In this document: positions 1 to 64,000 of the stretch, in pieces
How the letters are laid out: every line of letters begins with the position of its first letter
Position numbering within the stretch: position 1 is the first letter of the stretch
NCBI GenBank assembly: GCA_021296485.1
Contig: JAGWAI010000001.1
Coordinates: forward strand, 21,854-85,853
From: Acidobacteriota bacterium
GTDB taxonomy: Bacteria > Acidobacteriota > Vicinamibacteria > Vicinamibacterales > UBA8438
DNA length: 64,000 bases
Direction: 5' to 3'
The notes under the pieces: model-generated
Told to the model about the DNA's origin: nothing
Database searches by the model: none
What the model saw: the letters and a program-made list of their open reading frames with translations, nothing else
Position numbers and translations under genes: made by a program

Positions 1-503
1 ATGTTCGGGAATGCATCCGGACCATCCGCCGGCAACATGTAGGGCTCGGGCATCGATATGACGAGGTCCGGCTCGCCGATGCGCCACTCGTTCGGACTGA
101 GGAACTCCATCGGCGGCGGCGCGTCGGCCGGATTGCCGCGGGGTGCGCCGCTGTCCACCCAGGCCGCGATGGTGGCGATCTCCTCGTCGGTCAGCGACGG
201 GTCGTCCTTGAAGTCCTGGATGCCGATGCGGCGATCAATGTACCAGGGCGGCATCTCGCGCGTTTCGACGTAACGTTTGATCGACCGCGCCCACGGCCGC
301 ACGTCCTGGTAGCTGATCAGCGACATGGGTGCGATCGCGCCCGGACGGTGACACCCCTGGCAGCTGCGCTGCAGGATCGGCAGCACGTCCTTCGTGAAGG
401 TCACGTCGCCGGCTGACGCCGGGGCCGTTTGCGCCATCGCCGCTGTACCCGCCAACACCATGAACACGGCGGTAACGGATCCCAGAACGTATCGATTCGT
501 CAT
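1..503 (-). CDS. Secreted c-type cytochrome / copper-monooxygenase-like protein, N-terminal part (cut by window edge)
   Basis: Reading leftward from ATG at 503, the product starts with a Sec-type signal peptide ending near an Ala-Met-Ala-Gln site. A single-haem c-type motif, CQGCH, follows in the context DVLPILQRSC. About 167 codons are present before the window edge. The mature part closely resembles the start of the gene at 2938-4314, at roughly 88 percent identity by eye, so the missing part probably carries the same copper-monooxygenase-like region. ATG 503 is chosen because the only nearby alternative, ATG at 508, runs into TGA after two codons, and a GGGGAG ribosome site precedes 503. 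It is last in a leftward run of secreted-protein genes. Substrate unknown. Confidence 0.85.
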   Translation of the reverse strand, partial: MTNRYVLGSVTAVFMVLAGTAAMAQTAPASAGDVTFTKDVLPILQRSCQGCHRPGAIAPMSLISYQDVRPWARSIKRYVETREMPPWYIDRRIGIQDFKDDPSLTDEEIATIAAWVDSGAPRGNPADAPPPMEFLSPNEWRIGEPDLVISMPEPYMLPADGPDAFPN

Positions 504-517
504 GTCATGTCTCCCCC

Positions 518-539
518 GCCGGGCCCGGAGCGGGCCGGC
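518..539 (-). other. GC-rich hairpin in the 142-base gap before the cytochrome gene
   Basis: The gap 504-645 holds no gene. Bases 518-527 and 531-539 pair as a GC-only stem with one bulge and a GAG loop. It lies just upstream of the ribosome site of the gene starting at 503. No T-run follows, so it is not a standard intrinsic terminator. It could dampen read-through or translation, but nothing else supports a role. Confidence 0.3.
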
Positions 540-645
540 GTTGCGATCCGAACATGCTGAAGATTCTACAGGTTCCAGCTTGTCGAGCAGCGCCATCCAC
601 GGGTTGGTCACCGGCATCTGGTCGGGATACCGAATGTGCCGGCGA

Positions 646-1596
646 TTATCGGTCCTTGAACGCGGCGCTGAGGATATGTTCCAGGCCGTAATTGCCTTCG
701 TGGCAGGCGTACTCGTAAATCACGTAGCTGTTGTCGCGGATCAGCGGAATGCCCAGCGTCCACGGCGCCGTGAACGCGCGCGGATCCTCCAGCGTGGCGC
801 GGTAGTCGATGGTATTTTCGTCGGTCAGCGTGAAACGCTCGACCACGCGCATGCCGCTGCCACCACCGCGGTACGACCCGAGCGGCTGCTGTGTGCCGAA
901 CGTCTTGTCGCTGAAGTTGGTAACCTCGACGACCAGCGTGTTGCCCTCCCACCGGCCGCGGGAATCGCCCCAGTACTGCTGAATGTTCTCGTGCAGCGGC
1001 GCCCGGCCGTCGAGCGGAATGATGCGCATGTCGTGGATGATTTCGTAGCGGATCAGCACGTAGTCGGGCGTCTGCATGATCTCGTAGGCGTTGTTGTAGC
1101 CCATGGGCGCCATCACCGTCGGAAATCCCTTGGTGATGCAGCGATCCCACAGATCGAGATCCGTCCATGACGTGATGCCGATGCCGTAGTGCGACGGCCC
1201 CCAGTCGTCCACCGCCTGCTGCATCTCGGCCGTGATGGGAATACGTCCGTTCGGCGGATCGACGACGAGCGACGGCTGGCTGATCTTGCGCTCAGTCTCC
1301 GGCTCGTCCCAGACGATGTTCACGTCGCGGTCGGGCTCCTGCTGATTCCGCAACGCTTCATTTCGCTCCTGGCGCGCTATATCCTCGGCGGTGAGCACTT
1401 CCTTGGGCTGCTCCGCGGGCACACCCATCACACCATTGCTCGTCCAGATCCCCTGCAGATCCGGATGCCCCCAGGGAGTGTGCGGCGGGTCGAAGTCGGA
1501 CGGCGCCTGCGCCGCCGCAGGAGCGGCCAACAGACCGCACAGAACCGCCGCCGTAGCGCACGCCGGAATGCGGAACCGGTTGATCGCCTGCATCAT
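646..1596 (-). CDS. Secreted protein of unknown function, paralogue of its upstream neighbour
   Basis: The product is 316 residues with a clear signal peptide (hydrophobic core around residues 11-29, cleavage after an AAAQ-like site). The mature protein opens with PWGHPDLQGIWT, and a WEGNTLVVEVTNF segment lies near residue 226. The next gene upstream has GRPDLSGIWQ and WDGDSLVVDVTAF at matching places, and both share an ERF/ERY...ATLEDP/ATIEDP block, so the two are paralogues. The ATG at 1596 overlaps the upstream TGA as ATGA, indicating translational coupling; a longer reading frame upstream is ignored because it lacks a signal peptide. I know this family only as a recurrent exported acidobacterial protein without assigned function. 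Confidence 0.8.
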   Translation of the reverse strand: MMQAINRFRIPACATAAVLCGLLAAPAAAQAPSDFDPPHTPWGHPDLQGIWTSNGVMGVPAEQPKEVLTAEDIARQERNEALRNQQEPDRDVNIVWDEPETERKISQPSLVVDPPNGRIPITAEMQQAVDDWGPSHYGIGITSWTDLDLWDRCITKGFPTVMAPMGYNNAYEIMQTPDYVLIRYEIIHDMRIIPLDGRAPLHENIQQYWGDSRGRWEGNTLVVEVTNFSDKTFGTQQPLGSYRGGGSGMRVVERFTLTDENTIDYRATLEDPRAFTAPWTLGIPLIRDNSYVIYEYACHEGNYGLEHILSAAFKDR

Positions 1597-2411
1597 TCCT
1601 GCTTTCGCAGATGCCCGTACAGCAACTCCTCGGAGAATTCCACGCAGCGGAACTCGAGTAGCTGCACGTCCTCCTCCATACGCCGGTATAGAGGAAGGCT
1701 GATCGTCCACGGGCGGGTGAACGTGTTCGGATCCTCGATGGTCGCCTCGTAGTTGATGTGGTACGGCGTGACCGGCGTGTAGCGCTCGACGACGTGAAGG
1801 GCGATGCTGTGGTGATTGCCCGCCCGGTCGAACCACGTCTGGCCGTTGAACGCGGTCACGTCGACGACCAGCGAGTCGCCGTCCCAGCGGCCCACGGAGT
1901 GCCCCATCCAGGTATCGACCGGGCTCTCCGGCACGGGATCCATGTGGATGACGCGGTTGGCGCTGGCGAATTCATAGGCGATGAAGATCTTGTTGGTGCC
2001 CTGCACGATCTGGAATGGAAACGGCATGTACGTGGCGCGCGGCACACCCGGCAGGTAGCACTTGGCTTCGGGATCCTCCGTGCGGCGGTTCTCGAAGTTA
2101 TCCTGCCGCTTGGCGATCGCCTCCGGACGATACGGGATGGTGCCGCCCTCGACTATGCCGAGGCCGCCCGGCGCCGACCCGATGGCGCCGGTCTCGGCGA
2201 GCCGGCCGGCGTAGGCGGCATGCGGCTCGATGTTCCAATTGGCAGACGATACGGCCTGCCAGATGCCGCTCAGATCGGGCCTGCCGTCGGCCGCTCGCGG
2301 CATGTCGCCGGATTGGGCCTGTCCGGCAGCGCCCAGAAGCACGCATACTGCTGCAACCGCCGCCGTTGCCGCAACGATCCTGACAGCCTTCACATTTCGC
2401 CGCTTCGCCAT
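1593..2411 (-). CDS. Secreted protein of unknown function, first of a tandem paralogous pair
   Basis: The product is 272 residues. ATG 2411 is chosen because AGGAGA lies nine bases upstream and the resulting N-terminus (MAKRRNVKAVRIVAA) is a good Sec signal with a cut near AGQAQ; a GTG at 2429 would add six residues. After the signal come GRPDLSGIWQ, a WDGDSLVVDVTAF block and ERYTPVTPYHINYEATIEDP, all mirrored in the downstream gene, which starts inside this gene's stop codon. The C-terminus is a charged LEFRCVEFSEELLYGHLRK segment, with a Cys matching the YACHEG Cys of the paralogue. Function unknown; the setting suggests an extracytoplasmic role shared with the cytochrome and DUF6152 neighbours. 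Confidence 0.8.
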   Translation of the reverse strand: MAKRRNVKAVRIVAATAAVAAVCVLLGAAGQAQSGDMPRAADGRPDLSGIWQAVSSANWNIEPHAAYAGRLAETGAIGSAPGGLGIVEGGTIPYRPEAIAKRQDNFENRRTEDPEAKCYLPGVPRATYMPFPFQIVQGTNKIFIAYEFASANRVIHMDPVPESPVDTWMGHSVGRWDGDSLVVDVTAFNGQTWFDRAGNHHSIALHVVERYTPVTPYHINYEATIEDPNTFTRPWTISLPLYRRMEEDVQLLEFRCVEFSEELLYGHLRKQE

Positions 2412-2441
2412 CGAATCAAGTCTCCTCACGCCGCGGGCAAG

Positions 2442-2870
2442 CTACCGTTCTGTCACGTCTCTGCCGTCACGGGGCGCGCCAGTCCCGGACGAGCCGACGA
2501 ACAGCTTGGTGCCGTCCTCGAATGTGATGTCGCGCCCGTTGGCACGCATCGCGCCGTCCTTGGCCTGGTAGCCCTCGACCATAATGACGGTGCCCGGCGG
2601 CAGCGAGTTCTTGGTGAATCCTCTGCGCAGCAGCGCGTTCGGCGCACCGCCCTCGACCATCCACGCCTCGGTCGTCCCGTCTTCCTTCTCCACGGCAACG
2701 TGAATCCAGGCGTGCGGATTGACCCACTCCATGCGGGTCACCGTGCCCCTGAGGGTCACCGGCATATCCGCGTCGAACTCGGCCGAGAACGCGTGGTGAG
2801 ACAGAACCGGCGACGGCGCCGCCAGCACGCCGATGGCAACCACGAATCCGATTGCTGCTATTGCTCGCAT
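2442..2870 (-). CDS. DUF6152 family secreted protein
   Basis: The product is 142 residues: a signal peptide (MRAIAAIGFVVAIGVLAA) followed by SHHAFSAEFDADMPVTLRG, then VEWVNPHAWIHV-type and VEGGAPNALLRRG blocks and an ANGRDITFEDG segment. These match what I know of DUF6152, a family of small exported proteins common in Acidobacteriota and Proteobacteria with no established biochemical role. The paired His after the cleavage site and the NPHAWIH motif could bind a metal, but that is inference. ATG 2870 has GGAGGG seven to eight bases upstream. The gene lies between a cytochrome/monooxygenase-like gene and two secreted unknowns on the same strand, probably one transcript. Confidence 0.85.
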   Translation of the reverse strand: MRAIAAIGFVVAIGVLAAPSPVLSHHAFSAEFDADMPVTLRGTVTRMEWVNPHAWIHVAVEKEDGTTEAWMVEGGAPNALLRRGFTKNSLPPGTVIMVEGYQAKDGAMRANGRDITFEDGTKLFVGSSGTGAPRDGRDVTER

Positions 2871-2937
2871 GAACCTTCCCTCCAACTGTTGTGCGGAACC
2901 CGACGTGCGTACCGGTCGCTTCCCGGCCGCCGTCACG

Positions 2938-4314
2938 TCACTGCTGATCGTCCGAGTTGCGCGCGTTGCGCTCCGCGACGCGCGCCTTGTAGTCGTTCTC
3001 GTCGATGTAGTAGTAGCTGACCCAGGCGAACGACATCTCGTCAATGGTTCGCTGCCCGTACACCACATTGTTGCGCGGGTCGGGATTGACTCGCAGCGAC
3101 TCCGAGTTGTCGTGCCACGTGCTCACGTGGATGACCGTTCCGGCCGGTAGCACCGGCGCGGCCTCCTCGGCATAGTTGTAGACAAGGTGCCAGTTGAAAT
3201 ACCACTTCGGAACGCAGTTCAGCGTCACCTGCTCCATCAGCGGCGCGGCGCCGTACGGTCCCGGCGCCCGCTTCAGCACGTTACCCTCGTCGTCTGTCTG
3301 CGGAATGATGGCCTCGATGCACTGGGCCTGTCCGCGCGTATGCAGGTGCGGCTGGAACGCCGTGACGACCGCCGGCTCGGTCAGCAGCGTGTAGCCGTCG
3401 GTGCGGACGCTGTCCTGTCCGGCCGGAATGAGCAGATCGTCGTCGTCGCCCATGTGCTGGCTGATCAAGTCGTACTTGGGTTTGTAGCCGACGGGATACA
3501 GCTGGAGCCCGAGCTTCACCATCACCGGAACCTCTTCCCCGTACGGATGGAGGTGCAGGCCGAAGCGGATCTTGGTCCCCGCCTTGATGAGCCGGCCGGT
3601 ACCCTCGTCGAAAATATCGCCGTTCTTTCCGACGGCGTACTCGTTGAGGAAATTCCCGCGCGTGACGTCCTCGTCGAAGACCGTCATGTGCGTCGTGCCG
3701 TGGTGCAGGACCTCGAGGCTGGCGGCGTCGGGCTTCATCTCGACCGCCCTGATGTAGCGGTCCTCGGTCAAGCCAGGGTCGGCCATGATGTTCGGGAACT
3801 GGTCAGGACCTTCCGCCGGCAGCATGTACGGCTCGGGCATGGCCACGATCAGATCGGGCTCGCCCATGCGCCAGTCCTCGGGGCCGAGGAATTCTACCGG
3901 CGGAGGCGCGTCGGCTGGATTGCCGCGCGGTGCACCCGCGTCCGCCCAGGCGGCTATGGTCGCAATCTCCTCGTCCGTAAGCGACGGATCGTCCTTGAAA
4001 TCCTGGATGCCGATGCGCCGGTCGATGTACCAGGGCGGCATCTCGCGCGCCACGACGTAACGCTTGATGGATCGCGCCCAGGGGCGTGCGTCCTCGTACG
4101 TCACGAGCGACATCGGAGCGATGGCGCCGGGACGGTGACAGATCTGGCAACTGCGCTGCAGGATGGGCAGCACGTCCTTCGTGAACGTGACGTCGTGCGC
4201 CGCGCCAGCCGGCTGCGCCAGCGCGACGTGCGCCCCGAGCACGACGAACATCACGGCGGCGCCCGCCAGCAAGTGCGCGAAACGCTTGCGACCGAGTTGG
4301 AATTCGAGCGTCAT
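2938..4314 (-). CDS. Secreted cytochrome c fused to a PHM-like copper monooxygenase region
   Basis: The product is 458 residues. Residues 1-34 form a signal peptide. A c-type haem motif CQICH is at 56-60, with Met92 a possible axial ligand. The C-terminal two thirds resemble the two copper domains of peptidylglycine alpha-hydroxylating monooxygenase (PHM): HHGTTHM at 204-210, HLH at 254-256, HLH at 323-325 (context QPHLHTRG) and Met427 in TIDEMSF. This repeats the order His-His, His, His-X-His, Met that binds the two coppers in PHM. Electron supply from haem to copper inside one polypeptide is an inference. It heads the leftward run, and the gene at 1-503 is a close duplicate. The ATG at 4314 has GGGGAG just upstream. 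Substrate unknown. Confidence 0.8.
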   Translation of the reverse strand: MTLEFQLGRKRFAHLLAGAAVMFVVLGAHVALAQPAGAAHDVTFTKDVLPILQRSCQICHRPGAIAPMSLVTYEDARPWARSIKRYVVAREMPPWYIDRRIGIQDFKDDPSLTDEEIATIAAWADAGAPRGNPADAPPPVEFLGPEDWRMGEPDLIVAMPEPYMLPAEGPDQFPNIMADPGLTEDRYIRAVEMKPDAASLEVLHHGTTHMTVFDEDVTRGNFLNEYAVGKNGDIFDEGTGRLIKAGTKIRFGLHLHPYGEEVPVMVKLGLQLYPVGYKPKYDLISQHMGDDDDLLIPAGQDSVRTDGYTLLTEPAVVTAFQPHLHTRGQAQCIEAIIPQTDDEGNVLKRAPGPYGAAPLMEQVTLNCVPKWYFNWHLVYNYAEEAAPVLPAGTVIHVSTWHDNSESLRVNPDPRNNVVYGQRTIDEMSFAWVSYYYIDENDYKARVAERNARNSDDQQ

Positions 4315-4416
4315 GCACTCCCCCGGAATTGCGGCGCGTACATGCGACGCGAGTATCGGAATGACTGCAGCAAAGCTACTCCCGTTGGCGGCACCTGTCA
4401 AGATTTCGGGCCGCCG

Positions 4417-6315
4417 TCAGCGTCCCGTGAGAGCCGCGGCCGGCACCACCGACAACTCCACGTGCGAAGGCCGTTCGGCGTCGTGGTGAACGGTTTGCAC
4501 CGCAACCTCGAAGCGCCCGTCCGTAGCCGGGTCGCCCCCCGTATTGTTGTTGCGCGCAAGATGCGGAAACTCGGATGACGATACGTCCAGCCGCACGCGG
4601 TGGCCGGCGCGAATGACGCTCGCCGTATATCCCAGGTCGATCCGATACTCGTATGCGCGGCCCGGCTCTATAGGCGACGGCGGCGCCTTCGAACCGTTGC
4701 GGAACCTCGCGCGCACCACCCGGTTCAGCACATTCTGCGCGAACCCGTCGGGATGCACGTCGACAAGCTTGGCCGTGAAATCGGTATCGCGCGCCGTCGA
4801 CGTCGCCCAGAGCCTGACCGTGACCGGTCCGATGACCGCCATGTCCTCCGCCAGCGGTGCGCTCGTATAGACGAGCACGTCGTCGCGTCGCTCGATCGTC
4901 GACTGATCCTGCGCGCCCGACCGAAAATAGAAGCCGAGGGTCAGACAGCACAATCCACCGCCGAGCGCCGGCACCGGATCCCGCGGGTCATACGCATACG
5001 TGTCGTCCGGGCCGTGCGGCGGCCGCCCGCGATCCAGCACGCCGTCACCCCAACGGCTGTTGGCGCGGCCGCCGCTGCCCAGGTTGAAGCGCGTCGTCAC
5101 GGCGGCGGTGGGCGGGAATACGTGGTCCTCAATCCAGAAGCCGTCGCCCTGCGTCCCCTCGTCCGGCGGCACCTGCACGAACAGTTGAGCGCGCGGCTCC
5201 GTGTCGATGCCGTTGGACAGGCCCTTGACGTGATGGTCGTAGAAGCGCAACTGCAGATCGCGCAGGTCCTTCTCGCCGGCAGGCCCGTAACTCACGGCGC
5301 CTTCGCGGCCGTGGCCGCCGCCGCCCGTCATGACCAGCATCGTCCCGCCGCGCGCCGCTTCCGACCCGGCCCCGGCGCGCATGCCCCCGAACGCCCGCAC
5401 CGACCCGATGTGGAACAGGTCGCCCCAGGCGCCGGTCACCAGCGCCGGAACCATGATCTTTTCCCATTGCGCCTCGACGTCGACCGTGGCCCAGTACTCG
5501 TCGTAGTCCGGGTGGGCCAGCCATTCGTAGTAGTACGGCGCCAGCTCGCGGAACCCCGCGAAGTCCCGCAAAGGAACCGTGTCGATCCATTTCCGGGCGA
5601 TCAGGCCCTCCCCTTCAGCCAGATACGCTTCCGCCGCGCGCTCCGCCTCCTCGGGGGCAGCGCCCGCGGCGATCCGCTGACGGCGATACGCATCCGGCGC
5701 AAAGAACGCCAGCGGCCAGCTCTGGCCGAACCAGAGGTCGAACACCCCGTTCACGTATGTCCAGTGATCGTGGTAGTCCGTCGCGGTCTGTCCCGGCGCG
5801 ATGGCCACCAGGTGCGGCGGCGCGGCGAGCGCAGCCTGCCACTGCGTGACGCCCATGTAGGAACTGCCCGTCAGGGCGACGCGGCCGTTGGACCAGGGCT
5901 GCGCGGCGGCCCATTCGACGGCGTCGTAGCCGTCGTCCCGCTCCTGCACGATGGGCCGGAACTCCCCCTCCGATCGGAAGGTGCCGCGCGCGTCCTGCGA
6001 CACCGCGACATAGCCATGCTCGGCCCAGAACGCCATTCCCGCGCTCAGCCCGGGCGCGAAGCATCCCTGGCCCAGGCGCAGGCCGTACGGCGTCCGCAGC
6101 ATGATGACCGGGTAGCGGCCGGACGCCGCCGGACGGTAGACATCGGTGGCCAGCATGACGCCGTCGCGCATTGGCACCCGCACCGTCTCGCAGGTGACCC
6201 CGTCGGCGCGCCCGGCCGGCTCCCGCTGCTCGGCCGCCGGCGTCGTCGCCAACAGGAATGCTACGGCCGCGGCAATGCCCCCGACAGGCGCCCAACCGCA
6301 AATATTCCGCTGCAC
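4417..6315 (-). CDS. CocE/NonD-type (X-Pro dipeptidyl-peptidase family) hydrolase
   Basis: The product is 632 residues with the alpha/beta-hydrolase plus C-terminal jelly-roll layout of the CocE/S15 family. The N-terminal VRVPMRDGVMLATDVYRP block is the family hallmark. The nucleophile motif is GSSYMGVTQWQ, TGAWGDLF supplies a likely acid, and GGGGHGREG supplies a likely catalytic His. The C-terminal third (VTVRLWATST, IDLGYTASVIRAGHRVRLDVSSSEFP) is the typical non-catalytic domain. GTG 6315 is chosen: GGAG sits about five bases upstream and it gives a signal peptide (QRNICGWAPVGGIAAAVAFLL), while GTG 6354 lacks a ribosome site. The enzyme is probably exported and cleaves acyl esters or N-terminal dipeptides; the substrate cannot be read from sequence. 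Confidence 0.88.
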   Translation of the reverse strand: MQRNICGWAPVGGIAAAVAFLLATTPAAEQREPAGRADGVTCETVRVPMRDGVMLATDVYRPAASGRYPVIMLRTPYGLRLGQGCFAPGLSAGMAFWAEHGYVAVSQDARGTFRSEGEFRPIVQERDDGYDAVEWAAAQPWSNGRVALTGSSYMGVTQWQAALAAPPHLVAIAPGQTATDYHDHWTYVNGVFDLWFGQSWPLAFFAPDAYRRQRIAAGAAPEEAERAAEAYLAEGEGLIARKWIDTVPLRDFAGFRELAPYYYEWLAHPDYDEYWATVDVEAQWEKIMVPALVTGAWGDLFHIGSVRAFGGMRAGAGSEAARGGTMLVMTGGGGHGREGAVSYGPAGEKDLRDLQLRFYDHHVKGLSNGIDTEPRAQLFVQVPPDEGTQGDGFWIEDHVFPPTAAVTTRFNLGSGGRANSRWGDGVLDRGRPPHGPDDTYAYDPRDPVPALGGGLCCLTLGFYFRSGAQDQSTIERRDDVLVYTSAPLAEDMAVIGPVTVRLWATSTARDTDFTAKLVDVHPDGFAQNVLNRVVRARFRNGSKAPPSPIEPGRAYEYRIDLGYTASVIRAGHRVRLDVSSSEFPHLARNNNTGGDPATDGRFEVAVQTVHHDAERPSHVELSVVPAAALTGR

Positions 6316-6395
6316 GGCCTCTCCGAATCCTTGCTCGCCGGGCGCTCCCCGCACACGTCCCGGGCAGCCCCGGCAGCAGTTAAACTGTAGCGCAC

Positions 6396-7721
6396 ATGCA
6401 GTACCACGCCGCCTTCCGTTGTATCGCCGGCTGTCCGGGCGAGCACTCGTTGCTTACGCCCGTGTACCACTGTCCGTCGTGCGGAAACCTCCTCGAGGTG
6501 GCGCACGACATCGATGTGCTCAGCAAGCGCGGCCCCGGTTCGTGGATGCGCCTGTTCGATGAACGCTACAAGCGGACCATCTGGCCGTACGGCTCGGCCG
6601 TCTGGGGCAAGAAGGAATGGGTCTGCCCCGCCGTCGACGACGACAACATCGTATCGATGGACGAAGGCGGCACCAACCTGTTCTGGGCGGAGCGCTTCGG
6701 CGCCGAGCTCGGACTCGACGAGTTGTGGGTGAAACAGTGCGGCAACTCGCACACCGGCTCCTTCAAGGACCTGGGCATGACCGTACTGGTGTCCGTGGTG
6801 CGACAAATGATCCGCAGCGGACGAAACATCCGTGCCGTGGCCTGCGCCTCGACCGGTGACACGTCGGCTTCACTTGCGGCCTACGCCGCCGCCGGCGGCG
6901 TCCCGGCCATCGTCATCCTGCCGCGCGGAAAGGTGTCGACGGCGCAGCTGATGCAACCGCTCGCCAACGGCGCCACGGTGCTCGCCCTCGACACCGATTT
7001 CGACGGCTGCATGGCCATCGTCCGCCGTCTGGCGACCGAGGAAGGCATCTACCTCGCCAACTCGATGAACAGCCTTCGGCTCGAGGGCCAGAAAACGGTC
7101 TCGATCGAGATCGTGCAGCAATTCGACTGGGAGGTGCCGGACGTCGTCATCATCCCGGGTGGCAACCTCGGCAACGTCAGCGCCCTGGGCGCCGGTTTCG
7201 ACATGATGGCGCGGCTGGGCCTCACGACCCGCCAGCCGCGGATCGTCGTAGCGCAGGCGGCCGCCGCCAACCCGCTGTACCTCGCCTACCAAAACGACTG
7301 GCGGTTCGAGCCGATTGCGGCCCGCGCGACACAAGCGTCGGCCATCCAGATCGGCAATCCCGTATCAATCGAGAAAGCAATCCGCACGTTGCGGCGCTAC
7401 GACGGCATCGTCGAGCAGGCCAGCGAGTCCGAGTTGGCCAATGCCGCCGCGCTCGCGGACCGCACCGGCATGTTCAACTGTCCGCACACCGGGGTCGCGC
7501 TGGCCGTGCTCATCAAGCTGCGCAGCAACGGCAGCATCACGCCGAACCAGCGGGTTGTCGTGATCTCGACCGCGAACGGGCTGAAGTTCACCGAGTTCAA
7601 GCACAGGTACCACGAGCGGGCACTGGCGGAGGTGAGTGCGGATCACGCCAACCTGCCGGTTGAGCTGCCGCGCGACTACGACGCCGTGCGCCGCGCCGTC
7701 GACACCGTCGTGGAGGCCTGA
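6396..7721 (+). CDS. thrC: Threonine synthase
   Basis: This enzyme converts O-phospho-L-homoserine to L-threonine with pyridoxal phosphate. The product is 441 residues, normal for the family. The PLP lysine lies in [12 protein letters not shown], and a glycine-rich phosphate loop is in [12 protein letters not shown]. The N-terminus carries four cysteines (9, 13, 26, 29) spaced like a small zinc ribbon, as in a subset of threonine synthases. A TAAACT hexamer lies nine bases before the ATG and no ribosome site is visible, so the message may have a very short leader. It heads a rightward group with the rhodanese-like gene and lolA and is divergent from the hydrolase at its left. No other threonine-pathway gene is in the window. 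Confidence 0.95.
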
Positions 7722-7754
7722 GGCCGCGGCGCGCATGTTATTATCCGTTACCCC

Positions 7755-8129
7755 ATGGCAGTTCCCCGAATCGACAAGGACGCGTTGAAGGAACGGCTCG
7801 ACAGCGGCGAGCCCGATGCACCGATCATCGTCGACGTGCGGCTGAAATATCCGTACGAGCACAGCAGCGTCCGGATTCCGGGAGCCGTGCGCGTGGCGCC
7901 GCCGCAGTTCGACTGCACCGCGCTGCCGAAGGATCGCGACATCGTCACCTACGACTCCGATCCCGAAGAGCTGGTCAGCGCGCAGGTGGCGGCCCGGCTG
8001 ATTCGCGGCGGGTATCGGGCCAGTACCCTCAAGGGGGGCATCGTCGAGTGGCTCACCGCCAAATTCCCGACCGAGGAAAAGAGCGCGCCCACCCAGGCGC
8101 CGCCGAAAGCCGGCGCCCTGAAGGGCTGA
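7755..8129 (+). CDS. Rhodanese-like domain protein lacking the active-site cysteine
   Basis: The 124-residue product is a single rhodanese fold: IIVDVRLKYPYEHSSVRIPGAV is the usual first half and AARLIRGGYRASTLKGGIVEW the usual second half. In active members the loop after the central strand starts with Cys (for example YCxSG). Here it reads VTYDSDPEE, with Asp where Cys is expected, so sulfur transfer is unlikely and a binding or regulatory role is more plausible. No signal peptide. The last 20 residues are a Pro/Ala/Lys-rich tail. Its TGA forms a CTGA overlap with the likely start of lolA, so the two are probably translationally coupled. Confidence 0.85.
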   Translation: MAVPRIDKDALKERLDSGEPDAPIIVDVRLKYPYEHSSVRIPGAVRVAPPQFDCTALPKDRDIVTYDSDPEELVSAQVAARLIRGGYRASTLKGGIVEWLTAKFPTEEKSAPTQAPPKAGALKG

Positions 8130-8824
8130 CGCGCCGCGCCGCCGCCCTCGCGCGGCTGGCGGCATGCAGCCTGCTGCTGGCTGCGCTCGGCCTCGCATCA
8201 TCCTCCGCGCAGCGCGACGGCCGGCCGCCCATCGAGGAGTTGTCCGCCGCGCTGCAGGCCAAGTACGACACGGTCGGCAACTTTTCGGCGGACTTCGAGC
8301 ACACCTACGCGGGGGGCGTGCTGCGCACGTCCGTCGTCGAGCGCGGCACCGTGCAGATCAAGAAGCCCGGCATGATGCGCTGGCGGTATACCTGGCCGGA
8401 GGAAAAGCTGTTCGTCTCCGACGGCGTGTCGCTCTACTCCTACATCCCGGCCGACCGGCAGGTCATCGTCGGCACCGTGCCCGCTGGAGACAGCGTGTCC
8501 ACCCCTGCGCTCTTCCTGGCCGGCAGGGGGCGCCTCGCGCAGGACTTCGACATCGCCTATGACGACGGCGGCGATACGCCGGCCGACCGCTGGTCGCTCG
8601 GCTTGACGCCGGTGCGCGCCGACACCGACTACGACCGGTTGCGGCTGGAAGTGGACCGCGCCAGCCTGAGCTTCATGCAGCTCCGCGCAACCGACTTCCA
8701 GGGCGCCGTCTCGACGTTCACCTTCTCGAATCTCAAGGAGAACGAGCAAATGCCGGATGCGCTGTTCGCGTTCGAGATACCTGCCGGCGCCGACGTGATC
8801 ACCGAAGACGGCTTCGGTCGGTAA
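8126..8824 (+). CDS. lolA: Outer-membrane lipoprotein carrier LolA, probable CTG start
   Basis: LolA shuttles lipoproteins across the periplasm from LolCDE to the outer membrane. The mature region (IEELSAALQAKYDTVGNFSA, then KKPGMMRWRYTWPEEK and SDGVSLYSYIPADRQV) has the standard LolA pattern and length. The start is unusual. The signal peptide (TRRAAALARLAACSLLLAALG, cut near SSSAQ) begins immediately after CTG at 8126, which overlaps the upstream TGA as CTGA. The only ATG/GTG/TTG that would keep the signal is GTG 8048, which overlaps the rhodanese gene by 82 bases and adds a charged 26-residue N-terminus. I favour CTG but cannot prove it. The 3' end overlaps convergent murA by 26 bases. Confidence 0.85.
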   Translation: MTRRAAALARLAACSLLLAALGLASSSAQRDGRPPIEELSAALQAKYDTVGNFSADFEHTYAGGVLRTSVVERGTVQIKKPGMMRWRYTWPEEKLFVSDGVSLYSYIPADRQVIVGTVPAGDSVSTPALFLAGRGRLAQDFDIAYDDGGDTPADRWSLGLTPVRADTDYDRLRLEVDRASLSFMQLRATDFQGAVSTFTFSNLKENEQMPDALFAFEIPAGADVITEDGFGR

Positions 8825-10136
8825 CTGCGCCCGTGCGCTCCGGCCGCGCGGTATCGTCCTCCTCCACCTCCACGCGGGCCCCGAGCGCCGCCAGCCGCTC
8901 CACGAGGTTGGCATAGCCGCGTTCGACAGTTTCGAGGGGCCCGACGCGGCTGGTGCCGTCCGCCGCGAGCGCCGCCGCGATCAACGCCATCCCCGAACGC
9001 AAGTCGCGTGTGTCGAGGTTGCGGCCCTTCAGCCGGCTCGGACCACTCACGATCATGCGGTGCGGATCGCACAGAAACAGGTCGGCGCCCATGCCGCTGA
9101 GTTGCTCGAGCGCGAACAGACGAAGCTCATACATCCAATCGTGCACGAGTGTCGGACCGTGCGCTTGGGTCGCCAGCACGCTCACCAGGCTGACCATGTC
9201 GCTCGGGAATCCCGGCCACGGAGCCGTGGTGATCTGCCGGATCGCCTGCGGGCGGGAAGCATCGACCGTCAGACAATCGCCGGCTACCGTGCATTGCACG
9301 CGCATCCGGGACAGCACGGCGGTGATCGGTTCGAGATCCGCGGCCCCGGCGCCCCGTATCTCGATTGCGCCGCCGGTCACCGCGGCCAGCACGGCCCAGC
9401 TGCCCGCCTCGATGTAGTCGCCCCCCAGCGTCCGTGACGCTCCGCCGAGCCGGCCGCCGCCGGCTATACGTAGAGTGTGCGTCCCGACGCCTTCGATTTC
9501 AACGCCCATACTGCACAGGAATCCGCACAACTCCGCGACGTGCGGCTCGCAGGCCGCGTGCCGGATCTCCGTCGTGCCGGGGGCAACCGCCGCCGCCAGA
9601 ATCGCAGTCTCCGTCCCGGTCACCGACGCCTCCTCCAGATACACGGAGGCGGCATGCAGGCCACCGGGTGCCTCGAGCTCGTGCGCGTCGCCGGAGATCT
9701 CGCGCGCGCCCATGGCGCACAGCGCCTGCAGGTGCACTGCAATGGTCCGCCGCGCCGGGAAATCACCGCCGGGCGGCGCCAGGCGCGCGTGACCGAGCCG
9801 CGCCAGGAGCGGGCCGAACAGCAGCACCGAGCCGCGCAAGCGGCCGACCAGGCGCGGATCGGGCTCCGCGGCGGTCACGCGCCGGCAGCAGACGTCGAGC
9901 GTCGAGGTTCCGATGCCGTCGATTTCGGCGCCCAGCCCCTGTAGCAGCGCCGCCATCACCTCGACGTCCTTGATTCTCGGCACGTTGTTGAGCCGGCAAC
10001 GCTGGTCGGTCAGCAAGCAGGCCGCGAGCAGCGGCAGCGCCGCGTTCTTGTTGCCGTCGACCTTGACGGTCCCGGCCAACGCATGTCCGCCCTCGACAAC
10101 CAGCCGGGTCGGTCCGTCGCCTGTCACATTCCGCAT
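8799..10136 (-). CDS. murA: UDP-N-acetylglucosamine 1-carboxyvinyltransferase with Asp at the fosfomycin-target position
   Basis: MurA transfers enolpyruvate from PEP to UDP-GlcNAc, the first committed step of peptidoglycan synthesis. The product is 445 residues, slightly longer than the usual 420. Lys30-Asn31 in VDGNKNAALPL match E. coli Lys22-Asn23, and PSDMVSL matches the region of Asp305. The catalytic loop, normally GGCAIGARP, reads GGDFPARR, so residue 125 is Asp in place of Cys115. This is the change known from Mycobacterium and Chlamydia MurA that blocks fosfomycin alkylation. ATG 10136 lies five bases after the murB stop; the long upstream extension of this frame is antisense-like and ignored. 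Last gene of the cell-wall operon. Confidence 0.95.
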   Translation of the reverse strand: MRNVTGDGPTRLVVEGGHALAGTVKVDGNKNAALPLLAACLLTDQRCRLNNVPRIKDVEVMAALLQGLGAEIDGIGTSTLDVCCRRVTAAEPDPRLVGRLRGSVLLFGPLLARLGHARLAPPGGDFPARRTIAVHLQALCAMGAREISGDAHELEAPGGLHAASVYLEEASVTGTETAILAAAVAPGTTEIRHAACEPHVAELCGFLCSMGVEIEGVGTHTLRIAGGGRLGGASRTLGGDYIEAGSWAVLAAVTGGAIEIRGAGAADLEPITAVLSRMRVQCTVAGDCLTVDASRPQAIRQITTAPWPGFPSDMVSLVSVLATQAHGPTLVHDWMYELRLFALEQLSGMGADLFLCDPHRMIVSGPSRLKGRNLDTRDLRSGMALIAAALAADGTSRVGPLETVERGYANLVERLAALGARVEVEEDDTARPERTGAVTDRSRLR

Positions 10137-10141
10137 ACGAG

Positions 10142-11146
10142 CTACCCGCACACCTTCTCTGCCCCTGAGTCCCGCGCCGCCGGCGCCGCCGGCCAATCGA
10201 ACTCGCCGAGGCAGACGATTTCGTCGCGCAGCATCACGCCCATGCGGCGATATACCGTCTCCCTGCACTCCTCGATCAAGCGCCGAATGTCGCTCGCCGT
10301 CGCTCGTCCTTCGGTGACGATGAAATTGCCGTGGAGCGGTGATACCAGCGCTCCTCCGACTGACCTCCCCTTGAGTTCGACGCGGTCGATCAGCGCGCCC
10401 GCGGACGGCGGAACGCCGTGCGGCAGCACGTCGCCGGCGGCGTCCGGATTCTGGAAGATACACCCCGCGCTCGGCGCTGCCAGCGGCTGCGTCTTCTTGC
10501 GGTACGCAAGCGACGCCCGGGCCGTCCTGCGCAGGGCGGCCGGCGCGCCTTCGGTCACCTTGAATTCAGCCCACAGCACCGCCTCGCCGCTGCGCTGGAG
10601 TCGACTCGTATCGTATCCGAGCTCGAGCGCTGCGGCGTCCGCCTCGCAGAACCCGCCGCCCGTATCGACCAGGCCGGCGCGCAGCAGACGGCCGCCCAAC
10701 AGCTCGCCTTGATAATGCGCGTTGCCGTGCAGCCCGCCGCCGATGGTGCCAGGCGTTCCGGCCCAGCGCTCGAGACCCGCCAGACCGCGATTCACCGTCC
10801 AGCGAACCAGGCTATTGAGGGTCACGCCGCCGTCCGCGCGCACGACGCCCGTCCGCGGGGCGCCAATCCCACCCCGCCAGATCCGCAGCACGAGACCGCG
10901 CACGCCGCGCTCGCCCACCAGCACGTTGGAACCGCCGCCGAGCAGCGTGACAGGCAGCGCGAGTTCCCGGCTGACCTGGATTGCCCGCACGATTTCCCGC
11001 GCGCTTCGCGTTTCCAGAAACCAGTCCGCGGCGCCGCCGGTCCGGAAGGTAGTTCGCACATCCAGGCGAACGCCGCGCTGAACGCGATCGAAGCCCAGGG
11101 TATCCGCGAACGCCTCACCGATGCGCCCCTTCTCCCGTTCGACCAT
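10142..11146 (-). CDS. murB: UDP-N-acetylenolpyruvoylglucosamine reductase
   Basis: MurB reduces UDP-enolpyruvyl-GlcNAc to UDP-MurNAc using NADPH and FAD. The 334-residue product has the FAD-binding TFRTGGAADWFLE and LLGGGSNVLV blocks, a GTPGTIGGGLHGNA segment and SAGCIFQNP. In SAGCIFQNP the proton-donor position is Cys, as in many family members, where E. coli has Ser. The C-terminal LKGRSVGGALVSPLHGNFIV block is standard. The start at 11146 lies 15 bases after the pxpC stop, and murA follows five bases later, so it is co-transcribed with the recycling genes upstream. Confidence 0.95.
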   Translation of the reverse strand: MVEREKGRIGEAFADTLGFDRVQRGVRLDVRTTFRTGGAADWFLETRSAREIVRAIQVSRELALPVTLLGGGSNVLVGERGVRGLVLRIWRGGIGAPRTGVVRADGGVTLNSLVRWTVNRGLAGLERWAGTPGTIGGGLHGNAHYQGELLGGRLLRAGLVDTGGGFCEADAAALELGYDTSRLQRSGEAVLWAEFKVTEGAPAALRRTARASLAYRKKTQPLAAPSAGCIFQNPDAAGDVLPHGVPPSAGALIDRVELKGRSVGGALVSPLHGNFIVTEGRATASDIRRLIEECRETVYRRMGVMLRDEIVCLGEFDWPAAPAARDSGAEKVCG

Positions 11147-11161
11147 GTACGTAGCCTGCCG

Positions 11162-12070
11162 TTACGCCAACAGCGCCCGCTCCTGCGCAATCAACGCCTG
11201 CATGGCAGTCTCCAGGTTGCACGTCTCGAATGCGACCCGATCGGCCGGCGCCATTTGCGCCAGGACCGGGATATCCGCCGTGATCACCGTTCCGATACGC
11301 GGGTAGCCGCCGCTCGTCGGCCGATCCGCCATCAGGATAATCGGCTCGCCCGACGGTGGCACCTGAATTGCGCCGGCCGGTACCGCACATGACGGCAATT
11401 CCGGTCCGGCCTGGTCCAGCGCAGGTCCATCCAGGCGGTAACCCATGCGGTCGGACGCGGCGCCCACCCGGTATTCCGCGGCGGCGAGCACCGCCGCGCC
11501 CAGCGCCCCGAACCGCTCCGCATCCGGCCCGGGCAGCACCCGTACGCGGCCCGCCGTGCCGCTAGCAGGCATGCTCCGCCTGCCCGGCCGCGCACGGCGC
11601 TCGACCGTGGCGCCCACCGCCAGCACGTCCCCCGCCGCAAGCGCCCGGCCGCGGAAGCCGCCCATGCGGCTGGCGACATGCGTTGCGCGGCTGCCCAGAA
11701 CGAGAGGCACCTCGATGCCGCCCGCGACCGCAACATAAGCGCGCGCGCCGCGCTGCCGTCGGCCGAACGCCAGACACTGGCCGCTGCGGACAGGCTGCGC
11801 CGCATCCATCGACAGTGGTGTGCCGTCGAGGAAGAGCTCGAACTCGGCGCCGGATACGGCGAACCGCAGGTCACGCTGGAATTCGAGCCGCGGACCGGCC
11901 AGCGTCACCTCCAGCGTGGCGCAGGAGGCACGGTTGCCCACGATCAGATTGGCCAGCCTGTGCGAGACCCGATCCATTGGACCGGCCACCGGAATGCCGA
12001 ACCGTTGATACCCCCAGCGGCCGTTGTCCTGGACCGTGGTGAACAGACCCGGCTGCAGCACGTGGATCAT
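11162..12070 (-). CDS. pxpC: 5-oxoprolinase subunit C (biotin-dependent carboxyltransferase / KipA family)
   Basis: PxpC acts with PxpA and PxpB in ATP-dependent cleavage of 5-oxo-L-proline to L-glutamate. The 302-residue product opens with VLQPGLFTTVQDNGRWGYQ and FGIPVAGPMDRVSHRLAN, the classic start of this family. It contains RVLPGPDAERF, a DRMGYRLDGPAL block and the C-terminal ADRPTSGGYPRIGTVI, all conserved. ATG 12070 overlaps the pxpB TGA as ATGA. The family is related to allophanate hydrolase and urea carboxylase domains, so another carboxyl-transfer substrate is possible. pxpA is not in the window. The placement inside a murein operon is discussed in the findings. Confidence 0.92.
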   Translation of the reverse strand: MIHVLQPGLFTTVQDNGRWGYQRFGIPVAGPMDRVSHRLANLIVGNRASCATLEVTLAGPRLEFQRDLRFAVSGAEFELFLDGTPLSMDAAQPVRSGQCLAFGRRQRGARAYVAVAGGIEVPLVLGSRATHVASRMGGFRGRALAAGDVLAVGATVERRARPGRRSMPASGTAGRVRVLPGPDAERFGALGAAVLAAAEYRVGAASDRMGYRLDGPALDQAGPELPSCAVPAGAIQVPPSGEPIILMADRPTSGGYPRIGTVITADIPVLAQMAPADRVAFETCNLETAMQALIAQERALLA

Positions 12071-12753
12071 GCTTCCGTCGTCTCCGACTGGCGGAATTCG
12101 GCTTCCGTGATCGCCTGGAAACGGACCGAGCAACCGGGTTGCAACAGGAATGGGCGTTGCGCCTCGAGATCGAATGTCCTGACCGGACAGCGGCCGATGA
12201 GATTCCAACCGCCCGGCGCTGCAAGCGGGTAGATCCCCGTCTGAAAGCCCGCGATTCCCACTGCACCGGCCGGCACGCGCAGGCGTGGGCGGCTCCGACG
12301 CGGCGCCGCGATCCGGGGATCGACCGTTCCCATGTACGCGAATCCGGGGAGAAACCCGAGCATGTAGACGCGGTATGTCGCGCCGGCGTGCAGCGTGACG
12401 ACATCCGTCTCGCTGCATCCCGCGAATGCGGCCACCGCCCCCAGATCGGGGCCGTGCCGGCCGCCGTAGCAGACCGGAAGGGTTACCTCCTGCGCCTCCG
12501 TATCCGCCAACGGCGCGCGGTCGGCGGCCGCCTCGAGATCCGCGATCAGCGGCTCGACAGCCGTGCGCAGCGGGTCGAAGGCGACGGTTACGCTGCAATA
12601 GCCCTCAACGACGTCGTGCACGCCGGGATGACGGGCCGAGCGTATCGCGGCGCCGACTGCCAGCGCGCGCGCGTTGACGGCCGGATCGATCCTGCGCTCG
12701 AATTCCACGACCACCGACGCGTCGCCTACGTGCAGCAGCCGCCAGTCACTCAT
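12067..12753 (-). CDS. pxpB: 5-oxoprolinase subunit B (KipI / allophanate hydrolase subunit 1 family)
   Basis: PxpB is the partner of PxpC. The 228-residue product has the family order: an N-terminal HVGDASVVVEFE segment, VEGYCSVTVAFDP, then VTLPVCYGGRHGPDL, and the strongly conserved GFLPGFAYMGTVDP with RLRVPAGAVGIAGFQTGIYPL. It starts with ATG 12753 overlapping the mpl TGA, and its own TGA overlaps the pxpC start, so mpl, pxpB and pxpC should be made in matched amounts. In Bacillus the homologue KipI inhibits the sporulation kinase KinA. No such kinase is visible here, so the oxoprolinase role is the simpler reading. Confidence 0.92.
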   Translation of the reverse strand: MSDWRLLHVGDASVVVEFERRIDPAVNARALAVGAAIRSARHPGVHDVVEGYCSVTVAFDPLRTAVEPLIADLEAAADRAPLADTEAQEVTLPVCYGGRHGPDLGAVAAFAGCSETDVVTLHAGATYRVYMLGFLPGFAYMGTVDPRIAAPRRSRPRLRVPAGAVGIAGFQTGIYPLAAPGGWNLIGRCPVRTFDLEAQRPFLLQPGCSVRFQAITEAEFRQSETTEA

Positions 12754-14159
12754 GGCGCGTCCGCGGCAGCGGCGGTGTCCGCCAGCGCCGTCAGCAGGCG
12801 CTCGTGGATGCCGCCGAAGCCGCCGTTCGACATCACGACGACGCGGTCGCCCTGCCGGGCTCCACTGGCCACGTACGCCACGATGTCGGCGACGCGCGGC
12901 ACGTGGCGGGCCTCGACGCCGCCAGCGGAGAGGTCAGACACCAGCGCCGCTTCCGACAAGCGCTCCGCCGCCGGCAGGCTCGAGCGGAACACGTCGGCCA
13001 CCACCACCCGGTCGGCCAGGCGCAGGGCCGCAGCGAACTCGTTCTGGAACACGCGTCTGCAGGCGGTTGCCGAGCGCGGCTCGAACACCGCCCAGATCCG
13101 GCCTCCGGCCGCCTGACGGAGCGCCTGCAACGTCTCGCATACAGCGGTCGGGTGATGCGCAAAGTCGTCGTAAACGGTGACGCCCCGCACCACTCCCCGA
13201 ACGTCCAGCCGCCGCCGCACGCCATGGAAACGCCCCAGCGCTTCGAATACCGCCGCGGCGGGCGCCCCCGCGCCAACCGCCGCCGCCGCCGCGCCAAGCG
13301 CGTTGCGGACATTGAAACGGCCCAGCAACGGCAGCACGACGCTGCCCACTGGCCGCCCCTGGCGGGTGACGTCGAAACTGGTCGACTGCGGCCCGTAGCG
13401 CACCCGCTCCGCCCGCCAATCCGCGCCGGCGGCAAACCCGAACGTCTCTACCGGGCAGAATGCCCCGGCCCGGAGCGCCGCCGCCTCCCGGTCGTCTGCG
13501 GACAGCAGCAACCGCCCGCGCCGGGGGACGAGCCGCACCAAACGCTCGAACGCAAGCCGCAACTCGTCCAGGTCGTGGTAGATGTCCGCGTGGTCGAACT
13601 CGATGCCGTTGACGACCACGATGTCCGGCAGGTACTTCAGAAACTTCGCGGTCTTGTCGAAGAACGCGCTGTCGTACTCGTCACCTTCGATCACGAACGG
13701 CCCGCCGCCGACGCGTCCGCTCGTCTGCAGATCCTTCGACACCCCGCCGACCAGGAATCCCGCGTCGACGCCCGACGCGTTGAGTGCCCAGGCCGTCATG
13801 AACGACGTGGTCGTCTTGCCGTGCGTCCCGGCGACGACGATCGGCCGCCTCTCGCGGAGGAACGTCTCGCGCACCAGTTCCGGCAGCGAGCAGTAGCGCA
13901 GCCGGCGATCGAGAACCGCCTCGACCTCCGGGTTGCCGCGCGAGACCGCGTTGCCGACGACCACCATGTCCAGTTCGTCCGTGATGTGCTCGTCCCGGTA
14001 ACCCTGCAGCGGCACGATGCCGCGCGCGGCCAGCAGGTCGCTCATCGGCGGATACGCATGCTCGTCGGAACCGCCCACCTCCAGGCCGAGATCCTTCAGC
14101 ATCAGTGCCGCCGTGGCCATCGCCGTGCCGCAGATACCGATCAGATGGATCCTCTTCAC
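12750..14159 (-). CDS. mpl: UDP-N-acetylmuramate:L-Ala-gamma-D-Glu-meso-DAP ligase (Mpl)
   Basis: Mpl reattaches recycled murein tripeptide to UDP-MurNAc. The product is 469 residues, the Mpl length. It is assigned to Mpl over MurC by GSDEHAYPPMSDLL (MurC lacks the YPPMS block), EGDEYDSAFFDK before KFLKYLPDIVVV, and DDFAHHPTAVCETL. The P-loop is AGTHGKTTTSF. GTG 14159 overlaps the ldcA TGA as GTGA, with GGAGG about 12 bases upstream. It implies meso-diaminopimelate in the wall. As the third gene of nagZ-ldcA-mpl it completes a muropeptide-recycling set. No murC is in the window, so one must lie elsewhere unless this protein does both jobs. Confidence 0.93.
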   Translation of the reverse strand: MKRIHLIGICGTAMATAALMLKDLGLEVGGSDEHAYPPMSDLLAARGIVPLQGYRDEHITDELDMVVVGNAVSRGNPEVEAVLDRRLRYCSLPELVRETFLRERRPIVVAGTHGKTTTSFMTAWALNASGVDAGFLVGGVSKDLQTSGRVGGGPFVIEGDEYDSAFFDKTAKFLKYLPDIVVVNGIEFDHADIYHDLDELRLAFERLVRLVPRRGRLLLSADDREAAALRAGAFCPVETFGFAAGADWRAERVRYGPQSTSFDVTRQGRPVGSVVLPLLGRFNVRNALGAAAAAVGAGAPAAAVFEALGRFHGVRRRLDVRGVVRGVTVYDDFAHHPTAVCETLQALRQAAGGRIWAVFEPRSATACRRVFQNEFAAALRLADRVVVADVFRSSLPAAERLSEAALVSDLSAGGVEARHVPRVADIVAYVASGARQGDRVVVMSNGGFGGIHERLLTALADTAAAADAP

Positions 14160-15082
14160 GAGACGGCCGCCTCCTCGATGATCAGGCCGGGACTCGCCTC
14201 CGCGTCCACCGTCACCGACACGCCGAGCGGCAGCGTCAGCCCGGGACCGCTGGTGTGGCCCGACGGAAACCCGAACAGCACCGGCCCGGAAAAGTCGGCC
14301 AGGAGCTCCGCGCAAACGGAGCGGGCATCGCGCCCGGTGTCGTCGCGGCATCCGGGAAACTCGGCGCACACGACGGCGGACGCGGCGTCGATCAGCCCGG
14401 ACTGGCGCAGCTGCGTCACCATCCGATCGATGCGGTAGGGCCGCTCACCGACGTCATCGAGAAACAAGACGTACCGTGCCGGAGGCGCGAATGCGTACGG
14501 CGTCGCCAGAGACGCCAGCAGCAGCGTCAGCGTGCCGCCGAGCAGCACGCCGCGGGCCGTGCCGCGCCGGATCACCTCGACCCCGGGCGGCCGCAGGGGT
14601 CCGAGCGGTTCGGGAACCGACAAGCACCCCAGCAGCGAATTCCGGTCATACCCCGCCGCGCCCTGCGCCAGGTTCACCGCCATCGGACCGTGAAAGCCGA
14701 CCACGCCGCAGCCGGTCGTCAGGTACGCCAGCAACGCCGTCAGGTCGCTACAGCCCAGCACCGCTTTCGGCGCCCGCCGCAGCGCCGCAGCATCCAGCAA
14801 CGGCAGTAGCTGCGCGCTGCCGTAACCGCCCCGCACGGCGACGATGCCGGCGATGTCGGGGTCCTCCCAGGCTTGCCGGAACGCCGCGGCGCGCTGCGCC
14901 GCCGGCCCGGCAAGATAGCCGCTGGCCGCCAGCGCGCGTTCGTCGAATACGGGCTCGAATCCGAGATTGCGCAGCTCCGCGACGCCCCGCTCGAACACCG
15001 CCCTCTCGATGGGACTTGCGGGCGCCAGCACCGCAACCCGATCGCCGCGCCGAAGCGCGGGCGGGCGGCGCAGGGATGTCAT
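14156..15082 (-). CDS. ldcA: Muramoyltetrapeptide L,D-carboxypeptidase
   Basis: LdcA removes the terminal D-Ala from murein tetrapeptide so the tripeptide can be reused by Mpl. The 308-residue product belongs to peptidase family S66. The nucleophile Ser is in VLGCSDLTALLAYL, the Glu in DDVGERPYRIDRM and the His in GFPSGHTSGPGLTLPLG, giving the Ser-Glu-His triad in the right order. No signal peptide, as expected for a cytoplasmic enzyme. ATG 15082 overlaps the nagZ TGA, and mpl starts inside this gene's stop, so the three recycling genes are translationally coupled. Confidence 0.93.
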   Translation of the reverse strand: MTSLRRPPALRRGDRVAVLAPASPIERAVFERGVAELRNLGFEPVFDERALAASGYLAGPAAQRAAAFRQAWEDPDIAGIVAVRGGYGSAQLLPLLDAAALRRAPKAVLGCSDLTALLAYLTTGCGVVGFHGPMAVNLAQGAAGYDRNSLLGCLSVPEPLGPLRPPGVEVIRRGTARGVLLGGTLTLLLASLATPYAFAPPARYVLFLDDVGERPYRIDRMVTQLRQSGLIDAASAVVCAEFPGCRDDTGRDARSVCAELLADFSGPVLFGFPSGHTSGPGLTLPLGVSVTVDAEASPGLIIEEAAVS

Positions 15083-16173
15083 GCGAGGTAGCCCTCCATC
15101 TCGCTGGCAATCGCGGCGTGCTCCTGGCCTCCCAGGACCGCCCGGAGCTCGGTGGGCCGCGGCGGCCGCCAGTCCCGGACGCCGGCAAGGAAGCGCACCT
15201 TGACGCGCTCCTGTCGCGCGAGCGCCTGATCCACGCGCGCACGCGGCAGCCGCCCGTCCTCGACCGCATGTATCAGCGCCTCTATCGCGGCCGCCTGCCG
15301 GTCCGTGTCCGCGCCGCAGAGCAGCACCATGTCGCACCCGGCGGCGATTGCCCGCACCGCGGCGTCCTCGACGGCAAAGTGCCGGGTGATCGCACCCATC
15401 TCCAGGTCGTCGCTCAGCACGAGTCCGTCGAATCCCAGATCGTCGCGCAACTGGCCGACTATCCTCGGCGACAGCGTGGCGGGGTTCTGCTCGTCGAGCT
15501 CCGGATACAGGACGTGCGCCGTCATGATCGCCGCAACCCCGCCCGCGGCGGCCGCGCGGAACGGCTCCAGCTCCACGTTGCGCAAGCGGTCCGGCGTGTG
15601 CGCCACCACCGGCAGATCCACGTGGGAGTCCGCTGCCGCGTCACCGTGGCCGGGATAGTGCTTGCCGCACGCCGCGACGCCGCCCGCCTGCAGACCCTCG
15701 ATGACGGCGGCGCCCAGGCGAGCGGTCTGTTCGGGATCGCCCGACAGCGCCCGGTCGCCAATCACCGGGCTGTCCGGGTTCGTGTCGACGTCCAGTACCG
15801 GCGCGTAATCCAGCGTCACGCCGACCGCGCGTAACTCACGCGCCAGCGCGCGAGCGAACCGTGCGGCCAGGGCTTCATCCCGGCTGTTGCCCAATGCGCG
15901 CATCGCCGGCCAGCGCGTGAACGGCGCCCGCAGCCGCGCGACGCGTCCACCCTCCTGGTCGATGCTGACCCACGGCGGCGACGCCCCCGACAAGGCGCCA
16001 GCCGCGCAGGCCAGCTCGGCGACCTGTTCCGGTGCCTCGACGTTGCGGGCGAACAGAATGATCCCGCCCAGGTCCGCATCGCGGGCCAGCGCCCGTAACT
16101 CGACCGGAATCGACGTGCCGGCAAAGCCGGCCACGACCAGCCGGCCAATGTTTCGACGCATCTGTTGAGACAT
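15079..16173 (-). CDS. nagZ: Beta-N-acetylhexosaminidase (NagZ), glycoside hydrolase family 3
   Basis: NagZ removes GlcNAc from anhydromuropeptides imported during wall turnover. The 364-residue product has the GH3 hallmarks: GIILFARNV, SIDQEGGRVARLR, KHYPGHGDAAADSHVDLP with the His of the flexible catalytic loop, and SDDLEMGAI containing the nucleophile Asp. No signal peptide, consistent with a cytoplasmic NagZ. The start is uncertain: ATG 16173, ATG 16161 and TTG 16197 are all possible and none has a clear ribosome site. First gene of the leftward cell-wall operon and divergent from the GHMP kinase. Confidence 0.93.
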   Translation of the reverse strand: MSQQMRRNIGRLVVAGFAGTSIPVELRALARDADLGGIILFARNVEAPEQVAELACAAGALSGASPPWVSIDQEGGRVARLRAPFTRWPAMRALGNSRDEALAARFARALARELRAVGVTLDYAPVLDVDTNPDSPVIGDRALSGDPEQTARLGAAVIEGLQAGGVAACGKHYPGHGDAAADSHVDLPVVAHTPDRLRNVELEPFRAAAAGGVAAIMTAHVLYPELDEQNPATLSPRIVGQLRDDLGFDGLVLSDDLEMGAITRHFAVEDAAVRAIAAGCDMVLLCGADTDRQAAAIEALIHAVEDGRLPRARVDQALARQERVKVRFLAGVRDWRPPRPTELRAVLGGQEHAAIASEMEGYLA

Positions 16174-16234
16174 CAACGGCGGGTGGGCGACGGACAACGC
16201 GCCACGTGGAAGGAGAGCACGGCAGTCGCCTCAT

Positions 16235-16240
16235 TATAAT
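16235..16240 (+). promoter_or_regulatory. Perfect -10 box directly before the GHMP kinase start (leaderless message)
   Basis: A consensus TATAAT ends six bases before the GTG at 16247. Transcription would begin at or within a base or two of the start codon, and no ribosome site fits between. This predicts a leaderless mRNA. No TTGACA-like -35 is visible 16-18 bases upstream. Confidence 0.6.
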
Positions 16241-16246
16241 GCGCCG

Positions 16247-17242
16247 GTGCGCATCCGCTCGTCCGCGCCGACGCGCCTCGACCTGGCCGGCGGGACCCTC
16301 GACATCTGGCCGCTCTACCTCTTCCACGAAGGCGCGCGCACGCTCAACGCCGCCATCACGGTGCGGGCGGAGTGCGAGCTGTCGGACGAGGGAGTCGACG
16401 GCATACATGTCACCTCGGCCGATACCGGCGCGGAGCTGCGGGCGCCGGATGCCTCGGCCCTCACCGGCGACGAAGAGCCGCGCCTCGTCGCGCACCTGCT
16501 GCGCTATTTCCAGGTCGATCGCCTGTCCGTGGTTACTCGCTCGCAGTCTCCCGTCGGCGCTGGCCTGGGCGGGTCGTCGGCGCTCAACATCGCTCTCTGC
16601 GGCGCACTCGCGGCATGGCTGAACCGCGCCTACGCGCCCGAGGAACTGATTGCGCTGGCGCTGAATCTCGAAGCCCAGGTCATTCGCGCCCCCACCGGCG
16701 GCCAGGACTACCGGCCCGCGCTGTACGGCGGCATCGCCAGCATCGAGATGGGCCCCGGCGGAATCCGACGCCGCCCCCTGCCGATCGGCGCCCGGGAGCT
16801 GGGCGAGCGGATCGTCGTGGCGTATACGGGCGACGCCCACAACTCCGGTGTCAACAACTGGGAGATTACGAAACGCCATCTCGACGGCAACCGGCAGGTG
16901 ATTGACGCGCTGGGGCGCATATGTGAAATCGCCGGAGCGATGGAACGCGCACTCGAGCAGCGGGACTGGCCCGCCGTGGGGAGGTATCTCTCCGCGGAAT
17001 GGACGGTACGAAAGAGTCTGGCGCCGCATGTCACGACGCCTGCTATCGACGCGCTGATCGCCAGTGGACTCGCGGCCGGTGCGACCGGCGCCAAGGTGTG
17101 CGGCGCCGGCGGCGGCGGCTGCATCCTCCTGCTCGCCGAGCCGCGCAACGCCGGGGCCGTACGCGAAGCGCTGGCTGCTGGCGGCGCGCAACTCATCGAC
17201 GCCGCCATCGACACCGAAGGCCTGCGCGTGCAGCGCAGCTAG
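16247..17242 (+). CDS. GHMP-family sugar kinase
   Basis: The 331-residue product has the GHMP kinase layout: SAPTRLDLAGGTLDIWPLY at the N-terminus, the phosphate loop PVGAGLGGSSALNIAL near residue 104, and the C-terminal GAKVCGAGGGGCILLL motif. It is closest in pattern to the heptose-7-phosphate kinase/galactokinase side of the family, judging from LDLAGGTLD and APTGGQDYRPALYGG. No other heptose gene is near. It is divergent from nagZ, which releases GlcNAc and anhydroMurNAc-peptides, so an amino-sugar kinase role in murein recycling is worth considering but is inference. It starts with GTG immediately after a TATAAT box. Confidence 0.82.
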   Translation: MRIRSSAPTRLDLAGGTLDIWPLYLFHEGARTLNAAITVRAECELSDEGVDGIHVTSADTGAELRAPDASALTGDEEPRLVAHLLRYFQVDRLSVVTRSQSPVGAGLGGSSALNIALCGALAAWLNRAYAPEELIALALNLEAQVIRAPTGGQDYRPALYGGIASIEMGPGGIRRRPLPIGARELGERIVVAYTGDAHNSGVNNWEITKRHLDGNRQVIDALGRICEIAGAMERALEQRDWPAVGRYLSAEWTVRKSLAPHVTTPAIDALIASGLAAGATGAKVCGAGGGGCILLLAEPRNAGAVREALAAGGAQLIDAAIDTEGLRVQRS

Positions 17243-17252
17243 CCCGTGGGTG

Positions 17253-17921
17253 TCACCCCTTCCACGCGCCACGGAGTGCATCCAGGGCGGCGCTGAATTT
17301 GACGGGCGCGATGCCGGCAAGGTCGGCGAAGAGTCCTATCGCTGCCGCGCCGGCTGCTCCGCTCGCGGCCAGCTCCGGCATCCGTTCCAGCGTGACGCCG
17401 CCGATGGCCAGAACCGGAACGGGCAGCGCCGCGGCCGCCTGCCGCAACGCCGCCGCACCGAGCGAACTCCCGGCGGGCTTCGATGCCGTCGCGAACACCG
17501 TCCCGAGAAGCACGTAGTCAAGCCCGCCGGCGGCCGTTACCGTGCGGCCTTCGTCGAGACCATGAATGGACCTTCCGACGATCCAGTCGTCGCCAACGTG
17601 GTCCCGAACGCGTGACGCGGGCACGGAACTGCCCTTGAGATGGACGCCGTCGGCGCCGTGCGCCAGCGCGATGTCTACGCGGTCGTTGACGACGATGCGC
17701 GTGGACGTTCCGCGGGACGCTTCGACGGCGAACGCCACCAGCGCGCCCAGTGCCCTGTCCGTCAGGCCCGCTTCCCGGACCTGCACCATATCGACTCCCG
17801 CCGCGATGGCCGAACGGATGAGCCCACGCGTCGGTCCGAGCTCGTCTCCACGCACAGGCTTCAGACGCGCCCGGTCCGTGACCAGGCAGAGCACGGGCCG
17901 CCGGGACGTCAACGAGCTCAC
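17253..17921 (-). CDS. thiE: Thiamine-phosphate synthase
   Basis: ThiE joins hydroxymethylpyrimidine diphosphate and thiazole phosphate to give thiamine phosphate. The 222-residue TIM barrel has the family signatures CLVTDRARL, MVQVREAG, RIVVNDRVDIALAHGADGVHLKG, GRSIHG, LLGTVFATASKPG-type phosphate binding and VLAIGGVT. GTG 17921 overlaps the preceding small gene's TGA as GTGA. It converges with the GHMP kinase, leaving only ten bases between them. No other thiamine gene is in the window. Confidence 0.93.
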   Translation of the reverse strand: MSSLTSRRPVLCLVTDRARLKPVRGDELGPTRGLIRSAIAAGVDMVQVREAGLTDRALGALVAFAVEASRGTSTRIVVNDRVDIALAHGADGVHLKGSSVPASRVRDHVGDDWIVGRSIHGLDEGRTVTAAGGLDYVLLGTVFATASKPAGSSLGAAALRQAAAALPVPVLAIGGVTLERMPELAASGAAGAAAIGLFADLAGIAPVKFSAALDALRGAWKG

Positions 17922-18211
17922 GAGCGGGGCACGGCGCCCGTCAGCAGTCCGTATTCGCGCCGCGCCGCACGCCGCAGCCGCACGCGTTGAATCGTTGCGG
18001 CTATCTCGGCCAGCGCCGCGGCGAGACTAACCACTCCGACGCCGGCTATTGCGCCCCGCACGGCGTGGCTGGTCAGCAACGGCTGCAGAATCGGCAGCGC
18101 CTCGACGAAGTAGTTTCGATCCCAATAGGTCGTCCAGGGGGCGATGATCAGCACCAGCCCGACCTCGGCAAAGTAGACGACCAGAAGGCCTTCAAGGAAT
18201 CGTGAGCGCAT
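17918..18211 (-). CDS. Small two-helix membrane protein of unknown function
   Basis: The 97-residue product has a hydrophobic stretch at about residues 7-26 (LEGLLVVYFAEVGLVLIIAP) and a second at about 50-72 (AVRGAIAGVGVVSLAAALAEI). A basic arginine-rich tail follows. This suggests two membrane spans with both ends in the cytoplasm. I do not recognise the family. It is coupled to thiE by a GTGA overlap. A copy of the first hairpin of the dispersed element lies 14 bases before its ATG. Confidence 0.65.
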   Translation of the reverse strand: MRSRFLEGLLVVYFAEVGLVLIIAPWTTYWDRNYFVEALPILQPLLTSHAVRGAIAGVGVVSLAAALAEIAATIQRVRLRRAARREYGLLTGAVPRS

Positions 18212-18225
18212 TCGTGCCTTGTTCC

Positions 18226-18241
18226 ATGGGGCTGCGCCCCA
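18226..18241 (-). repeat. Solo copy of hairpin 1 of the dispersed element
   Basis: The bases ATGGGGCTGCGCCCCA form a 6-bp stem with a TGC loop. All 16 bases are identical to the start of the full element at 60896. Here the copy lies 14 bases from the start codon of the leftward 97-residue gene. In the full element the same sequence is also exactly 14 bases from the start codon of a leftward gene. Confidence 0.6.
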
Positions 18242-18265
18242 CGCGGCTTACCTTGGGTTGGGCGG

Positions 18266-18889
18266 CTACGTCATCCTACCAGACGCCGAAAAAGGCCGGA
18301 ACGAGCGCCGGTGGGCCGCGGAACCGCCGTACTGTTCGATAGCAGCAAGGTGCTGAGCCGTCGCGTAACCCTTGTGACGATCGAATCCGTAGCGCGGGTC
18401 GGCCCGATGCAGCCGGCGCATCAGCCGATCGCGCGTTACCTTCGCGACTATCGATGCCGCGGCAATGACCGCGCATCGCCGGTCACCCTTCACGACGGCC
18501 TGCTGTGGAATGGAAAGGCCGGGCAGCGGAAATCCGTCGACCAGCACGAAGTCGGGAGCCGGCGCGATCCCGGTTGCCGCGCCATGCATGGCGCGCAGCG
18601 CTGCGTTGTGGATGTTGATCCGATCGATCTCGCCGGCCTCCACGCTGGCCAGCGTCCATGCGGTCGCGCAGCGGACGATATCGTCGTAGATCCGCTCGCG
18701 CGCGGCTGGGCTCAGAAGCTTGGAATCACGCAGCCCGCGAATGGGGCGCTCCGGGTCAAGGACGACGGCGGCGGCCACGACCGGTCCGGCCAGACAGCCC
18801 CTGCCGACTTCGTCCACACCGGCGACCCGCTCGTATCCGCGACGCCGGATGGCGTTTTCAAGCGTGCGCCGCGCCGGCGGCGGTGGCAT
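18266..18889 (-). CDS. rnhB: Ribonuclease HII
   Basis: RNase HII removes ribonucleotides and RNA primers from DNA-RNA hybrids. The 207-residue product has the catalytic block GVDEVGRGCLAGPVVAAAVVL (DEVGRG supplies the Asp-Glu pair), then LRDSKLLSPAARE, the INIHNAALRAMHGA helix with a third acidic region, and VDGFPLPG. The C-terminal DPRYGFDRHKGYATAQH is also diagnostic. It follows rplS on the same strand, the usual place for rnhB in many genomes. Confidence 0.95.
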   Translation of the reverse strand: MPPPPARRTLENAIRRRGYERVAGVDEVGRGCLAGPVVAAAVVLDPERPIRGLRDSKLLSPAARERIYDDIVRCATAWTLASVEAGEIDRINIHNAALRAMHGAATGIAPAPDFVLVDGFPLPGLSIPQQAVVKGDRRCAVIAAASIVAKVTRDRLMRRLHRADPRYGFDRHKGYATAQHLAAIEQYGGSAAHRRSFRPFSASGRMT

Positions 18890-18927
18890 GGGGTCGACCC
18901 GTCTTGCAGCCCGGTGAGTAGGGTTGC

Positions 18928-19275
18928 CTAGGTGCGGCGGCGGCGCTCCCGCATGCGTGCCGCCTTGCCGCGCAGCTTGCGCAGGAAGTACAGCTTGGCC
19001 CGCCGCACGCGCGCCGACCGCACGACCTGGATCTTGTCGATAACCGGGGAATGCAACGGAAAAATCCGTTCGACGCCCTGGCCGAACGAGACCTTGCGAA
19101 CGGTGAACGTCGCCCGGGCGCCCCCGCGGTGCTGTGCGATCACCAGCCCCTCGAACACCTGGATGCGTTCCTTTTCGCCCTCGCGCACCTTGACGTGCAC
19201 CCGCACGGTGTCGCCGGACCGCATGGTCGGCCGCTCCTGCAATTGGGGACGCTCAACTGCCTCAATCGCCTTCAT
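18928..19275 (-). CDS. rplS: 50S ribosomal protein L19
   Basis: L19 sits at the interface of the two ribosomal subunits. The 115-residue product carries the classic [21 protein letters not shown] and [16 protein letters not shown] blocks and a basic C-terminal tail ([22 protein letters not shown]). Length and position after trmD are standard. The start at 19275 lies 17 bases after the trmD stop. Confidence 0.97.
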
Positions 19276-19292
19276 GCCATTGCCTTTCGCTT

Positions 19293-20027
19293 CTAATCCG
19301 ATCCCCGCAGGTCGCGGAGGATCTCACGTTCTTCCTCATCGAGCGGGCTCTGCTCCAGCAGTTCGGGCCGCCGCTCCAGCGTGCGCCGCACGGCGGACCG
19401 CTTGCGCCAGCGCCGGATCTCAGCATGATTGCCCGATATCAGCACATCCGGCACCCGCGCGCCGTCGAGATCCGCCGGACGCGTATAGTGCGGCCAGTCG
19501 AGCAGGTTGCGCACGAACGAATCGCGCCGGACCGACTCGGCATCTCCCACCACGCCCGGCAACTGCCGCGCCACGGCTTCCACGACGACCATTGCCGGCA
19601 GCTCGCCGCCGCTCACCACGTAGTCACCTATCGACAGTTCCTCGGTTGCCACCTGCTCGCGCACCCGCTCGTCGATTCCCTCGTACCGACCGCACAGCAG
19701 CACGATGTGCTTGAGGCGGCTCAACTGCACCGCCTTGGCGTGCGTCAGCGCAGTCCCCTGCGGGGACATCAGCACAACAGCGTCCGGCGATCCGCGCTGC
19801 TCCCGCAACTGCTCGACGGCCCGCACGAACGGCTCCGGCTTCATCACCATTCCGGGACCGCCGCCGTACGGAACGTCGTCGACCGTGCCGCGCCGATCTG
19901 CCGCGAACCGCCGCAGATCGTGCACCGCCGGATCGAGAATGCCTCGCTCCGCCGCGCGCGCGACCACGCCCTCCGCGAGGAACGCGTCCACCATGCGCGG
20001 GAAGATCGTGACGATATCGAACTTCAC
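19293..20027 (-). CDS. trmD: tRNA (guanine-N1)-methyltransferase
   Basis: TrmD makes m1G37 in tRNAs and prevents frameshifting. The 244-residue product opens with [15 protein letters not shown] and has the knot-fold motifs [31 protein letters not shown] and [16 protein letters not shown]. The C-terminal half includes [16 protein letters not shown]. It lies 13 bases after rimM and is followed by rplS, the conserved rpsP-rimM-trmD-rplS order. Confidence 0.97.
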
Positions 20028-20040
20028 GGCACGCCACCGA

Positions 20041-20613
20041 TCAACGACGGCGATTCAACTCCAGCAACCCTTTCGGTGGGTCGACCACGATCACGCGGCG
20101 CTCGGGATCTACCTGCACGCAGATCGGAGCGGCCAGCGGCACGTCGATCTCTCCGGTCGAACCGTCCGGGTCGCCGGCCCGCCGCACCAGCAACCGGTGC
20201 GCCCCCGACGAGCCGCTGACGGCCGTTACCGTACCCACGTCGACACCTTCGACGGTTCGGACCGCACATCCCGTCAGCGTGTGGTGATAGAACGACCCCG
20301 GCGGCAATACCGGCAGCTCGCTCTCCGGCACACGCAACTCGAGCCCGGCGAGCGCCTCCGCCTGGTCCATCGTGTCCACGCCCTCCAGCGTCAGGACCGG
20401 ACGTCCGCCGTGGAAGCGAGCCGCAACGATCTCCAGTCGCTGCGGCTGACCGTCCGCGGCGGCGTGCAGTGTGCTGCCCGGCCGGAAGCGGCGATCCGGA
20501 AAATCGGTTTCCACGTTGACAATTACCTGCCCGCGATTGCCGTGCGCCCGCGCAATGCGTCCGACGACGATCATTTCGTCCCAGGGCGTCGCATCCGGGT
20601 CATTCGGCGTCAT
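20041..20613 (-). CDS. rimM: Ribosome maturation factor RimM
   Basis: RimM assists assembly of the 30S head around S19. The 190-residue product has the N-terminal VGRIARAHGNRGQVIVNVETDFPDR barrel and a C-terminal PRC-barrel region (GSFYHHTLTGCAVRTVEG, then IDVPLAAPICVQVDPERRVIVV). Its start overlaps the end of khpA by 14 bases. The GTVTAVSGSSGAHRLLV segment is typical of the second barrel. Confidence 0.95.
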   Translation of the reverse strand: MTPNDPDATPWDEMIVVGRIARAHGNRGQVIVNVETDFPDRRFRPGSTLHAAADGQPQRLEIVAARFHGGRPVLTLEGVDTMDQAEALAGLELRVPESELPVLPPGSFYHHTLTGCAVRTVEGVDVGTVTAVSGSSGAHRLLVRRAGDPDGSTGEIDVPLAAPICVQVDPERRVIVVDPPKGLLELNRRR

Positions 20614-20848
20614 CGACGAAATCGACGTGGGCGTGCAGGCCGTCCAGTTGCGCCGCGGCCTCCGCCAACGCCCGCACGGCGTTTGCTGTTCGCCCCTGAC
20701 GGCCGATCAACTTGCCCAGATCGCCGCTGGCGGTGGTCAACTCGACACGTGTCCGGTCCCGGCGCTCGGTTTCGACGACGCCAACGTCCTCGGGATGCTC
20801 CACGAGCGCGCGCGCCACCACCTCGACGACATCGCGCGCCCGGCTCAC
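20600..20848 (-). CDS. khpA: KH-domain RNA-binding protein KhpA
   Basis: This 82-residue single KH domain contains the GXXG RNA-contact loop in LGKLIGRQGRTANAVRAL. It lies between rpsP and rimM, the standard place for khpA. In other bacteria KhpA pairs with KhpB and binds many mRNAs and small RNAs. ATG 20848 overlaps the rpsP TGA as ATGA. An acidic C-terminal end (HVDFVDDAE) overlaps the rimM start region. Confidence 0.92.
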   Translation of the reverse strand: MSRARDVVEVVARALVEHPEDVGVVETERRDRTRVELTTASGDLGKLIGRQGRTANAVRALAEAAAQLDGLHAHVDFVDDAE

Positions 20849-21351
20849 GATGCCTCCACCTCCGTCGCGGCCCCATCCGTTGCAGGCGGCTCGTCCGCGG
20901 GCGGCGCCTCGGCCGCGGTTTCCTTCGCGGCGGTTTCCTTCGCGGCGGTTTCCTTGGCGGCGGGCGCAGCGTCGGCGGCGGGCGCAGCGTCGGCTACGGC
21001 CAGCTCCTCGGCGGCGGGCGCAGCGTCGGCTACGGCCGGCTCCTCGGCGGCGGTATCCTCGGCGGCGGGCGGCTCCTCGATTGCGCCCGGCGCCTCGGCG
21101 GCTGCGTCAGCGGCAGTTTCCGGATGTCGCGCCACCATCGTCCGCACGGTGTCCGACAATTGCGCGCCGCGATCCAGCCAATGCCGCAGCCGCTCGCGAT
21201 CCAGCACAATCGTCTCCGGTTCCGCGGTCGGGTTGTAGTGCCCGAGCACCTCCAGGGCGGACCCGTCCGGGGCCGCGTCGGACTCGATAACGACCACGCG
21301 GAAGCGCGGCTTCTTCTTGGCTCCTACCCTTCGCATTCGAATCGTGAGCAT
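20845..21351 (-). CDS. rpsP: 30S ribosomal protein S16 with a long Ala/Glu/Pro-rich tail
   Basis: Residues 1-80 are a normal S16: IRMRRVGAKKKPRFRVVV, LEVLGHYNPTAEPETIVLDRERLRHWL and GAQLSDTVRTM. Normal S16 ends at about 80-90 residues. This product continues to 168 with a low-complexity, net acidic tail of A, E, P, D, T and K built from short tandem repeats, visible at DNA level as 15-base and 36-base units. Extended S16 tails occur in some phyla. This tail is probably disordered and its role is unknown. AGGTAGGA precedes the ATG. Confidence 0.95.
   Translation of the reverse strand: MLTIRMRRVGAKKKPRFRVVVIESDAAPDGSALEVLGHYNPTAEPETIVLDRERLRHWLDRGAQLSDTVRTMVARHPETAADAAAEAPGAIEEPPAAEDTAAEEPAVADAAPAAEELAVADAAPAADAAPAAKETAAKETAAKETAAEAPPADEPPATDGAATEVEAS
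20919..20963. repeat. 15-base tandem repeat, three copies, inside rpsP
   Basis: Three head-to-tail copies of a 15-base unit (plus-strand form TTCCTTCGCGGCGGT), the third with a T-to-G or C-to-G type change, encode a repeated five-residue KETAA unit in the S16 tail. The period is a multiple of three, so copy-number change would not shift the frame. Confidence 0.75.
20977..21048. repeat. 36-base tandem repeat, two copies, inside rpsP
   Basis: Bases 20977-21012 and 21013-21048 differ at a single position. They encode two 12-residue units of the form ELAVADAAPAAE / EPAVADAAPAAE in the S16 tail. Like the 15-base repeat, the period keeps the reading frame. Confidence 0.75.
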
Positions 21352-21391
21352 GCGTGTCCTACCTCTCGGATCTGAATTGGGACGATCATCG

Positions 21392-22750
21392 TCAAGGAGC
21401 CAGCGCTCCGGGAATCCGCATCCGTTGCCGGAGGCGCCGTGCCTGCGACCGCCGACCGACCGCGCCGGATTGCACCTTCTTGAGCAGCTGCCGCATCTGC
21501 GCGAACTGCTTCAGCAGCCGGTTGACCTCCTGCACGGAGGTCCCGCTACCGCGGGCGACCCGTTTCCGCCGACTGCCGTTCATGAGTCCCGGCCTGCGGC
21601 GCTCGTCGCGCGTCATCGAGTCGATGATGGCCGCCACTCGCGTCAAACCCTTGGGGTCGATCTGCGCGCCGCCGCCCAGGGCGCCCATCCCGGGTATGAG
21701 ACCCAGCACCTGGTCGAGCGGGCCCATCCGGCCGATTACGGTCATCTGCCGGCGCATGTCCTCGAGCGTGAACTGATCAGGCAACGCGCGCCGCTCGACC
21801 TGCTCCGCCTGCTGCTCGGCGGCCGCCTGCTCCGCCCGATCGACCAGGGTCAGGATGTCGCCCATGCCGAGCATTCGCGACACCATGCGGTCCGGCCTGA
21901 ACAACTCCAGGTCCTCCAGCCGTTCACCGCTGCCGCTGAAGACAATCGGAACGCCCACCACCGCCACAACGGACAGTGCGGCGCCGCCGCGCGCGTCGCC
22001 GTCCATCTTGGTCAGAACGATGCCGCTGACAGCGGCGCGGCGATGGAATTCGCCGGCGCTCCTGACAGCGTCCTGCCCTGTCATAGCGTCCGCGACGTAC
22101 AGGCGGTCCGTGGGATCGACGGCCGCTGAAATTTCCTCCAGCTCCGACATCAACTCGTCGTCGATGTGGAGCCGGCCGGCGGTGTCCACGATCACGGTGT
22201 CGAATCCATCGGCGCGGGCCAGCTCGACGGCGGAGAGCGCCCGGCCAGCGGCCGATTCCCGATCCTGTGGGTCGTGCACCGCCAGACCGGCCTGGCCGCC
22301 CAGCACCGACAACTGCTCGATAGCCGCTGGACGTCGTATGTCAACCGACACCAGCAGCGCACGCCGGCCCTGCCGCGACAGCCAGTGCGCGATCTTCGCG
22401 GCGGTCGTGGTCTTGCCAGAGCCCTGGAGACCGAGCAGCAGCACCACGCGCTGCCGCCGGCCGGCGGCAGCGAATCCGGCCTGCTGCTTGCCGAACAGCG
22501 CCACCAACTCGTCCCTGACGATGGCGACCACCTGCTGGTCCGGCGTCAGGCTGTCGAGCACCGCGCGATCGACCGCGCGGTCCCTCACGCGCGAAACGAA
22601 CGCCTTGACCACCTTGAAGTTGACGTCGGCTTCCAGCAGCGCCAGGCGTATCTCGCGCAAGGCCGACTCGACCGCCGCCGGCGTCAGCCGCACCTCACCG
22701 CGGATGCCTGCAAATATGTCGCGGAATCGGTTGCCGAGAACGTCGAACAT
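21392..22750 (-). CDS. ffh: Signal recognition particle protein Ffh
   Basis: Ffh binds signal sequences and 4.5S RNA and docks with FtsY. The 452-residue product has the N domain, the GTPase motifs [30 protein letters not shown] and TKMDGDARGGAAL, and the methionine-rich M domain from about residue 300 (LEDMRRQMTVIGRMGPLDQVLGLIPGM and RRKRVARGSGTSVQEVNRLL). The partner ftsY lies at 25842-26774 in the same window. No clear ribosome site precedes ATG 22750. It is the first gene of the S16-L19 operon. Confidence 0.97.
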   Translation of the reverse strand: MFDVLGNRFRDIFAGIRGEVRLTPAAVESALREIRLALLEADVNFKVVKAFVSRVRDRAVDRAVLDSLTPDQQVVAIVRDELVALFGKQQAGFAAAGRRQRVVLLLGLQGSGKTTTAAKIAHWLSRQGRRALLVSVDIRRPAAIEQLSVLGGQAGLAVHDPQDRESAAGRALSAVELARADGFDTVIVDTAGRLHIDDELMSELEEISAAVDPTDRLYVADAMTGQDAVRSAGEFHRRAAVSGIVLTKMDGDARGGAALSVVAVVGVPIVFSGSGERLEDLELFRPDRMVSRMLGMGDILTLVDRAEQAAAEQQAEQVERRALPDQFTLEDMRRQMTVIGRMGPLDQVLGLIPGMGALGGGAQIDPKGLTRVAAIIDSMTRDERRRPGLMNGSRRKRVARGSGTSVQEVNRLLKQFAQMRQLLKKVQSGAVGRRSQARRLRQRMRIPGALAP

Positions 22751-22802
22751 GTCAGGAGCCGGCGCTGAAGATGAACTCTAAGCGACTGAAAAACAGCCGC
22801 TT

Positions 22803-22832
22803 ATCATAGACTCCCGCAGGGCCGGGTGTCAA
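22803..22832 (-). promoter_or_regulatory. Sigma-70-type promoter for ffh and the downstream operon
   Basis: Reading leftward, TTGACA (22832-22827) is followed after 18 bases by TATGAT (22808-22803), about 50 bases before the ffh ATG. The 110-base gap 22751-22860 holds no gene, and this is the best promoter match in it. It would separate the ffh-rpsP-rplS transcript from the riboflavin genes upstream. Confidence 0.7.
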
Positions 22833-22860
22833 TGCGCGGGGCGCCGCGGGCGGGCGCGGA

Positions 22861-24125
<1,265 letters not shown>

Positions 24126-24129
<4 letters not shown>

Positions 24130-24764
24130 CCAGTCCCTCCACGTATGAACCAGGCCGGCTCGTCCGCAGCCTTGCCTTGCGTCGCATCCACGGCATTGAG
24201 CACGTACTTGCCGATGATATCGCACTCGAGATTGACCGCGTCGCCTACGCGCGCCGACCGCAGGCGCGTGTTGTCCCAGGTGTAGGGCACGATCTGGACG
24301 TCGAACCGCCGCCCGTCGAGCGCCGCCACCGTAAGGCTGATCCCGTCAACGGCAATCGAGCCCTTCGGCACGATCAAGGGCTTCAGCGCTGGCGGGTATT
24401 CGAAGCTGACCCGCCGGAATTCCGCTTCCTCACGAATACCCGCTACTTGTCCCGTGGCGTCCACGTGACCCAGCACGAAATGCCCCCCCACGCGTCCGTC
24501 GGCGCGCAGGGGCCGCTCGAGATTGACGTGCGTTCCCTCGCACACGGCGCCCAGAGTCGTTACGCGCGCGGTTTCGGGCGAAACGTCGGCCGTAAAGCCG
24601 TCGGCGTCCGCCGCCACGGCGGTCAGGCACACGCCGTTCACTGCGACGCTGTCGCCAGCGGCCAACTCCGCGGCCAGCCGGCAGCGGATCCGGAGACCGA
24701 GCCCGGCCGCCGTACGGGTGGCCCGGGACACCCTGCCGACCGCCTCAATCAGACCGCTGAACAT
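24126..24764 (-). CDS. ribE: Riboflavin synthase
   Basis: Riboflavin synthase dismutates two molecules of 6,7-dimethyl-8-ribityllumazine. The 212-residue product shows the internal duplication of two lumazine-binding barrels. The first opens with [12 protein letters not shown] and carries DSVAVNGVCLTAV. The second has GHVDATGQV and GSIAVDGISLTVA. It overlaps ribD by 20 bases, and ribBA starts inside its stop. The substrate-forming gene ribH is absent from this stretch and must be elsewhere. Confidence 0.95.
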
Positions 24765-25848
24765 ATCCCTCCATCAACAGGTCCACACCCAGTTGCCGGA
24801 TGCTGGCATCCGCCAGTCTGGCCATCGACAGCTCGTCCTCCAGCCAGCGCACACCCTGCGACCCGAGGCAGGTCGGCGCGATGTAACGCTGGACGCGGTC
24901 CACGACGCCGGCCGCCCACGCCGCGCGATGCAGCACCGCGCCGCCCTCGAGCAGCAGGGAGGTGATTTCAAGCGTGCCCAGGCGCTGCATGATCTCGGGC
25001 ATGGCGCCGGTCTCCAGCGCTTCGAGCGTCGCGCCGGCCGCGCGCAGCCGATCCGCCGCGGCCTGCTTCGCGCGCAGGGACGCCGCGTTGGCCATGACGA
25101 TGACAGGTCCGTCCCCCAATGTCCGGAATATCCGCGCGGTCGGCGGTGTGCGCAGCCGCCGATCGAATACGACCCGCGTCAACGGCAACCTCCGCGGCGT
25201 GCCGCGCGCCGTCAGGCGTGGATCATCTATGAGCAGGGTCGCGGAGCCGACGCCCACCGCGTCCACCTCCGCGCGCGTGTCGTGCACGGCAGCCGCGGCG
25301 GCGGCTCCGGTGATGGGCGTGCGGACTCCCGGCCGCGATGCGATCCGTTTGTCGAGGCTCGTTGCGATCTTCATCGTCACGAACGGACGCCCGCGGGACG
25401 CCCACGTCAGGAATACCTCGTTGAGCCGGGCTGCCTCGGCCCGCCGCACGCCGACATCCACCTGAATCCCACGCGTCCGAAGCCACGCAATTCCCGCTCC
25501 GTCGACCCTGGGATTCGGATCGCCCACGGCAACGACGACGCGCCGGACGCCGGCATCGACAATCCGCGGCGCGCACGGCCCGGTGCGCCCCTCGTGCGCG
25601 CACGGCTCCAGAGTGCAGTACAGCGTCGCCCCACGCGCCAGCGCGCCGGCCTCGTCGAGCGCGCATACCTCCGCGTGCGCCGCCCCGGCCCGCGCGTGGA
25701 ATCCGCTGCCGACGACCTTGCCGGCGGCGGACACCACCACCGCTCCCACCATCGGGTTCGGGCTCGTCTGCCCGCACCCCTGGCGGGCCAGCGCCAGCGC
25801 CCTGTCCATGTGCAGGCCGTCGCTACTGTCGCGCCACACCGCTACCAT
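24745..25848 (-). CDS. ribD: Bifunctional pyrimidine deaminase / reductase RibD
   Basis: RibD performs the second and third steps of riboflavin synthesis. The 367-residue product has an N-terminal deaminase with zinc ligands [11 protein letters not shown] and [12 protein letters not shown]. The C-terminal reductase domain contains [33 protein letters not shown] and [14 protein letters not shown]. It begins seven bases inside the end of ftsY. No FMN riboswitch-like leader was found, as the gene has essentially no leader of its own. It may also start at Met14. Confidence 0.95.
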
Positions 25849-26774
25849 GCCTTCGTGAATAGAGCGTCGACGTACGCCTCGGCTGCGAACGGGAGCAGAT
25901 CGTCCAGTGCCTCGCCTATGCCGACATAGCGGATCGGCAAGCCGAGCTCGCAGGCGATCGCCACCGCGATGCCCCCTTTGGCGGTACCGTCGATCTTGGT
26001 CAGGACGATGCCGGTTACGCCAGCGTGGTCGAAGAACTGCCGCGCCTGCGTCAGGCCATTCTGCCCCACCGTTGCGTCGAGCGCGAGCAGCACCTCGTGG
26101 GGCGCCCCCGGAACCGCCCGCGATGCGACCCGCCCGATCTTCTCGAGCTCCGCCATCAGGTCGGCGCGCGTATGCAGCCGGCCGGCCGTATCGACGAGCA
26201 CGACGTCCCGCCCGCGGGCGCGCGCCGCCTCGACGGCGTCGAATACGACAGCCGCCGGGTCGGCGCCGGGACGCGCCTTCACCAGGTCCACCCCCGCGCG
26301 GTCCGCCCAGACCGCCAACTGATCGATGGCCGCTGCGCGAAACGTATCAGCGGCGCAGATGAGCGGGCGGCAGCCCTCGCGCCGCAGCAGGCTGGCGAGC
26401 TTGCCCACCGTGGTCGTCTTGCCGGTCCCGTTGACGCCTACGACCAGGACCACCCGCGGTGCCGCCGCCGCGGGCGGCGCCGACGGCGGAGAGGAAAGTA
26501 TCTCGAGCATTTCCCGCTGCACCCGCGTGCGCAACTGCAAACCGCCGCGCGGCGCACCCGCATGGCGGACAGCGGCCATTATCCGCTCGGACGCCGCGAC
26601 GCCCACGTCCGCCTCGAGCAGCACCTCCTCGATGGCGTCAGCCGTCTCGCGCGCCGCTTCCGATGCGTCCGCTCCGTGGCCGGCGGCGCCCGCTATCTGC
26701 TCGAGACGGCCGCCGAGCCTTGCGGCGGTTCGCCGCAGGACCGCCCCCAGACGGTCGCGCAACCCTAGCGGCAC
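25842..26774 (-). CDS. ftsY: Signal recognition particle receptor FtsY
   Basis: FtsY is the membrane-associated GTPase that receives Ffh with its cargo. The 310-residue product has the N domain (residues about 1-95) and G domain motifs [44 protein letters not shown] and [15 protein letters not shown]. The acidic A domain found in E. coli FtsY is missing, as in many other bacteria. It starts with GTG 26774. It follows gpsA by 31 bases and is overlapped by ribD. Confidence 0.96.
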
Positions 26775-26805
26775 GACTCGCCCACCACGCGCGTCACCAC
26801 GCGCG

Positions 26806-27825
26806 TCACCCCGCTTCCACCTCTGACCGCTGCCGGCGCAGCATCAGTTCTTCCACGGCAACGCGCGGCGTCTTCCGTCCGGCGAGCACGTCGGCCATCT
26901 GCGACGTAATCGGCAGCTCGACGCCGTGGCGGCCACCGAGCGTCAACGCGGCCTCGGTCGTGCGCACGCCCTCGGCCACCGCCCGCATCCTGCCGAGGAT
27001 CTCGTCCAGCGGCAGCCCCTTGCCGAGCTCAATTCCGACCGAACGGTTGCGGCTGAGCCGACCGGTACAGGTCAGCACGAGATCGCCCAGGCCGCTGAGC
27101 CCGGACAGCGTCTCCCGCTGCCCGCCCAGCGCCGCGGCGAGCCGCGAAATTTCCGCCAGACCGCGGGTAATCAGCGCGGAACGGGCATTGTCGCCCAGCC
27201 CGAGCGACTCCACCGCGCCGGCGGCGATGGCAATGACGTTCTTCATTGCGCCGCCGATTTCGACGCCCACCAGATCCCGCGTCGCGTACAGCCGGAAATA
27301 GCCCGACCGGAATTCCCGCTGCACCGCCGCGACCGTAGCCTCGCATCGGCCGGCCACCGACACCGCCGTGGGCGCGCCGCGCGCCAGCTCGGCGGCGAAG
27401 CTCGGACCCGACAACACCGCGATCCGCCGCTCGTCGCCCAGCTCCTCCTCCATGACCTCCGACACCCGCAGGAGCGTCTCTGCCTCCAGGCCCTTCGTCG
27501 CGCTGACGACCGTCGCCCCCGGCGACAACCCTGGACGCGCCTGCCGGATCACGCCGCGCGTACCGTGCGACGGTATTGCGGAGACCACACAGGTTGCGGC
27601 GTGCAACGCCTGCTCCAAGTCGGCAGTCGGACGCAACCCGGCGGGCATCGCGACCCCCGGCAGGTAGGTGCGGTTTTCCCGCTCCGCCGCCATCGACGCG
27701 ACCAGCGCGCCATCCCTCGCCCACAGGGTCACGTCCCGGCCCAGGCGCGCGAGATGGATGGCCAGTGCCGTCCCCCAGGCGCCGCCGCCCAGCACCGCAA
27801 TACGTTGCATCGAAACGTCCGGCAT
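26806..27825 (-). CDS. gpsA: Glycerol-3-phosphate dehydrogenase (NAD(P)+)
   Basis: GpsA reduces dihydroxyacetone phosphate to sn-glycerol 3-phosphate for phospholipids. The 339-residue product has the Rossmann motif [16 protein letters not shown], the [14 protein letters not shown] and [19 protein letters not shown] blocks, the catalytic Lys in [19 protein letters not shown], and [17 protein letters not shown]. Met6 at 27810 is an alternative start. It follows plsY by eight bases, so supply and acylation of glycerol 3-phosphate are in one operon. Confidence 0.96.
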
Positions 27826-27833
27826 CTCGATTC

Positions 27834-28421
27834 TCAGGCCCGTTGGCTGATGCGCCGCTCGCGCCCGGCGTGCAGGCGCACCATGTTGGCGCGGTGCCGG
27901 TACAGCACGAGAGCCGCCACTCCCGCGGCGCAGACGATTGTCGCGGGCGCCTCCCCGTTGAAATAGACCGCGGCGGCCAGGACAACGGCCGCGACCATCG
28001 ATCCCAGCGAAACGTAACGCGTCAACCAGACGACACCGGTAAACGCCATGAGCGCCAGCGCCGTCGCCTCGGGCGCCAGGACCCAGAACACGCCGCTGGC
28101 CGTCGCCACGCCCTTGCCGCCGCGAAACCGCAGCCAGACCGGAAAGACATGCCCTACTACCGCCGCGGCGGCAACGGCGGCAAGCGTCGCCTCCGACGCA
28201 CCCAGGCCGTGGGCCAGCAGCACCACCCCGCAGCCCTTGCCGACATCAAGCACCATCACGCTCACCGCCACGGGTACGTTCGCCACCCGCAGCACGTTGG
28301 CCGCACCGACATTGCCGCTGCCTGCGCGGCGCACGTCCGTGCCCCCCACCCTTCTGGTGAGCAGCAGCGCGAACGGAATCGCGCCGACGAAATACCCCAC
28401 AAGCACGAGCAGTGCGTCCAT
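27834..28421 (-). CDS. plsY: Acyl-phosphate:glycerol-3-phosphate acyltransferase
   Basis: PlsY is the membrane enzyme that makes lysophosphatidic acid. The 195-residue product has several hydrophobic spans and the three family loops: AGSGNVGAANVLRV, the glycine-rich FRGGKGVATASGV and a C-terminal NGEAPATIV-RHRANMVRL region. ATG 28421 is chosen because GGGAGG lies three bases upstream and the hydrophobic N-terminus begins there; the longer frame is not needed. It is followed by gpsA. Confidence 0.94.
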   Translation of the reverse strand: MDALLVLVGYFVGAIPFALLLTRRVGGTDVRRAGSGNVGAANVLRVANVPVAVSVMVLDVGKGCGVVLLAHGLGASEATLAAVAAAAVVGHVFPVWLRFRGGKGVATASGVFWVLAPEATALALMAFTGVVWLTRYVSLGSMVAAVVLAAAVYFNGEAPATIVCAAGVAALVLYRHRANMVRLHAGRERRISQRA

Positions 28422-28441
28422 CCGCCTCCCAGTATGCCCTA

Positions 28442-29023
28442 TCAATCCGCGCCGCCCGCCAGCGGCAACTCCGCCAGGACACGGTACGAAGGCCCGGCCG
28501 GCCCCAGTCGGCTTTCGAACAGCGCTGCCCGGCGGACGCCCCATGCCACCGTTTCGATCTCGCTGCCGGACGGCGCACCCGCCAGGGCCTCACGCAGCCG
28601 GCCGCCGGCACGGCGCACGCGCCCAACCGTCAGGTGCGGGCGGTACTGCTGCCGGTCCGGCCGATAGCCCAGCGGGGCGAGACGCCGCGCCACCTCCTCA
28701 CGGAGTGCGCCGAGCGCCGGCGCTCCCGCCTGCACGCCGACCCAGATGACGCGCGGCGCTCCGCGTGGTGGAAAGGCGCCGAATGACCCGAGCGTGACGC
28801 GAAACGCGGGCAGCGGGCTGGCCGGCGCAAGCGCTCCGGCAACCGCCGCCGCGGCGTCCGCCTCCACCTCTCCGAGAAACTGGAGCGTGAGGTGCAGGTT
28901 GCGCGTCTCGACCCACTTGACCGACGTTGCTCCGAGTGTGGGGTGTCGCCGCAGCTTCTCGAGCGCCGCGGCTAACGCGACGCGGGCGCGCGGCTCGAGT
29001 TCAACCGCAACGAACAGGCGCAT
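28442..29023 (-). CDS. thpR: RNA 2',3'-cyclic phosphodiesterase (2H family)
   Basis: The 193-residue product has the two HXTX motifs that define the 2H phosphoesterase fold: LHLTLQFLGEV and PHLTVGRVRR. N-terminal MRLFVAVELEPRARVAL is the usual ThpR/LigT opening. The enzyme opens 2',3'-cyclic phosphates on RNA. Its ATG shares a base with the cinA stop (TAATG), and cinA-thpR neighbours are frequent in bacteria. Confidence 0.92.
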   Translation of the reverse strand: MRLFVAVELEPRARVALAAALEKLRRHPTLGATSVKWVETRNLHLTLQFLGEVEADAAAAVAGALAPASPLPAFRVTLGSFGAFPPRGAPRVIWVGVQAGAPALGALREEVARRLAPLGYRPDRQQYRPHLTVGRVRRAGGRLREALAGAPSGSEIETVAWGVRRAALFESRLGPAGPSYRVLAELPLAGGAD

Positions 29024-30294
29024 TACTTCCGGATCAGGGCGCGGCGCAGAAGATCGAGCGCCGCCTGAGAAGCCTGGAACTTGACCCGCTTCCGGTCGCC
29101 GGGCAGCCTGAGCTGGCGCACACGCACCCGCTCGTCCGGGCCGGCCAGCGCGACGTACACCGTACCGACCGGTTTCTCCGGCGAGCCCCCGCCGGGGCCG
29201 GCAATCCCGGTGACGCCCAGGCCGTAGTCGGTGGCGGCCAGCTTGCGACAGCCCAGCGCCAGCGCGCGCGCCACCGGCTCGCTGACCGCACCGTGAACAT
29301 CGATCAACTGCCGATCCACGCCGAGATGCGAGGTCTTCGCCGCGTTGTCATACGCCACCCAGCCGGCGTGGACGTACGCCGAACTGCCGGGGACGTCCGT
29401 CAGGCGCGACGCGATCAATCCGCCCGTGCACGACTCGGCGAGCGCGACTCGCCGGCCTCGCGCGCACAGCAGGCGCCCCACGACCGCCTCGAGCGCGGCG
29501 CCGTCGCTGCTGACCAGGTCCCTGCCGAGCACCGTCGCCAGCTCATCGGTCGCCGCGTCCAGGGCGCGTGCTGCCGCTTCCGCGGTTTCCGCCCGCGCCG
29601 CCAGGTGCAGCTCGATCTGGCCGAGCGACGCCAGGACGCTTGTCTCGATCGGGACCGCGGCCGACCGCCAGCGGGAGTACACCGGGGATGCCGTCTCGTC
29701 CACGTACGACTCCGTGCGGCCGGTCACGCGCAGCACACGCCTGAAGATGCCCTGCCGGCCGGCCGCCGGCGCGAGCCTGCCGCGTACGACCGTGTCGAAC
29801 ATGCCATGCACCTCCCGCGGCGGGCCGGGCAGGACCACGCACACGACGTCCGGCCGCTCAATCCACAGTCCCGGCGCGGTGCCGTTCGGATTGGGCAGCA
29901 CCACGGCGCCCCCGGGAACGAGCGCCTGACGGCGATTGATCTCCGGCATCGACAGTCCGCGGGCCGCGAACCGCGAGCGAATGGCGTCCACGATCTCCGC
30001 GTCCTCTTCCAACGGCATGGCGAACGCGGCCGCCACCGCCTCGCGCGTGACGTCGTCGTCCGTCGGTCCGAGTCCTCCCGTGACAATCACGATGTCCGCT
30101 TGCGGGAGCGCCGCGAGCAGCGCCGCAGCGATATCGGCGCGGTCGTCGCCGACGACCAGCTTGCCGCGCACGTGGACGCCCAGCTCGTTCAGCCGTTGCG
30201 TGAGATACAACGAATTCGTATCCAACCTGTCCGGTGTGAGCAGTTCCGAGCCGACAGCGACGATGACCGCCCGCCGCAGCTGGTTGCGAGCCAT
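29023..30294 (-). CDS. cinA: Competence/damage-inducible protein CinA
   Basis: The 423-residue product has two domains. Residues about 8-175 are a MoaB/MogA-like fold (VIVAVGSELLTPDRLDTNS, VTGGLGPTDDDVTREA). Residues about 260-423 are a PncC-type nicotinamide-nucleotide amidase (LAESCTGGLIASRLTDVPGSS, GVTGIAGPGGGSPEKPVGTVYVAL). Full-length CinA can act in pyridine-nucleotide recycling. ATG 30294 overlaps the pgpA TGA by one base. Confidence 0.94.
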   Translation of the reverse strand: MARNQLRRAVIVAVGSELLTPDRLDTNSLYLTQRLNELGVHVRGKLVVGDDRADIAAALLAALPQADIVIVTGGLGPTDDDVTREAVAAAFAMPLEEDAEIVDAIRSRFAARGLSMPEINRRQALVPGGAVVLPNPNGTAPGLWIERPDVVCVVLPGPPREVHGMFDTVVRGRLAPAAGRQGIFRRVLRVTGRTESYVDETASPVYSRWRSAAVPIETSVLASLGQIELHLAARAETAEAAARALDAATDELATVLGRDLVSSDGAALEAVVGRLLCARGRRVALAESCTGGLIASRLTDVPGSSAYVHAGWVAYDNAAKTSHLGVDRQLIDVHGAVSEPVARALALGCRKLAATDYGLGVTGIAGPGGGSPEKPVGTVYVALAGPDERVRVRQLRLPGDRKRVKFQASQAALDLLRRALIRK

Positions 30295-30806
30295 CAGGAC
30301 ACCGTGAGGCCGGGCAGAGCCCACGCCAGGAGAAGCAACGCGACGTGGGCGTACACACCCGCGGCGAGATCGTCCGCCATCACACCCCAGCCGCCGCCGA
30401 GGCGCTCGGTGCGGCGCACCGGAAACGGCTTGACGATGTCGAACAGCCGGAACAGGACGAATGCCGCGATCACTCCCGCCCACGTCACGGGCAGCCAGAG
30501 CAGGGTGAGCAGCATGCCCGCCACTTCGTCGATGACGATCGCGCCCGGATCGGTTCGGCCGAAGTGCCGCTCCGCAGCCGCGGACGACCAGACGCCGGCA
30601 ACAACGACCGCGACAAGCAGACCCAGCTGGGTCCAATCCCCGCCGACCAGGCGGACAAGCCCGTAGCAGACCAGCCCGACCAGCGATCCGGCCGTGCCGG
30701 GAGCGAACGGGACGTAACCGATCCATCCGCAGGTCGCCAGCAGCACGCCGGGGTGCCGTGCGCCTGCGCGGCCGTCAGCCGGCCGGTGCGGTGCGGTGTC
30801 GGACAT
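30294..30806 (-). CDS. pgpA: Phosphatidylglycerophosphatase A
   Basis: PgpA dephosphorylates phosphatidylglycerophosphate to phosphatidylglycerol. The 170-residue membrane protein has the family blocks GYVPFAPGTAGSLVGL, DPGAIVIDEVAGMLLTLLWLP and FRLFDIVKPFPVRRTERLGGGWGVMADDLAAGVYA, with hydrophobic spans between. It heads the leftward phospholipid-linked group pgpA-cinA-thpR-plsY-gpsA. The 111-base gap to divergent ftcD contains AT-rich candidates (around GTATACC) but no convincing promoter pair. Confidence 0.94.
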   Translation of the reverse strand: MSDTAPHRPADGRAGARHPGVLLATCGWIGYVPFAPGTAGSLVGLVCYGLVRLVGGDWTQLGLLVAVVVAGVWSSAAAERHFGRTDPGAIVIDEVAGMLLTLLWLPVTWAGVIAAFVLFRLFDIVKPFPVRRTERLGGGWGVMADDLAAGVYAHVALLLLAWALPGLTVS

Positions 30807-30917
30807 CGGGGTAATTCAAGAATGCCGGAACGGGGATGAGGGAGTCGCAGTATACCGTATCGTTACGTTGGCGGAAGGACACTCCGCCACAGGGACCGCA
30901 CGGCGGCCGGTGCGCCC

Positions 30918-31835
30918 GTGACCAAACCACTCATCGAAACGGCGCCGAACGTGAGCGAAGGGCGCCGCCGGCAGATCGTCGACCGGCTCGTCGAAGCCGC
31001 CGGCCGCGCACCCGGATGCCGCCTGCTCGACGTGTCGTCCGACGCGTCCCACAACCGCACGGTGTTGACGCTGGCGGGCGACGCGCAGGGCGTTGCCGGC
31101 GCATTGCTCGCGATCTACGAAGTCGCGACGGCCGCCATCGACATCCGGCGGCATGAGGGCGTGCATCCCAGGGTCGGCGCGGTCGACGTCGTGCCGCTGA
31201 TCCCTCTGGCGCACGCCTCGATGAGCGATTGCGTGTCGCTTGCGCGCACGCTGGGACGCACTGTCGCAGACCGCTTCGGCGTCCCCGTCTTCCTGTACGA
31301 AAATGCCGCGACACGCGCCGAACGGCGGGCCCTGGAGAACATCCGGCGCGGGCAGCTCGCGGGCCTCGCCCGGCGCATCGACCAGCCGGACTGGCGTCCG
31401 GACTTCGGTCCGCCGGCGCCCCATCCGACGGCCGGCGTCTCGATCATCGGCGCGCGATCGACCCTGATTGCCTTCAACGTCATCCTGGAGACGGACGACC
31501 TGACGGTGGCCCGGGAGGTTGCCCGCACGGTCCGGGCGAGCGGCGGCGGTCTCCCGCATGTAAAGGCCATCGCCGTGCGGCTGGGCGACGGCCGTGTGCA
31601 GGTGGCCATGAACCTCACGAATTATCTGGAAACGCCGCTGCCCCGCGCCTTCGACGCCGTCCAGCGCGGAGCCGCCCGGCGTGGAGTCGGCGTTGCCGGC
31701 AGCGAGCTGGTCGGCCTCATGCCCGCGGATGCGCTGGACGCCGCGGTCGCCAACCACCTGCTGCTCGATGATTACGGGCCGCACCGACTCCTGGAGACGC
31801 ACCTGTACGGTCCACGTTCGACAGCGGGCTGCTAG
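30918..31835 (+). CDS. ftcD: Glutamate formimidoyltransferase
   Basis: The 305-residue product matches the transferase domain of formiminotransferase-cyclodeaminase. The N-terminus [18 protein letters not shown] and the [19 protein letters not shown] block with the catalytic His are diagnostic, followed by [10 protein letters not shown]. The cyclodeaminase domain is absent, as in many bacterial forms. It moves a formimino group from formiminoglutamate to tetrahydrofolate, usually at the end of histidine degradation, but no hut gene is in the window. Start is GTG 30918. Its end overlaps convergent nrdR by four bases. Confidence 0.92.
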
Positions 31836-32293
31836 GAATCCTTGGCGTCGAGCAGCCCCCGCAGCTCGGTCATGAACTCGCCGACGTCACGGAAGTGCCG
31901 GTATACGGACGCAAACCGCACGTAGGCCACCTTGTCGAGCCGCTTCAACTCCTCCATGACCAGGCTCCCGACCTCCGTTGCCGAAATCTCTTTCTCGGAC
32001 CGTTCCTGCAGCGTGCCCTCCACGCGATTGGCGACCGCCTCGAGCGCCGACACGCTCACCGGACGCTTCTCGCACGCCCTGAGCATCCCCGCGATCAATT
32101 TCTGGCGGTTGAACGGCTCGCGCGAACCGTCCTTCTTGACCACCATGTACGGGATATCCTCCATCCGCTCGTAGCTGGTGAAGCGGCGGCCGCACGCCAG
32201 GCACTCCCGCCGGCGGCGAATCACATCGCCTTCCTTGCTTTCGCGCGAATCGACCACCCGATCTTCGAGGTGGCTGCAGAAGGGGCACTTCAC
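31832..32293 (-). CDS. nrdR: Transcriptional repressor NrdR
   Basis: NrdR represses ribonucleotide reductase genes in response to dATP/ATP. The 153-residue product has the zinc ribbon [15 protein letters not shown] / [13 protein letters not shown] and an ATP-cone domain ([20 protein letters not shown]). No nrd gene or obvious NrdR box pair was seen in the window, so its targets are elsewhere. The GTG start at 32293 overlaps the upstream TGA as GTGA. Confidence 0.96.
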
Positions 32294-33375
32294 GACAGGC
32301 TCCGATCGTCCGTACGCGCCGGCACGGGCACCGCATTTCCATCGAGCCGCCCGGCCGCGCCGACCCGGGCGCCGTTTTCGAGACTGCGCATGTTGGCGAA
32401 ACGCAGGCCATCCTGCGCCATGTATATGAGACCCAGCACCGACACCGGCCCGAACGACAGCAGGTGCAGCACCAGTCCGGCGCCGACCGCCTGATCATCC
32501 GTTGCGCCGTACAACACCGTGGCGCCGAGCTGATACGCAGCATGGTAGCTGCCGACGCCGGCCGGCGTCGGCACGGCCACGCCCACGACGATCAGGCCCA
32601 GCATGATGATCGCGCCGGCCGCGTCGATATGGATGCCGAACGCCCGCGTCACATACCACAGGCTCATCGCGGTGGCGCCCCACAGGACGAACGTCCAGAA
32701 CAGCGCGACCGCCAGCGGCCGCGGCCCGCAATCGGCCGCCGCGCCCCCCAGAAAGCGCCCCAATTGACCCGCGAGACGGCGAGCAGCGCCCGCGGGCGCC
32801 CAACTCGTCAGTCGCACCGCCAGACGCCCGGCACGCTGCGGATCCGCAGCCAGAGAGAATGCCAGCGCGAGCGCGCCGACCCCCACGAGGCCGGCAATCG
32901 CGGCGCCCGTGCGCATCGTGGCGAGCAGCGCCGATCCCTCCGCGGACTGCTGTGCACCGCTCAGCACCACGATGCTCCCGAATATGAGGCAGATGACGAG
33001 CAGATCGAGCAGCCGCTCCACCACGATCGTCGCAAATGCCGCGGCGCCGCTCAGACCCTCGCTGCGCGCCAGGACGAACGGACGCACGACCTCTCCGACG
33101 CGCCCCGGGATGAGGGAATTCACCGCGAATCCTATGATGGTGGCGCGAAACGCCGTGCGGAAACGCGTCCGCCCGATCGGCCGCAGCAGATAGCGCCAGC
33201 GCACGACGCGCACGAGGTACACCACGACGGTGCACAGCACGCCGCCGGCCAGCAGATCGCGGCGCGCGCCGAGCATCTCCGTCCATACCCGCTCGAGGCT
33301 GGCGTTGCGCAGAAAGAACGCCATGAGACCGGCGGCAAGGAGCGTAATGGCGGCAGTACGGACAGGGCGTTTCAT
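32290..33375 (-). CDS. YbhN / lysylphosphatidylglycerol synthase transmembrane-domain protein
   Basis: The 361-residue product is very hydrophobic, with about eight predicted spans. It carries motifs of the flippase-like LPG synthase membrane domain: [50 protein letters not shown] and [17 protein letters not shown]. No lysyl-transferase domain is fused, so lysinylation is unlikely; lipid or lipid-linked sugar handling is the usual suggestion for this class. ATG 33375 is chosen; the open frame to 34545 runs antisense to purC and is not coding. It couples to nrdR by GTGA. Confidence 0.85.
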
Positions 33376-33519
33376 CAATATCGCGAATATCGCGCGCGGC
33401 GGATTCCTTGCCACTGTACTACGGCGCCCGCGCGACCGCCGCCGCGGAAATCCGCGTCGTGACGCTTGCAGCGGCAACCGCCAAACCGGTAAGCTATTGC
33501 CCTTCCGCAAAGGCGTCTC

Positions 33520-34428
33520 ATGTCTGTAACGTCTCCAGTGTTCTCCACCGCTCTCAAGGGTGTCCGCGTGCACCGTCGCGGCAAGGTGCGCGACATGTAC
33601 GAGCTCGGCGACCAGTTGCTTATGGTGGCCACGGACCGCATCTCGGCATATGACGTCGTCCTTGACTCGCTCATCCCGGACAAGGGCGCCGTGTTGACCC
33701 AGCTGTCGGCATTCTGGTTCACGAGAACCGGCGGCATCGTGCCGAACCACATGATTTCCACCGATCCGGCGGCCTATCCGGCTGAGCTGCAGGCGGACGC
33801 CGCCATGCTGGCCGGGCGCTCGATGCTGGTGCGGCGCACGCGGCCCGTGCCTATCGAATGCGTCGCGCGCGGCTACCTGGCCGGCTCCGGCTGGCGCGAA
33901 TACCGGGAAAGCGGCCGCGTCTGCGGCGTGGAGCTGCCGGCCGGCCTGCGCGAGTCCGACCGCCTGCCGCAGCCGATCTTCACGCCCGCGACCAAGGCGG
34001 AGACCGGGCACGACATCAACATCAGCGAGGCGGAAGCCGGCGACATCATCGGCGCGGAGCTCATAGCGCGCCTGCGCGACCTGACCCTCGAGCTCTATAC
34101 GCACGGCGCCGCGCACGCGGAGCAGCGCGGCATCATCGTCGCCGACACGAAGTTCGAGTTCGGCCTCGCGGCGAACGGCGGGCGTGACGAGATCGTGCTG
34201 ATCGACGAAGCGCTGACCCCGGACTCGTCGCGGTTCTGGCCCAGGGATCGTTACGCGCCGGGCCGCGGGCAGGCCAGCTTCGACAAGCAGTACGTCCGCG
34301 ACTACCTCGACGAGATCCAGTGGAACCGGCAGCCGCCGGCGCCGGAACTGCCGCCGGACGTCGTGGAACGAACGCGCAACAAGTATCGGGAAGCATATCG
34401 GTTGCTGACGGGCACGGCGCTCGACTGA
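33520..34428 (+). CDS. purC: Phosphoribosylaminoimidazole-succinocarboxamide synthase
   Basis: PurC joins aspartate to CAIR in purine synthesis. The 302-residue product is of the longer type: RRGKVRDMYELGDQLLMVATDRISAYD, RRTRPVPIECVARGYLAGSGW, TPATKAETGHD, DTKFEFGL and VLIDEALTPDSSRFWPRD. All substrate-binding blocks are intact. The 144-base gap before it (33376-33519) holds no gene. No other purine gene is near. Confidence 0.96.
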   Translation: MSVTSPVFSTALKGVRVHRRGKVRDMYELGDQLLMVATDRISAYDVVLDSLIPDKGAVLTQLSAFWFTRTGGIVPNHMISTDPAAYPAELQADAAMLAGRSMLVRRTRPVPIECVARGYLAGSGWREYRESGRVCGVELPAGLRESDRLPQPIFTPATKAETGHDINISEAEAGDIIGAELIARLRDLTLELYTHGAAHAEQRGIIVADTKFEFGLAANGGRDEIVLIDEALTPDSSRFWPRDRYAPGRGQASFDKQYVRDYLDEIQWNRQPPAPELPPDVVERTRNKYREAYRLLTGTALD

Positions 34429-34501
34429 CCCGTCGTCACTCGTTCGTGATAACTGGTCCAACCGCCAGCGCGGTGCGACGGCGGGTTGAAGGGGCTGATC
34501 G

Positions 34502-34711
34502 GTGCGGGAAAAGCTGGACCAGTTAATCGACGAGATGTTGGCCAAGGGCGTCCACTACACCGATGCCCGCCAGGCGATTGAACGCCGCTTCATCAGCCGG
34601 GCGCTGTCGCGCTCGAACGGCAATCTCGGCCGTGCGGCCGCGCTGCTCGGCATGCACCGCAACACCCTCAGCCGCAAGATGGAGAGCTACCGGCTCAAGC
34701 GCACAGCGTAG
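34502..34711 (+). CDS. Small Fis-type helix-turn-helix protein
   Basis: The 69-residue product is essentially one Fis/NtrC-type DNA-binding domain: ERRFISRALSRSNGNLGRAA followed by ALLGMHRNTLSRKMESYRL. Such domains usually sit at the C-terminus of sigma-54 activators, or alone as Fis-like nucleoid proteins. Here there is only a short N-terminal helix (EKLDQLIDEMLAKGVHYTDA) and no regulatory domain. The GTG start follows purC by 73 bases, and the groESL promoter begins 22 bases after its stop. Function is likely DNA binding; targets unknown. Confidence 0.85.
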   Translation: MREKLDQLIDEMLAKGVHYTDARQAIERRFISRALSRSNGNLGRAAALLGMHRNTLSRKMESYRLKRTA

Positions 34712-34732
34712 GAGTCCTTCCGTCCGCGCATC

Positions 34733-34760
34733 TTGACTCTCCGCAGCGTTCCGCTATAAT
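34733..34760 (+). promoter_or_regulatory. Sigma-70-type promoter of groESL
   Basis: TTGACT (34733-34738), a 16-base spacer and a perfect TATAAT (34755-34760) lie about 100 bases before groES. The 151-base gap 34712-34862 holds no gene. The leader ends with AAGGAG ten bases before the groES ATG. No good CIRCE operator is present. Confidence 0.8.
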
Positions 34761-34862
34761 TGGCAGTTGTGCCGCGCAACTGCTAGCACAGTGTGGTGAG
34801 CAGGGCATCTTCCGCTCCTGCATCCCGCGGTTCATCAACGATTTGAAAGGAGTACAACGTTC

Positions 34863-35162
34863 ATGGCTGTAAAGGTTCGCCCGCTTCACGATCGGCTCAT
34901 CGTCGAACGCATCGAAGAGACCGAGCAGATGGTCGGCGGCATCATCATTCCCGACACGGCGAAGGAGAAGCCGCAGCAGGGGAAGGTGGTCGCGGTCGGC
35001 AAGGGAAAACTGAAGGACGACGGCAGCGTGACACCGCTCGACGTGGCTGCCGGCGACAAGGTGCTGTTCGGAAAGTACTCGGGTCAAGAGATCAAGCTCG
35101 ACGGCGACGAGTACCTAATCATGCGCGAGGACGAGATCCTCGGCGTTCTCGAGTCCGACTAG
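34863..35162 (+). CDS. groES: Co-chaperonin GroES
   Basis: GroES caps the GroEL folding chamber. The 99-residue product has [20 protein letters not shown], the mobile-loop region [55 protein letters not shown] and EDEILGVL. It is followed after 23 bases by groL, the usual bicistronic arrangement. The upstream AAGGAG and promoter are clear. Confidence 0.98.
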
Positions 35163-35182
35163 TCGCAGTGATGGGAGTTTGA

Positions 35183-36817
<1,635 letters not shown>

Positions 36818-36826
36818 GCATCACCT

Positions 36827-36928
36827 ACTTGGGGCCGCGCAGCCTCACCAACTTGGGGCTGCGCGGCTTCACCAACATCAACTTGGGGCTGTGCGGCCTC
36901 ACCAACTTGGGGCTATGCGGCTTCATCA
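36827..36928 (+). repeat. Tandem array of about 24-base units after groL
   Basis: Four units start with ACTTGGGGC at 36827, 36851, 36881 and 36905. Three are 24 bases and the second is 30 through a six-base insertion. A fifth start at 36929 leads straight into the structured element, whose first hairpin begins with the same TTGGGGCTGCGC. The array looks like repeated copying of the edge of that element. The 327-base gap 36818-37144 contains this array, the element and a short plain stretch, and no credible gene. Confidence 0.8.
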
Positions 36929-36930
36929 AC

Positions 36931-37049
36931 TTGGGGCTGCGCCCCAAACCCCCGCCGGCCACTCGCGGGGACCCCATTGCCCCACTCCGTGGCCGGCGGG
37001 CCGCGCTGTGCGCGGCTTGGGGACGACGGCTTCAGTGCTCGTCGTCCCC
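36931..37049 (+). repeat. Dispersed four-hairpin structured element, copy A
   Basis: Four stems can be drawn in order. H1: 36931-36937 with 36941-36947, 7 bp, loop TGC. H2: 36953-36962 with 36989-36998, perfect 10 bp. H3: 37000-37006 with 37010-37016, 7 bp, loop TGT. H4: 37019-37027 with 37041-37049, 9 bp, 13-base loop. Copy B at 60896 has the same four stems and the same loop lengths in H1, H3 and H4. The two copies are roughly 80 percent identical. Within H2 several paired positions differ in both arms and remain paired, which favours selection on structure. Confidence 0.75.
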
Positions 37050-37057
37050 CCTTTATT
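37019..37057 (+). terminator. Possible terminator of groESL formed by hairpin 4 of copy A
   Basis: The 9-bp stem GGGGACGAC / GTCGTCCCC is followed by CCTTTATTT, a weak T-rich stretch. It is about 200 bases after the groL stop. The 13-base loop and interrupted T-run make it a poor textbook terminator, so termination is a possibility only. Confidence 0.4.
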
Positions 37058-37144
37058 TCCATCCGGTGGGGGCAGTACGGCCCTCATTCGCACACCTACT
37101 CATAGGGGTTGCTGATTTGGCAGCCGGGCGCCTGGCAAACCTCC

Positions 37145-38110
37145 TCAGCGGAGGTTGAAGTCGAGGGCAACGCTCACCAGGAGCGCGACCGGCTCACCGA
37201 ATCGCGTGGCCGGGTCGAAAAGCCACTGACGGGCAGCCTTGATGGCCTCCTCGTCGAGCCCAAAGACCGGATCGAGGGAGCGTGTAACCCGTACGTCGCC
37301 TACAGTTCCATCGGGCAGCACGACCACCTCAAGTATGACGGTGCCCGTAACTTTGGCGCGCAGTGCCTCGGATGTGTACTGCGGTTTGACCTCGCGGAGC
37401 ACGCGCGGATTCACGATGCCGGCGCCCGGACGGTAGACACCGCCACCGACGCCGCCGCCGGTACCGGGTCCCAGACCCGAACCGGTCCCCGGCCCGCTCC
37501 CGGCGCCTTCGCCGCTGCCGGCGCCGCCGCCGGTACCGCTGCCCTGCGCGCCGGTGTCGGCGCCGGCCAGGGCGTCCAGCACGCCGCTCCGCGTCCGGTC
37601 GGCCGACGCCATGGATACCGCCGGGATGTTCATCTGCTGCGCACTGAGGGTTTCCGGCTCGGGTTCCTGCTCCACAACCACCGGCTCGTCCGGGATCGGC
37701 ACGCTGAGCGGTGTTTCATCGGCGCCCGGCAGCTCGACGAGCTGCGGCAGCTCCAGCGACTCGTTGCCGCCGCCTCCGCCTCCGCCGCCGGGCCCCTCCT
37801 CCGGCAGCCAGACGATGCTGTAGTTGTCGCGCGCGGGAATGATCAACTCGTACACCGGCTCCGGCGTCAGGCTGATGATGAGGGCCACCAGCAGGCCGCC
37901 GACGACGTGCCCCGCGAGGGACGCGGCGAGCGAGCGGCCCATCCGCTCCTCGGTGGCCCCGAGCAGGAACCGCACGTCCCGCGGCCCGAAGGACTCGGGC
38001 CGAATCGACAGCGAGGCGAACTGCTGCTCGGATTCCCCGTTGCGGGTGGTCCCATGCGCAGCCGGTCGGCTACGCGACAGGAACGGTAATCGACCGAAGT
38101 TAAGGCTCAT
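37145..38110 (-). CDS. TonB-like energy transducer with a glycine-rich linker
   Basis: The 321-residue product has a cytoplasmic N-terminus of about 60 residues and one membrane span near 60-82 (AASLAGHVVGGLLVALII). A long periplasmic linker follows, then a C-terminal TonB domain (PRVLREVKPQYTSEALRAKVTGT, VVVLPDGTVGDVRVTRSLD, AARQWLFDPA). The linker is mainly Gly/Ser/Thr (about residues 195-235) plus a Gly run near 115, where classical TonB has Pro-Lys/Pro-Glu repeats. ATG 38110 is chosen over GTG 38134, with no strong ribosome site for either. No ExbB/ExbD gene is adjacent. Confidence 0.82.
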   Translation of the reverse strand: MSLNFGRLPFLSRSRPAAHGTTRNGESEQQFASLSIRPESFGPRDVRFLLGATEERMGRSLAASLAGHVVGGLLVALIISLTPEPVYELIIPARDNYSIVWLPEEGPGGGGGGGGNESLELPQLVELPGADETPLSVPIPDEPVVVEQEPEPETLSAQQMNIPAVSMASADRTRSGVLDALAGADTGAQGSGTGGGAGSGEGAGSGPGTGSGLGPGTGGGVGGGVYRPGAGIVNPRVLREVKPQYTSEALRAKVTGTVILEVVVLPDGTVGDVRVTRSLDPVFGLDEEAIKAARQWLFDPATRFGEPVALLVSVALDFNLR

Positions 38111-38167
38111 GGCGCCGTCAGGCGCCGGGCGCACGCCGCACGTTGCGGCACGCTGCCGCCCAGCGCG

Positions 38168-38629
38168 TCAGACGCGTCCGGTCCAGGCTCCAATGGCCGC
38201 GTTGCCGCCGCCGTAGGCGTGGAGCACGGTAAGCGCGTCGGCTGCGAGCGGTTCGCTCTCAATACCAACCAGCACACCGCCGCGGGCGGTGAGCGTCTCG
38301 AAGATATAGCCGTCGTGGGCCTGGAAGCCGGCTCGTGCCACCGTAGCCGCAATGCCGGACCTGCCCAGGGCTTCGTCTTTTCCCTGCAGGGCGCCGACCA
38401 GCGAGCCCTGCGCGATTGCCGCGCCCAGACCACTCACTTCGACCGACGCCGCGGAGCCCCCGAGCGCACGCTCGACCACCCCGGCCACATCGTCCGACTG
38501 CCGGGCAATAACGGACAACGCCTCCGGGCCGAACCCGTGACGCTTGAGGGCGTCCAGTCCACGCTCGGCCCAGGTCGCGTCCTGAAATACGCCAACCGTG
38601 AACAAACTGCGTTCGTCGCTCTGTGCCAT
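38168..38629 (-). CDS. Small YflT-like (general stress protein) domain protein
   Basis: The 153-residue product begins TVGVFQDATWAERGLDALKRHGF, the pattern of the YflT/general-stress fold in which a ferredoxin-like unit compares two residues. A Gly/Ala-rich middle part (GLGAAIAQGSLVGAL) follows, as in related membrane-stress proteins. No signal peptide. The assignment rests on the N-terminal 40 residues only, and the function is not established. It stands alone between tonB-like and selB on the same strand. Confidence 0.6.
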   Translation of the reverse strand: MAQSDERSLFTVGVFQDATWAERGLDALKRHGFGPEALSVIARQSDDVAGVVERALGGSAASVEVSGLGAAIAQGSLVGALQGKDEALGRSGIAATVARAGFQAHDGYIFETLTARGGVLVGIESEPLAADALTVLHAYGGGNAAIGAWTGRV

Positions 38630-38689
38630 TTACGAACCTTTCGCCTTCATAGAAAGTGTACACCAGACCCGGCAGCGGCCGGCCGCCGC

Positions 38690-40621
38690 TCACAGGACCA
38701 GTCTCGCGTTGCCGACACGCCGCGTGACGCGCATTCGGTCCAGATAACCGAGCAGCGGGAGCGCATACTTGCGCGACACGCCGAAGCGCTCCTTGAACAT
38801 GCCGATGTCAATCCGCACCGGCTCCGTCGTAGCGGACTTCAACTGACCGACCTCCGCCGCGAGGCGGTCCAGGTGCTCCTTGTGAAAAACGAGCCCCTCT
38901 ACCCGCACGAGCGTCCCGTCGCGCACCAGCAACTCCTGCATGCGCTCGGCCAACGCCGCTTGCGCGCCCGCAGCGGCCGCCGCCTGTCCGACGTCCGGCG
39001 GGGCCAGACCCGCCGCCTGGTACGTATCCGCCAGACGATCCCGGACCCGCGCCTCGTCCGCCGACAGCACGATGCGGTGCTCCGCCAGCGCCAGATGATC
39101 GGTCGCAACGATCTTGCCGTCCGCCACCAGCCCCGCGACGGCATGGTCGATCACTGTCGGCGCCGCATGACGGCTCAGGCGCTCCCGCGCCTCTTCCCGC
39201 GGCAGACCCGGCGCGAGCGGCTGCCGCGCGTGAAATTCCGCAATGAGCCCCAGCACCTCCCCACGCACAACACGCAGGTCGGCCGGCGCGACCAGCAGGC
39301 CGCCGACGGCAACGACGCGCCCTTCGGACTCCAGCTCCGCAGCCGCCCGGTCGAGCCATGCAGCCGTGACCCCCAATCGCCGGGTCAGCGACTCGCGCGG
39401 CGCGCCTCGGCCACCCCCTTCGTCCACCATGACCAGTAGCCCGGCGGCCGTGCCGCCCTCGCCGCCGAGCCGGCGCAGCCGGGCCACACCGCGCGGCGAG
39501 CGGAATCGCCCGCGCGGCGGCAATGGATCCAGCACCTGCCCGCCGGCGATGGTCACCGGCGGCGAGTACGCCCGCAGAACGAATCGATCGCCGCGCGTCA
39601 GTGCCAGCGGCGCCTCGACCCGCACACGGGCGAAGGCGCCGGCCCCCGGTTCGAGCGCGCTCAGCAAGACCGGATCATCTTCATCCTCCGCATTCCGCGT
39701 GGGCGCGGAGAGCGAAATTCGAGCCATCGCCTCCGCCGTGCCGTGGTGGCAGCGGACACGGGCGCCGTGCCGCAGCGCCGGAGCATCCGCCAGCAGCGTG
39801 ACGGACGCATCGAAGCGGCGCGTCGTATCGAAGCCGTCGCGCGTCACCACCGCGTCGCCGCGGCGCAGCTCGTCCGCATCCATGCCGTGCAGGTTCACCG
39901 CTACCCGCCGACCGGCTCCCGCCGCCTCCCTCGAGCGGCCGTGCACCTGCACGCCGCGCACCCGCACGCGCCGGCCGGCCGGCAACACCTCCAGCTCCAT
40001 GTCTGCGCGGATTTCCCCAGACACCAGCGTACCGGTGACGACGGTGCCGACACCGCGGACCGTGAACGCCCTGTCGACCGGCAACCGCACCGGCCCTTCC
40101 GCCGCGCGCGGCGGCGCCGCCGCCACCGCGGCCAGGGCGTCCCGCAGCGTTTCCAGGCCGGCTCCGGTCTTGGCCGACACCGGGATGACCGGCGCATTCT
40201 CGAGCCCGGAGCCGCCCAGCAAGTCCTCGGTTTCCAGCCTTACGAGCTCCAGCATCTCGGCATCGACCAGATCGCATTTGCTCAACGCGACGACGCCTCT
40301 GTCGACGCTCAGGAGCCGGCAGATGTCGAAGTGCTCGCGGGTCTGCGGCATCACCGACTCGTCGGCCGCCACCACCAGCAGCACGGCGTCGATGCCGCTC
40401 GCGCCGGCAATCATGTTGCGCACGAACCGCTCGTGGCCCGGCACGTCCACAAAGGCGAACGTCGTATCGTCCTGCCGGTAATGCGCGAATCCGAGATCGA
40501 TCGTGATGCCGCGGGCCTTCTCTTCCTGCAGGCGGTCGGGATCGGTGCCCGTCAGCGCCCGCACCAGGGCGCTCTTGCCGTGGTCCACATGCCCCGCCGT
40601 CCCGATGACAACGTCCCTCAT
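38690..40621 (-). CDS. selB: Selenocysteine-specific elongation factor SelB
   Basis: SelB delivers Sec-tRNA to UGA codons followed by a SECIS hairpin. The 643-residue product has the GTPase motifs [49 protein letters not shown] and LSKCDLV, domains II-III ([23 protein letters not shown]-like region), and a C-terminal winged-helix half. The C-terminus ends [40 protein letters not shown], the classic SelB tail. TTG 40636 is an alternative start. selA, selD and the Sec-tRNA gene were not found in the window. Confidence 0.95.
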
Positions 40622-40657
40622 ATCAGCCTGTGGCAAGAAACCCGCGTCCGCGGCCCG

Positions 40658-42181
40658 TCAGCGCCGGCGCGGGCGCGTCCTCCGCCGGTCAATCGTGCCG
40701 CCGGTCTTGCGGCCGTCCCGCCTGCGCGGCCGGTCGCGCCGTCCTTCGAGCACGCGGACATGATCGAGGACCTCAACCAGGGCCAGCTCGAGTTGGCGCC
40801 GTTCGCGGTCCACCCTGACGAGCTGGACGCGCACCGGATCGCCGAGACGGTACACCTTCTTCGTATTTTCGCCGCGCAGCGCGTGCTGCCCCTCCAGATG
40901 CCGGTAGTAGTCGTCGGCCATGCTCGAAATGTGCACCAAGCCCTCGACGAAATGCTCCGTCAACTCCACGAACAACCCGAACGCGGTTACGCCGATCACA
41001 TAGCCGGTGAATTCATCGCCGACCTTCCCGGCCATGAACCGCACCTTCTTCCACTGGACGATCTCCCGCTCCGCCTCTTCCGCGCGGCGTTCCACGGCGG
41101 ACGTCCGGCGCGCCAGCTCCGGCAAGTCCTCCCGCCACCGCTCCCGCCGCTCGGTGTCCGGCGTACGAGCCCGCAATTCCCGGAGGGCGCGATGCACGAC
41201 CAGATCGGGATAGCGGCGGATGGGCGACGTGAAGTGGGCGTACGCCGGCGCAGCCAGCCCGAAATGGCCCAGATTGGCCGGATCGTAGCGCGCCTGCTGC
41301 ATCGTCCTCAGCATCAGGAACGCCAGCGGCCGCTCCTCCGGCTTGCCGTGCACGCGTCGCAGCAAGCGCTGAAAATGTCCCGGCGTCACGTGCTCCGCCG
41401 GTCCCCCGAGGCTGAAACCGAGCGACGCGGCGAATGCCTCGAATTCGGCGACCTTCGCCGGATCGGGGGATTCGTGCACGCGAAACAGCGCGGGCATGCG
41501 GTTGTCCTCGAGGTGCCTTGCGACCGTCTCGTTCGCGGCCAGCATGAACTCCTCGATCAGGCGGTGCGCCAGGTTGCGCTCCGCGGCCACGATCGCCTCC
41601 ACGCGGCCCTGGTCGTCCATCAGAAACTTGGCCTCGGGGAGATCGAAATCAACCGACCCGCGCGCGCGCCGCCGGCCGTTCAGCACCTCGAACAGCTCGG
41701 CCATCAACTCGAGGTGCGGCACCAGCCGCCTGTACTTCTTCCGCGCGCCAGGGTCGCCACCGGTAAGGATGGCGTTGACCTCCGCATACGTCATGCGGGC
41801 GTCACTGCGGATTACACCGTCGTACAGCTCATAGCGCCGCACGTCGCCGCGCGCGTCGACTTCCATCAGACACGACTGCACGAGACGGTCGACCTGCGGC
41901 CGAAGGCTGCACAGGCCGGTCGCCAGCGCTTCCGGAAACATATGGATCGCGCGGTCCGGAAAATAGACCGACGTACCGCGCTGAATCGCCTCCGCGTCGA
42001 GCGCGCTACCCTCCTGCACGTAGCGGGCGACGTCGGCGATATGCACGCCCAGCCAGAAGTTGCCGTTCGGCAGGCGCTCGATGGTGACCGCGTCGTCAAA
42101 ATCCCTGGCGCTCTCGCCATCGATGGTCACGGTCGGCCAGCGCCGGAAATCCTGCCGGCCCTGCCGGTCGCGCGGTCGCAC
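40658..42181 (-). CDS. rnr: Ribonuclease R, C-terminal part (gene interrupted by a frameshift)
   Basis: This frame carries the catalytic RNB domain ([21 protein letters not shown] with the acidic cluster, then [25 protein letters not shown]) and the S1 domain ([34 protein letters not shown]). The N-terminal cold-shock and helix-turn-helix region is in another frame at 42096-42884. Together, 40658-42884 would make a normal RNase R of about 740 residues. The frames switch by one base around 42185-42240. GTG 42181 with GGGAG six bases upstream could allow independent translation, but a sequencing error or true frameshift mutation is likelier. Confidence 0.85.
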
Positions 42182-42884
42182 CCGGCTCCCGGCGCGCTCG
42201 GCCGTGCTCGTCGGGCAGCTGATGCTTGCGGATGATCAGCCGCGTGTCCACGCCCTGCGCTTCGATGTCGCCGAGCACCTCGGTCACGCGGCCAACCGGG
42301 TTGCGTGTGGCCGTCGGCCAACGCGTCAGCTCGATCTCGACCATGTCGCCCGGCGCAGCGCCGGCGGAATCCTGGCGCGGCACATGGACGTCCATGACCA
42401 GCCGCCGGTCGAACGGCACGACGTACGCCAACCCGGTTTCGTCGCTGTCGAAGCGGCCCACCAGACGCTCCGCCGCGCGCTCCAGGACGCGCACGATGCG
42501 TCCCTCCGCGCGGTCCGCCGACCGACGGCTCTCAACCCGCGCAACCACCCGGTCCCCGTGCATCGCCTGATTGAGGTTGGCGCCGGCGATGTACAGATCG
42601 CCGTCGACGCCGTCAATCGGATGTTCCGGGATCACGAATCCGAATCCCCGGGGATTGACCTGCACCCGGCCGGTCGCGAGCCGCATGCGATCAGGTTGGC
42701 CGTAGCGGTTGCCACGCACCTTGATGAGCTTGCCGGCATCGACGAGCGCCGCCAGACGGCGGCGCAGGGTGCTGCGCTGCGCCGGCGGCAGGCCCAGCTG
42801 CTGCTGCAGCTCGCGCGCCGTGGCCGGGTGATCCAGCGTCGCGCGGATGCGCGCCAGCAGCTCTTCCGGTGGCGGTGTCGTCAT
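42096..42884 (-). CDS. rnr: Ribonuclease R, N-terminal part (out of frame with the catalytic part)
   Basis: The 262-codon frame has the winged-helix start (ARELQQQLGLPPAQRSTLRRRLAALVDAGKLIKVRGNRYG), an OB-fold region (RVQVNPRGFGFVIPE, GDLYIAGANLNQAMHGDRVVARV) and VTEVLGDIEAQGVDTRLIIRKHQLPDE. The RNase R similarity stops there and the frame becomes meaningless. The expected continuation appears in the frame one base away. The ATG overlaps the glycerate-kinase TGA as ATGA. The whole locus should be treated as one gene or pseudogene spanning 40658-42884. Confidence 0.8.
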   Translation of the reverse strand: MTTPPPEELLARIRATLDHPATARELQQQLGLPPAQRSTLRRRLAALVDAGKLIKVRGNRYGQPDRMRLATGRVQVNPRGFGFVIPEHPIDGVDGDLYIAGANLNQAMHGDRVVARVESRRSADRAEGRIVRVLERAAERLVGRFDSDETGLAYVVPFDRRLVMDVHVPRQDSAGAAPGDMVEIELTRWPTATRNPVGRVTEVLGDIEAQGVDTRLIIRKHQLPDEHGRARREPGATARPAGPAGFPALADRDHRWRERQGF

Positions 42885-44191
42885 TGAATCAGCAGTACCT
42901 GCAGGTCGCCGACATTGGTAGCTGTCGGCCCCAGCCGCACCAGGTCGCCCAATTGCTCGAAGAAGGTGTACGAGTCGTTCCGCTCGAGGTATTGCACCGG
43001 ATGGTGCAGTCCCTTCTTTCGTGCGCGCGCCAGCGTGGTCGTATCGCTCACCGCCCCCGCCGCGTCGGTCGGCCCGTCGATGCCGTCCGTGCCGATACTG
43101 GCCAACGCGGCGGCGCCGGTGAGCGCGGCGAGCGGTTCCACCGCAGCGAGCGCGAACTCCTGGTTGCGCCCGCCCCGGCCGGGCCCCCTGACCTCGACCG
43201 TTGTCTCGCCGGCAGCCAGGATACATGCCGGCCGCCGCCGGCCGACTGCGGCCGCCAGCGCAAGAAAAGACCCGGCCGCCGCCCGCGCCTCGCCGATCAA
43301 CGGCGTCGGCAGCTTCACGACGTCGTAGCCGAACCCGGTCGCGCAACCGGCGGCCGCGTCCAACGCATCACAGCGATTGCCGATAATCGCCGTCCGAGTC
43401 AGACGCAGGCGCGCGTCGCCCGGCTTGGGCGTCTCCGCCCGGTGCCCCTGCCGCCCCGCTTCCAGCTCCCGCAGCGCGGACTGCGGAAACGAGGCCCGGA
43501 CGCGCGGATCAGTCGCCACATCGAGGGCCTCGGCATAGGTGGTCGGGTCCGCCGCCGTCGGGCCGGAGCCGATCACCGCGGGGTCGTCCGCCACCGGACC
43601 AACCACGTCCGATATCGCCAGCGTCACCACCGCGCCCCGCGCGGCGGCCGCCAGCCGGCCGCCCTTGACGGCCGACAGATGCTTGCGTACGCAGTTGATA
43701 CGGTCGATCGGCACGCCGGCCTCCAGCAGCGAACGTGTGGCCTGCACCTTGTCCTCGAGACTGACGCCCGGCGCCGGCGCCGCCAGCACGGCTGAGGCAC
43801 CGCCGGACAACAACAGCACGAGCAGCCCGTCGCCGGCCATACGTTCCGCGAGCGCCAGCGCCCGGCGCCCGGCGGCAAGGCTGCCGTCGTCGGGGACCGG
43901 GTGCCCTGCACGTATCCACTCGAGCACACCCAGGTCCACGTCAGGCGGGCGGCCGGGAGCCGCCACCAGTCCGCAGCGGACATCCTCTCCGCAGCTGCCG
44001 AGATACGCCGCCGCCATGTGCGCCGCCGCCTTGCCGGCGGCAACCAGCGTCACCGGGCGGCCCGTAATCGTCTTGCGGAGTTCGCTGCTGCCGAGCGCCC
44101 GTGCGACGAGCCCGGGCGCGGAGGCTCCCTCGATACCGGCTGCCGCAATCGCAAGCAGGTGGCGCCGCAGGATGACAGTGGAGTCGTTCAG
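42881..44191 (-). CDS. gckA: Glycerate 2-kinase (MOFRL family), probable CTG start
   Basis: The enzyme phosphorylates D-glycerate. The core is VAAGKAAAHMAAAYLG, GHPVPDDGS, LLLSGGASAVLAAPAPGVSLEDK, INCVRKHLSAVKGGRLA, then the MOFRL domain with AGETTVEVRGPGRGGRNQEFALAA and GTDGIDGPTDAAGAV. GTG 44053 would start the protein inside a conserved strand. The same frame continues upstream without a stop to CTG 44191, adding 46 residues that look like the family N-terminus (HLLAIAAAGIEGASAPGLVARALG) and giving 436 residues, the family length. No ATG, GTG or TTG exists in that stretch. CTG 44191 overlaps the upstream TGA as CTGA. Confidence 0.88.
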   Translation of the reverse strand: MNDSTVILRRHLLAIAAAGIEGASAPGLVARALGSSELRKTITGRPVTLVAAGKAAAHMAAAYLGSCGEDVRCGLVAAPGRPPDVDLGVLEWIRAGHPVPDDGSLAAGRRALALAERMAGDGLLVLLLSGGASAVLAAPAPGVSLEDKVQATRSLLEAGVPIDRINCVRKHLSAVKGGRLAAAARGAVVTLAISDVVGPVADDPAVIGSGPTAADPTTYAEALDVATDPRVRASFPQSALRELEAGRQGHRAETPKPGDARLRLTRTAIIGNRCDALDAAAGCATGFGYDVVKLPTPLIGEARAAAGSFLALAAAVGRRRPACILAAGETTVEVRGPGRGGRNQEFALAAVEPLAALTGAAALASIGTDGIDGPTDAAGAVSDTTTLARARKKGLHHPVQYLERNDSYTFFEQLGDLVRLGPTATNVGDLQVLLIQ

Positions 44192-44499
44192 TGGGAGTTC
44201 TTCTGTTCGGACCAGACCGACAGGCGCGTGACCACGTCAATCTCCCGGAGCAGCCGGCTTACGAGCTGATCGCCGTTCTCGCGCGTGCAGAGGTTGTCGA
44301 CCTCGGACATCAGGCGCGTAAGCGCCGCTTCGACGTCGCCGATTACCTTGTCCGAATAGTACTCGCGGTGCTGTTCCAGACACTGGCGGTGCTTGGCCAG
44401 CTCCTCGCGGTAGAAGTTGATGCGCGTGGCGTTATCGCGGAAACCGACCGTGTGCTGGGAGGTGGGTCTGACGAAGCCGGCGCAATTCGAAGGCGGCAT
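44188..44499 (-). CDS. Small helical protein of unknown function
   Basis: The 103-residue product is mostly charged and helical from residue 27 on (RINFYREELAKHRQCLEQHREYYSD, then DVEAALTRLMSEVDNLC and DQLVSRLLREIDVVTRL), suggesting a short coiled coil or helical bundle. No signal peptide or known motif. ATG 44499 is a guess; the frame stays open to 44577. It probably belongs to the transcript gatB-this gene-glycerate kinase-rnr, since its TGA overlaps the kinase start. Confidence 0.6.
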   Translation of the reverse strand: MPPSNCAGFVRPTSQHTVGFRDNATRINFYREELAKHRQCLEQHREYYSDKVIGDVEAALTRLMSEVDNLCTRENGDQLVSRLLREIDVVTRLSVWSEQKNSH

Positions 44500-44573
44500 C
44501 GAACGCAAGTAGTCTAGTGGCCGCCCGCAGGCGGTGTCAATGCGCGCCGTGCCGCGCCGCTTACAGGTATTTC

Positions 44574-46019
44574 TCACCGCCCGCCGTCGAGGACCTCAAG
44601 CAGCATGGCGCGCGCGGCGCGCGGATTCGCCTTGCCTTGCGTGCGCCGCATCACCTGACCGACGAGGAATCCCAGCGTGCCGGTCTTGCCTGCGCGGTAG
44701 CTGGCCACGGCATCCGGATTGCCTTCGAGCGCTTCCCGCACGGCGGCGCCCAGAACATCGGAGTCATCAATCTGAACCAACCCCTCCGCCTCCACGATGG
44801 CGCGCGGCGCCTCGCCCGACGCCGCCATCCGCTCGAACACGGTCCTGGCCGCCGACGTGCTGATGGTGCCGGACTCCACCAGCGCAATAAGTTCCGCGAG
44901 CCGCTCGGGCACGACGCGCAGGCCGCCGATTTCGACATCGTGCTCGTTCAGGTAGCGGCCGACGGAGCCCATCATCCAGTTGCAGGCCGCCTTCGCGTTG
45001 CCCGACGCCCGCACCGTATCCTCGAAGTAGCTCGTCAACTCGGCCGACTGCGCGAGCCAGGCCGCATCCTTCTCCGCGACGCCGAATTCGGCCACCAGCC
45101 GCTGCCGGCGCTCTTCGGGAAGCTCGGGCAGCGACTCCGAGATGGCCGCCACCCATGCCGCCGACACCTCGAGCGGCGGCAGGTCGGGCTCCGGGAAGTA
45201 GCGGTAGTCGTGCGCCTCCTCCTTGCTGCGCATCGGCAGCGTGCGTCCATTGGCGGCGTCCCAGAGGCGCGTTTCCTGCGTGATGGCGCCGCCGGCGCGC
45301 AGCACGTCCGACTGCCGCGCCAGCTCGTATTCGAGCGCGTGCTGGAGGAACCGGAACGAGTTGATGTTCTTCACCTCCACCTTGACGCCGAGCCGCGTCG
45401 TTCCGGGTGGTCGGACCGAGACGTTTGCATCGCAGCGCAGACTGCCTTCTTCCATGTTGCCGTCGTTCACGGCCAGCGCCCGGAACATCGCCCGCAAGCG
45501 GCTGAAGAAATCGGCGGCGGCGGCGCTGGAGCGCAGGTCGGGGTGGGTCACGACCTCGATCAGCGGCACGCCACTACGGTTGAAATCCAGGTGCGTCGCA
45601 CGGCCGGAACCGGGAACCCCGGCGTGCAGCGACTTGCCGGCGTCCTCTTCGAGGTGCACGCGTATGATGCGAACGTCGACCTCCCCCTCATCCGCAACGT
45701 AGCGCACGCGCCCGTCGGTCGCCAGCGGCTGGTCGTATTGCGAAATCTGGTAGCCCTTCGGCAGGTCGGGATAGAAGTAATTCTTGCGCGCGAACAGCGA
45801 CAGCGGCTGCACCTCGCAACGCAGCGCCAGAGCGGCCCGGATTGCAAGCTCGACCACCCGCTCGTTGAGCACCGGCAGGGCGCCGGGAAGGCCGAGGCAG
45901 ACGGGACAGACGTGGGTGTTCGGCGGTGCGCCGAACGTCGTGCTGCAACCGCAGAATATCTTGGTGGCGGTCTGCAGCTGGGCGTGAATCTCGAGTCCGA
46001 TGACCGGTTCGAACTCCAT
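44574..46019 (-). CDS. gatB: Asp-tRNA(Asn)/Glu-tRNA(Gln) amidotransferase subunit B
   Basis: GatB is the tRNA-binding and kinase subunit of the GatCAB complex that makes Gln-tRNA(Gln) and/or Asn-tRNA(Asn). The 481-residue product opens with FEPVIGLEIHAQLQTATKIFCGC. It has the zinc cysteines in CGCS...HVCPVCLGLPG, FYPDLPKGYQISQYD, LHLEEDAGK-type and DFNRSGVPLIEVVTHPD motifs, and the C-terminal YqeY-like domain ending QVMRRTQGKANPRAARAML. gatA and gatC are not in the window. The start at 46019 follows pckA by 23 bases. Confidence 0.95.
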   Translation of the reverse strand: MEFEPVIGLEIHAQLQTATKIFCGCSTTFGAPPNTHVCPVCLGLPGALPVLNERVVELAIRAALALRCEVQPLSLFARKNYFYPDLPKGYQISQYDQPLATDGRVRYVADEGEVDVRIIRVHLEEDAGKSLHAGVPGSGRATHLDFNRSGVPLIEVVTHPDLRSSAAAADFFSRLRAMFRALAVNDGNMEEGSLRCDANVSVRPPGTTRLGVKVEVKNINSFRFLQHALEYELARQSDVLRAGGAITQETRLWDAANGRTLPMRSKEEAHDYRYFPEPDLPPLEVSAAWVAAISESLPELPEERRQRLVAEFGVAEKDAAWLAQSAELTSYFEDTVRASGNAKAACNWMMGSVGRYLNEHDVEIGGLRVVPERLAELIALVESGTISTSAARTVFERMAASGEAPRAIVEAEGLVQIDDSDVLGAAVREALEGNPDAVASYRAGKTGTLGFLVGQVMRRTQGKANPRAARAMLLEVLDGGR

Positions 46020-46042
46020 GGACCGGGCGCGCGGCTGGGGGA

Positions 46043-47641
46043 TCACACGCGCGGGCCGGCGGCCTTGATCCCCTGCTCGGCCTCGGCCTCGAACCGCTTG
46101 AAATTCTCCGTGAACATCACCGCCAGGCGGCACGCTTGCGCGTCGTAATCCGCTGGGTTCGACCAGGTCCCGCGCGGGTTCAGCACTGCGGCCGGCACGC
46201 CCGGACAGGCCTGGGGGACATCGACGCCGAACCGCTCGTCGGTTAGATACGGCACGTCGTCGAGCGCGCCGGACAGCGCCGCGTTGATCATGGCCCGCGT
46301 GTGGGCGATCCGCATGCGGCTGCCGGCGCCGTATGCGCCGCCCGTCCAACCGGTGTTGACAAGCCACACCTGCGAACCGTGCTCGGCGATGCGCGCGCCG
46401 AGCAGGTTGGCGTAGACAGTGGGATGCCACACCATGAACGGCGCGCCGAAGCACGTGCTGAACGTGGCCTGCGGTTCGGTCACACCCTTCTCCGTGCCGG
46501 CGACCTTGGCCGTATATCCGGAGAGGAAATGGTACATTGCCGCCTTGGCGCTGAGCCGGGCTATCGGCGGCAGTACGCCGAACGCATCGGCGGTCAGCAT
46601 GACGATATTGCGCGGATGTCCGCCCTGGCCGGACGGCACCCAGTTGTCAATGAATGAAATCGGATAGGCGCCGCGCGTGTTCTCGGTCAGCCGGTCGTCG
46701 TCAAGATCGAGCTGCCGCGTGCGCGGATCGAGCACCACGTTCTCGAGCACCGTGCCGAAACGCCGCGTCGTCGAATAGATCTCCGGCTCCGCCTCCGCCG
46801 AGAGGCGAATCATCTTGGCGTAGCATCCGCCCTCGAAATTGAAAACGCCGCGGGCGCTCCAGCCATGCTCGTCGTCGCCGATCAGGCGGCGTTCCGGATC
46901 GCTGGACAGGGTCGTCTTCCCGGTACCCGACAGGCCGAAGAACAGCGCCGTGTCGCCATCGGAACCGATATTCGCCGAGCAGTGCATCGGCAATACCGCT
47001 TGCAGCGGCAGCAGGTAGTTCATGACCGTGAAGATCGACTTCTTGATTTCGCCGGCATAGCTGGTCCCGCCGATGAGCACGAGCCGCTCGGCGAAGTTGA
47101 GCAGAATAAAGACCGGCGAGTTGGTGCCGTGCATGGCCGGATCAGCTTCGACGGACGGCACGTCGATGACCGTGAAGCCCGGGGTGTGTCCGGGATCCGT
47201 CTCGCCCGCCGGGCTGGCCAGGAACATGGTGCGGGCGAACAGGCTGTGCCAGGCCCGCTCGGTAATGACCCGAATCGGCAGGCGGTATGCCGGATCCGTC
47301 CCGGCGAAGCAGTCCTGCACGAACAACTCCTTGCCGCGCATCGCCGCCAGCATGCGTCGCTTGACCGCCTCGAACTGGTCCGCGGTGATGTCCCGGTTGA
47401 CCTGTCCCCACCAGACATGCGGCTCGGTGGTCGGCTCGCGGACGAGAAACTTGTCATTCGGCGAGCGGCCGGTGTGCACGCCGGTGAGACACACGAGCGG
47501 GCCGCTTTCCGACACCACGCCTTCCGCGCGCCGGACGGCGTGCTCGTACAACGCCGCGGTGCCGAGATTCCAATGAACTTGCCCCGGATCCGCGATGCCG
47601 TGGGCGGCCAGATCCGGTGTTGCCAGTGTGGCTTGCGCCAT
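46043..47641 (-). CDS. pckA: Phosphoenolpyruvate carboxykinase (ATP)
   Basis: PckA converts oxaloacetate to phosphoenolpyruvate in gluconeogenesis. The 532-residue product has the ATP-type signatures [30 protein letters not shown]-like region (here [29 protein letters not shown] with the P-loop), [24 protein letters not shown] with metal-binding Asp, and [15 protein letters not shown]. The 160-base gap to the divergent lipoprotein gene (47642-47801) holds no gene. An AT-rich CATAAGCTT stretch there may be part of its promoter. Confidence 0.97.
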
Positions 47642-47801
47642 GTTCGACGGCCTCTAATTCTGCGGGCGGGGCGCACCGTGCACCGCATCCCGCGCATGTG
47701 AACAAGCTTATGATCGTACGTGCCCGCGCGCGCGAAAGTCAACTCTCGGCGCCCCCACCACGGGGTTCATGGCCCGACGCGGAGCGGCCGATACAGCGGG
47801 C

Positions 47802-48908
47802 ATGACCATGTTGACCAAACGCGCATTTCCGGCCGGCCTGCTGCCGCTGCTGGCCGCAATCATCGTCTCCGGCTGCGCCGGCGCCCAGCCGATCCGCCTG
47901 CCGGGGAGCTTCCACGTGGCCGACGCGGATTTCGACGGGACGCGGCTCCGCATTCGACTCCCGAACGGCAGGGTCGCCCGGCTGGACGTAGACGAATACG
48001 TGAGCGGATCCGTCCCGGCCGAGGCCGCGCTCGGAGGACTTGACCCCGCGACCGCGAGGGCTGTTGCCGAGGTGCAGGCGATTGTGGCCCGCACCTACGC
48101 GTTCGCCAACCGGCGGCGCCACGCGCACGAGGGATTCGACCTTTGCGCGACGACCCATTGCCAGGTGTTCCGTCCGCTGTCGACCTGGCCTGCACCCATT
48201 GCCCGGTTGGCCCGGGATGCCGCGCACGCGACCCGCGGCATGGTCATCACCTTCGCCGATCGGCCGATCAACGCCGTATTCCATGCCGACTGCGGCGGCC
48301 ATACGAGCGACGCGGGTAGCGCCTGGCGCGGCGACAGCCCGCCGTACCTGCGGGGCACGCCCGACACGTACTGCGTCAAGGACGGCGCGGCGCCGTGGCG
48401 CGCGGAAGTCAGCATCTCCGACCTCCGGCGTGCGCTGAACCGCGACGACGCCACGAACGTCGGCAGGCGTCTCGAGGAACTGGAGATTACGGAACAGGAT
48501 GCGGCGGGCCGCGCGGTCCACGTCACGTTGCACGGCGCCCGCACCCTCGCGGTTCGCGGCGAACGGCTGCGCAGCGTGGTCAACGCCAACCTCGGACCGC
48601 GGACCATCAAGAGCACGCGCTTCACGGTGCTTCGTGACGGACGCCATGTGCTGTTCGAGGGCCGCGGATTCGGCCACGGGGTCGGCCTCTGCCAGACCGG
48701 CGCGCTGGCTCGTGCGCGCGCCGGGCACTCCCCGCGCGATATCATCGCGCACTACTACGCAGGCACTGCCGTAGCCGCCTGGCACAGCCTGCCGCGAGTG
48801 AGCGCCTCCGCTCTGCCCGCGCGTACCGTATTATTTACAGGATCGTGGACGGCATCCGACTACCCGCGGGCGCGCGGCCCGCACGCACCACACTGGTTGC
48901 AAGAATAG
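47802..48908 (+). CDS. SpoIID/LytB-domain lipoprotein
   Basis: The 368-residue product (from ATG 47802) has a lipoprotein signal peptide with lipobox VSGC, lipid Cys at residue 25. The rest is a SpoIID domain: DEYVSGSVPAEA, VQAIVARTYAFANRRRHAHEGFDLCATTHCQVF, FHADCGGHTSDAG and GRGFGHGVGLCQTGALARARAG. SpoIID cleaves glycan strands stripped of stem peptides. In a non-sporulating diderm it may remodel murein at the outer membrane. ATG 47769 is an alternative start without a better ribosome site. Confidence 0.87.
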   Translation: MTMLTKRAFPAGLLPLLAAIIVSGCAGAQPIRLPGSFHVADADFDGTRLRIRLPNGRVARLDVDEYVSGSVPAEAALGGLDPATARAVAEVQAIVARTYAFANRRRHAHEGFDLCATTHCQVFRPLSTWPAPIARLARDAAHATRGMVITFADRPINAVFHADCGGHTSDAGSAWRGDSPPYLRGTPDTYCVKDGAAPWRAEVSISDLRRALNRDDATNVGRRLEELEITEQDAAGRAVHVTLHGARTLAVRGERLRSVVNANLGPRTIKSTRFTVLRDGRHVLFEGRGFGHGVGLCQTGALARARAGHSPRDIIAHYYAGTAVAAWHSLPRVSASALPARTVLFTGSWTASDYPRARGPHAPHWLQE

Positions 48909-48984
48909 CGCGCCTCCCGCAGGTGCGCGCGTTGCTCCCCCGTGACACCGCGACACCGCTAGCAGGGCCTGCGGCTGTCGATCT

Positions 48985-50211
48985 GTGGTGAATCCGCCCG
49001 TGCCTGCATCCATATATCGCAAGGGCCTGGACCTCAAGCTGCAAGTAGCCGGCGAGCTGGCCAGCGACTATCACAGCCAGTTGGTCGAGAGAGTAAAGGA
49101 CGCGGGCTATCGCTGGCAGGATGGCCGCGTGACCGTGCACCTCGCACGCGAATTCGGCTTTTGCTACGGAGTCGACCGCGCAGTGGACTACGCCTATCAG
49201 ACGCGGCTCCGATTCCCCGACCAACGCGTGTTCCTGACGGACGAGATCATCCATAACCCGCAGGTCAACAACCGCTTGCGCAACTCCGGCATCCGCTTTC
49301 TCAGTGACCCGGACGAGTCCACCGACAACCTCGTCGCCGAAGACGTCGTCATCATTCCAGCGTTCGGCGTGACGGTGGCGGACCTCGAGCGCCTGGACCG
49401 CGTGGGATGCACGCTCGTCGATACGACCTGCGGCTCGGTGCTCAACGTCTGGAGGCGGGTGCAGGAACACGCGCGGGACGGCTTCACGTCGGTAATCCAC
49501 GGCAAGTTGCGCCACGAGGAGACACGGGCAACAGCCTCTCAGGCCGCTGCCGTCAACGGCGGTCGTTACGTCGTGATACTCGACGAGGCGCAGACCGGGC
49601 TGGTGTGCGACGTGATCCGCGGCAAGGCCGGCCGCCAGGAGTTCATGGACGCGTTTCGAGACGCCTGCTCACCGGGATTCGACCCGGAACGTGATCTCCA
49701 GCGGGTCGGCCTCGCCAACCAGACGACGATGCTGATGAGCGAGTCGATAGCGATTGGCGAGATGATCCGGGAAACCATGATCGCGCGCTACGGCCCGGCG
49801 GCGCTGACGGACCACTACCGGGCGCTCGATACCATTTGCAGCGCAACCCAGGATCGCCAGGATGCGCTCAAGCAGATGCTCGGCGCCCATCGCTTCGACC
49901 TCGCGGTGGTAATCGGCGGCTACAACAGCAGCAACACACGCAATCTGGCGCGCATATGCGCGCAGCAGATCCCTACCTATCACATTGCCGCGCCGACCTG
50001 TCTCGTCTCGGCCACCGAGTTGCGGCATCAGCCGCTGAACGTCGCGCCGGGTGCTTCGGCCGGCGACGAGCGCGCCGCACAGACCGTCGCCCGGAACTGG
50101 CTGCCGCCGGACGGCGACGCCACGATCGCCGTGACCGCGGGCGCCTCGACACCCGACAGCGTCGTCGGCGAAGTGATTGATAAGCTGACGCAGCTCGCGA
50201 GCCGGGAATAG
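48985..50211 (+). CDS. ispH: 4-hydroxy-3-methylbut-2-enyl diphosphate reductase, long form
   Basis: IspH carries out the last step of the MEP isoprenoid pathway with a 4Fe-4S cluster. The three cluster cysteines are in REFGFCYGVDRAV, VDTTCGSVLNVW and TICSATQDRQDAL. At 408 residues it is the longer cyanobacterial/plant-type enzyme, with an N-terminal extension (RKGLDLKLQVAGELASDYHSQLVERVKDAGY) absent from the roughly 315-residue E. coli form. Start is one of two adjacent GTG codons at 48985 and 48988. No other MEP gene is in the window. Confidence 0.94.
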   Translation: MVNPPVPASIYRKGLDLKLQVAGELASDYHSQLVERVKDAGYRWQDGRVTVHLAREFGFCYGVDRAVDYAYQTRLRFPDQRVFLTDEIIHNPQVNNRLRNSGIRFLSDPDESTDNLVAEDVVIIPAFGVTVADLERLDRVGCTLVDTTCGSVLNVWRRVQEHARDGFTSVIHGKLRHEETRATASQAAAVNGGRYVVILDEAQTGLVCDVIRGKAGRQEFMDAFRDACSPGFDPERDLQRVGLANQTTMLMSESIAIGEMIRETMIARYGPAALTDHYRALDTICSATQDRQDALKQMLGAHRFDLAVVIGGYNSSNTRNLARICAQQIPTYHIAAPTCLVSATELRHQPLNVAPGASAGDERAAQTVARNWLPPDGDATIAVTAGASTPDSVVGEVIDKLTQLASRE

Positions 50212-50391
50212 GCCGGCGACGGCGTCGATCTTGCAGCGAGAACCTCAAGGGCGGAGCCTGCACTGCTACACCTGCTACGAGAAGGAATAGCGATGCCCAC
50301 TCGCGAGTCTCAAATAAAGGGATATCGTTCGGAGACGCGGGATGGCAGCATGCACCGACGACGGCCGCGTCGACGGGGGAGGAACAACAAC

Positions 50392-52017
50392 GTGAATAAG
50401 TGGCGTTTCTTGCTGGTATGCCTGCTGCTCGCGGGAACGGCTGACGGCACGGCGGCGCAACAACCGGGCATCGACGTGGCGCGGCTGATCGAGGACAGCG
50501 CCGGCGGCCTGCTGACGCAGACCCGCCGGGTATTCGAGCTGACCGTGAACGAGGCGATCGAGCGTGCGCTGGACCGCAACCTGGACATCGCCGTCGAACG
50601 CGTCAACCCGCAACTGCAGGACCTCACGATTGCAGAGTCCCGGTCCGCCTTCCTGCCGAACGTCAGCTCCAACTTCGATTTGGGCCGCAGCATGAGCCCG
50701 TCCCGTTCGCAGCTCGACGGCGCGGGCCGGCTGTCACGCCAAACGGTCGAAACCGAGACGGAGAACGCCGGATTCGGATTGGAGCAGGCACTCGGTTGGA
50801 ACGGCGGTCGCTACACGCTCGACTGGACCAACGGGCGCACCGCGACGAACAACGTCTTCTTCAGCTTCAATCCGAGCTTCTCGAGCAACGTGGCCCTGTC
50901 GTACACGCAACCCCTGCTGCGCGGACGCAGCATCGACCCGCAGCGTCGCCAACTGCTCGTCAGCCAGTTGAATCGCGACATCTCCGATGTCGACCTCCGC
51001 GAGACCATCGCCAACACCCTGGCCGACGTGCGCCGGGCCTACTGGGACCTGGTCTACGCGAGGGCGAGCGTCGACGTGCAGCAGCAGTCGCTCGAGCTTG
51101 CCGAGCAGCTCGTCCGGGACAACCGGATTCGGGTGGAGATCGGCACCCTGGCGCCGATTGAAGTCGTGCAGGCCCGCTCCGAAGCGGCTGCCCGCCGCCA
51201 GTCGCTGGCCGAAGCCGAGCAGCAGCTCCGCACCGCCGAGCTGGCGCTCAAGCAGCTGATCGTGGCCGGCACCGATGACGAGCTGTGGAACGCCGAAATC
51301 GACGCGACCGACCAGCCGCTGCTGGATCAGTCGCCGATCGACGTGGAAGCGGCGGTTCGAACCGCCCTGGATGCGCGTACCGACATCGAGCGCACGCGGC
51401 GCCAGCAGGACATCAACACCGTCACGCTCCGTAACCTGGCCAACGCCACCCTCCCGGCTCTCGACGTGGTCGGATCCTTCCGCCTGCAAGGGCAAGGCGG
51501 CACGCAGTTAATCAGCAGCGCGCTGGGTGGTCCCGCGCTCGTCACCATCCCCGGCGGGTACGGAGACGCACTCGGACACCTTCTCCAGCTGGAGTATCCG
51601 GTCTGGAACGTGCAGCTGCAGCTCAGCTATCCGTTGGGCCACAGCGCCCAGAAGGCGGCCCACGCGCGGGCGAGGCTGCAGGTGCAGCAGACCCGCGCGC
51701 AGATCGACCAGATCGAGCTGCAGATTGCGGCCGAGGTGACCAACGCCGCCCTGCAGATTCAGAGCATCAGGGAGCGCATCGAAGCCGCGCGCGTGGCGCG
51801 TGAGCTGGCGGAGGAACAACTGGCCGCCGAGGAAAGCAAGTTCGAGGTCGGGACGTCCACGAATTTCTTTATCGTGCAGGCGCAGCGGGACCTCGCAACC
51901 GCGCGGGACACCGAGCTCCGGGCCATCCTCGATTACCAGAACGCCGTCATCGAGTTCGAGCGCGTGCAGCAGACGTCGCTTGGCAGGGCGGGCATCTCGA
52001 TTGTCGGCGGAGGATAA
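50392..52017 (+). CDS. TolC-family outer-membrane efflux protein
   Basis: The 541-residue product has a signal peptide (NKWRFLLVCLLLAGTADGTAAQ) and the TolC repeat of long coiled-coil helices (DVQQQSLELAEQLVRDNRIRVEIGTLAPIEVVQARSEAA-type region, and again near the end KFEVGTSTNFFIVQAQRDLATARD). Start: GTG 50392 has GGGGGAGGA eight bases upstream and starts the signal directly. ATG 50293 in the same frame also has AAGGA upstream but would add 33 very basic residues. It is followed after four bases by a MacA-like adaptor, so it is the exit duct of the tripartite pump. The 180-base gap before 50392 holds no other gene. Confidence 0.92.
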   Translation: MNKWRFLLVCLLLAGTADGTAAQQPGIDVARLIEDSAGGLLTQTRRVFELTVNEAIERALDRNLDIAVERVNPQLQDLTIAESRSAFLPNVSSNFDLGRSMSPSRSQLDGAGRLSRQTVETETENAGFGLEQALGWNGGRYTLDWTNGRTATNNVFFSFNPSFSSNVALSYTQPLLRGRSIDPQRRQLLVSQLNRDISDVDLRETIANTLADVRRAYWDLVYARASVDVQQQSLELAEQLVRDNRIRVEIGTLAPIEVVQARSEAAARRQSLAEAEQQLRTAELALKQLIVAGTDDELWNAEIDATDQPLLDQSPIDVEAAVRTALDARTDIERTRRQQDINTVTLRNLANATLPALDVVGSFRLQGQGGTQLISSALGGPALVTIPGGYGDALGHLLQLEYPVWNVQLQLSYPLGHSAQKAAHARARLQVQQTRAQIDQIELQIAAEVTNAALQIQSIRERIEAARVARELAEEQLAAEESKFEVGTSTNFFIVQAQRDLATARDTELRAILDYQNAVIEFERVQQTSLGRAGISIVGGG

Positions 52018-52021
52018 CGCC

Positions 52022-53614
52022 ATGAAGTACCTGTTGTTGGGTTTGACGCTGGCCGCGGCGGGCGCCTGGTGGTACTACGCGTCGGAGGCGCCCGAGTTCG
52101 TGCCGGAAATACGCTCCGTCGAGGTGACGCGCGGCGACATCGTCGAGTCGGTCGCCGCCACGGGGGCGCTGGAGGCGGTGACCACCGTCCAGATCGGCAG
52201 CCAGGTATCCGGCATCATCCAGGCGCTCCACGCCGACTTCAACTCGATCGTGCGGGACGGTGACGTCATCGCGCGCCTGGATCCTTCCCTGTTCGAGACG
52301 CAGATCGAGCAGGCCCGGGCCAACCTGCTGCGCGCGGAAGCGGACGTCGAGCGCCTGGTGGTGGCGGTCGACGACGCGCGTACGCAGCACGAACGCTCGG
52401 TGGAGCTCGCCGCGCAGGAGCTTATCTCGCAGACGGAGCTCGAAACGGCCGAAGTCAACGTGCGCTCGGCCACCGCGCAGCTCCGGTCCGCCGAGGCGCA
52501 GGTCATTCAGGCCCGCGCGTCGCTCAATCAGAACGAGGTCAACCTGGAGCACACGGTGATCCGGGCGCCGATAGACGGCATCGTCATCTCGCGGCTGGTG
52601 GACGTGGGCCAGACCGTGGCTGCCAGCCTCCAGGCGCCGGAGCTGTTCGTGATAGCGGCCGATCTGACGGAGATGCGCGTGATCGCCAACGTCGACGAGT
52701 CCGATGTTGGAAGGATCCGTCCGGAACAGCGCGTCAGCTTCGTCGTCGACGCGTACCCCGACGAGACCTTCGCCGGCACGGTATCCCAGATCCGGCTCGA
52801 GCCGATCGTGCAACAGAACGTCGTGACGTACGCCACCGTCATCGATGCGCCGAACCTGGACCTGAAGCTGAAGCCCGGCATGACGGCGACGGCGACCATC
52901 GAAATCGCCAGACGGGACGACGTCGTGCGCGTACCGAATGCCGCGCTCCGGTTTCGGCCGACCGCGGAGACGTTCATGGCCCTGAATCAGCCGGCTCCGG
53001 AATTGCCGGCCGTAACCAGCCCCGAAGCTATTGACCCGGCGGTCGCGGGCGGCGAGCAATTCGCGGCGGCCGGTGGCGCGCGGGGCGGACCTGGCGAAGG
53101 CGGCTTTGCGTTCGGAGTCGGCTTCGGAGCGGGCGGACCACCCGACCCCGAGGACATGCGCCGCTTCAGGGAACGGATGCAGCAAATGTCGCCCGAAGAG
53201 CGCGAGCGGTTCCGCGAGCGCAGGCGCGCCGGACGCGGACGCGCTGCAGCAGGTGCGCCGGCGCGGCCGGCAAACGCTGCGAGCGAGCCGTCCGTGCCGG
53301 CCGTCGCGCGGGGCGCGACCACCATTGACGCGCTGTTCGGTCCCCTGCCGGAGCCGCGATCGAGCGGTCGCGTGTGGCTGCTGGACGAAGGACGGCTGCA
53401 TGCGGTCGACGTCGGGCTCGGCCTGACGGACGGAACCTCCACGGAGCTGGTCCGGCCCGGATCGGACGCAAGCGATGGTCATGCCGTCCCGGCGCTTGCT
53501 GCCGGCACCACGCTTGTCAGCTTCATCTCGACCCCCGAGGCCGGCGCGGCGGCGCGCAGTACGGCCACTTCCCCGCTCATGCCGCGCTTCGGACCGCCCG
53601 GCCGTCGGCGTTAG
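52022..53614 (+). CDS. macA: MacA-like periplasmic adaptor with a Gly/Arg-rich insertion
   Basis: The 530-residue product has an N-terminal membrane anchor (KYLLLGLTLAAAGAWWYY) and a lipoyl/barrel-sandwich part (ATGALEAVTTVQIGSQVSGIIQ). A coiled-coil hairpin and HTVIRAPIDGIVISRLVDVGQTV are followed by a beta-barrel. Compared with E. coli MacA (371 residues) it carries an insert from about residue 340 to 430 that is Gly-rich, then highly charged (PDPEDMRRFRERMQQMSPEERERF), then Ala/Pro-rich, before a last beta part (GRVWLLDEGRLHAVDVGLGLTDG). GGAGGA lies seven bases before the ATG. Confidence 0.9.
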   Translation: MKYLLLGLTLAAAGAWWYYASEAPEFVPEIRSVEVTRGDIVESVAATGALEAVTTVQIGSQVSGIIQALHADFNSIVRDGDVIARLDPSLFETQIEQARANLLRAEADVERLVVAVDDARTQHERSVELAAQELISQTELETAEVNVRSATAQLRSAEAQVIQARASLNQNEVNLEHTVIRAPIDGIVISRLVDVGQTVAASLQAPELFVIAADLTEMRVIANVDESDVGRIRPEQRVSFVVDAYPDETFAGTVSQIRLEPIVQQNVVTYATVIDAPNLDLKLKPGMTATATIEIARRDDVVRVPNAALRFRPTAETFMALNQPAPELPAVTSPEAIDPAVAGGEQFAAAGGARGGPGEGGFAFGVGFGAGGPPDPEDMRRFRERMQQMSPEERERFRERRRAGRGRAAAGAPARPANAASEPSVPAVARGATTIDALFGPLPEPRSSGRVWLLDEGRLHAVDVGLGLTDGTSTELVRPGSDASDGHAVPALAAGTTLVSFISTPEAGAAARSTATSPLMPRFGPPGRRR

Positions 53615-53631
53615 CAGGCCGGACAATACCG

Positions 53632-54375
53632 ATGCCGGTCATCGCCGTCCGCAATCTCGCAAAGACGTACTCGACGGGCGCTGTCGACGTGCACGCCGTG
53701 CGGGGTGTGAGCCTCGACATCCCGGCTGGAGAGTTCGTGTCAATCGTGGGCCCGTCCGGCTCCGGGAAATCGACCTTCATGCACATCCTGGGATGTCTCG
53801 ACCGCCCGACCCGCGGCTCGTACCATCTCGAGGGACGCGACGTATCGCGGCTGACCCGCGACCAGCTCGCGGAGGTCCGCAACAGCAAGATCGGATTCGT
53901 GTTCCAGGGCTTCAACCTGCTGGCGCGCACGTCGGCGCTCGATAACGTGGAGCTGCCGCTGCTGTACCGCGGCGGCGGGATGCGCGCGGCGGACCGGCGG
54001 CGGCGGGCGCTCGCCGTGCTGGACGCGGTTGGCCTGGCCGACCGGGTGGAGCACCTGCCCAACCAGTTGTCCGGCGGACAGCAGCAACGGGTTGCCATCG
54101 CCCGGGCGCTGGTCAACGAACCGGCCATCCTGCTGGCGGATGAGCCGACCGGCAACCTCGATTCGGCGACCAGCCGGGAAGTGCTGGACCTGTTCCGGCG
54201 TTTGAATGCCGAGAGCGGCATTACCGTGATCCTCATCACCCACGACCACGCGATTGCACGGCACGGAGACCGCGTCGTAGAGTTCCACGACGGCCTGATC
54301 GTCCGCGACGAGCGGCGCGCGAGCGAGCGGGCCGCCGGCTCGGAGATGCAAGCGGCGGCGCAAACAACCGGCTGA
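53632..54375 (+). CDS. MacB-type ABC transporter ATP-binding protein
   Basis: The 247-residue product has Walker A GPSGSGKSTFMHILG, Q-loop FVFQGFNLL, signature LSGGQQQRVAIARAL and Walker B ILLADEPTGNLDS. It resembles the nucleotide-binding half of MacB/LolD. In E. coli MacB this is fused to the permease; here they are separate genes, with the permease starting ten bases downstream. Start ATG 53632 is 18 bases after macA. A poorly conserved tail after residue 215 ends EMQAAAQTTG. Confidence 0.94.
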   Translation: MPVIAVRNLAKTYSTGAVDVHAVRGVSLDIPAGEFVSIVGPSGSGKSTFMHILGCLDRPTRGSYHLEGRDVSRLTRDQLAEVRNSKIGFVFQGFNLLARTSALDNVELPLLYRGGGMRAADRRRRALAVLDAVGLADRVEHLPNQLSGGQQQRVAIARALVNEPAILLADEPTGNLDSATSREVLDLFRRLNAESGITVILITHDHAIARHGDRVVEFHDGLIVRDERRASERAAGSEMQAAAQTTG

Positions 54376-54384
54376 GGTGAAGCG

Positions 54385-55611
54385 ATGTCACTGTTCGCCA
54401 CGATCCGCGTCGCGCTCAAGGCTCTGGGCCGCAACAAGCTGCGGACCGGGCTGACCATGCTCGGCATGATCATCGGCGTCTCGGCCGTCATTACCATGGT
54501 CGCGCTCGGACGCGGCGCGCAGGAAGAGATCGAGACGCAAATCCGCGGCGCCGGCACGAATCTGATCAGGGTGCGGGCGGGCAACTTCCGCCGCGGCGGG
54601 GTCAGCATGGGTGTCGGCGGCGCGCCGACGCTGACCGTGGAGGACGTCGAAGCCATCCGTGAGGCGGTGCCCGGTGCGCAATATCTCGCGGCCGGCGTCA
54701 GCACGCGCGACCAGGTCATCGCCGCGAACCGCAACTGGAACACGCAGATCGAGGGCACGGATGTCGAGTTGCCGCTCATCCGCGTCTGGAACATCGACCG
54801 GGGCGCGTTCTTCAACGCGTCGCACGTCCGGAGCGCCGCCAAGGTTGCGGTCCTGGGTTCCGTGGTGCGGGACAACCTGTTCGGGGAAGGCGCCGACCCG
54901 GTCGGCGAGCGCATCCGGATCCGCAACCAGTCGTTCCAGGTAATCGGGGTGATGGCCGCCAAGGGCGCCGGCGGATTCGGCCAGGATCAGGACGATACGA
55001 TCTTCACGCCGTACACCACGGTGCAGAAGAAACTGCGCGGCCGTGACGGCACCAATATCTCGGGAATAACGATCTCGGCGGACTCCCCCGACAACATCAA
55101 CTTCGTCGCCGACGAAATCTCGGCCGTCCTGCGGGCGCAGCACGACCTGCCGCCGGGCGAACCGGACGACTTCATGGTGCGTACGCAGACCGACGTCACG
55201 ACAATGCGCTCACAGATGACTCAGACGATGACCGGCCTGCTGGCCGGTATCGCCGGCGTATCGCTGATCGTCGGCGGCATCGGCATCATGAACATCATGC
55301 TCGTCTCGGTCACGGAACGAACGCGTGAAATCGGTCTGCGCATGGCGCTGGGCGCGAAGGGCCGCGACGTGTTGTGGCAGTTCCTGGTCGAGGCAATCGT
55401 GCTCAGCCTGGTCGGCGGCGTCGTCGGAATCGGTCTTGGGTTCGGCATTTCCGAGGGCCTGACGAGTATCCTGCAGTGGCCGACGGCGTTCCCCGCCGAC
55501 GCCGTCGCGCTCGCGGTTGGATTCGCCGCGGCAACCGGGATCTTCTTCGGCTTCTACCCCGCCCGCCAGGCGGCGCGCCTCGATCCGATCGAGTCGCTGC
55601 GGTTCGAGTAG
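54385..55611 (+). CDS. MacB-type ABC transporter permease
   Basis: The 408-residue product has the MacB/FtsX layout. A first span near residues 20-43 (LRTGLTMLGMIIGVSAVITMVAL) is followed by a large periplasmic domain of about 220 residues. Three C-terminal spans come next, with the hallmark GGIGIMNIMLVSVTERTREIGLRMALGAKGRDVLWQFLVEA. It ends with ARQAARLDPIESLRFE, the usual C-terminus. With the preceding three genes it forms a complete TolC-MacA-MacB mechanotransmission pump. Substrate cannot be read from sequence. Confidence 0.94.
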   Translation: MSLFATIRVALKALGRNKLRTGLTMLGMIIGVSAVITMVALGRGAQEEIETQIRGAGTNLIRVRAGNFRRGGVSMGVGGAPTLTVEDVEAIREAVPGAQYLAAGVSTRDQVIAANRNWNTQIEGTDVELPLIRVWNIDRGAFFNASHVRSAAKVAVLGSVVRDNLFGEGADPVGERIRIRNQSFQVIGVMAAKGAGGFGQDQDDTIFTPYTTVQKKLRGRDGTNISGITISADSPDNINFVADEISAVLRAQHDLPPGEPDDFMVRTQTDVTTMRSQMTQTMTGLLAGIAGVSLIVGGIGIMNIMLVSVTERTREIGLRMALGAKGRDVLWQFLVEAIVLSLVGGVVGIGLGFGISEGLTSILQWPTAFPADAVALAVGFAAATGIFFGFYPARQAARLDPIESLRFE

Positions 55612-55620
55612 CCCGGCTGT

Positions 55621-56094
55621 TCACGCACCGAGCCGCATCAGCAACGCCTGCACGCTCAGCCCGGTGACCGGATCAACCAGGTCCGGCGCGACCGCCGCGA
55701 GAGGCTCGAGCACGAAGCGGCGCTCCCTGAAACGCGGATGGGGAACGGTCAGGCCGGGCGCCGACACGATCAGGCTGCCGGCCAGGATGAGATCGAGATC
55801 CAGCGTGCGCGGTGCGCTGCGGAACGGTCGTTTGCGGCCGCGGGCGGCCTCTATCTCTAGCAGCCGCCCCAGCAGGTCGGGGGGCTCCAGAGACGACAGG
55901 CCGACCACCGCGCCGTTCAGGTAGCGCGGTTGTCCCGCGGCGGCGGCCCCGTGCGGCGCAGTGTCGATGAAGTCGGATACGACCGCCTCGGCGAGGATCA
56001 GCCGCAACCGGTCGGCGGCGTATTGCAGGTGCTCGCGGCGCGGCCCGAGGTTACTGCCCAGCGCGACGGCAATCGGGCTCGGACGGACGGACAT
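55621..56094 (-). CDS. folK: 2-amino-4-hydroxy-6-hydroxymethyldihydropteridine pyrophosphokinase
   Basis: FolK activates the pterin for folate synthesis. The 157-residue product opens with IAVALGSNLGPRREHLQ, has NGAVVGLSSLEPPDLLGRLLEIE, the catalytic RSAPRTLDLDLILAG with paired Asp, and VPHPRFRERRFVLEPLAAVAPD. All signatures are intact and the length is normal. It converges with the MacB permease gene, nine bases apart. Confidence 0.95.
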   Translation of the reverse strand: MSVRPSPIAVALGSNLGPRREHLQYAADRLRLILAEAVVSDFIDTAPHGAAAAGQPRYLNGAVVGLSSLEPPDLLGRLLEIEAARGRKRPFRSAPRTLDLDLILAGSLIVSAPGLTVPHPRFRERRFVLEPLAAVAPDLVDPVTGLSVQALLMRLGA

Positions 56095-56112
56095 GCGGGA
56101 TGGCGCCGGCCG

Positions 56113-56448
56113 TCACCGCTGCTGCTTCTGCTTGCAGGTGATACAGACGCGGGTCCACGGAATGGCGTTCAACCGCGCCGGGGCAATCATGTCGCCGCAG
56201 TCGCGGCAGACGCCGTAGGTGCCGTGCTCCATGCGCTGCAGCGCCTCTTCGATGGCCTGCAGGATCTTGGCGTCGGTCTGCTTGACCTTGAGCTGGATGT
56301 GGACTTCGTTGGTGCCGTCCGCCTGATCGGCGAGGTCTCCCTGCCGCGTGTTGTTGTCCATTGACGCGCGCAAGGGTTTTCCGCCGCCGTCGGACAATAT
56401 TTCGTCACGCTTGTGCAGAAGAAGATCCCGATACACCTCCACGTCCAT
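56113..56448 (-). CDS. DksA/TraR-family zinc-finger protein
   Basis: The 111-residue product has an N-terminal helical part (YRDLLLHKRDEILSD) and a C-terminal four-cysteine zinc finger YGVCRDCGDMIAPARLNAIP, then CITCKQ. The spacing C-x2-C-x17-C-x2-C is that of DksA/TraR. DksA proteins bind the RNA polymerase secondary channel with ppGpp. The acidic tip of the coiled coil (here DLADQADGTNEV) is only partly DksA-like, so a general DksA-family name is safer. folK lies 18 bases downstream. Confidence 0.88.
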   Translation of the reverse strand: MDVEVYRDLLLHKRDEILSDGGGKPLRASMDNNTRQGDLADQADGTNEVHIQLKVKQTDAKILQAIEEALQRMEHGTYGVCRDCGDMIAPARLNAIPWTRVCITCKQKQQR

Positions 56449-56517
56449 CTTGCTGTCTCCCGCCTCCGATCGGCACCCCCCAATCGGTGATCATAGCACG
56501 CGCCGCGGGCGCTCGAT

Positions 56518-59061
56518 CTATTCGGCGCGCAGCGTCGTCAGCGGCTTGCGCCGCAGCACGTCGACGCTTGCCACGACACCGGTCACGGCTACCGCCGCAG
56601 CAGTCACGACGACCCCCAGCACGTTCGTCAGCGGCGATGGGAACCAGGTGATGTCCAGCACGTGCCGCGCCAGCGCCCAGGTGAGCACCAGCGCCCCCGC
56701 AGACCCGACGGCGCCCGCCAGTACGCCGAGGACGCCGTATTCCAGCGCCAGCATCGTGGCGAGCATCCGCGTATCACCGCCCAGCACCCTGAATACCGCC
56801 GCGTCGTGGACGCGCTGGAATTTCGTCATCGCCACCGAGCCGATCAGAATCAGGGCGCCGCTGAACAGCGCCACCGCGCCGACCACCGAGATGGCAAGAG
56901 TTACGTAGCCCAGCACACGACGCCCGGTACTGATCACCGCCAGGCCATCGATTACCGACACGTTCGGATAGCGTTCGGCCGCGTCTCGCTGCAGGCGGGC
57001 GCGCACCTCCTGCTCCCCCGGACCCTGCAGGAATGCCACATACGAGTGCGGGGCGCCGCCGAACGATCCCGGACGAAATAGGAACATGAAGCCGCCGCTG
57101 CGGGTATCGTCCCACTGCACTTTCCGAACGCTGGTCACGCGGGCGCTGATTTCCCGGCCCAGCACGTCGAAGGTGACGACGTCGCCCAGGTCGATCCCCC
57201 GCTCGTCCCGCAGGTCCTCCTCGATGGAAACCTCCGGTGTCGCCGCCGGCGACTCGTCCCAGAACCGACCGGCAACCACCTCTTCGTTCTCGGCCAGACG
57301 TGCGCGGTAGGTAACGGTGTATTCGCGGCCCAGACCGGCCCGGCGCGCTTCGCGGGGACTGTCGAACGAAACGTTGCGGCCGTCCAGGGCGGTGACGCGA
57401 ACCCGCAGCACGGGAATGAGCTCCGCCGACTCGCCCGTGCTCGCCTCCAGCATGGCGCGTACTCCGTCCGCCTGATCCTCCTGGATATCGATCAGGAACA
57501 TATCGGGCGTGTCGTCGCTCAGCTCGAGGGCGAAGTTGCCGAGCAGGTTGGCCTGCGTCGCTTGGACGCCGATGATGAAAAAGCTCCCGAGGCCGACCGC
57601 GAGCAGGATGACGCGCGTCTGGTTGCCCGGCCGGCTCAGGTTCAGCACGGCGTGCCGCAGCGCAAACCAGCTCGAGCCCTGCAGCGGCGCGATCGCCCGC
57701 AGCAGGCCGCGGCCGATCAGCGACAGCACCATCGTCACACCGGTGAAACCGGCCACGACATACAGGCCGACCTCCAGCGAGGCCGCCTGCCAGGCGGCCA
57801 CCAGCACCAGCCCGACGGCCGCCGCGGCGGTCACCGCCACCGTCAACCAGTCCACTCTGGATGCCGGCCGCGCCGCGGCCTGGCGCAGCAGCAGGAGCGG
57901 CTTCGCGCGCCGCACCTCCAGCAGCGGCACGAGCGCGAACAACAGCGACACGAGCGCGCCGACCGCAAGGCCCTGGACAATCGCCGAGCCGGTGAGCTCG
58001 GTAGAGACGGCGGCGAGACCGACGGCGGACGCCGTCTGCTCCACCAGTGATGCGGGCGTCGCGGCCAGGATCGCCATGGCCAGTCCGACCCCGAGGGCGC
58101 TCCCGCTCAGCGCCAGCAAGGCGACCTGCGCGACGTACACCGCAAGCACGCGGCCGGTCGTCGCGCCGAGGCACTTGAGGATGGCGACGCTGCGTAACCG
58201 CTGCTGCACGAAAACCCGCGTCACGCTCCAGACACCGATGCCGCCGAGCACCACGATGACGAACCCGATCAGGCTCAGGTAGCTCTCGGTCCGCTCGAGG
58301 TTGCGCTCGATGCGGTTGCCGGTGCGCCGGTACGACCCGACGCGCACGAACGTGTCCTGCAGATCCTCGCGGAGCTGTTCGACCAGCGGCTGCATCGCCG
58401 CCTCGTCGACCCGTAGCAGGATCTGGCGGGTCGCCCGGCTGGCGAACGTCAGCAAGCCGGCGCGCTCGACCGCCGCATGGTCGACCAGCACGCGGGGACC
58501 GAAGCTGAACGCGCCCAGGCTGCGGCCCGGCTCCGTCACGATGACGTCGCGGATTTCGAATGCAACCTCTCCGATGAGCAGCCGGTCGCCCACCCGCAGT
58601 CCGAGCTGCGTGAGCAGCTCGGGAGCGACCAGGGCGCCGTCGTCGCGCAGCAGGTCGAACGAATAGGAGCGGCCGCTCGCCAGAACGAAGCGGCCGTAGA
58701 ACGGAAAACCGGTCTGCACGCCGCGCAGCTCCACGACCTTGGTGCGGGTGCTGCCGCTTTTCTCCAGGCGCGCCATCGTCACGATGTCCACGGTCTCGGT
58801 ACGTGCCGCCGGACCGCCCTCCTCGAGCCGGCGGTCGAGCGCCGGCAGGACTGCGTCCGGCCACGGCCGGTCCGTGCGCAGCGAGACGTCCCCGGCCAGC
58901 AGCGTGCGCGCCTCGGTCGCCAACGCCACCCGCACGTTCTGGGTCAGCGAGCGCAATGCCACGATGGCGGCGACGCCGACCGCGACGCAAATGAAGAAGA
59001 ACGCGAGGCGCCGCCACGACGAGCGCAACTCGCGGTACGCCATTCGGGCTATGAATCGCAT
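56518..59061 (-). CDS. YbbP-like ABC transporter permease (double FtsX)
   Basis: The 847-residue product has about ten spans and two FtsX units. It begins RMAYRELRSSWRRLAFFFICVAVGVAAIVALRSL, followed by a first periplasmic domain, four spans (including FVIVVLGGIGVWSVTRVFVQQRLRSVAILK), a central pair, a second periplasmic domain and a final FtsX block (FQRVHDAAVFRVLGGDTRMLATMLALEYGVLG). This is the layout of E. coli YbbP. Its ATPase partner starts upstream on the same strand, nine bases away, and an esterase lies before that, reproducing the tesA-ybbA-ybbP set in one operon. Confidence 0.92.
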   Translation of the reverse strand: MRFIARMAYRELRSSWRRLAFFFICVAVGVAAIVALRSLTQNVRVALATEARTLLAGDVSLRTDRPWPDAVLPALDRRLEEGGPAARTETVDIVTMARLEKSGSTRTKVVELRGVQTGFPFYGRFVLASGRSYSFDLLRDDGALVAPELLTQLGLRVGDRLLIGEVAFEIRDVIVTEPGRSLGAFSFGPRVLVDHAAVERAGLLTFASRATRQILLRVDEAAMQPLVEQLREDLQDTFVRVGSYRRTGNRIERNLERTESYLSLIGFVIVVLGGIGVWSVTRVFVQQRLRSVAILKCLGATTGRVLAVYVAQVALLALSGSALGVGLAMAILAATPASLVEQTASAVGLAAVSTELTGSAIVQGLAVGALVSLLFALVPLLEVRRAKPLLLLRQAAARPASRVDWLTVAVTAAAAVGLVLVAAWQAASLEVGLYVVAGFTGVTMVLSLIGRGLLRAIAPLQGSSWFALRHAVLNLSRPGNQTRVILLAVGLGSFFIIGVQATQANLLGNFALELSDDTPDMFLIDIQEDQADGVRAMLEASTGESAELIPVLRVRVTALDGRNVSFDSPREARRAGLGREYTVTYRARLAENEEVVAGRFWDESPAATPEVSIEEDLRDERGIDLGDVVTFDVLGREISARVTSVRKVQWDDTRSGGFMFLFRPGSFGGAPHSYVAFLQGPGEQEVRARLQRDAAERYPNVSVIDGLAVISTGRRVLGYVTLAISVVGAVALFSGALILIGSVAMTKFQRVHDAAVFRVLGGDTRMLATMLALEYGVLGVLAGAVGSAGALVLTWALARHVLDITWFPSPLTNVLGVVVTAAAVAVTGVVASVDVLRRKPLTTLRAE

Positions 59062-59069
59062 CGGTCCGC

Positions 59070-59747
59070 TCAGGGCTGGCCCACGGCCGCCGCGGTCGTC
59101 CGTCCGTCGCGCATGGTCAGCACGGCGTCGCAGCGCGCGGTCAGCTCGGCGTCGTGCGTCACCATGACGACCGTCGTCCCGCGGCTGCGGTTGACATCGA
59201 GCAGGAGATCGACCACGTGCCGGCCGTTGGCGGAGTCGAGATTGCCTGTCGGCTCGTCGGCCAGCAGGATCGGCGGATCGTTGGCCAGCGCGCGCGCAAT
59301 CGCGATTCGCTGCTGTTCGCCGCCGGAGAGCTGCGACGGATAGTGATGGCCGCGGTCCGTCAGGCCTACGTCGCGCAACAGCACGGCGGCCTTCTCGCCG
59401 GCCCGCGCCTCGCCGGCGATCTCGAGCGGCACGAGCACGTTCTCGAACGCGGTCAGCGCCGGAATCAGGTGAAAGAACTGGAACACGAAACCGATCTTGG
59501 CACCGCGCAACCGCGCCAATCCGTCCTCATCGAGATCGGTTATATCCACGCCATCGATGACAATCTCGCCGCTCGACGGCGTATCCAAACCGGCAATCAG
59601 GCCGAGCAGGGTCGACTTCCCGCTGCCGGACGGACCGACTATCGAGAGGAACTGTCCTGATGCAACCGTAAGGTCGGTGGGCTGGAGGATGGTGAGGGGC
59701 CGGCTGCCGCTGAGCACCGTCTTCGACACACCGCGAAGCTCGATCAT
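59070..59747 (-). CDS. YbbA-like ABC transporter ATP-binding protein
   Basis: The 225-residue product has Walker A GPSGSGKSTLLGLIAGLD, Q-loop FVFQFFHLIPALTA, signature LSGGEQQRIAIARALA and Walker B ILLADEPTGNLDS, in the LolD/YbbA subfamily. ATG 59747 overlaps the TGA of the upstream esterase as ATGA. The permease follows nine bases after its stop. Probably acts in moving or extracting a lipid or lipoprotein, by analogy with the subfamily. Confidence 0.94.
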   Translation of the reverse strand: MIELRGVSKTVLSGSRPLTILQPTDLTVASGQFLSIVGPSGSGKSTLLGLIAGLDTPSSGEIVIDGVDITDLDEDGLARLRGAKIGFVFQFFHLIPALTAFENVLVPLEIAGEARAGEKAAVLLRDVGLTDRGHHYPSQLSGGEQQRIAIARALANDPPILLADEPTGNLDSANGRHVVDLLLDVNRSRGTTVVMVTHDAELTARCDAVLTMRDGRTTAAAVGQP

Positions 59748-60499
59748 GACCCTCCTGGACGAGCGGCCGCAGCGAGAGGTCCCTGCGCGGCGCCCAGCAT
59801 CGGCTCGAGCGCCGACCAGACATGCGCCGCCACCCGTTCGGCCCCCTCCGCGTTCGGATGGATGCCGTCCGCCTGGTTGAGCTCCGCGATGCCCGCGACG
59901 CCCTCCAGCAGGAACGGCAGATACGCCACCTCGTACTCGGCCGCGAGTTGCTCGAACGTTCCACGAAACCGATCCGTGTAGTCCGCGCCCAGGTTGGGCG
60001 GTGCTTCCATACCCGCCAGCAGCACCTGCGCGCCGCTGTCGCGCGCGACGGCAATCATGCGCGCGAGGTTGTCCTGCATCTGATCGACCGGCAACCCCCG
60101 CAGGCCGTCATTGCCGCCCAGCGCCAGGATGAGGATGTGGACCTCGCCCTCCAGCGCCCAGGCCATCCGCCGCAAGCCGCCGGCCGTCGTCTCACCCGAG
60201 ACGCCGGCGTTGACTACCCGCGCCCGGTAGCCCGCCGATTCGAGCCGCTCCTGCAGCCGGGCCGGGTATGCATCCTCGGCCGGCAGACCGAGGCCAGCCG
60301 TCAACGAATCGCCGAAGGCGACGATGCGGAGCAGCCCGTCATCCGCAACGGCGGCCCGCGCGGGCTCGCGGGCCGGTTCCAGGGCCGCCGGCTGGTCCTC
60401 GCCGGTCGCCGCCGGCACGCAGCCCGACACAAGGGTCAGGCAGAGCAAGAAAATGAAGGCGCGCGGCGGGCGGCCATTGGGCGGTGGAACCGTTTGCAT
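59744..60499 (-). CDS. GDSL-type esterase (TesA-like arylesterase), predicted lipoprotein
   Basis: The 251-residue product (from ATG 60499) has a lipoprotein signal with lipobox LVSGC, lipid Cys at residue 27, and an Ala/Pro-rich linker. The SGNH hydrolase blocks follow: IVAFGDSLTAGLGLP with the nucleophile Ser, NAGVSGETTAGG, LALGGNDGLRGLP and DGIHPNAEGAERVA with Asp and His. In E. coli tesA is next to ybbA-ybbP but divergent; here it is co-directional and coupled by ATGA. ATG 60514 or 60511 are alternative starts. Confidence 0.9.
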   Translation of the reverse strand: MQTVPPPNGRPPRAFIFLLCLTLVSGCVPAATGEDQPAALEPAREPARAAVADDGLLRIVAFGDSLTAGLGLPAEDAYPARLQERLESAGYRARVVNAGVSGETTAGGLRRMAWALEGEVHILILALGGNDGLRGLPVDQMQDNLARMIAVARDSGAQVLLAGMEAPPNLGADYTDRFRGTFEQLAAEYEVAYLPFLLEGVAGIAELNQADGIHPNAEGAERVAAHVWSALEPMLGAAQGPLAAAARPGGS

Positions 60500-60515
60500 A
60501 CCGCAGCCCATCATT

Positions 60516-60881
60516 CTACGGCGTCCGGCGGCGGTGCAGCCACCATCCATAGACCGCGGCGTTCACGATCACTACGACGGCGCCGAGCGCGATCTGCGTC
60601 GGGCGCGTCAGACCCGCGGGATATAGCACCGGCAGTATGTACTCCCGCACGAAGTCGCCCTCGTACGTTCCGCCGCCGCCCAGCGATCGCAGGTGGTTCT
60701 CGATGGGCGTCAAGGGACAGACGCCCCCCGACCACTCTATTCCGGCGCCCCAGACAACCGCCGGCAGGTGCACCCACGCCGCGCGCGGCCAGCGCCAGAC
60801 CGCCAGACCGCCCGCCACCACGAATCCGACGAAGGCAAGGTGCAGCATCACGACCAGGTCGGCGAGCAGTAGATGGGACAC
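60516..60881 (-). CDS. DUF2784 membrane protein
   Basis: The 121-residue product has three to four hydrophobic segments: LLLADLVVMLHLAFVGFVVAGG, the AAWVHLPAVVWGAGIEW region and IALGAVVVIVNAAVYGWWL. It carries the family block CPLTPIENHLRSLGGGGTYEGDFV and YILPVLYP, matching DUF2784, whose function is unknown. GTG 60881 is chosen because AAGGA lies about six bases upstream. The structured element copy B ends 14 bases further upstream and would form this gene's leader. The stop is 16 bases before the esterase ATG. Confidence 0.85.
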   Translation of the reverse strand: MSHLLLADLVVMLHLAFVGFVVAGGLAVWRWPRAAWVHLPAVVWGAGIEWSGGVCPLTPIENHLRSLGGGGTYEGDFVREYILPVLYPAGLTRPTQIALGAVVVIVNAAVYGWWLHRRRTP

Positions 60882-60895
60882 TCGGCTTCCTTTGG

Positions 60896-61013
60896 ATGGG
60901 GCTGCGCCCCAAACCCCCGGCAAGCCCTGGCGGGGACCCCATAGCCCCGCGCCGGGCTGGCCGGGCCGCGCCGTGCGCGGCTGGGGACGACTTCCGGCAT
61001 GCTCGTCGTCCCG
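60896..61013 (+). repeat. Dispersed four-hairpin structured element, copy B
   Basis: The stems match copy A. H1: 60897-60902 with 60906-60911, loop TGC. H2: 60917-60927 with 60954-60964, 10 of 11 positions paired. H3: 60965-60971 with 60975-60981, loop CGT. H4: 60984-60991 with 61005-61012, 13-base loop. It fills most of the 200-base gap between divergent genes (60882-61081). The remaining 70 bases before the peptidase hold no gene. On the minus strand it would be the leader of the DUF2784 gene. Confidence 0.75.
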
Positions 61014-61081
61014 CTTACGTCATGGTAGCCGCTGCGCGGGCTTTTCGGATACGATGCGGGAGCCTTCGGAACGGCATCCCG

Positions 61082-62128
61082 GTGCGTGTCATCATCTGTT
61101 TCGTGCTTGCAACGTGGGGTTTCAGTGCGTCGGCGCCGCCGCCTGGCGGGGACGGCGGGTTGACGGCGATCGACGGGCTCAAGGTCGGTCACCACACGCT
61201 CTCCGAGCGCCCCACCGGCTGCACGGTCGTGCTGGCCGAGGCGGGTGCGACGGCCGCGGTCGACGTTCGCGGGTCGGCCCCCGGCACGCGCGAGACGGCG
61301 CTGCTCGACCCGACCAATACAGTCCAGCAGGTGCACGCTATCGTGCTGGCAGGCGGCAGCGCCTTCGGCCTGGCGGCGGCCGAGGGCGTGATGCGCTATC
61401 TGGAGGACCGCGGCATCGGATATGAGACTCAGGCCGCCCGCGTTCCCATCGTGCCGGCCGCCATCCTGTACGACCTGGGCGTCGGCGGAGACCCCGCGAT
61501 CCGGCCCACCGCAGACTGCGGCTACCGCGCCGCCCGTGACGCGAGCGATGCGCCGGTCGCCGAGGGCAGCGTCGGCGCCGGCGCCGGCGCCACCGTCGGC
61601 AAGCTGGCCGGACCGGACCGTTCCATGAAGGGCGGCATCGGCACCGCGCTCATACAGCTTCCCGGCGGCGTCCGGGTCGCCGCGCTGATGGCGGTCAACG
61701 CCGTCGGCGACATCGTGGACCCCGATACCGGCGCCATCGTCGCCGGCGCCCGCACGCCGGACGGGCGCGGTTTTGCCGATGCCCGGGCGCTGCTTCGCGG
61801 CGCGGGCTCAACCCGCGCCGAAGGCGGCCAACATACGACCATCGGCGTGGTCGCGACCAACGCCGCGCTCGACAAGGCACAGCTCGCGCTGCTGGCCCGA
61901 ATGGCCCATGACGGGTTGGCCCGCGCGGTGCGGCCCGCACACACGCCGGCCGACGGCGATGCAATTTTCGCCGTCGCGACCGGCGCCAACGACGGCGCTG
62001 TCAGTCTGTTGCAACTTGGCGCCGCCGCTGCCGACGCGACCGCCGACGCAATCTTGCGCGGCGTGCGCGCCGCAACCGGATTGCCCGGCTACCCGTCCGT
62101 CCGGGATCTCGAGGGAGGTGTCTCCTGA
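61082..62128 (+). CDS. P1 family peptidase (DmpA-type N-terminal nucleophile aminopeptidase)
   Basis: The 348-residue product has a possible short signal (RVIICFVLATWGFSASA) and the S58/P1 core: IDGLKVGHHTLSERPTGCTVVL, IVLAGGSAFGLAAAEGVMRYLE, VPAAILYDLG and VGAGAGATVGK. The probable self-cleavage site is in GGQHTTIGVVATNAALDKAQ, where a Thr takes the place of the DmpA Ser as N-terminal nucleophile. GTG 61082 is the best start; the open frame extends to 59822 but that part is antisense to real genes. GGGAGG at its end serves as ribosome site for cstA. Confidence 0.88.
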   Translation: MRVIICFVLATWGFSASAPPPGGDGGLTAIDGLKVGHHTLSERPTGCTVVLAEAGATAAVDVRGSAPGTRETALLDPTNTVQQVHAIVLAGGSAFGLAAAEGVMRYLEDRGIGYETQAARVPIVPAAILYDLGVGGDPAIRPTADCGYRAARDASDAPVAEGSVGAGAGATVGKLAGPDRSMKGGIGTALIQLPGGVRVAALMAVNAVGDIVDPDTGAIVAGARTPDGRGFADARALLRGAGSTRAEGGQHTTIGVVATNAALDKAQLALLARMAHDGLARAVRPAHTPADGDAIFAVATGANDGAVSLLQLGAAAADATADAILRGVRAATGLPGYPSVRDLEGGVS

Positions 62129-63801
62129 ACGCTGCACTGCTTGCTGTGATCGGTCTCTCGTGCCTGTATCTGGGGTACCGCTTCTACTCGAAGTTCGTCG
62201 CCGAGAAGATCTACCGGCTCGACCCCAACTTCGAGACTCCCGCGCACTCGATGCGGGACGACATCGACTACATCCCGACGAACCGCTTCGTGCTCTGGGG
62301 ACACCATTTCACGGCGGTGGCGGGCGCCGCGCCGATCATCGGGCCCGGGATCGCGGTCATCTGGGGCTGGCTGCCGGCGTTCCTGTGGGTCGTGATCGGC
62401 ACCATGTTCTTCGCCGGCGTGCACGACTTCGGCGCAATTTGGGCTTCCATCCGCAACCAGGCTCGTTCGGTCGGCTCGCTGACCGGTGACGTCGTCAGCC
62501 ACCGCGCCCGCACGCTGTTCATGATCGTCATCTTCCTGCTGTTGCTGATGGTCAACGCCGTGTTTGCCGTCGCCATCTCGAACGAGTTCCAGGCGACGCC
62601 CAGCAGCGTGATCCCGGCCTGGAGCGCGGTCGCGGTCGCGGTCGTCATCGGCGTGCTGATCTACCGGGTAGGCGTACCGATCACCTGGCCGACCATCGCC
62701 GGCACGGTCATTCTCTACGCGGTCATCTATCTCGGCGAGGTAGTGCCGGTCACGCTGCCGGACCAGGTGCTGGGCCTGGCGCCCGGCGCGCAGTGGATCA
62801 TCCTCCTGTTCATCTACGCCGCCACGGCGTCGATGCTGCCGGTGTGGCTCCTGCTGCAGCCGCGCGACTACATCAACGGCATCCAGTTGTTCGTGGGCCT
62901 GGGCATCCTGTACGGCGCCGTGCTCATCGCAAGTCCGACGGTCGTGGCCCCGGCCATCAACCCGAACGTTCCGGCGGCGACGCCGCCGCTGCTGCCGCTG
63001 CTGTTCGTGACGGTCGCCTGCGGCGCCATATCCGGCTTCCACGGTCTCGTGGGCTCCGGCACCACGTCCAAGCAGCTCAACAAGGAGACCGATGCGCGCT
63101 TCGTCGGCTACCTCGGCTCCGTCGGCGAGGGTGCTCTGGCGCTCGTGGCCATCATCGCCGCCACGGCCGGGTTCGCGACCTTCGCCGACTGGGAAGCCGT
63201 GTACCAGACGTACAACACGCAGGGCACCGGCGCGTTCGTGCGCGGTGGGGCGCAGATCGCGTCAGACGGCCTGGGCCTGCCGTACGGCTTCGCCCAGACG
63301 CTGCTCGCGGTGATGGCCGTGCTCTTCGCCGGCACGACGATGGACGCCGGCGTTCGCCTGCAGCGCTACATCGTCCAGGAATGGGGCACCATCTACAACA
63401 TCCCGCCGCTGCAGAATGGCTACGTCGCGACCGGGGTGGCGGTCGGCGCCTGCCTCGTGCTGGCGTTCGGCGCGGGCGGCGCCGGCGGCACCGGCGGCAT
63501 GATCATCTGGCCGCTGTTCGGTACGACCAACCAGCTGCTCGCCGGGTTAACGCTGCTGGTCGTCAGCGTAATTCTCGTCAAGCTCGGGCGGCCGTCGCGC
63601 TACACGATGATTCCGATGGTGTTCGTCACCGCGATGGCGTTCCTGAGCGCGCTCATTCAATTGGCGGATCTCTATCGGGCGGGCAACTACCTGCTGATCG
63701 CCATCGACCTGGTGATCATCGTCGCCGCAATCCTCGTGGCGCTCGAGGCCGCGTCGGCATTCATGCGCGAGAAGCGCAAGGCGGCGGAGGCGACCGGCTG
63801 A
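62125..63801 (+). CDS. cstA: CstA-family carbon starvation/peptide transporter, probable CTG start
   Basis: The 558-residue product is a multi-span membrane protein with the CstA blocks FETPAHSMRDDIDYIPTNRFVLWGHHFTAVAGAAPIIGP and GAISGFHGLVGSGTTSKQL, followed by conserved C-terminal spans. CstA/BtsT proteins import pyruvate or peptides. GTG 62146 would remove the conserved N-terminus. CTG 62125 gives NAALLAVIGLSCLYLGYRFY, the normal CstA opening, and has GGAGG six bases upstream, which is too far from GTG 62146. It overlaps the peptidase TGA as CTGA. Shorter than E. coli CstA (about 700 residues) because the C-terminal region is reduced. Confidence 0.92.
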   Translation: MNAALLAVIGLSCLYLGYRFYSKFVAEKIYRLDPNFETPAHSMRDDIDYIPTNRFVLWGHHFTAVAGAAPIIGPGIAVIWGWLPAFLWVVIGTMFFAGVHDFGAIWASIRNQARSVGSLTGDVVSHRARTLFMIVIFLLLLMVNAVFAVAISNEFQATPSSVIPAWSAVAVAVVIGVLIYRVGVPITWPTIAGTVILYAVIYLGEVVPVTLPDQVLGLAPGAQWIILLFIYAATASMLPVWLLLQPRDYINGIQLFVGLGILYGAVLIASPTVVAPAINPNVPAATPPLLPLLFVTVACGAISGFHGLVGSGTTSKQLNKETDARFVGYLGSVGEGALALVAIIAATAGFATFADWEAVYQTYNTQGTGAFVRGGAQIASDGLGLPYGFAQTLLAVMAVLFAGTTMDAGVRLQRYIVQEWGTIYNIPPLQNGYVATGVAVGACLVLAFGAGGAGGTGGMIIWPLFGTTNQLLAGLTLLVVSVILVKLGRPSRYTMIPMVFVTAMAFLSALIQLADLYRAGNYLLIAIDLVIIVAAILVALEAASAFMREKRKAAEATG

Positions 63802-63817
63802 GCGCGGGCGATTCGTC

Positions 63818-64000
63818 ATGAGCGGCCGCCCGATCGGCGCGTTGGAGCAGATTCGCGCGTTCCTGGAGGAGTTCTACGTCGCGCCCTACCGCGGCGCGAT
63901 AGCCCGCGCCCGGCGCGACGAGGACGACCTGTTCATGCTGCTCGTCTATGCCGAGCTGATGGGGGTGCCGAATCCTGCGACCTACTACACCCTGGAGCTC
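63818..64000 (+). CDS. Small protein downstream of cstA, N-terminal part (cut by window edge)
   Basis: Sixty-one residues are visible: a helical, charged segment ([40 protein letters not shown]) followed by GVPNPATYYTLEL. The end resembles small proteins annotated as cory-CC-star, but I recall this pattern only loosely and the diagnostic C-terminus is missing. It is not the YbdD/DUF466 partner usually found after cstA. It starts 17 bases after the cstA stop. Confidence 0.6.
   Translation, partial: MSGRPIGALEQIRAFLEEFYVAPYRGAIARARRDEDDLFMLLVYAELMGVPNPATYYTLEL

Follow-up and report, generated by a model that had tools for sequence, protein, structure and literature searches.

A dispersed, REP-like hairpin chain with freely rewritten but complementary stems in the Vicinamibacterales

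The stretch of DNA analysed here (the window, 64,000 nt of contig JAGWAI010000001.1) belongs to a 2.38-Mb metagenome-assembled genome (MAG) of the Vicinamibacteria (Acidobacteriota), which consists of 105 contigs, is 88% complete and is referred to below as G000. Two of its gene gaps, one between convergent and one between divergent genes, each hold a complete element made of four hairpins, H1 to H4 (copies A and B, Table 1). The first-pass annotation had described two intergenic segments of about 120 nt with this common hairpin order; both were confirmed in place, as were the equal loop lengths of the two copies (3 nt in H1, 3 nt in H3 and 13 nt in H4, in the same 8-pair register). A second stem inside H2, GCGGGG...CCCCGC (CCCCAC in copy A), was absent from that annotation's list. 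Both copies fold in the four-hairpin form, with folding z-scores of -5.9 (plus strand) and -6.1 (minus strand) for copy A and of -2.3 and -3.4, respectively, for copy B. Elsewhere in the window, positions 1-300 and 3788-4087 are 82% identical segments of neighbouring minus-strand genes, likely the outcome of a local gene duplication.

Table 1. The two hairpin chains of the window, their parts and the genes beside them.
Feature	Position	Strand	Description
groEL (Cpn60)	35186..36817	+	Pfam PF00118; ends 2 nt before the copy A scar array
Scar array 5' of copy A	36819..36931	+	Four 24-30-nt units, repeat family D4; putative scars
Copy A	36932..37049	+	Complete four-hairpin element, H1->H4 order
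Copy A H1	36932..36946	+	TGGGGC-TGC-GCCCCA
Copy A H2	36953..36998	+	Outer stem CGCCGGCCAC/GTGGCCGGCG; inner stem at 36965-36985
Copy A H3	37000..37016	+	GCCGCGC-TGT-GCGCGGC
Copy A H4	37019..37049	+	GGGGACGAC...GTCGTCCCC, then CCTTTATTT
TonB C-terminal-domain gene	37145..37942	-	Pfam PF03544; convergent with groEL, copy A between
DUF2784 gene	60516..60881	-	Pfam PF10861; start (codon-usage caller) faces copy B H1
Degenerate scar and foot 5' of copy B (probable)	60870..60896	+	TAGATGGGACACTCGGCTTCCTTTGGA; missing from the empty site in G001; assigned from sequence
Copy B	60897..61012	+	Complete four-hairpin element, H1->H4 order
Copy B H1	60897..60911	+	TGGGGC-TGC-GCCCCA; from sequence, pairs counted in alignment
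Copy B H2	60918..60963	+	Hypervariable outer stem CGGCAAGCCC/GGGCTGGCCG; inner stem GCGGGG/CCCCGC at 60930-60950
Copy B H3	60965..60981	+	GCCGCGC-CGT-GCGCGGC
Copy B H4	60984..61012	+	GGGACGAC-13 nt-GTCGTCCC
Peptidase family S58 gene	61082..62128	+	Pfam PF03576; divergent from the DUF2784 gene, start lies past copy B H4

Copies A and B are members of a dispersed, non-coding, structured and mobile repeat family. Used as blastn queries, they each return about 60 matches in G000, and a covariance model made from 36 full-length copies returns 122 there at a threshold of E<=0.01, together with at least 59 in the congener G001 and at least 60 in a second congener. Several G000 contigs start or stop in or near a copy (for example C78:1-121, C78:86014-86141 and C58:97-217), and C78 and C58 appear adjacent via one copy. 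The assembly thus seems to be broken by the repeat, which makes the copy numbers underestimates. Three or four hairpins in a fixed order make up the unit, which is about 88 or 122 nt long and has a near-constant 5' end (277 of 287 matches start at H1) and a 3' end that falls mostly after H3 or after H4 and its tail. In most copies it carries a foot of TTAGA, TCAGA, TTACT or CTAGA, the forms being YTAGA/YTACT in G000 and GCTTCAATCAGA in JAAXGX.

The family is confined to a narrow host range in the genomes sampled. Matches were found in 25 of 60 genomes searched, G000 included, which represent several families of the same order, and many genera had none. A draw of 149 genomes across the phylum gave four matches, all from the Vicinamibacterales, and the sampled Acidobacteriota outside this order yielded no element. 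A strict 43-nt pattern run against the GTDB collection (84,980 species) hit, apart from the window's own genome, which that collection may lack, only three Vicinamibacteria MAGs, one of them JAJEEU (G001). The single strict-pattern match in G013 lies on contig JAJEEA010000337 (loci L180 / L090), which comes from a sister sample and is possibly mis-binned; the flank of the element there matches G001 locus L192. The earlier statement that the structure is not a known RNA family agrees with the lack of any covariance-model match in Rfam 15. A limited search of the literature turned up no account of the element, nor of comparable repeats in this soil phylum, for which it is a large additional repeat family.

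The feature that had drawn attention to the two copies was a set of double changes in H2. At pairs 2, 5, 6 and 8 both arms do differ between copies A and B with Watson-Crick pairing retained, and copy B lacks pair 4 (A.G), as first described. Further copies keep the H2 pairing as well. Over all stems of the 36 full-length copies, 94.4% of cells are paired. In the alignment of these 36, 78 cells are altered on both sides, compared with 26.9±3.9 after shuffling and at most 13 in slid controls, in which moving the partner column by 1-3 columns destroyed the signal. The 12 pairs with changes on both sides are distributed unevenly over the chain: one of 6 in H1, 6 of 10 in the outer and none of 6 in the inner stem of H2, 3 of 7 in H3 and 2 of 8 in H4. 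Among 93 full-length copies there are 48 distinct H2 arm pairs, many of them perfect and most of the others with one mismatch. Across genera (36 family loci), 286 of 324 H2 cells are Watson-Crick, against 186±7 when the right arms are re-dealt, although the former figure is optimistic since the loci from genera other than that of the window were chosen with a model that favours paired arms. The H4 stem of JAAXGX reads GGAGTCTGC/GCAGACTCC in place of GGGGACGGC/GCCGTCCCC, with its position unchanged.

The first-pass annotation took these double changes as strong evidence for a conserved structure. The changes themselves are real, while as proof of selection they are too strong a claim when taken alone, because G.U is no commoner than A.C and either DNA-level pairing or template-switch correction gives the same pattern. 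An RNA structure would be expected to tolerate G.U on one of the strands. Of about 920 H2 cells read on the plus strand, 12 are G.T and 9 are A.C (the latter equivalent to G.U on the other strand); in tRNA stems of a congener the G.U share is 4.4%. The cross-genus set, chosen in part by the pairing-rewarding model, has one G.T in 324 H2 cells. An exception exists in the inner stem of H2, where one pair reads C.A in 41 copies while some genera have T-A, a path that runs through a wobble on the minus strand. Strand-specific RNA pairing was considered and set aside, as neither strand shows an overall excess of G.U. Since G.U is no commoner than A.C, the pairing looks maintained in DNA rather than in RNA; the pattern points to pairing kept at the DNA level, or to arms that are copied from each other.

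Template switching during replication yields multi-base compensatory changes (PMC8794818) and could make stems perfect by copying one arm from the other, requiring no selection for structure, in a repeat that is spread by any means. The change of arms in multi-base blocks, the many perfect arm pairs and the rarity of wobble intermediates all agree with such a process. It is nonetheless an improbable account of the whole element, as it leaves unexplained the order and spacing of H1 to H4 across genera, including the wholly different H4 stem of JAAXGX, and mismatches are kept in some lineages (H2 of JAAXGX and the GCTCGGTCGC group). With dozens of stem versions inside a single genome, placed at sites subject to turnover, the repeat offers a natural test case of when compensatory double changes prove RNA function, and covariation scans for new structured RNAs could take such repeats for RNA genes.

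The copies occupy a defined genomic niche. Intergenic positions account for 226 of 236 copies, while 94% of the window is coding, and the H1 end is usually no more than 30 nt away from a start or stop codon. Per gene gap, with genes called by a simple codon-usage caller, 39 sites are convergent, 27 divergent, 71 co-directional with the element antisense and 29 co-directional with it in sense. The 71:29 orientation bias, in which H1 more often points toward the start of the gene downstream (p=3e-5), goes beyond what mobility alone explains. On these data it may reflect a target near starts that is specific to one strand, counter-selection of the opposite orientation, or a leader function.

Copies after a stop codon recur, each time in more than one genus, beside certain genes: one whose product ends in GTGSPxNxxAxF (G000 L055, JAAXGX L174 and G010/G022/G026) and a putative von-Willebrand-like gene (G002 and G024), named from a reading of its sequence. 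A conserved gene partner was rejected because these genes are only 46-69% identical, a level at which paralogy or re-use of the site is an equally likely cause. Also rejected was a reading frame on the minus strand whose stop codon would lie next to the following start codon; 1-nt indels between copies leave no frame kept.

The third possibility above would make the element a portable 5' leader, whose minus-strand transcript (H4-H3-H2-H1-AUG) carries hairpins that affect the translation or stability of the downstream mRNA. Such a role is compatible with mobility, many copies then being kept for regulation, and we regard both the role and this extension of it as unlikely, if worth keeping in view. 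In addition to the 71 of 100 co-directional gene pairs with H1 toward the downstream start, there are 28 copies whose end lies 1-12 nt 5' of a start codon, and in 26 of these the interval has no Shine-Dalgarno motif. The minus strand folds slightly better, and the one exceptional inner-H2 pair is a wobble on that strand. Against this, about half of the window's genes have no Shine-Dalgarno motif anyway, such that insertion there may simply be tolerated; the 39 convergent and 29 sense sites give no leader; and no overall minus-strand excess of G.U is seen. The positions are, moreover, mostly not common to the congener, and shared-site copies are no more alike than random pairs, as set out below.

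Site turnover was read from 1.56 Mb of G001, in which 20 of the G000 copy sites were found with both flanks. G001 has a full copy at 4 of these 20 sites and none at 16, of which, read by eye, 12 are clean and four hold a scar or remnant (L021, L036, L042 and L083). The copy B site measures 150 nt in G000 vs 16 nt in G001, and the copy A site with its scars 326 nt vs 72 nt, the copy being absent from G001 in both cases, although absence there can also reflect loss. Four shared sites of 20 exceed expectation (p about 0.007, a rough estimate with about one gene gap in 25 occupied in G001). Where both genomes have a copy, the two are 83% alike, against 80±9% for random pairs, and their H2 arms often differ. 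Because they are hardly more alike than random pairs, most of these sites appear, judging by the sequences of their copies, to have been re-used or to have had their copy replaced, rather than to have been inherited. At locus L085 (G000:C18, about 3813-4198), a 5' part of tRNA-Gly, the element, the whole tRNA and another copy follow one another as a partly duplicated region, and the G001 counterpart of this site carries a copy in the opposite orientation.

At the copy A site, the 72 nt of G001 hold an apparent ordinary intrinsic terminator of groEL (GCCCGCCGGGGGATATCCCCCGGCGGGC-TTTTTTT) that is missing in G000. That copy A sits where the congener has this terminator, and that its H4 precedes CCTTTATTT, would fit a chain in which H4 or the complete set of hairpins ends transcripts. 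This is highly improbable for the family, as most copies have CTCC or TTCC and no U-tract after H4, many forms stop at H3, and divergent sites occur roughly as often as convergent sites (8:8 and 15:11 in G000 and G001).

The units 5' of copy A suggest how copies may be lost. In each, the 5' half of H1 runs at TGCGC straight into the 3' end of H3 and the foot, and units of this kind stand alone at the orthologous G001 sites of L042 and L036. The 24-30-nt units are probably deletion scars between the TGCGC repeats of H1 and H3. Complete H1-H3 units stand head to tail in JAAXGX with a period of about 95 nt, and composite arrays overall combine tandem 95-nt units, hybrids, 24-nt scars and optional H4, as in the mosaics of BIMEs. 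One possible direct repeat (TGCTTGG) was seen at L057 and no general target-site duplication, in empty sites that were read by eye and have inexact ends. A second dispersed repeat, TTGTCAGCCGGGCGCCTGACCGGTCTCGGTGCGACGCGGGGTTTCACCACGGGCTGCTAG, has about 40 matches each in G000 and G001, spread over many contigs (for example G000:C27:5267-5331), and 21 in G002; it sometimes stands directly 3' of the four-hairpin element, and a possible remnant lies near window 37117-37141.

A REP-like element is the best reading in view of the high copy number, the empty sites, the scars and the turnover of copies from one congener to the other. Of the three options first offered, a mobile REP/MITE-like element, a terminator or a structured leader RNA, the mobile element is clearly the best supported on these same grounds, and the terminator is not supported. 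The family is probably a non-autonomous, non-coding and dispersed REP/BIME-like DNA hairpin element of the Vicinamibacterales that is mobilised in trans. A Y1 transposase (PF01797) was absent from G000, G001 and G002, all of them incomplete MAGs (88%, 94% and 71% complete, respectively), and no hairpins of this kind flank the Y1 genes of relatives; an association with RAYT/Y1 was rejected on these two grounds. A reverse transcriptase domain occurs in G001 and is absent from the incomplete MAGs G000 and G002. Spread driven by reverse transcription with truncation at one end was likewise rejected, since the non-H1 end lies mainly at two fixed places and the reverse transcriptase is absent from G000.

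The REP-like element mobilised in trans would consist of the foot (YTAGA or YTACT) followed by H1-H2-H3, with H4 and its tail optional. New copies would insert in a fixed register, with the H1 end beside gene starts or stops and often at sites already used, and old copies would be lost by deletion between the TGCGC repeats of H1 and H3, leaving a 24-nt scar. The hairpins may work at the DNA level, in single-stranded or extruded form, and would then serve a trans-acting enzyme as substrates in the manner of REP or IS200/IS605 ends. The sequence of H1 and H3 would then be kept for recognition, whereas the arms of H2 and H4 would be free to change while they stay complementary, by way of selection on active copies, template-switch correction, or both. 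A more speculative and rather doubtful proposal is that the chain propagates itself with no dedicated transposase, inserts in an oriented manner before start codons and serves as both mobile DNA and a ready-made 5' leader, its arms being rewritten blockwise by template switching or DNA-level selection. If true, this would constitute a class of mobile regulatory repeats distinct from REP/RAYT systems.

REPs are palindromes of 20-40 bp with GTAG or CGTC feet, many of which are linked to RAYT genes (Di Nocera 2013, PMC3733652). The present element resembles REPs and BIMEs in its high copy number, its extragenic position near gene ends, its hairpin with a short unpaired foot, its mosaic and clustered arrangements and its species-specific variants. 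It differs in having a foot of YTAGA/YTACT/TCAGA rather than GTAG or CGTC, in linking three or four hairpins over about 90-120 nt where a REP has one 20-40-bp palindrome, and in preferring starts as much as stops; its tandem units run head to tail and not as inverted dimers, and no RAYT was found in the genus genomes. Because the foot and the transposase were tested and neither was as in REPs, the element is not filed as one. With REPIN/RAYT systems (TnpA-REP) it shares the nature of a non-autonomous repeat spread with no gene of its own, although it has no inverted REP pair and its genus has no detected Y1 transposase. IS200/IS605 elements, which have hairpin ends and insert beside a short target, offer a working analogy only: in them, too, a hairpin adjoins a short T-rich foot and one orientation toward the target is preferred, whereas tnpA was not seen with the present element and the internal hairpins make up its entirety.

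Bacterial MITE-like repeats such as ERIC, Correia, RUP and BOX are intergenic, non-coding sequences of about 100-130 nt that fold as RNA or DNA. The element matches them in length, intergenic place, folding and non-coding nature, but neither clear terminal inverted repeats nor a general target duplication was seen, and its sequence is unrelated to theirs. What is unusual is the combination of an ordered hairpin chain, H2 and H4 arms that are freely rewritten yet complementary, scars at re-used sites and a bias toward start codons. The four-hairpin repeat is new as a family, not as a kind.
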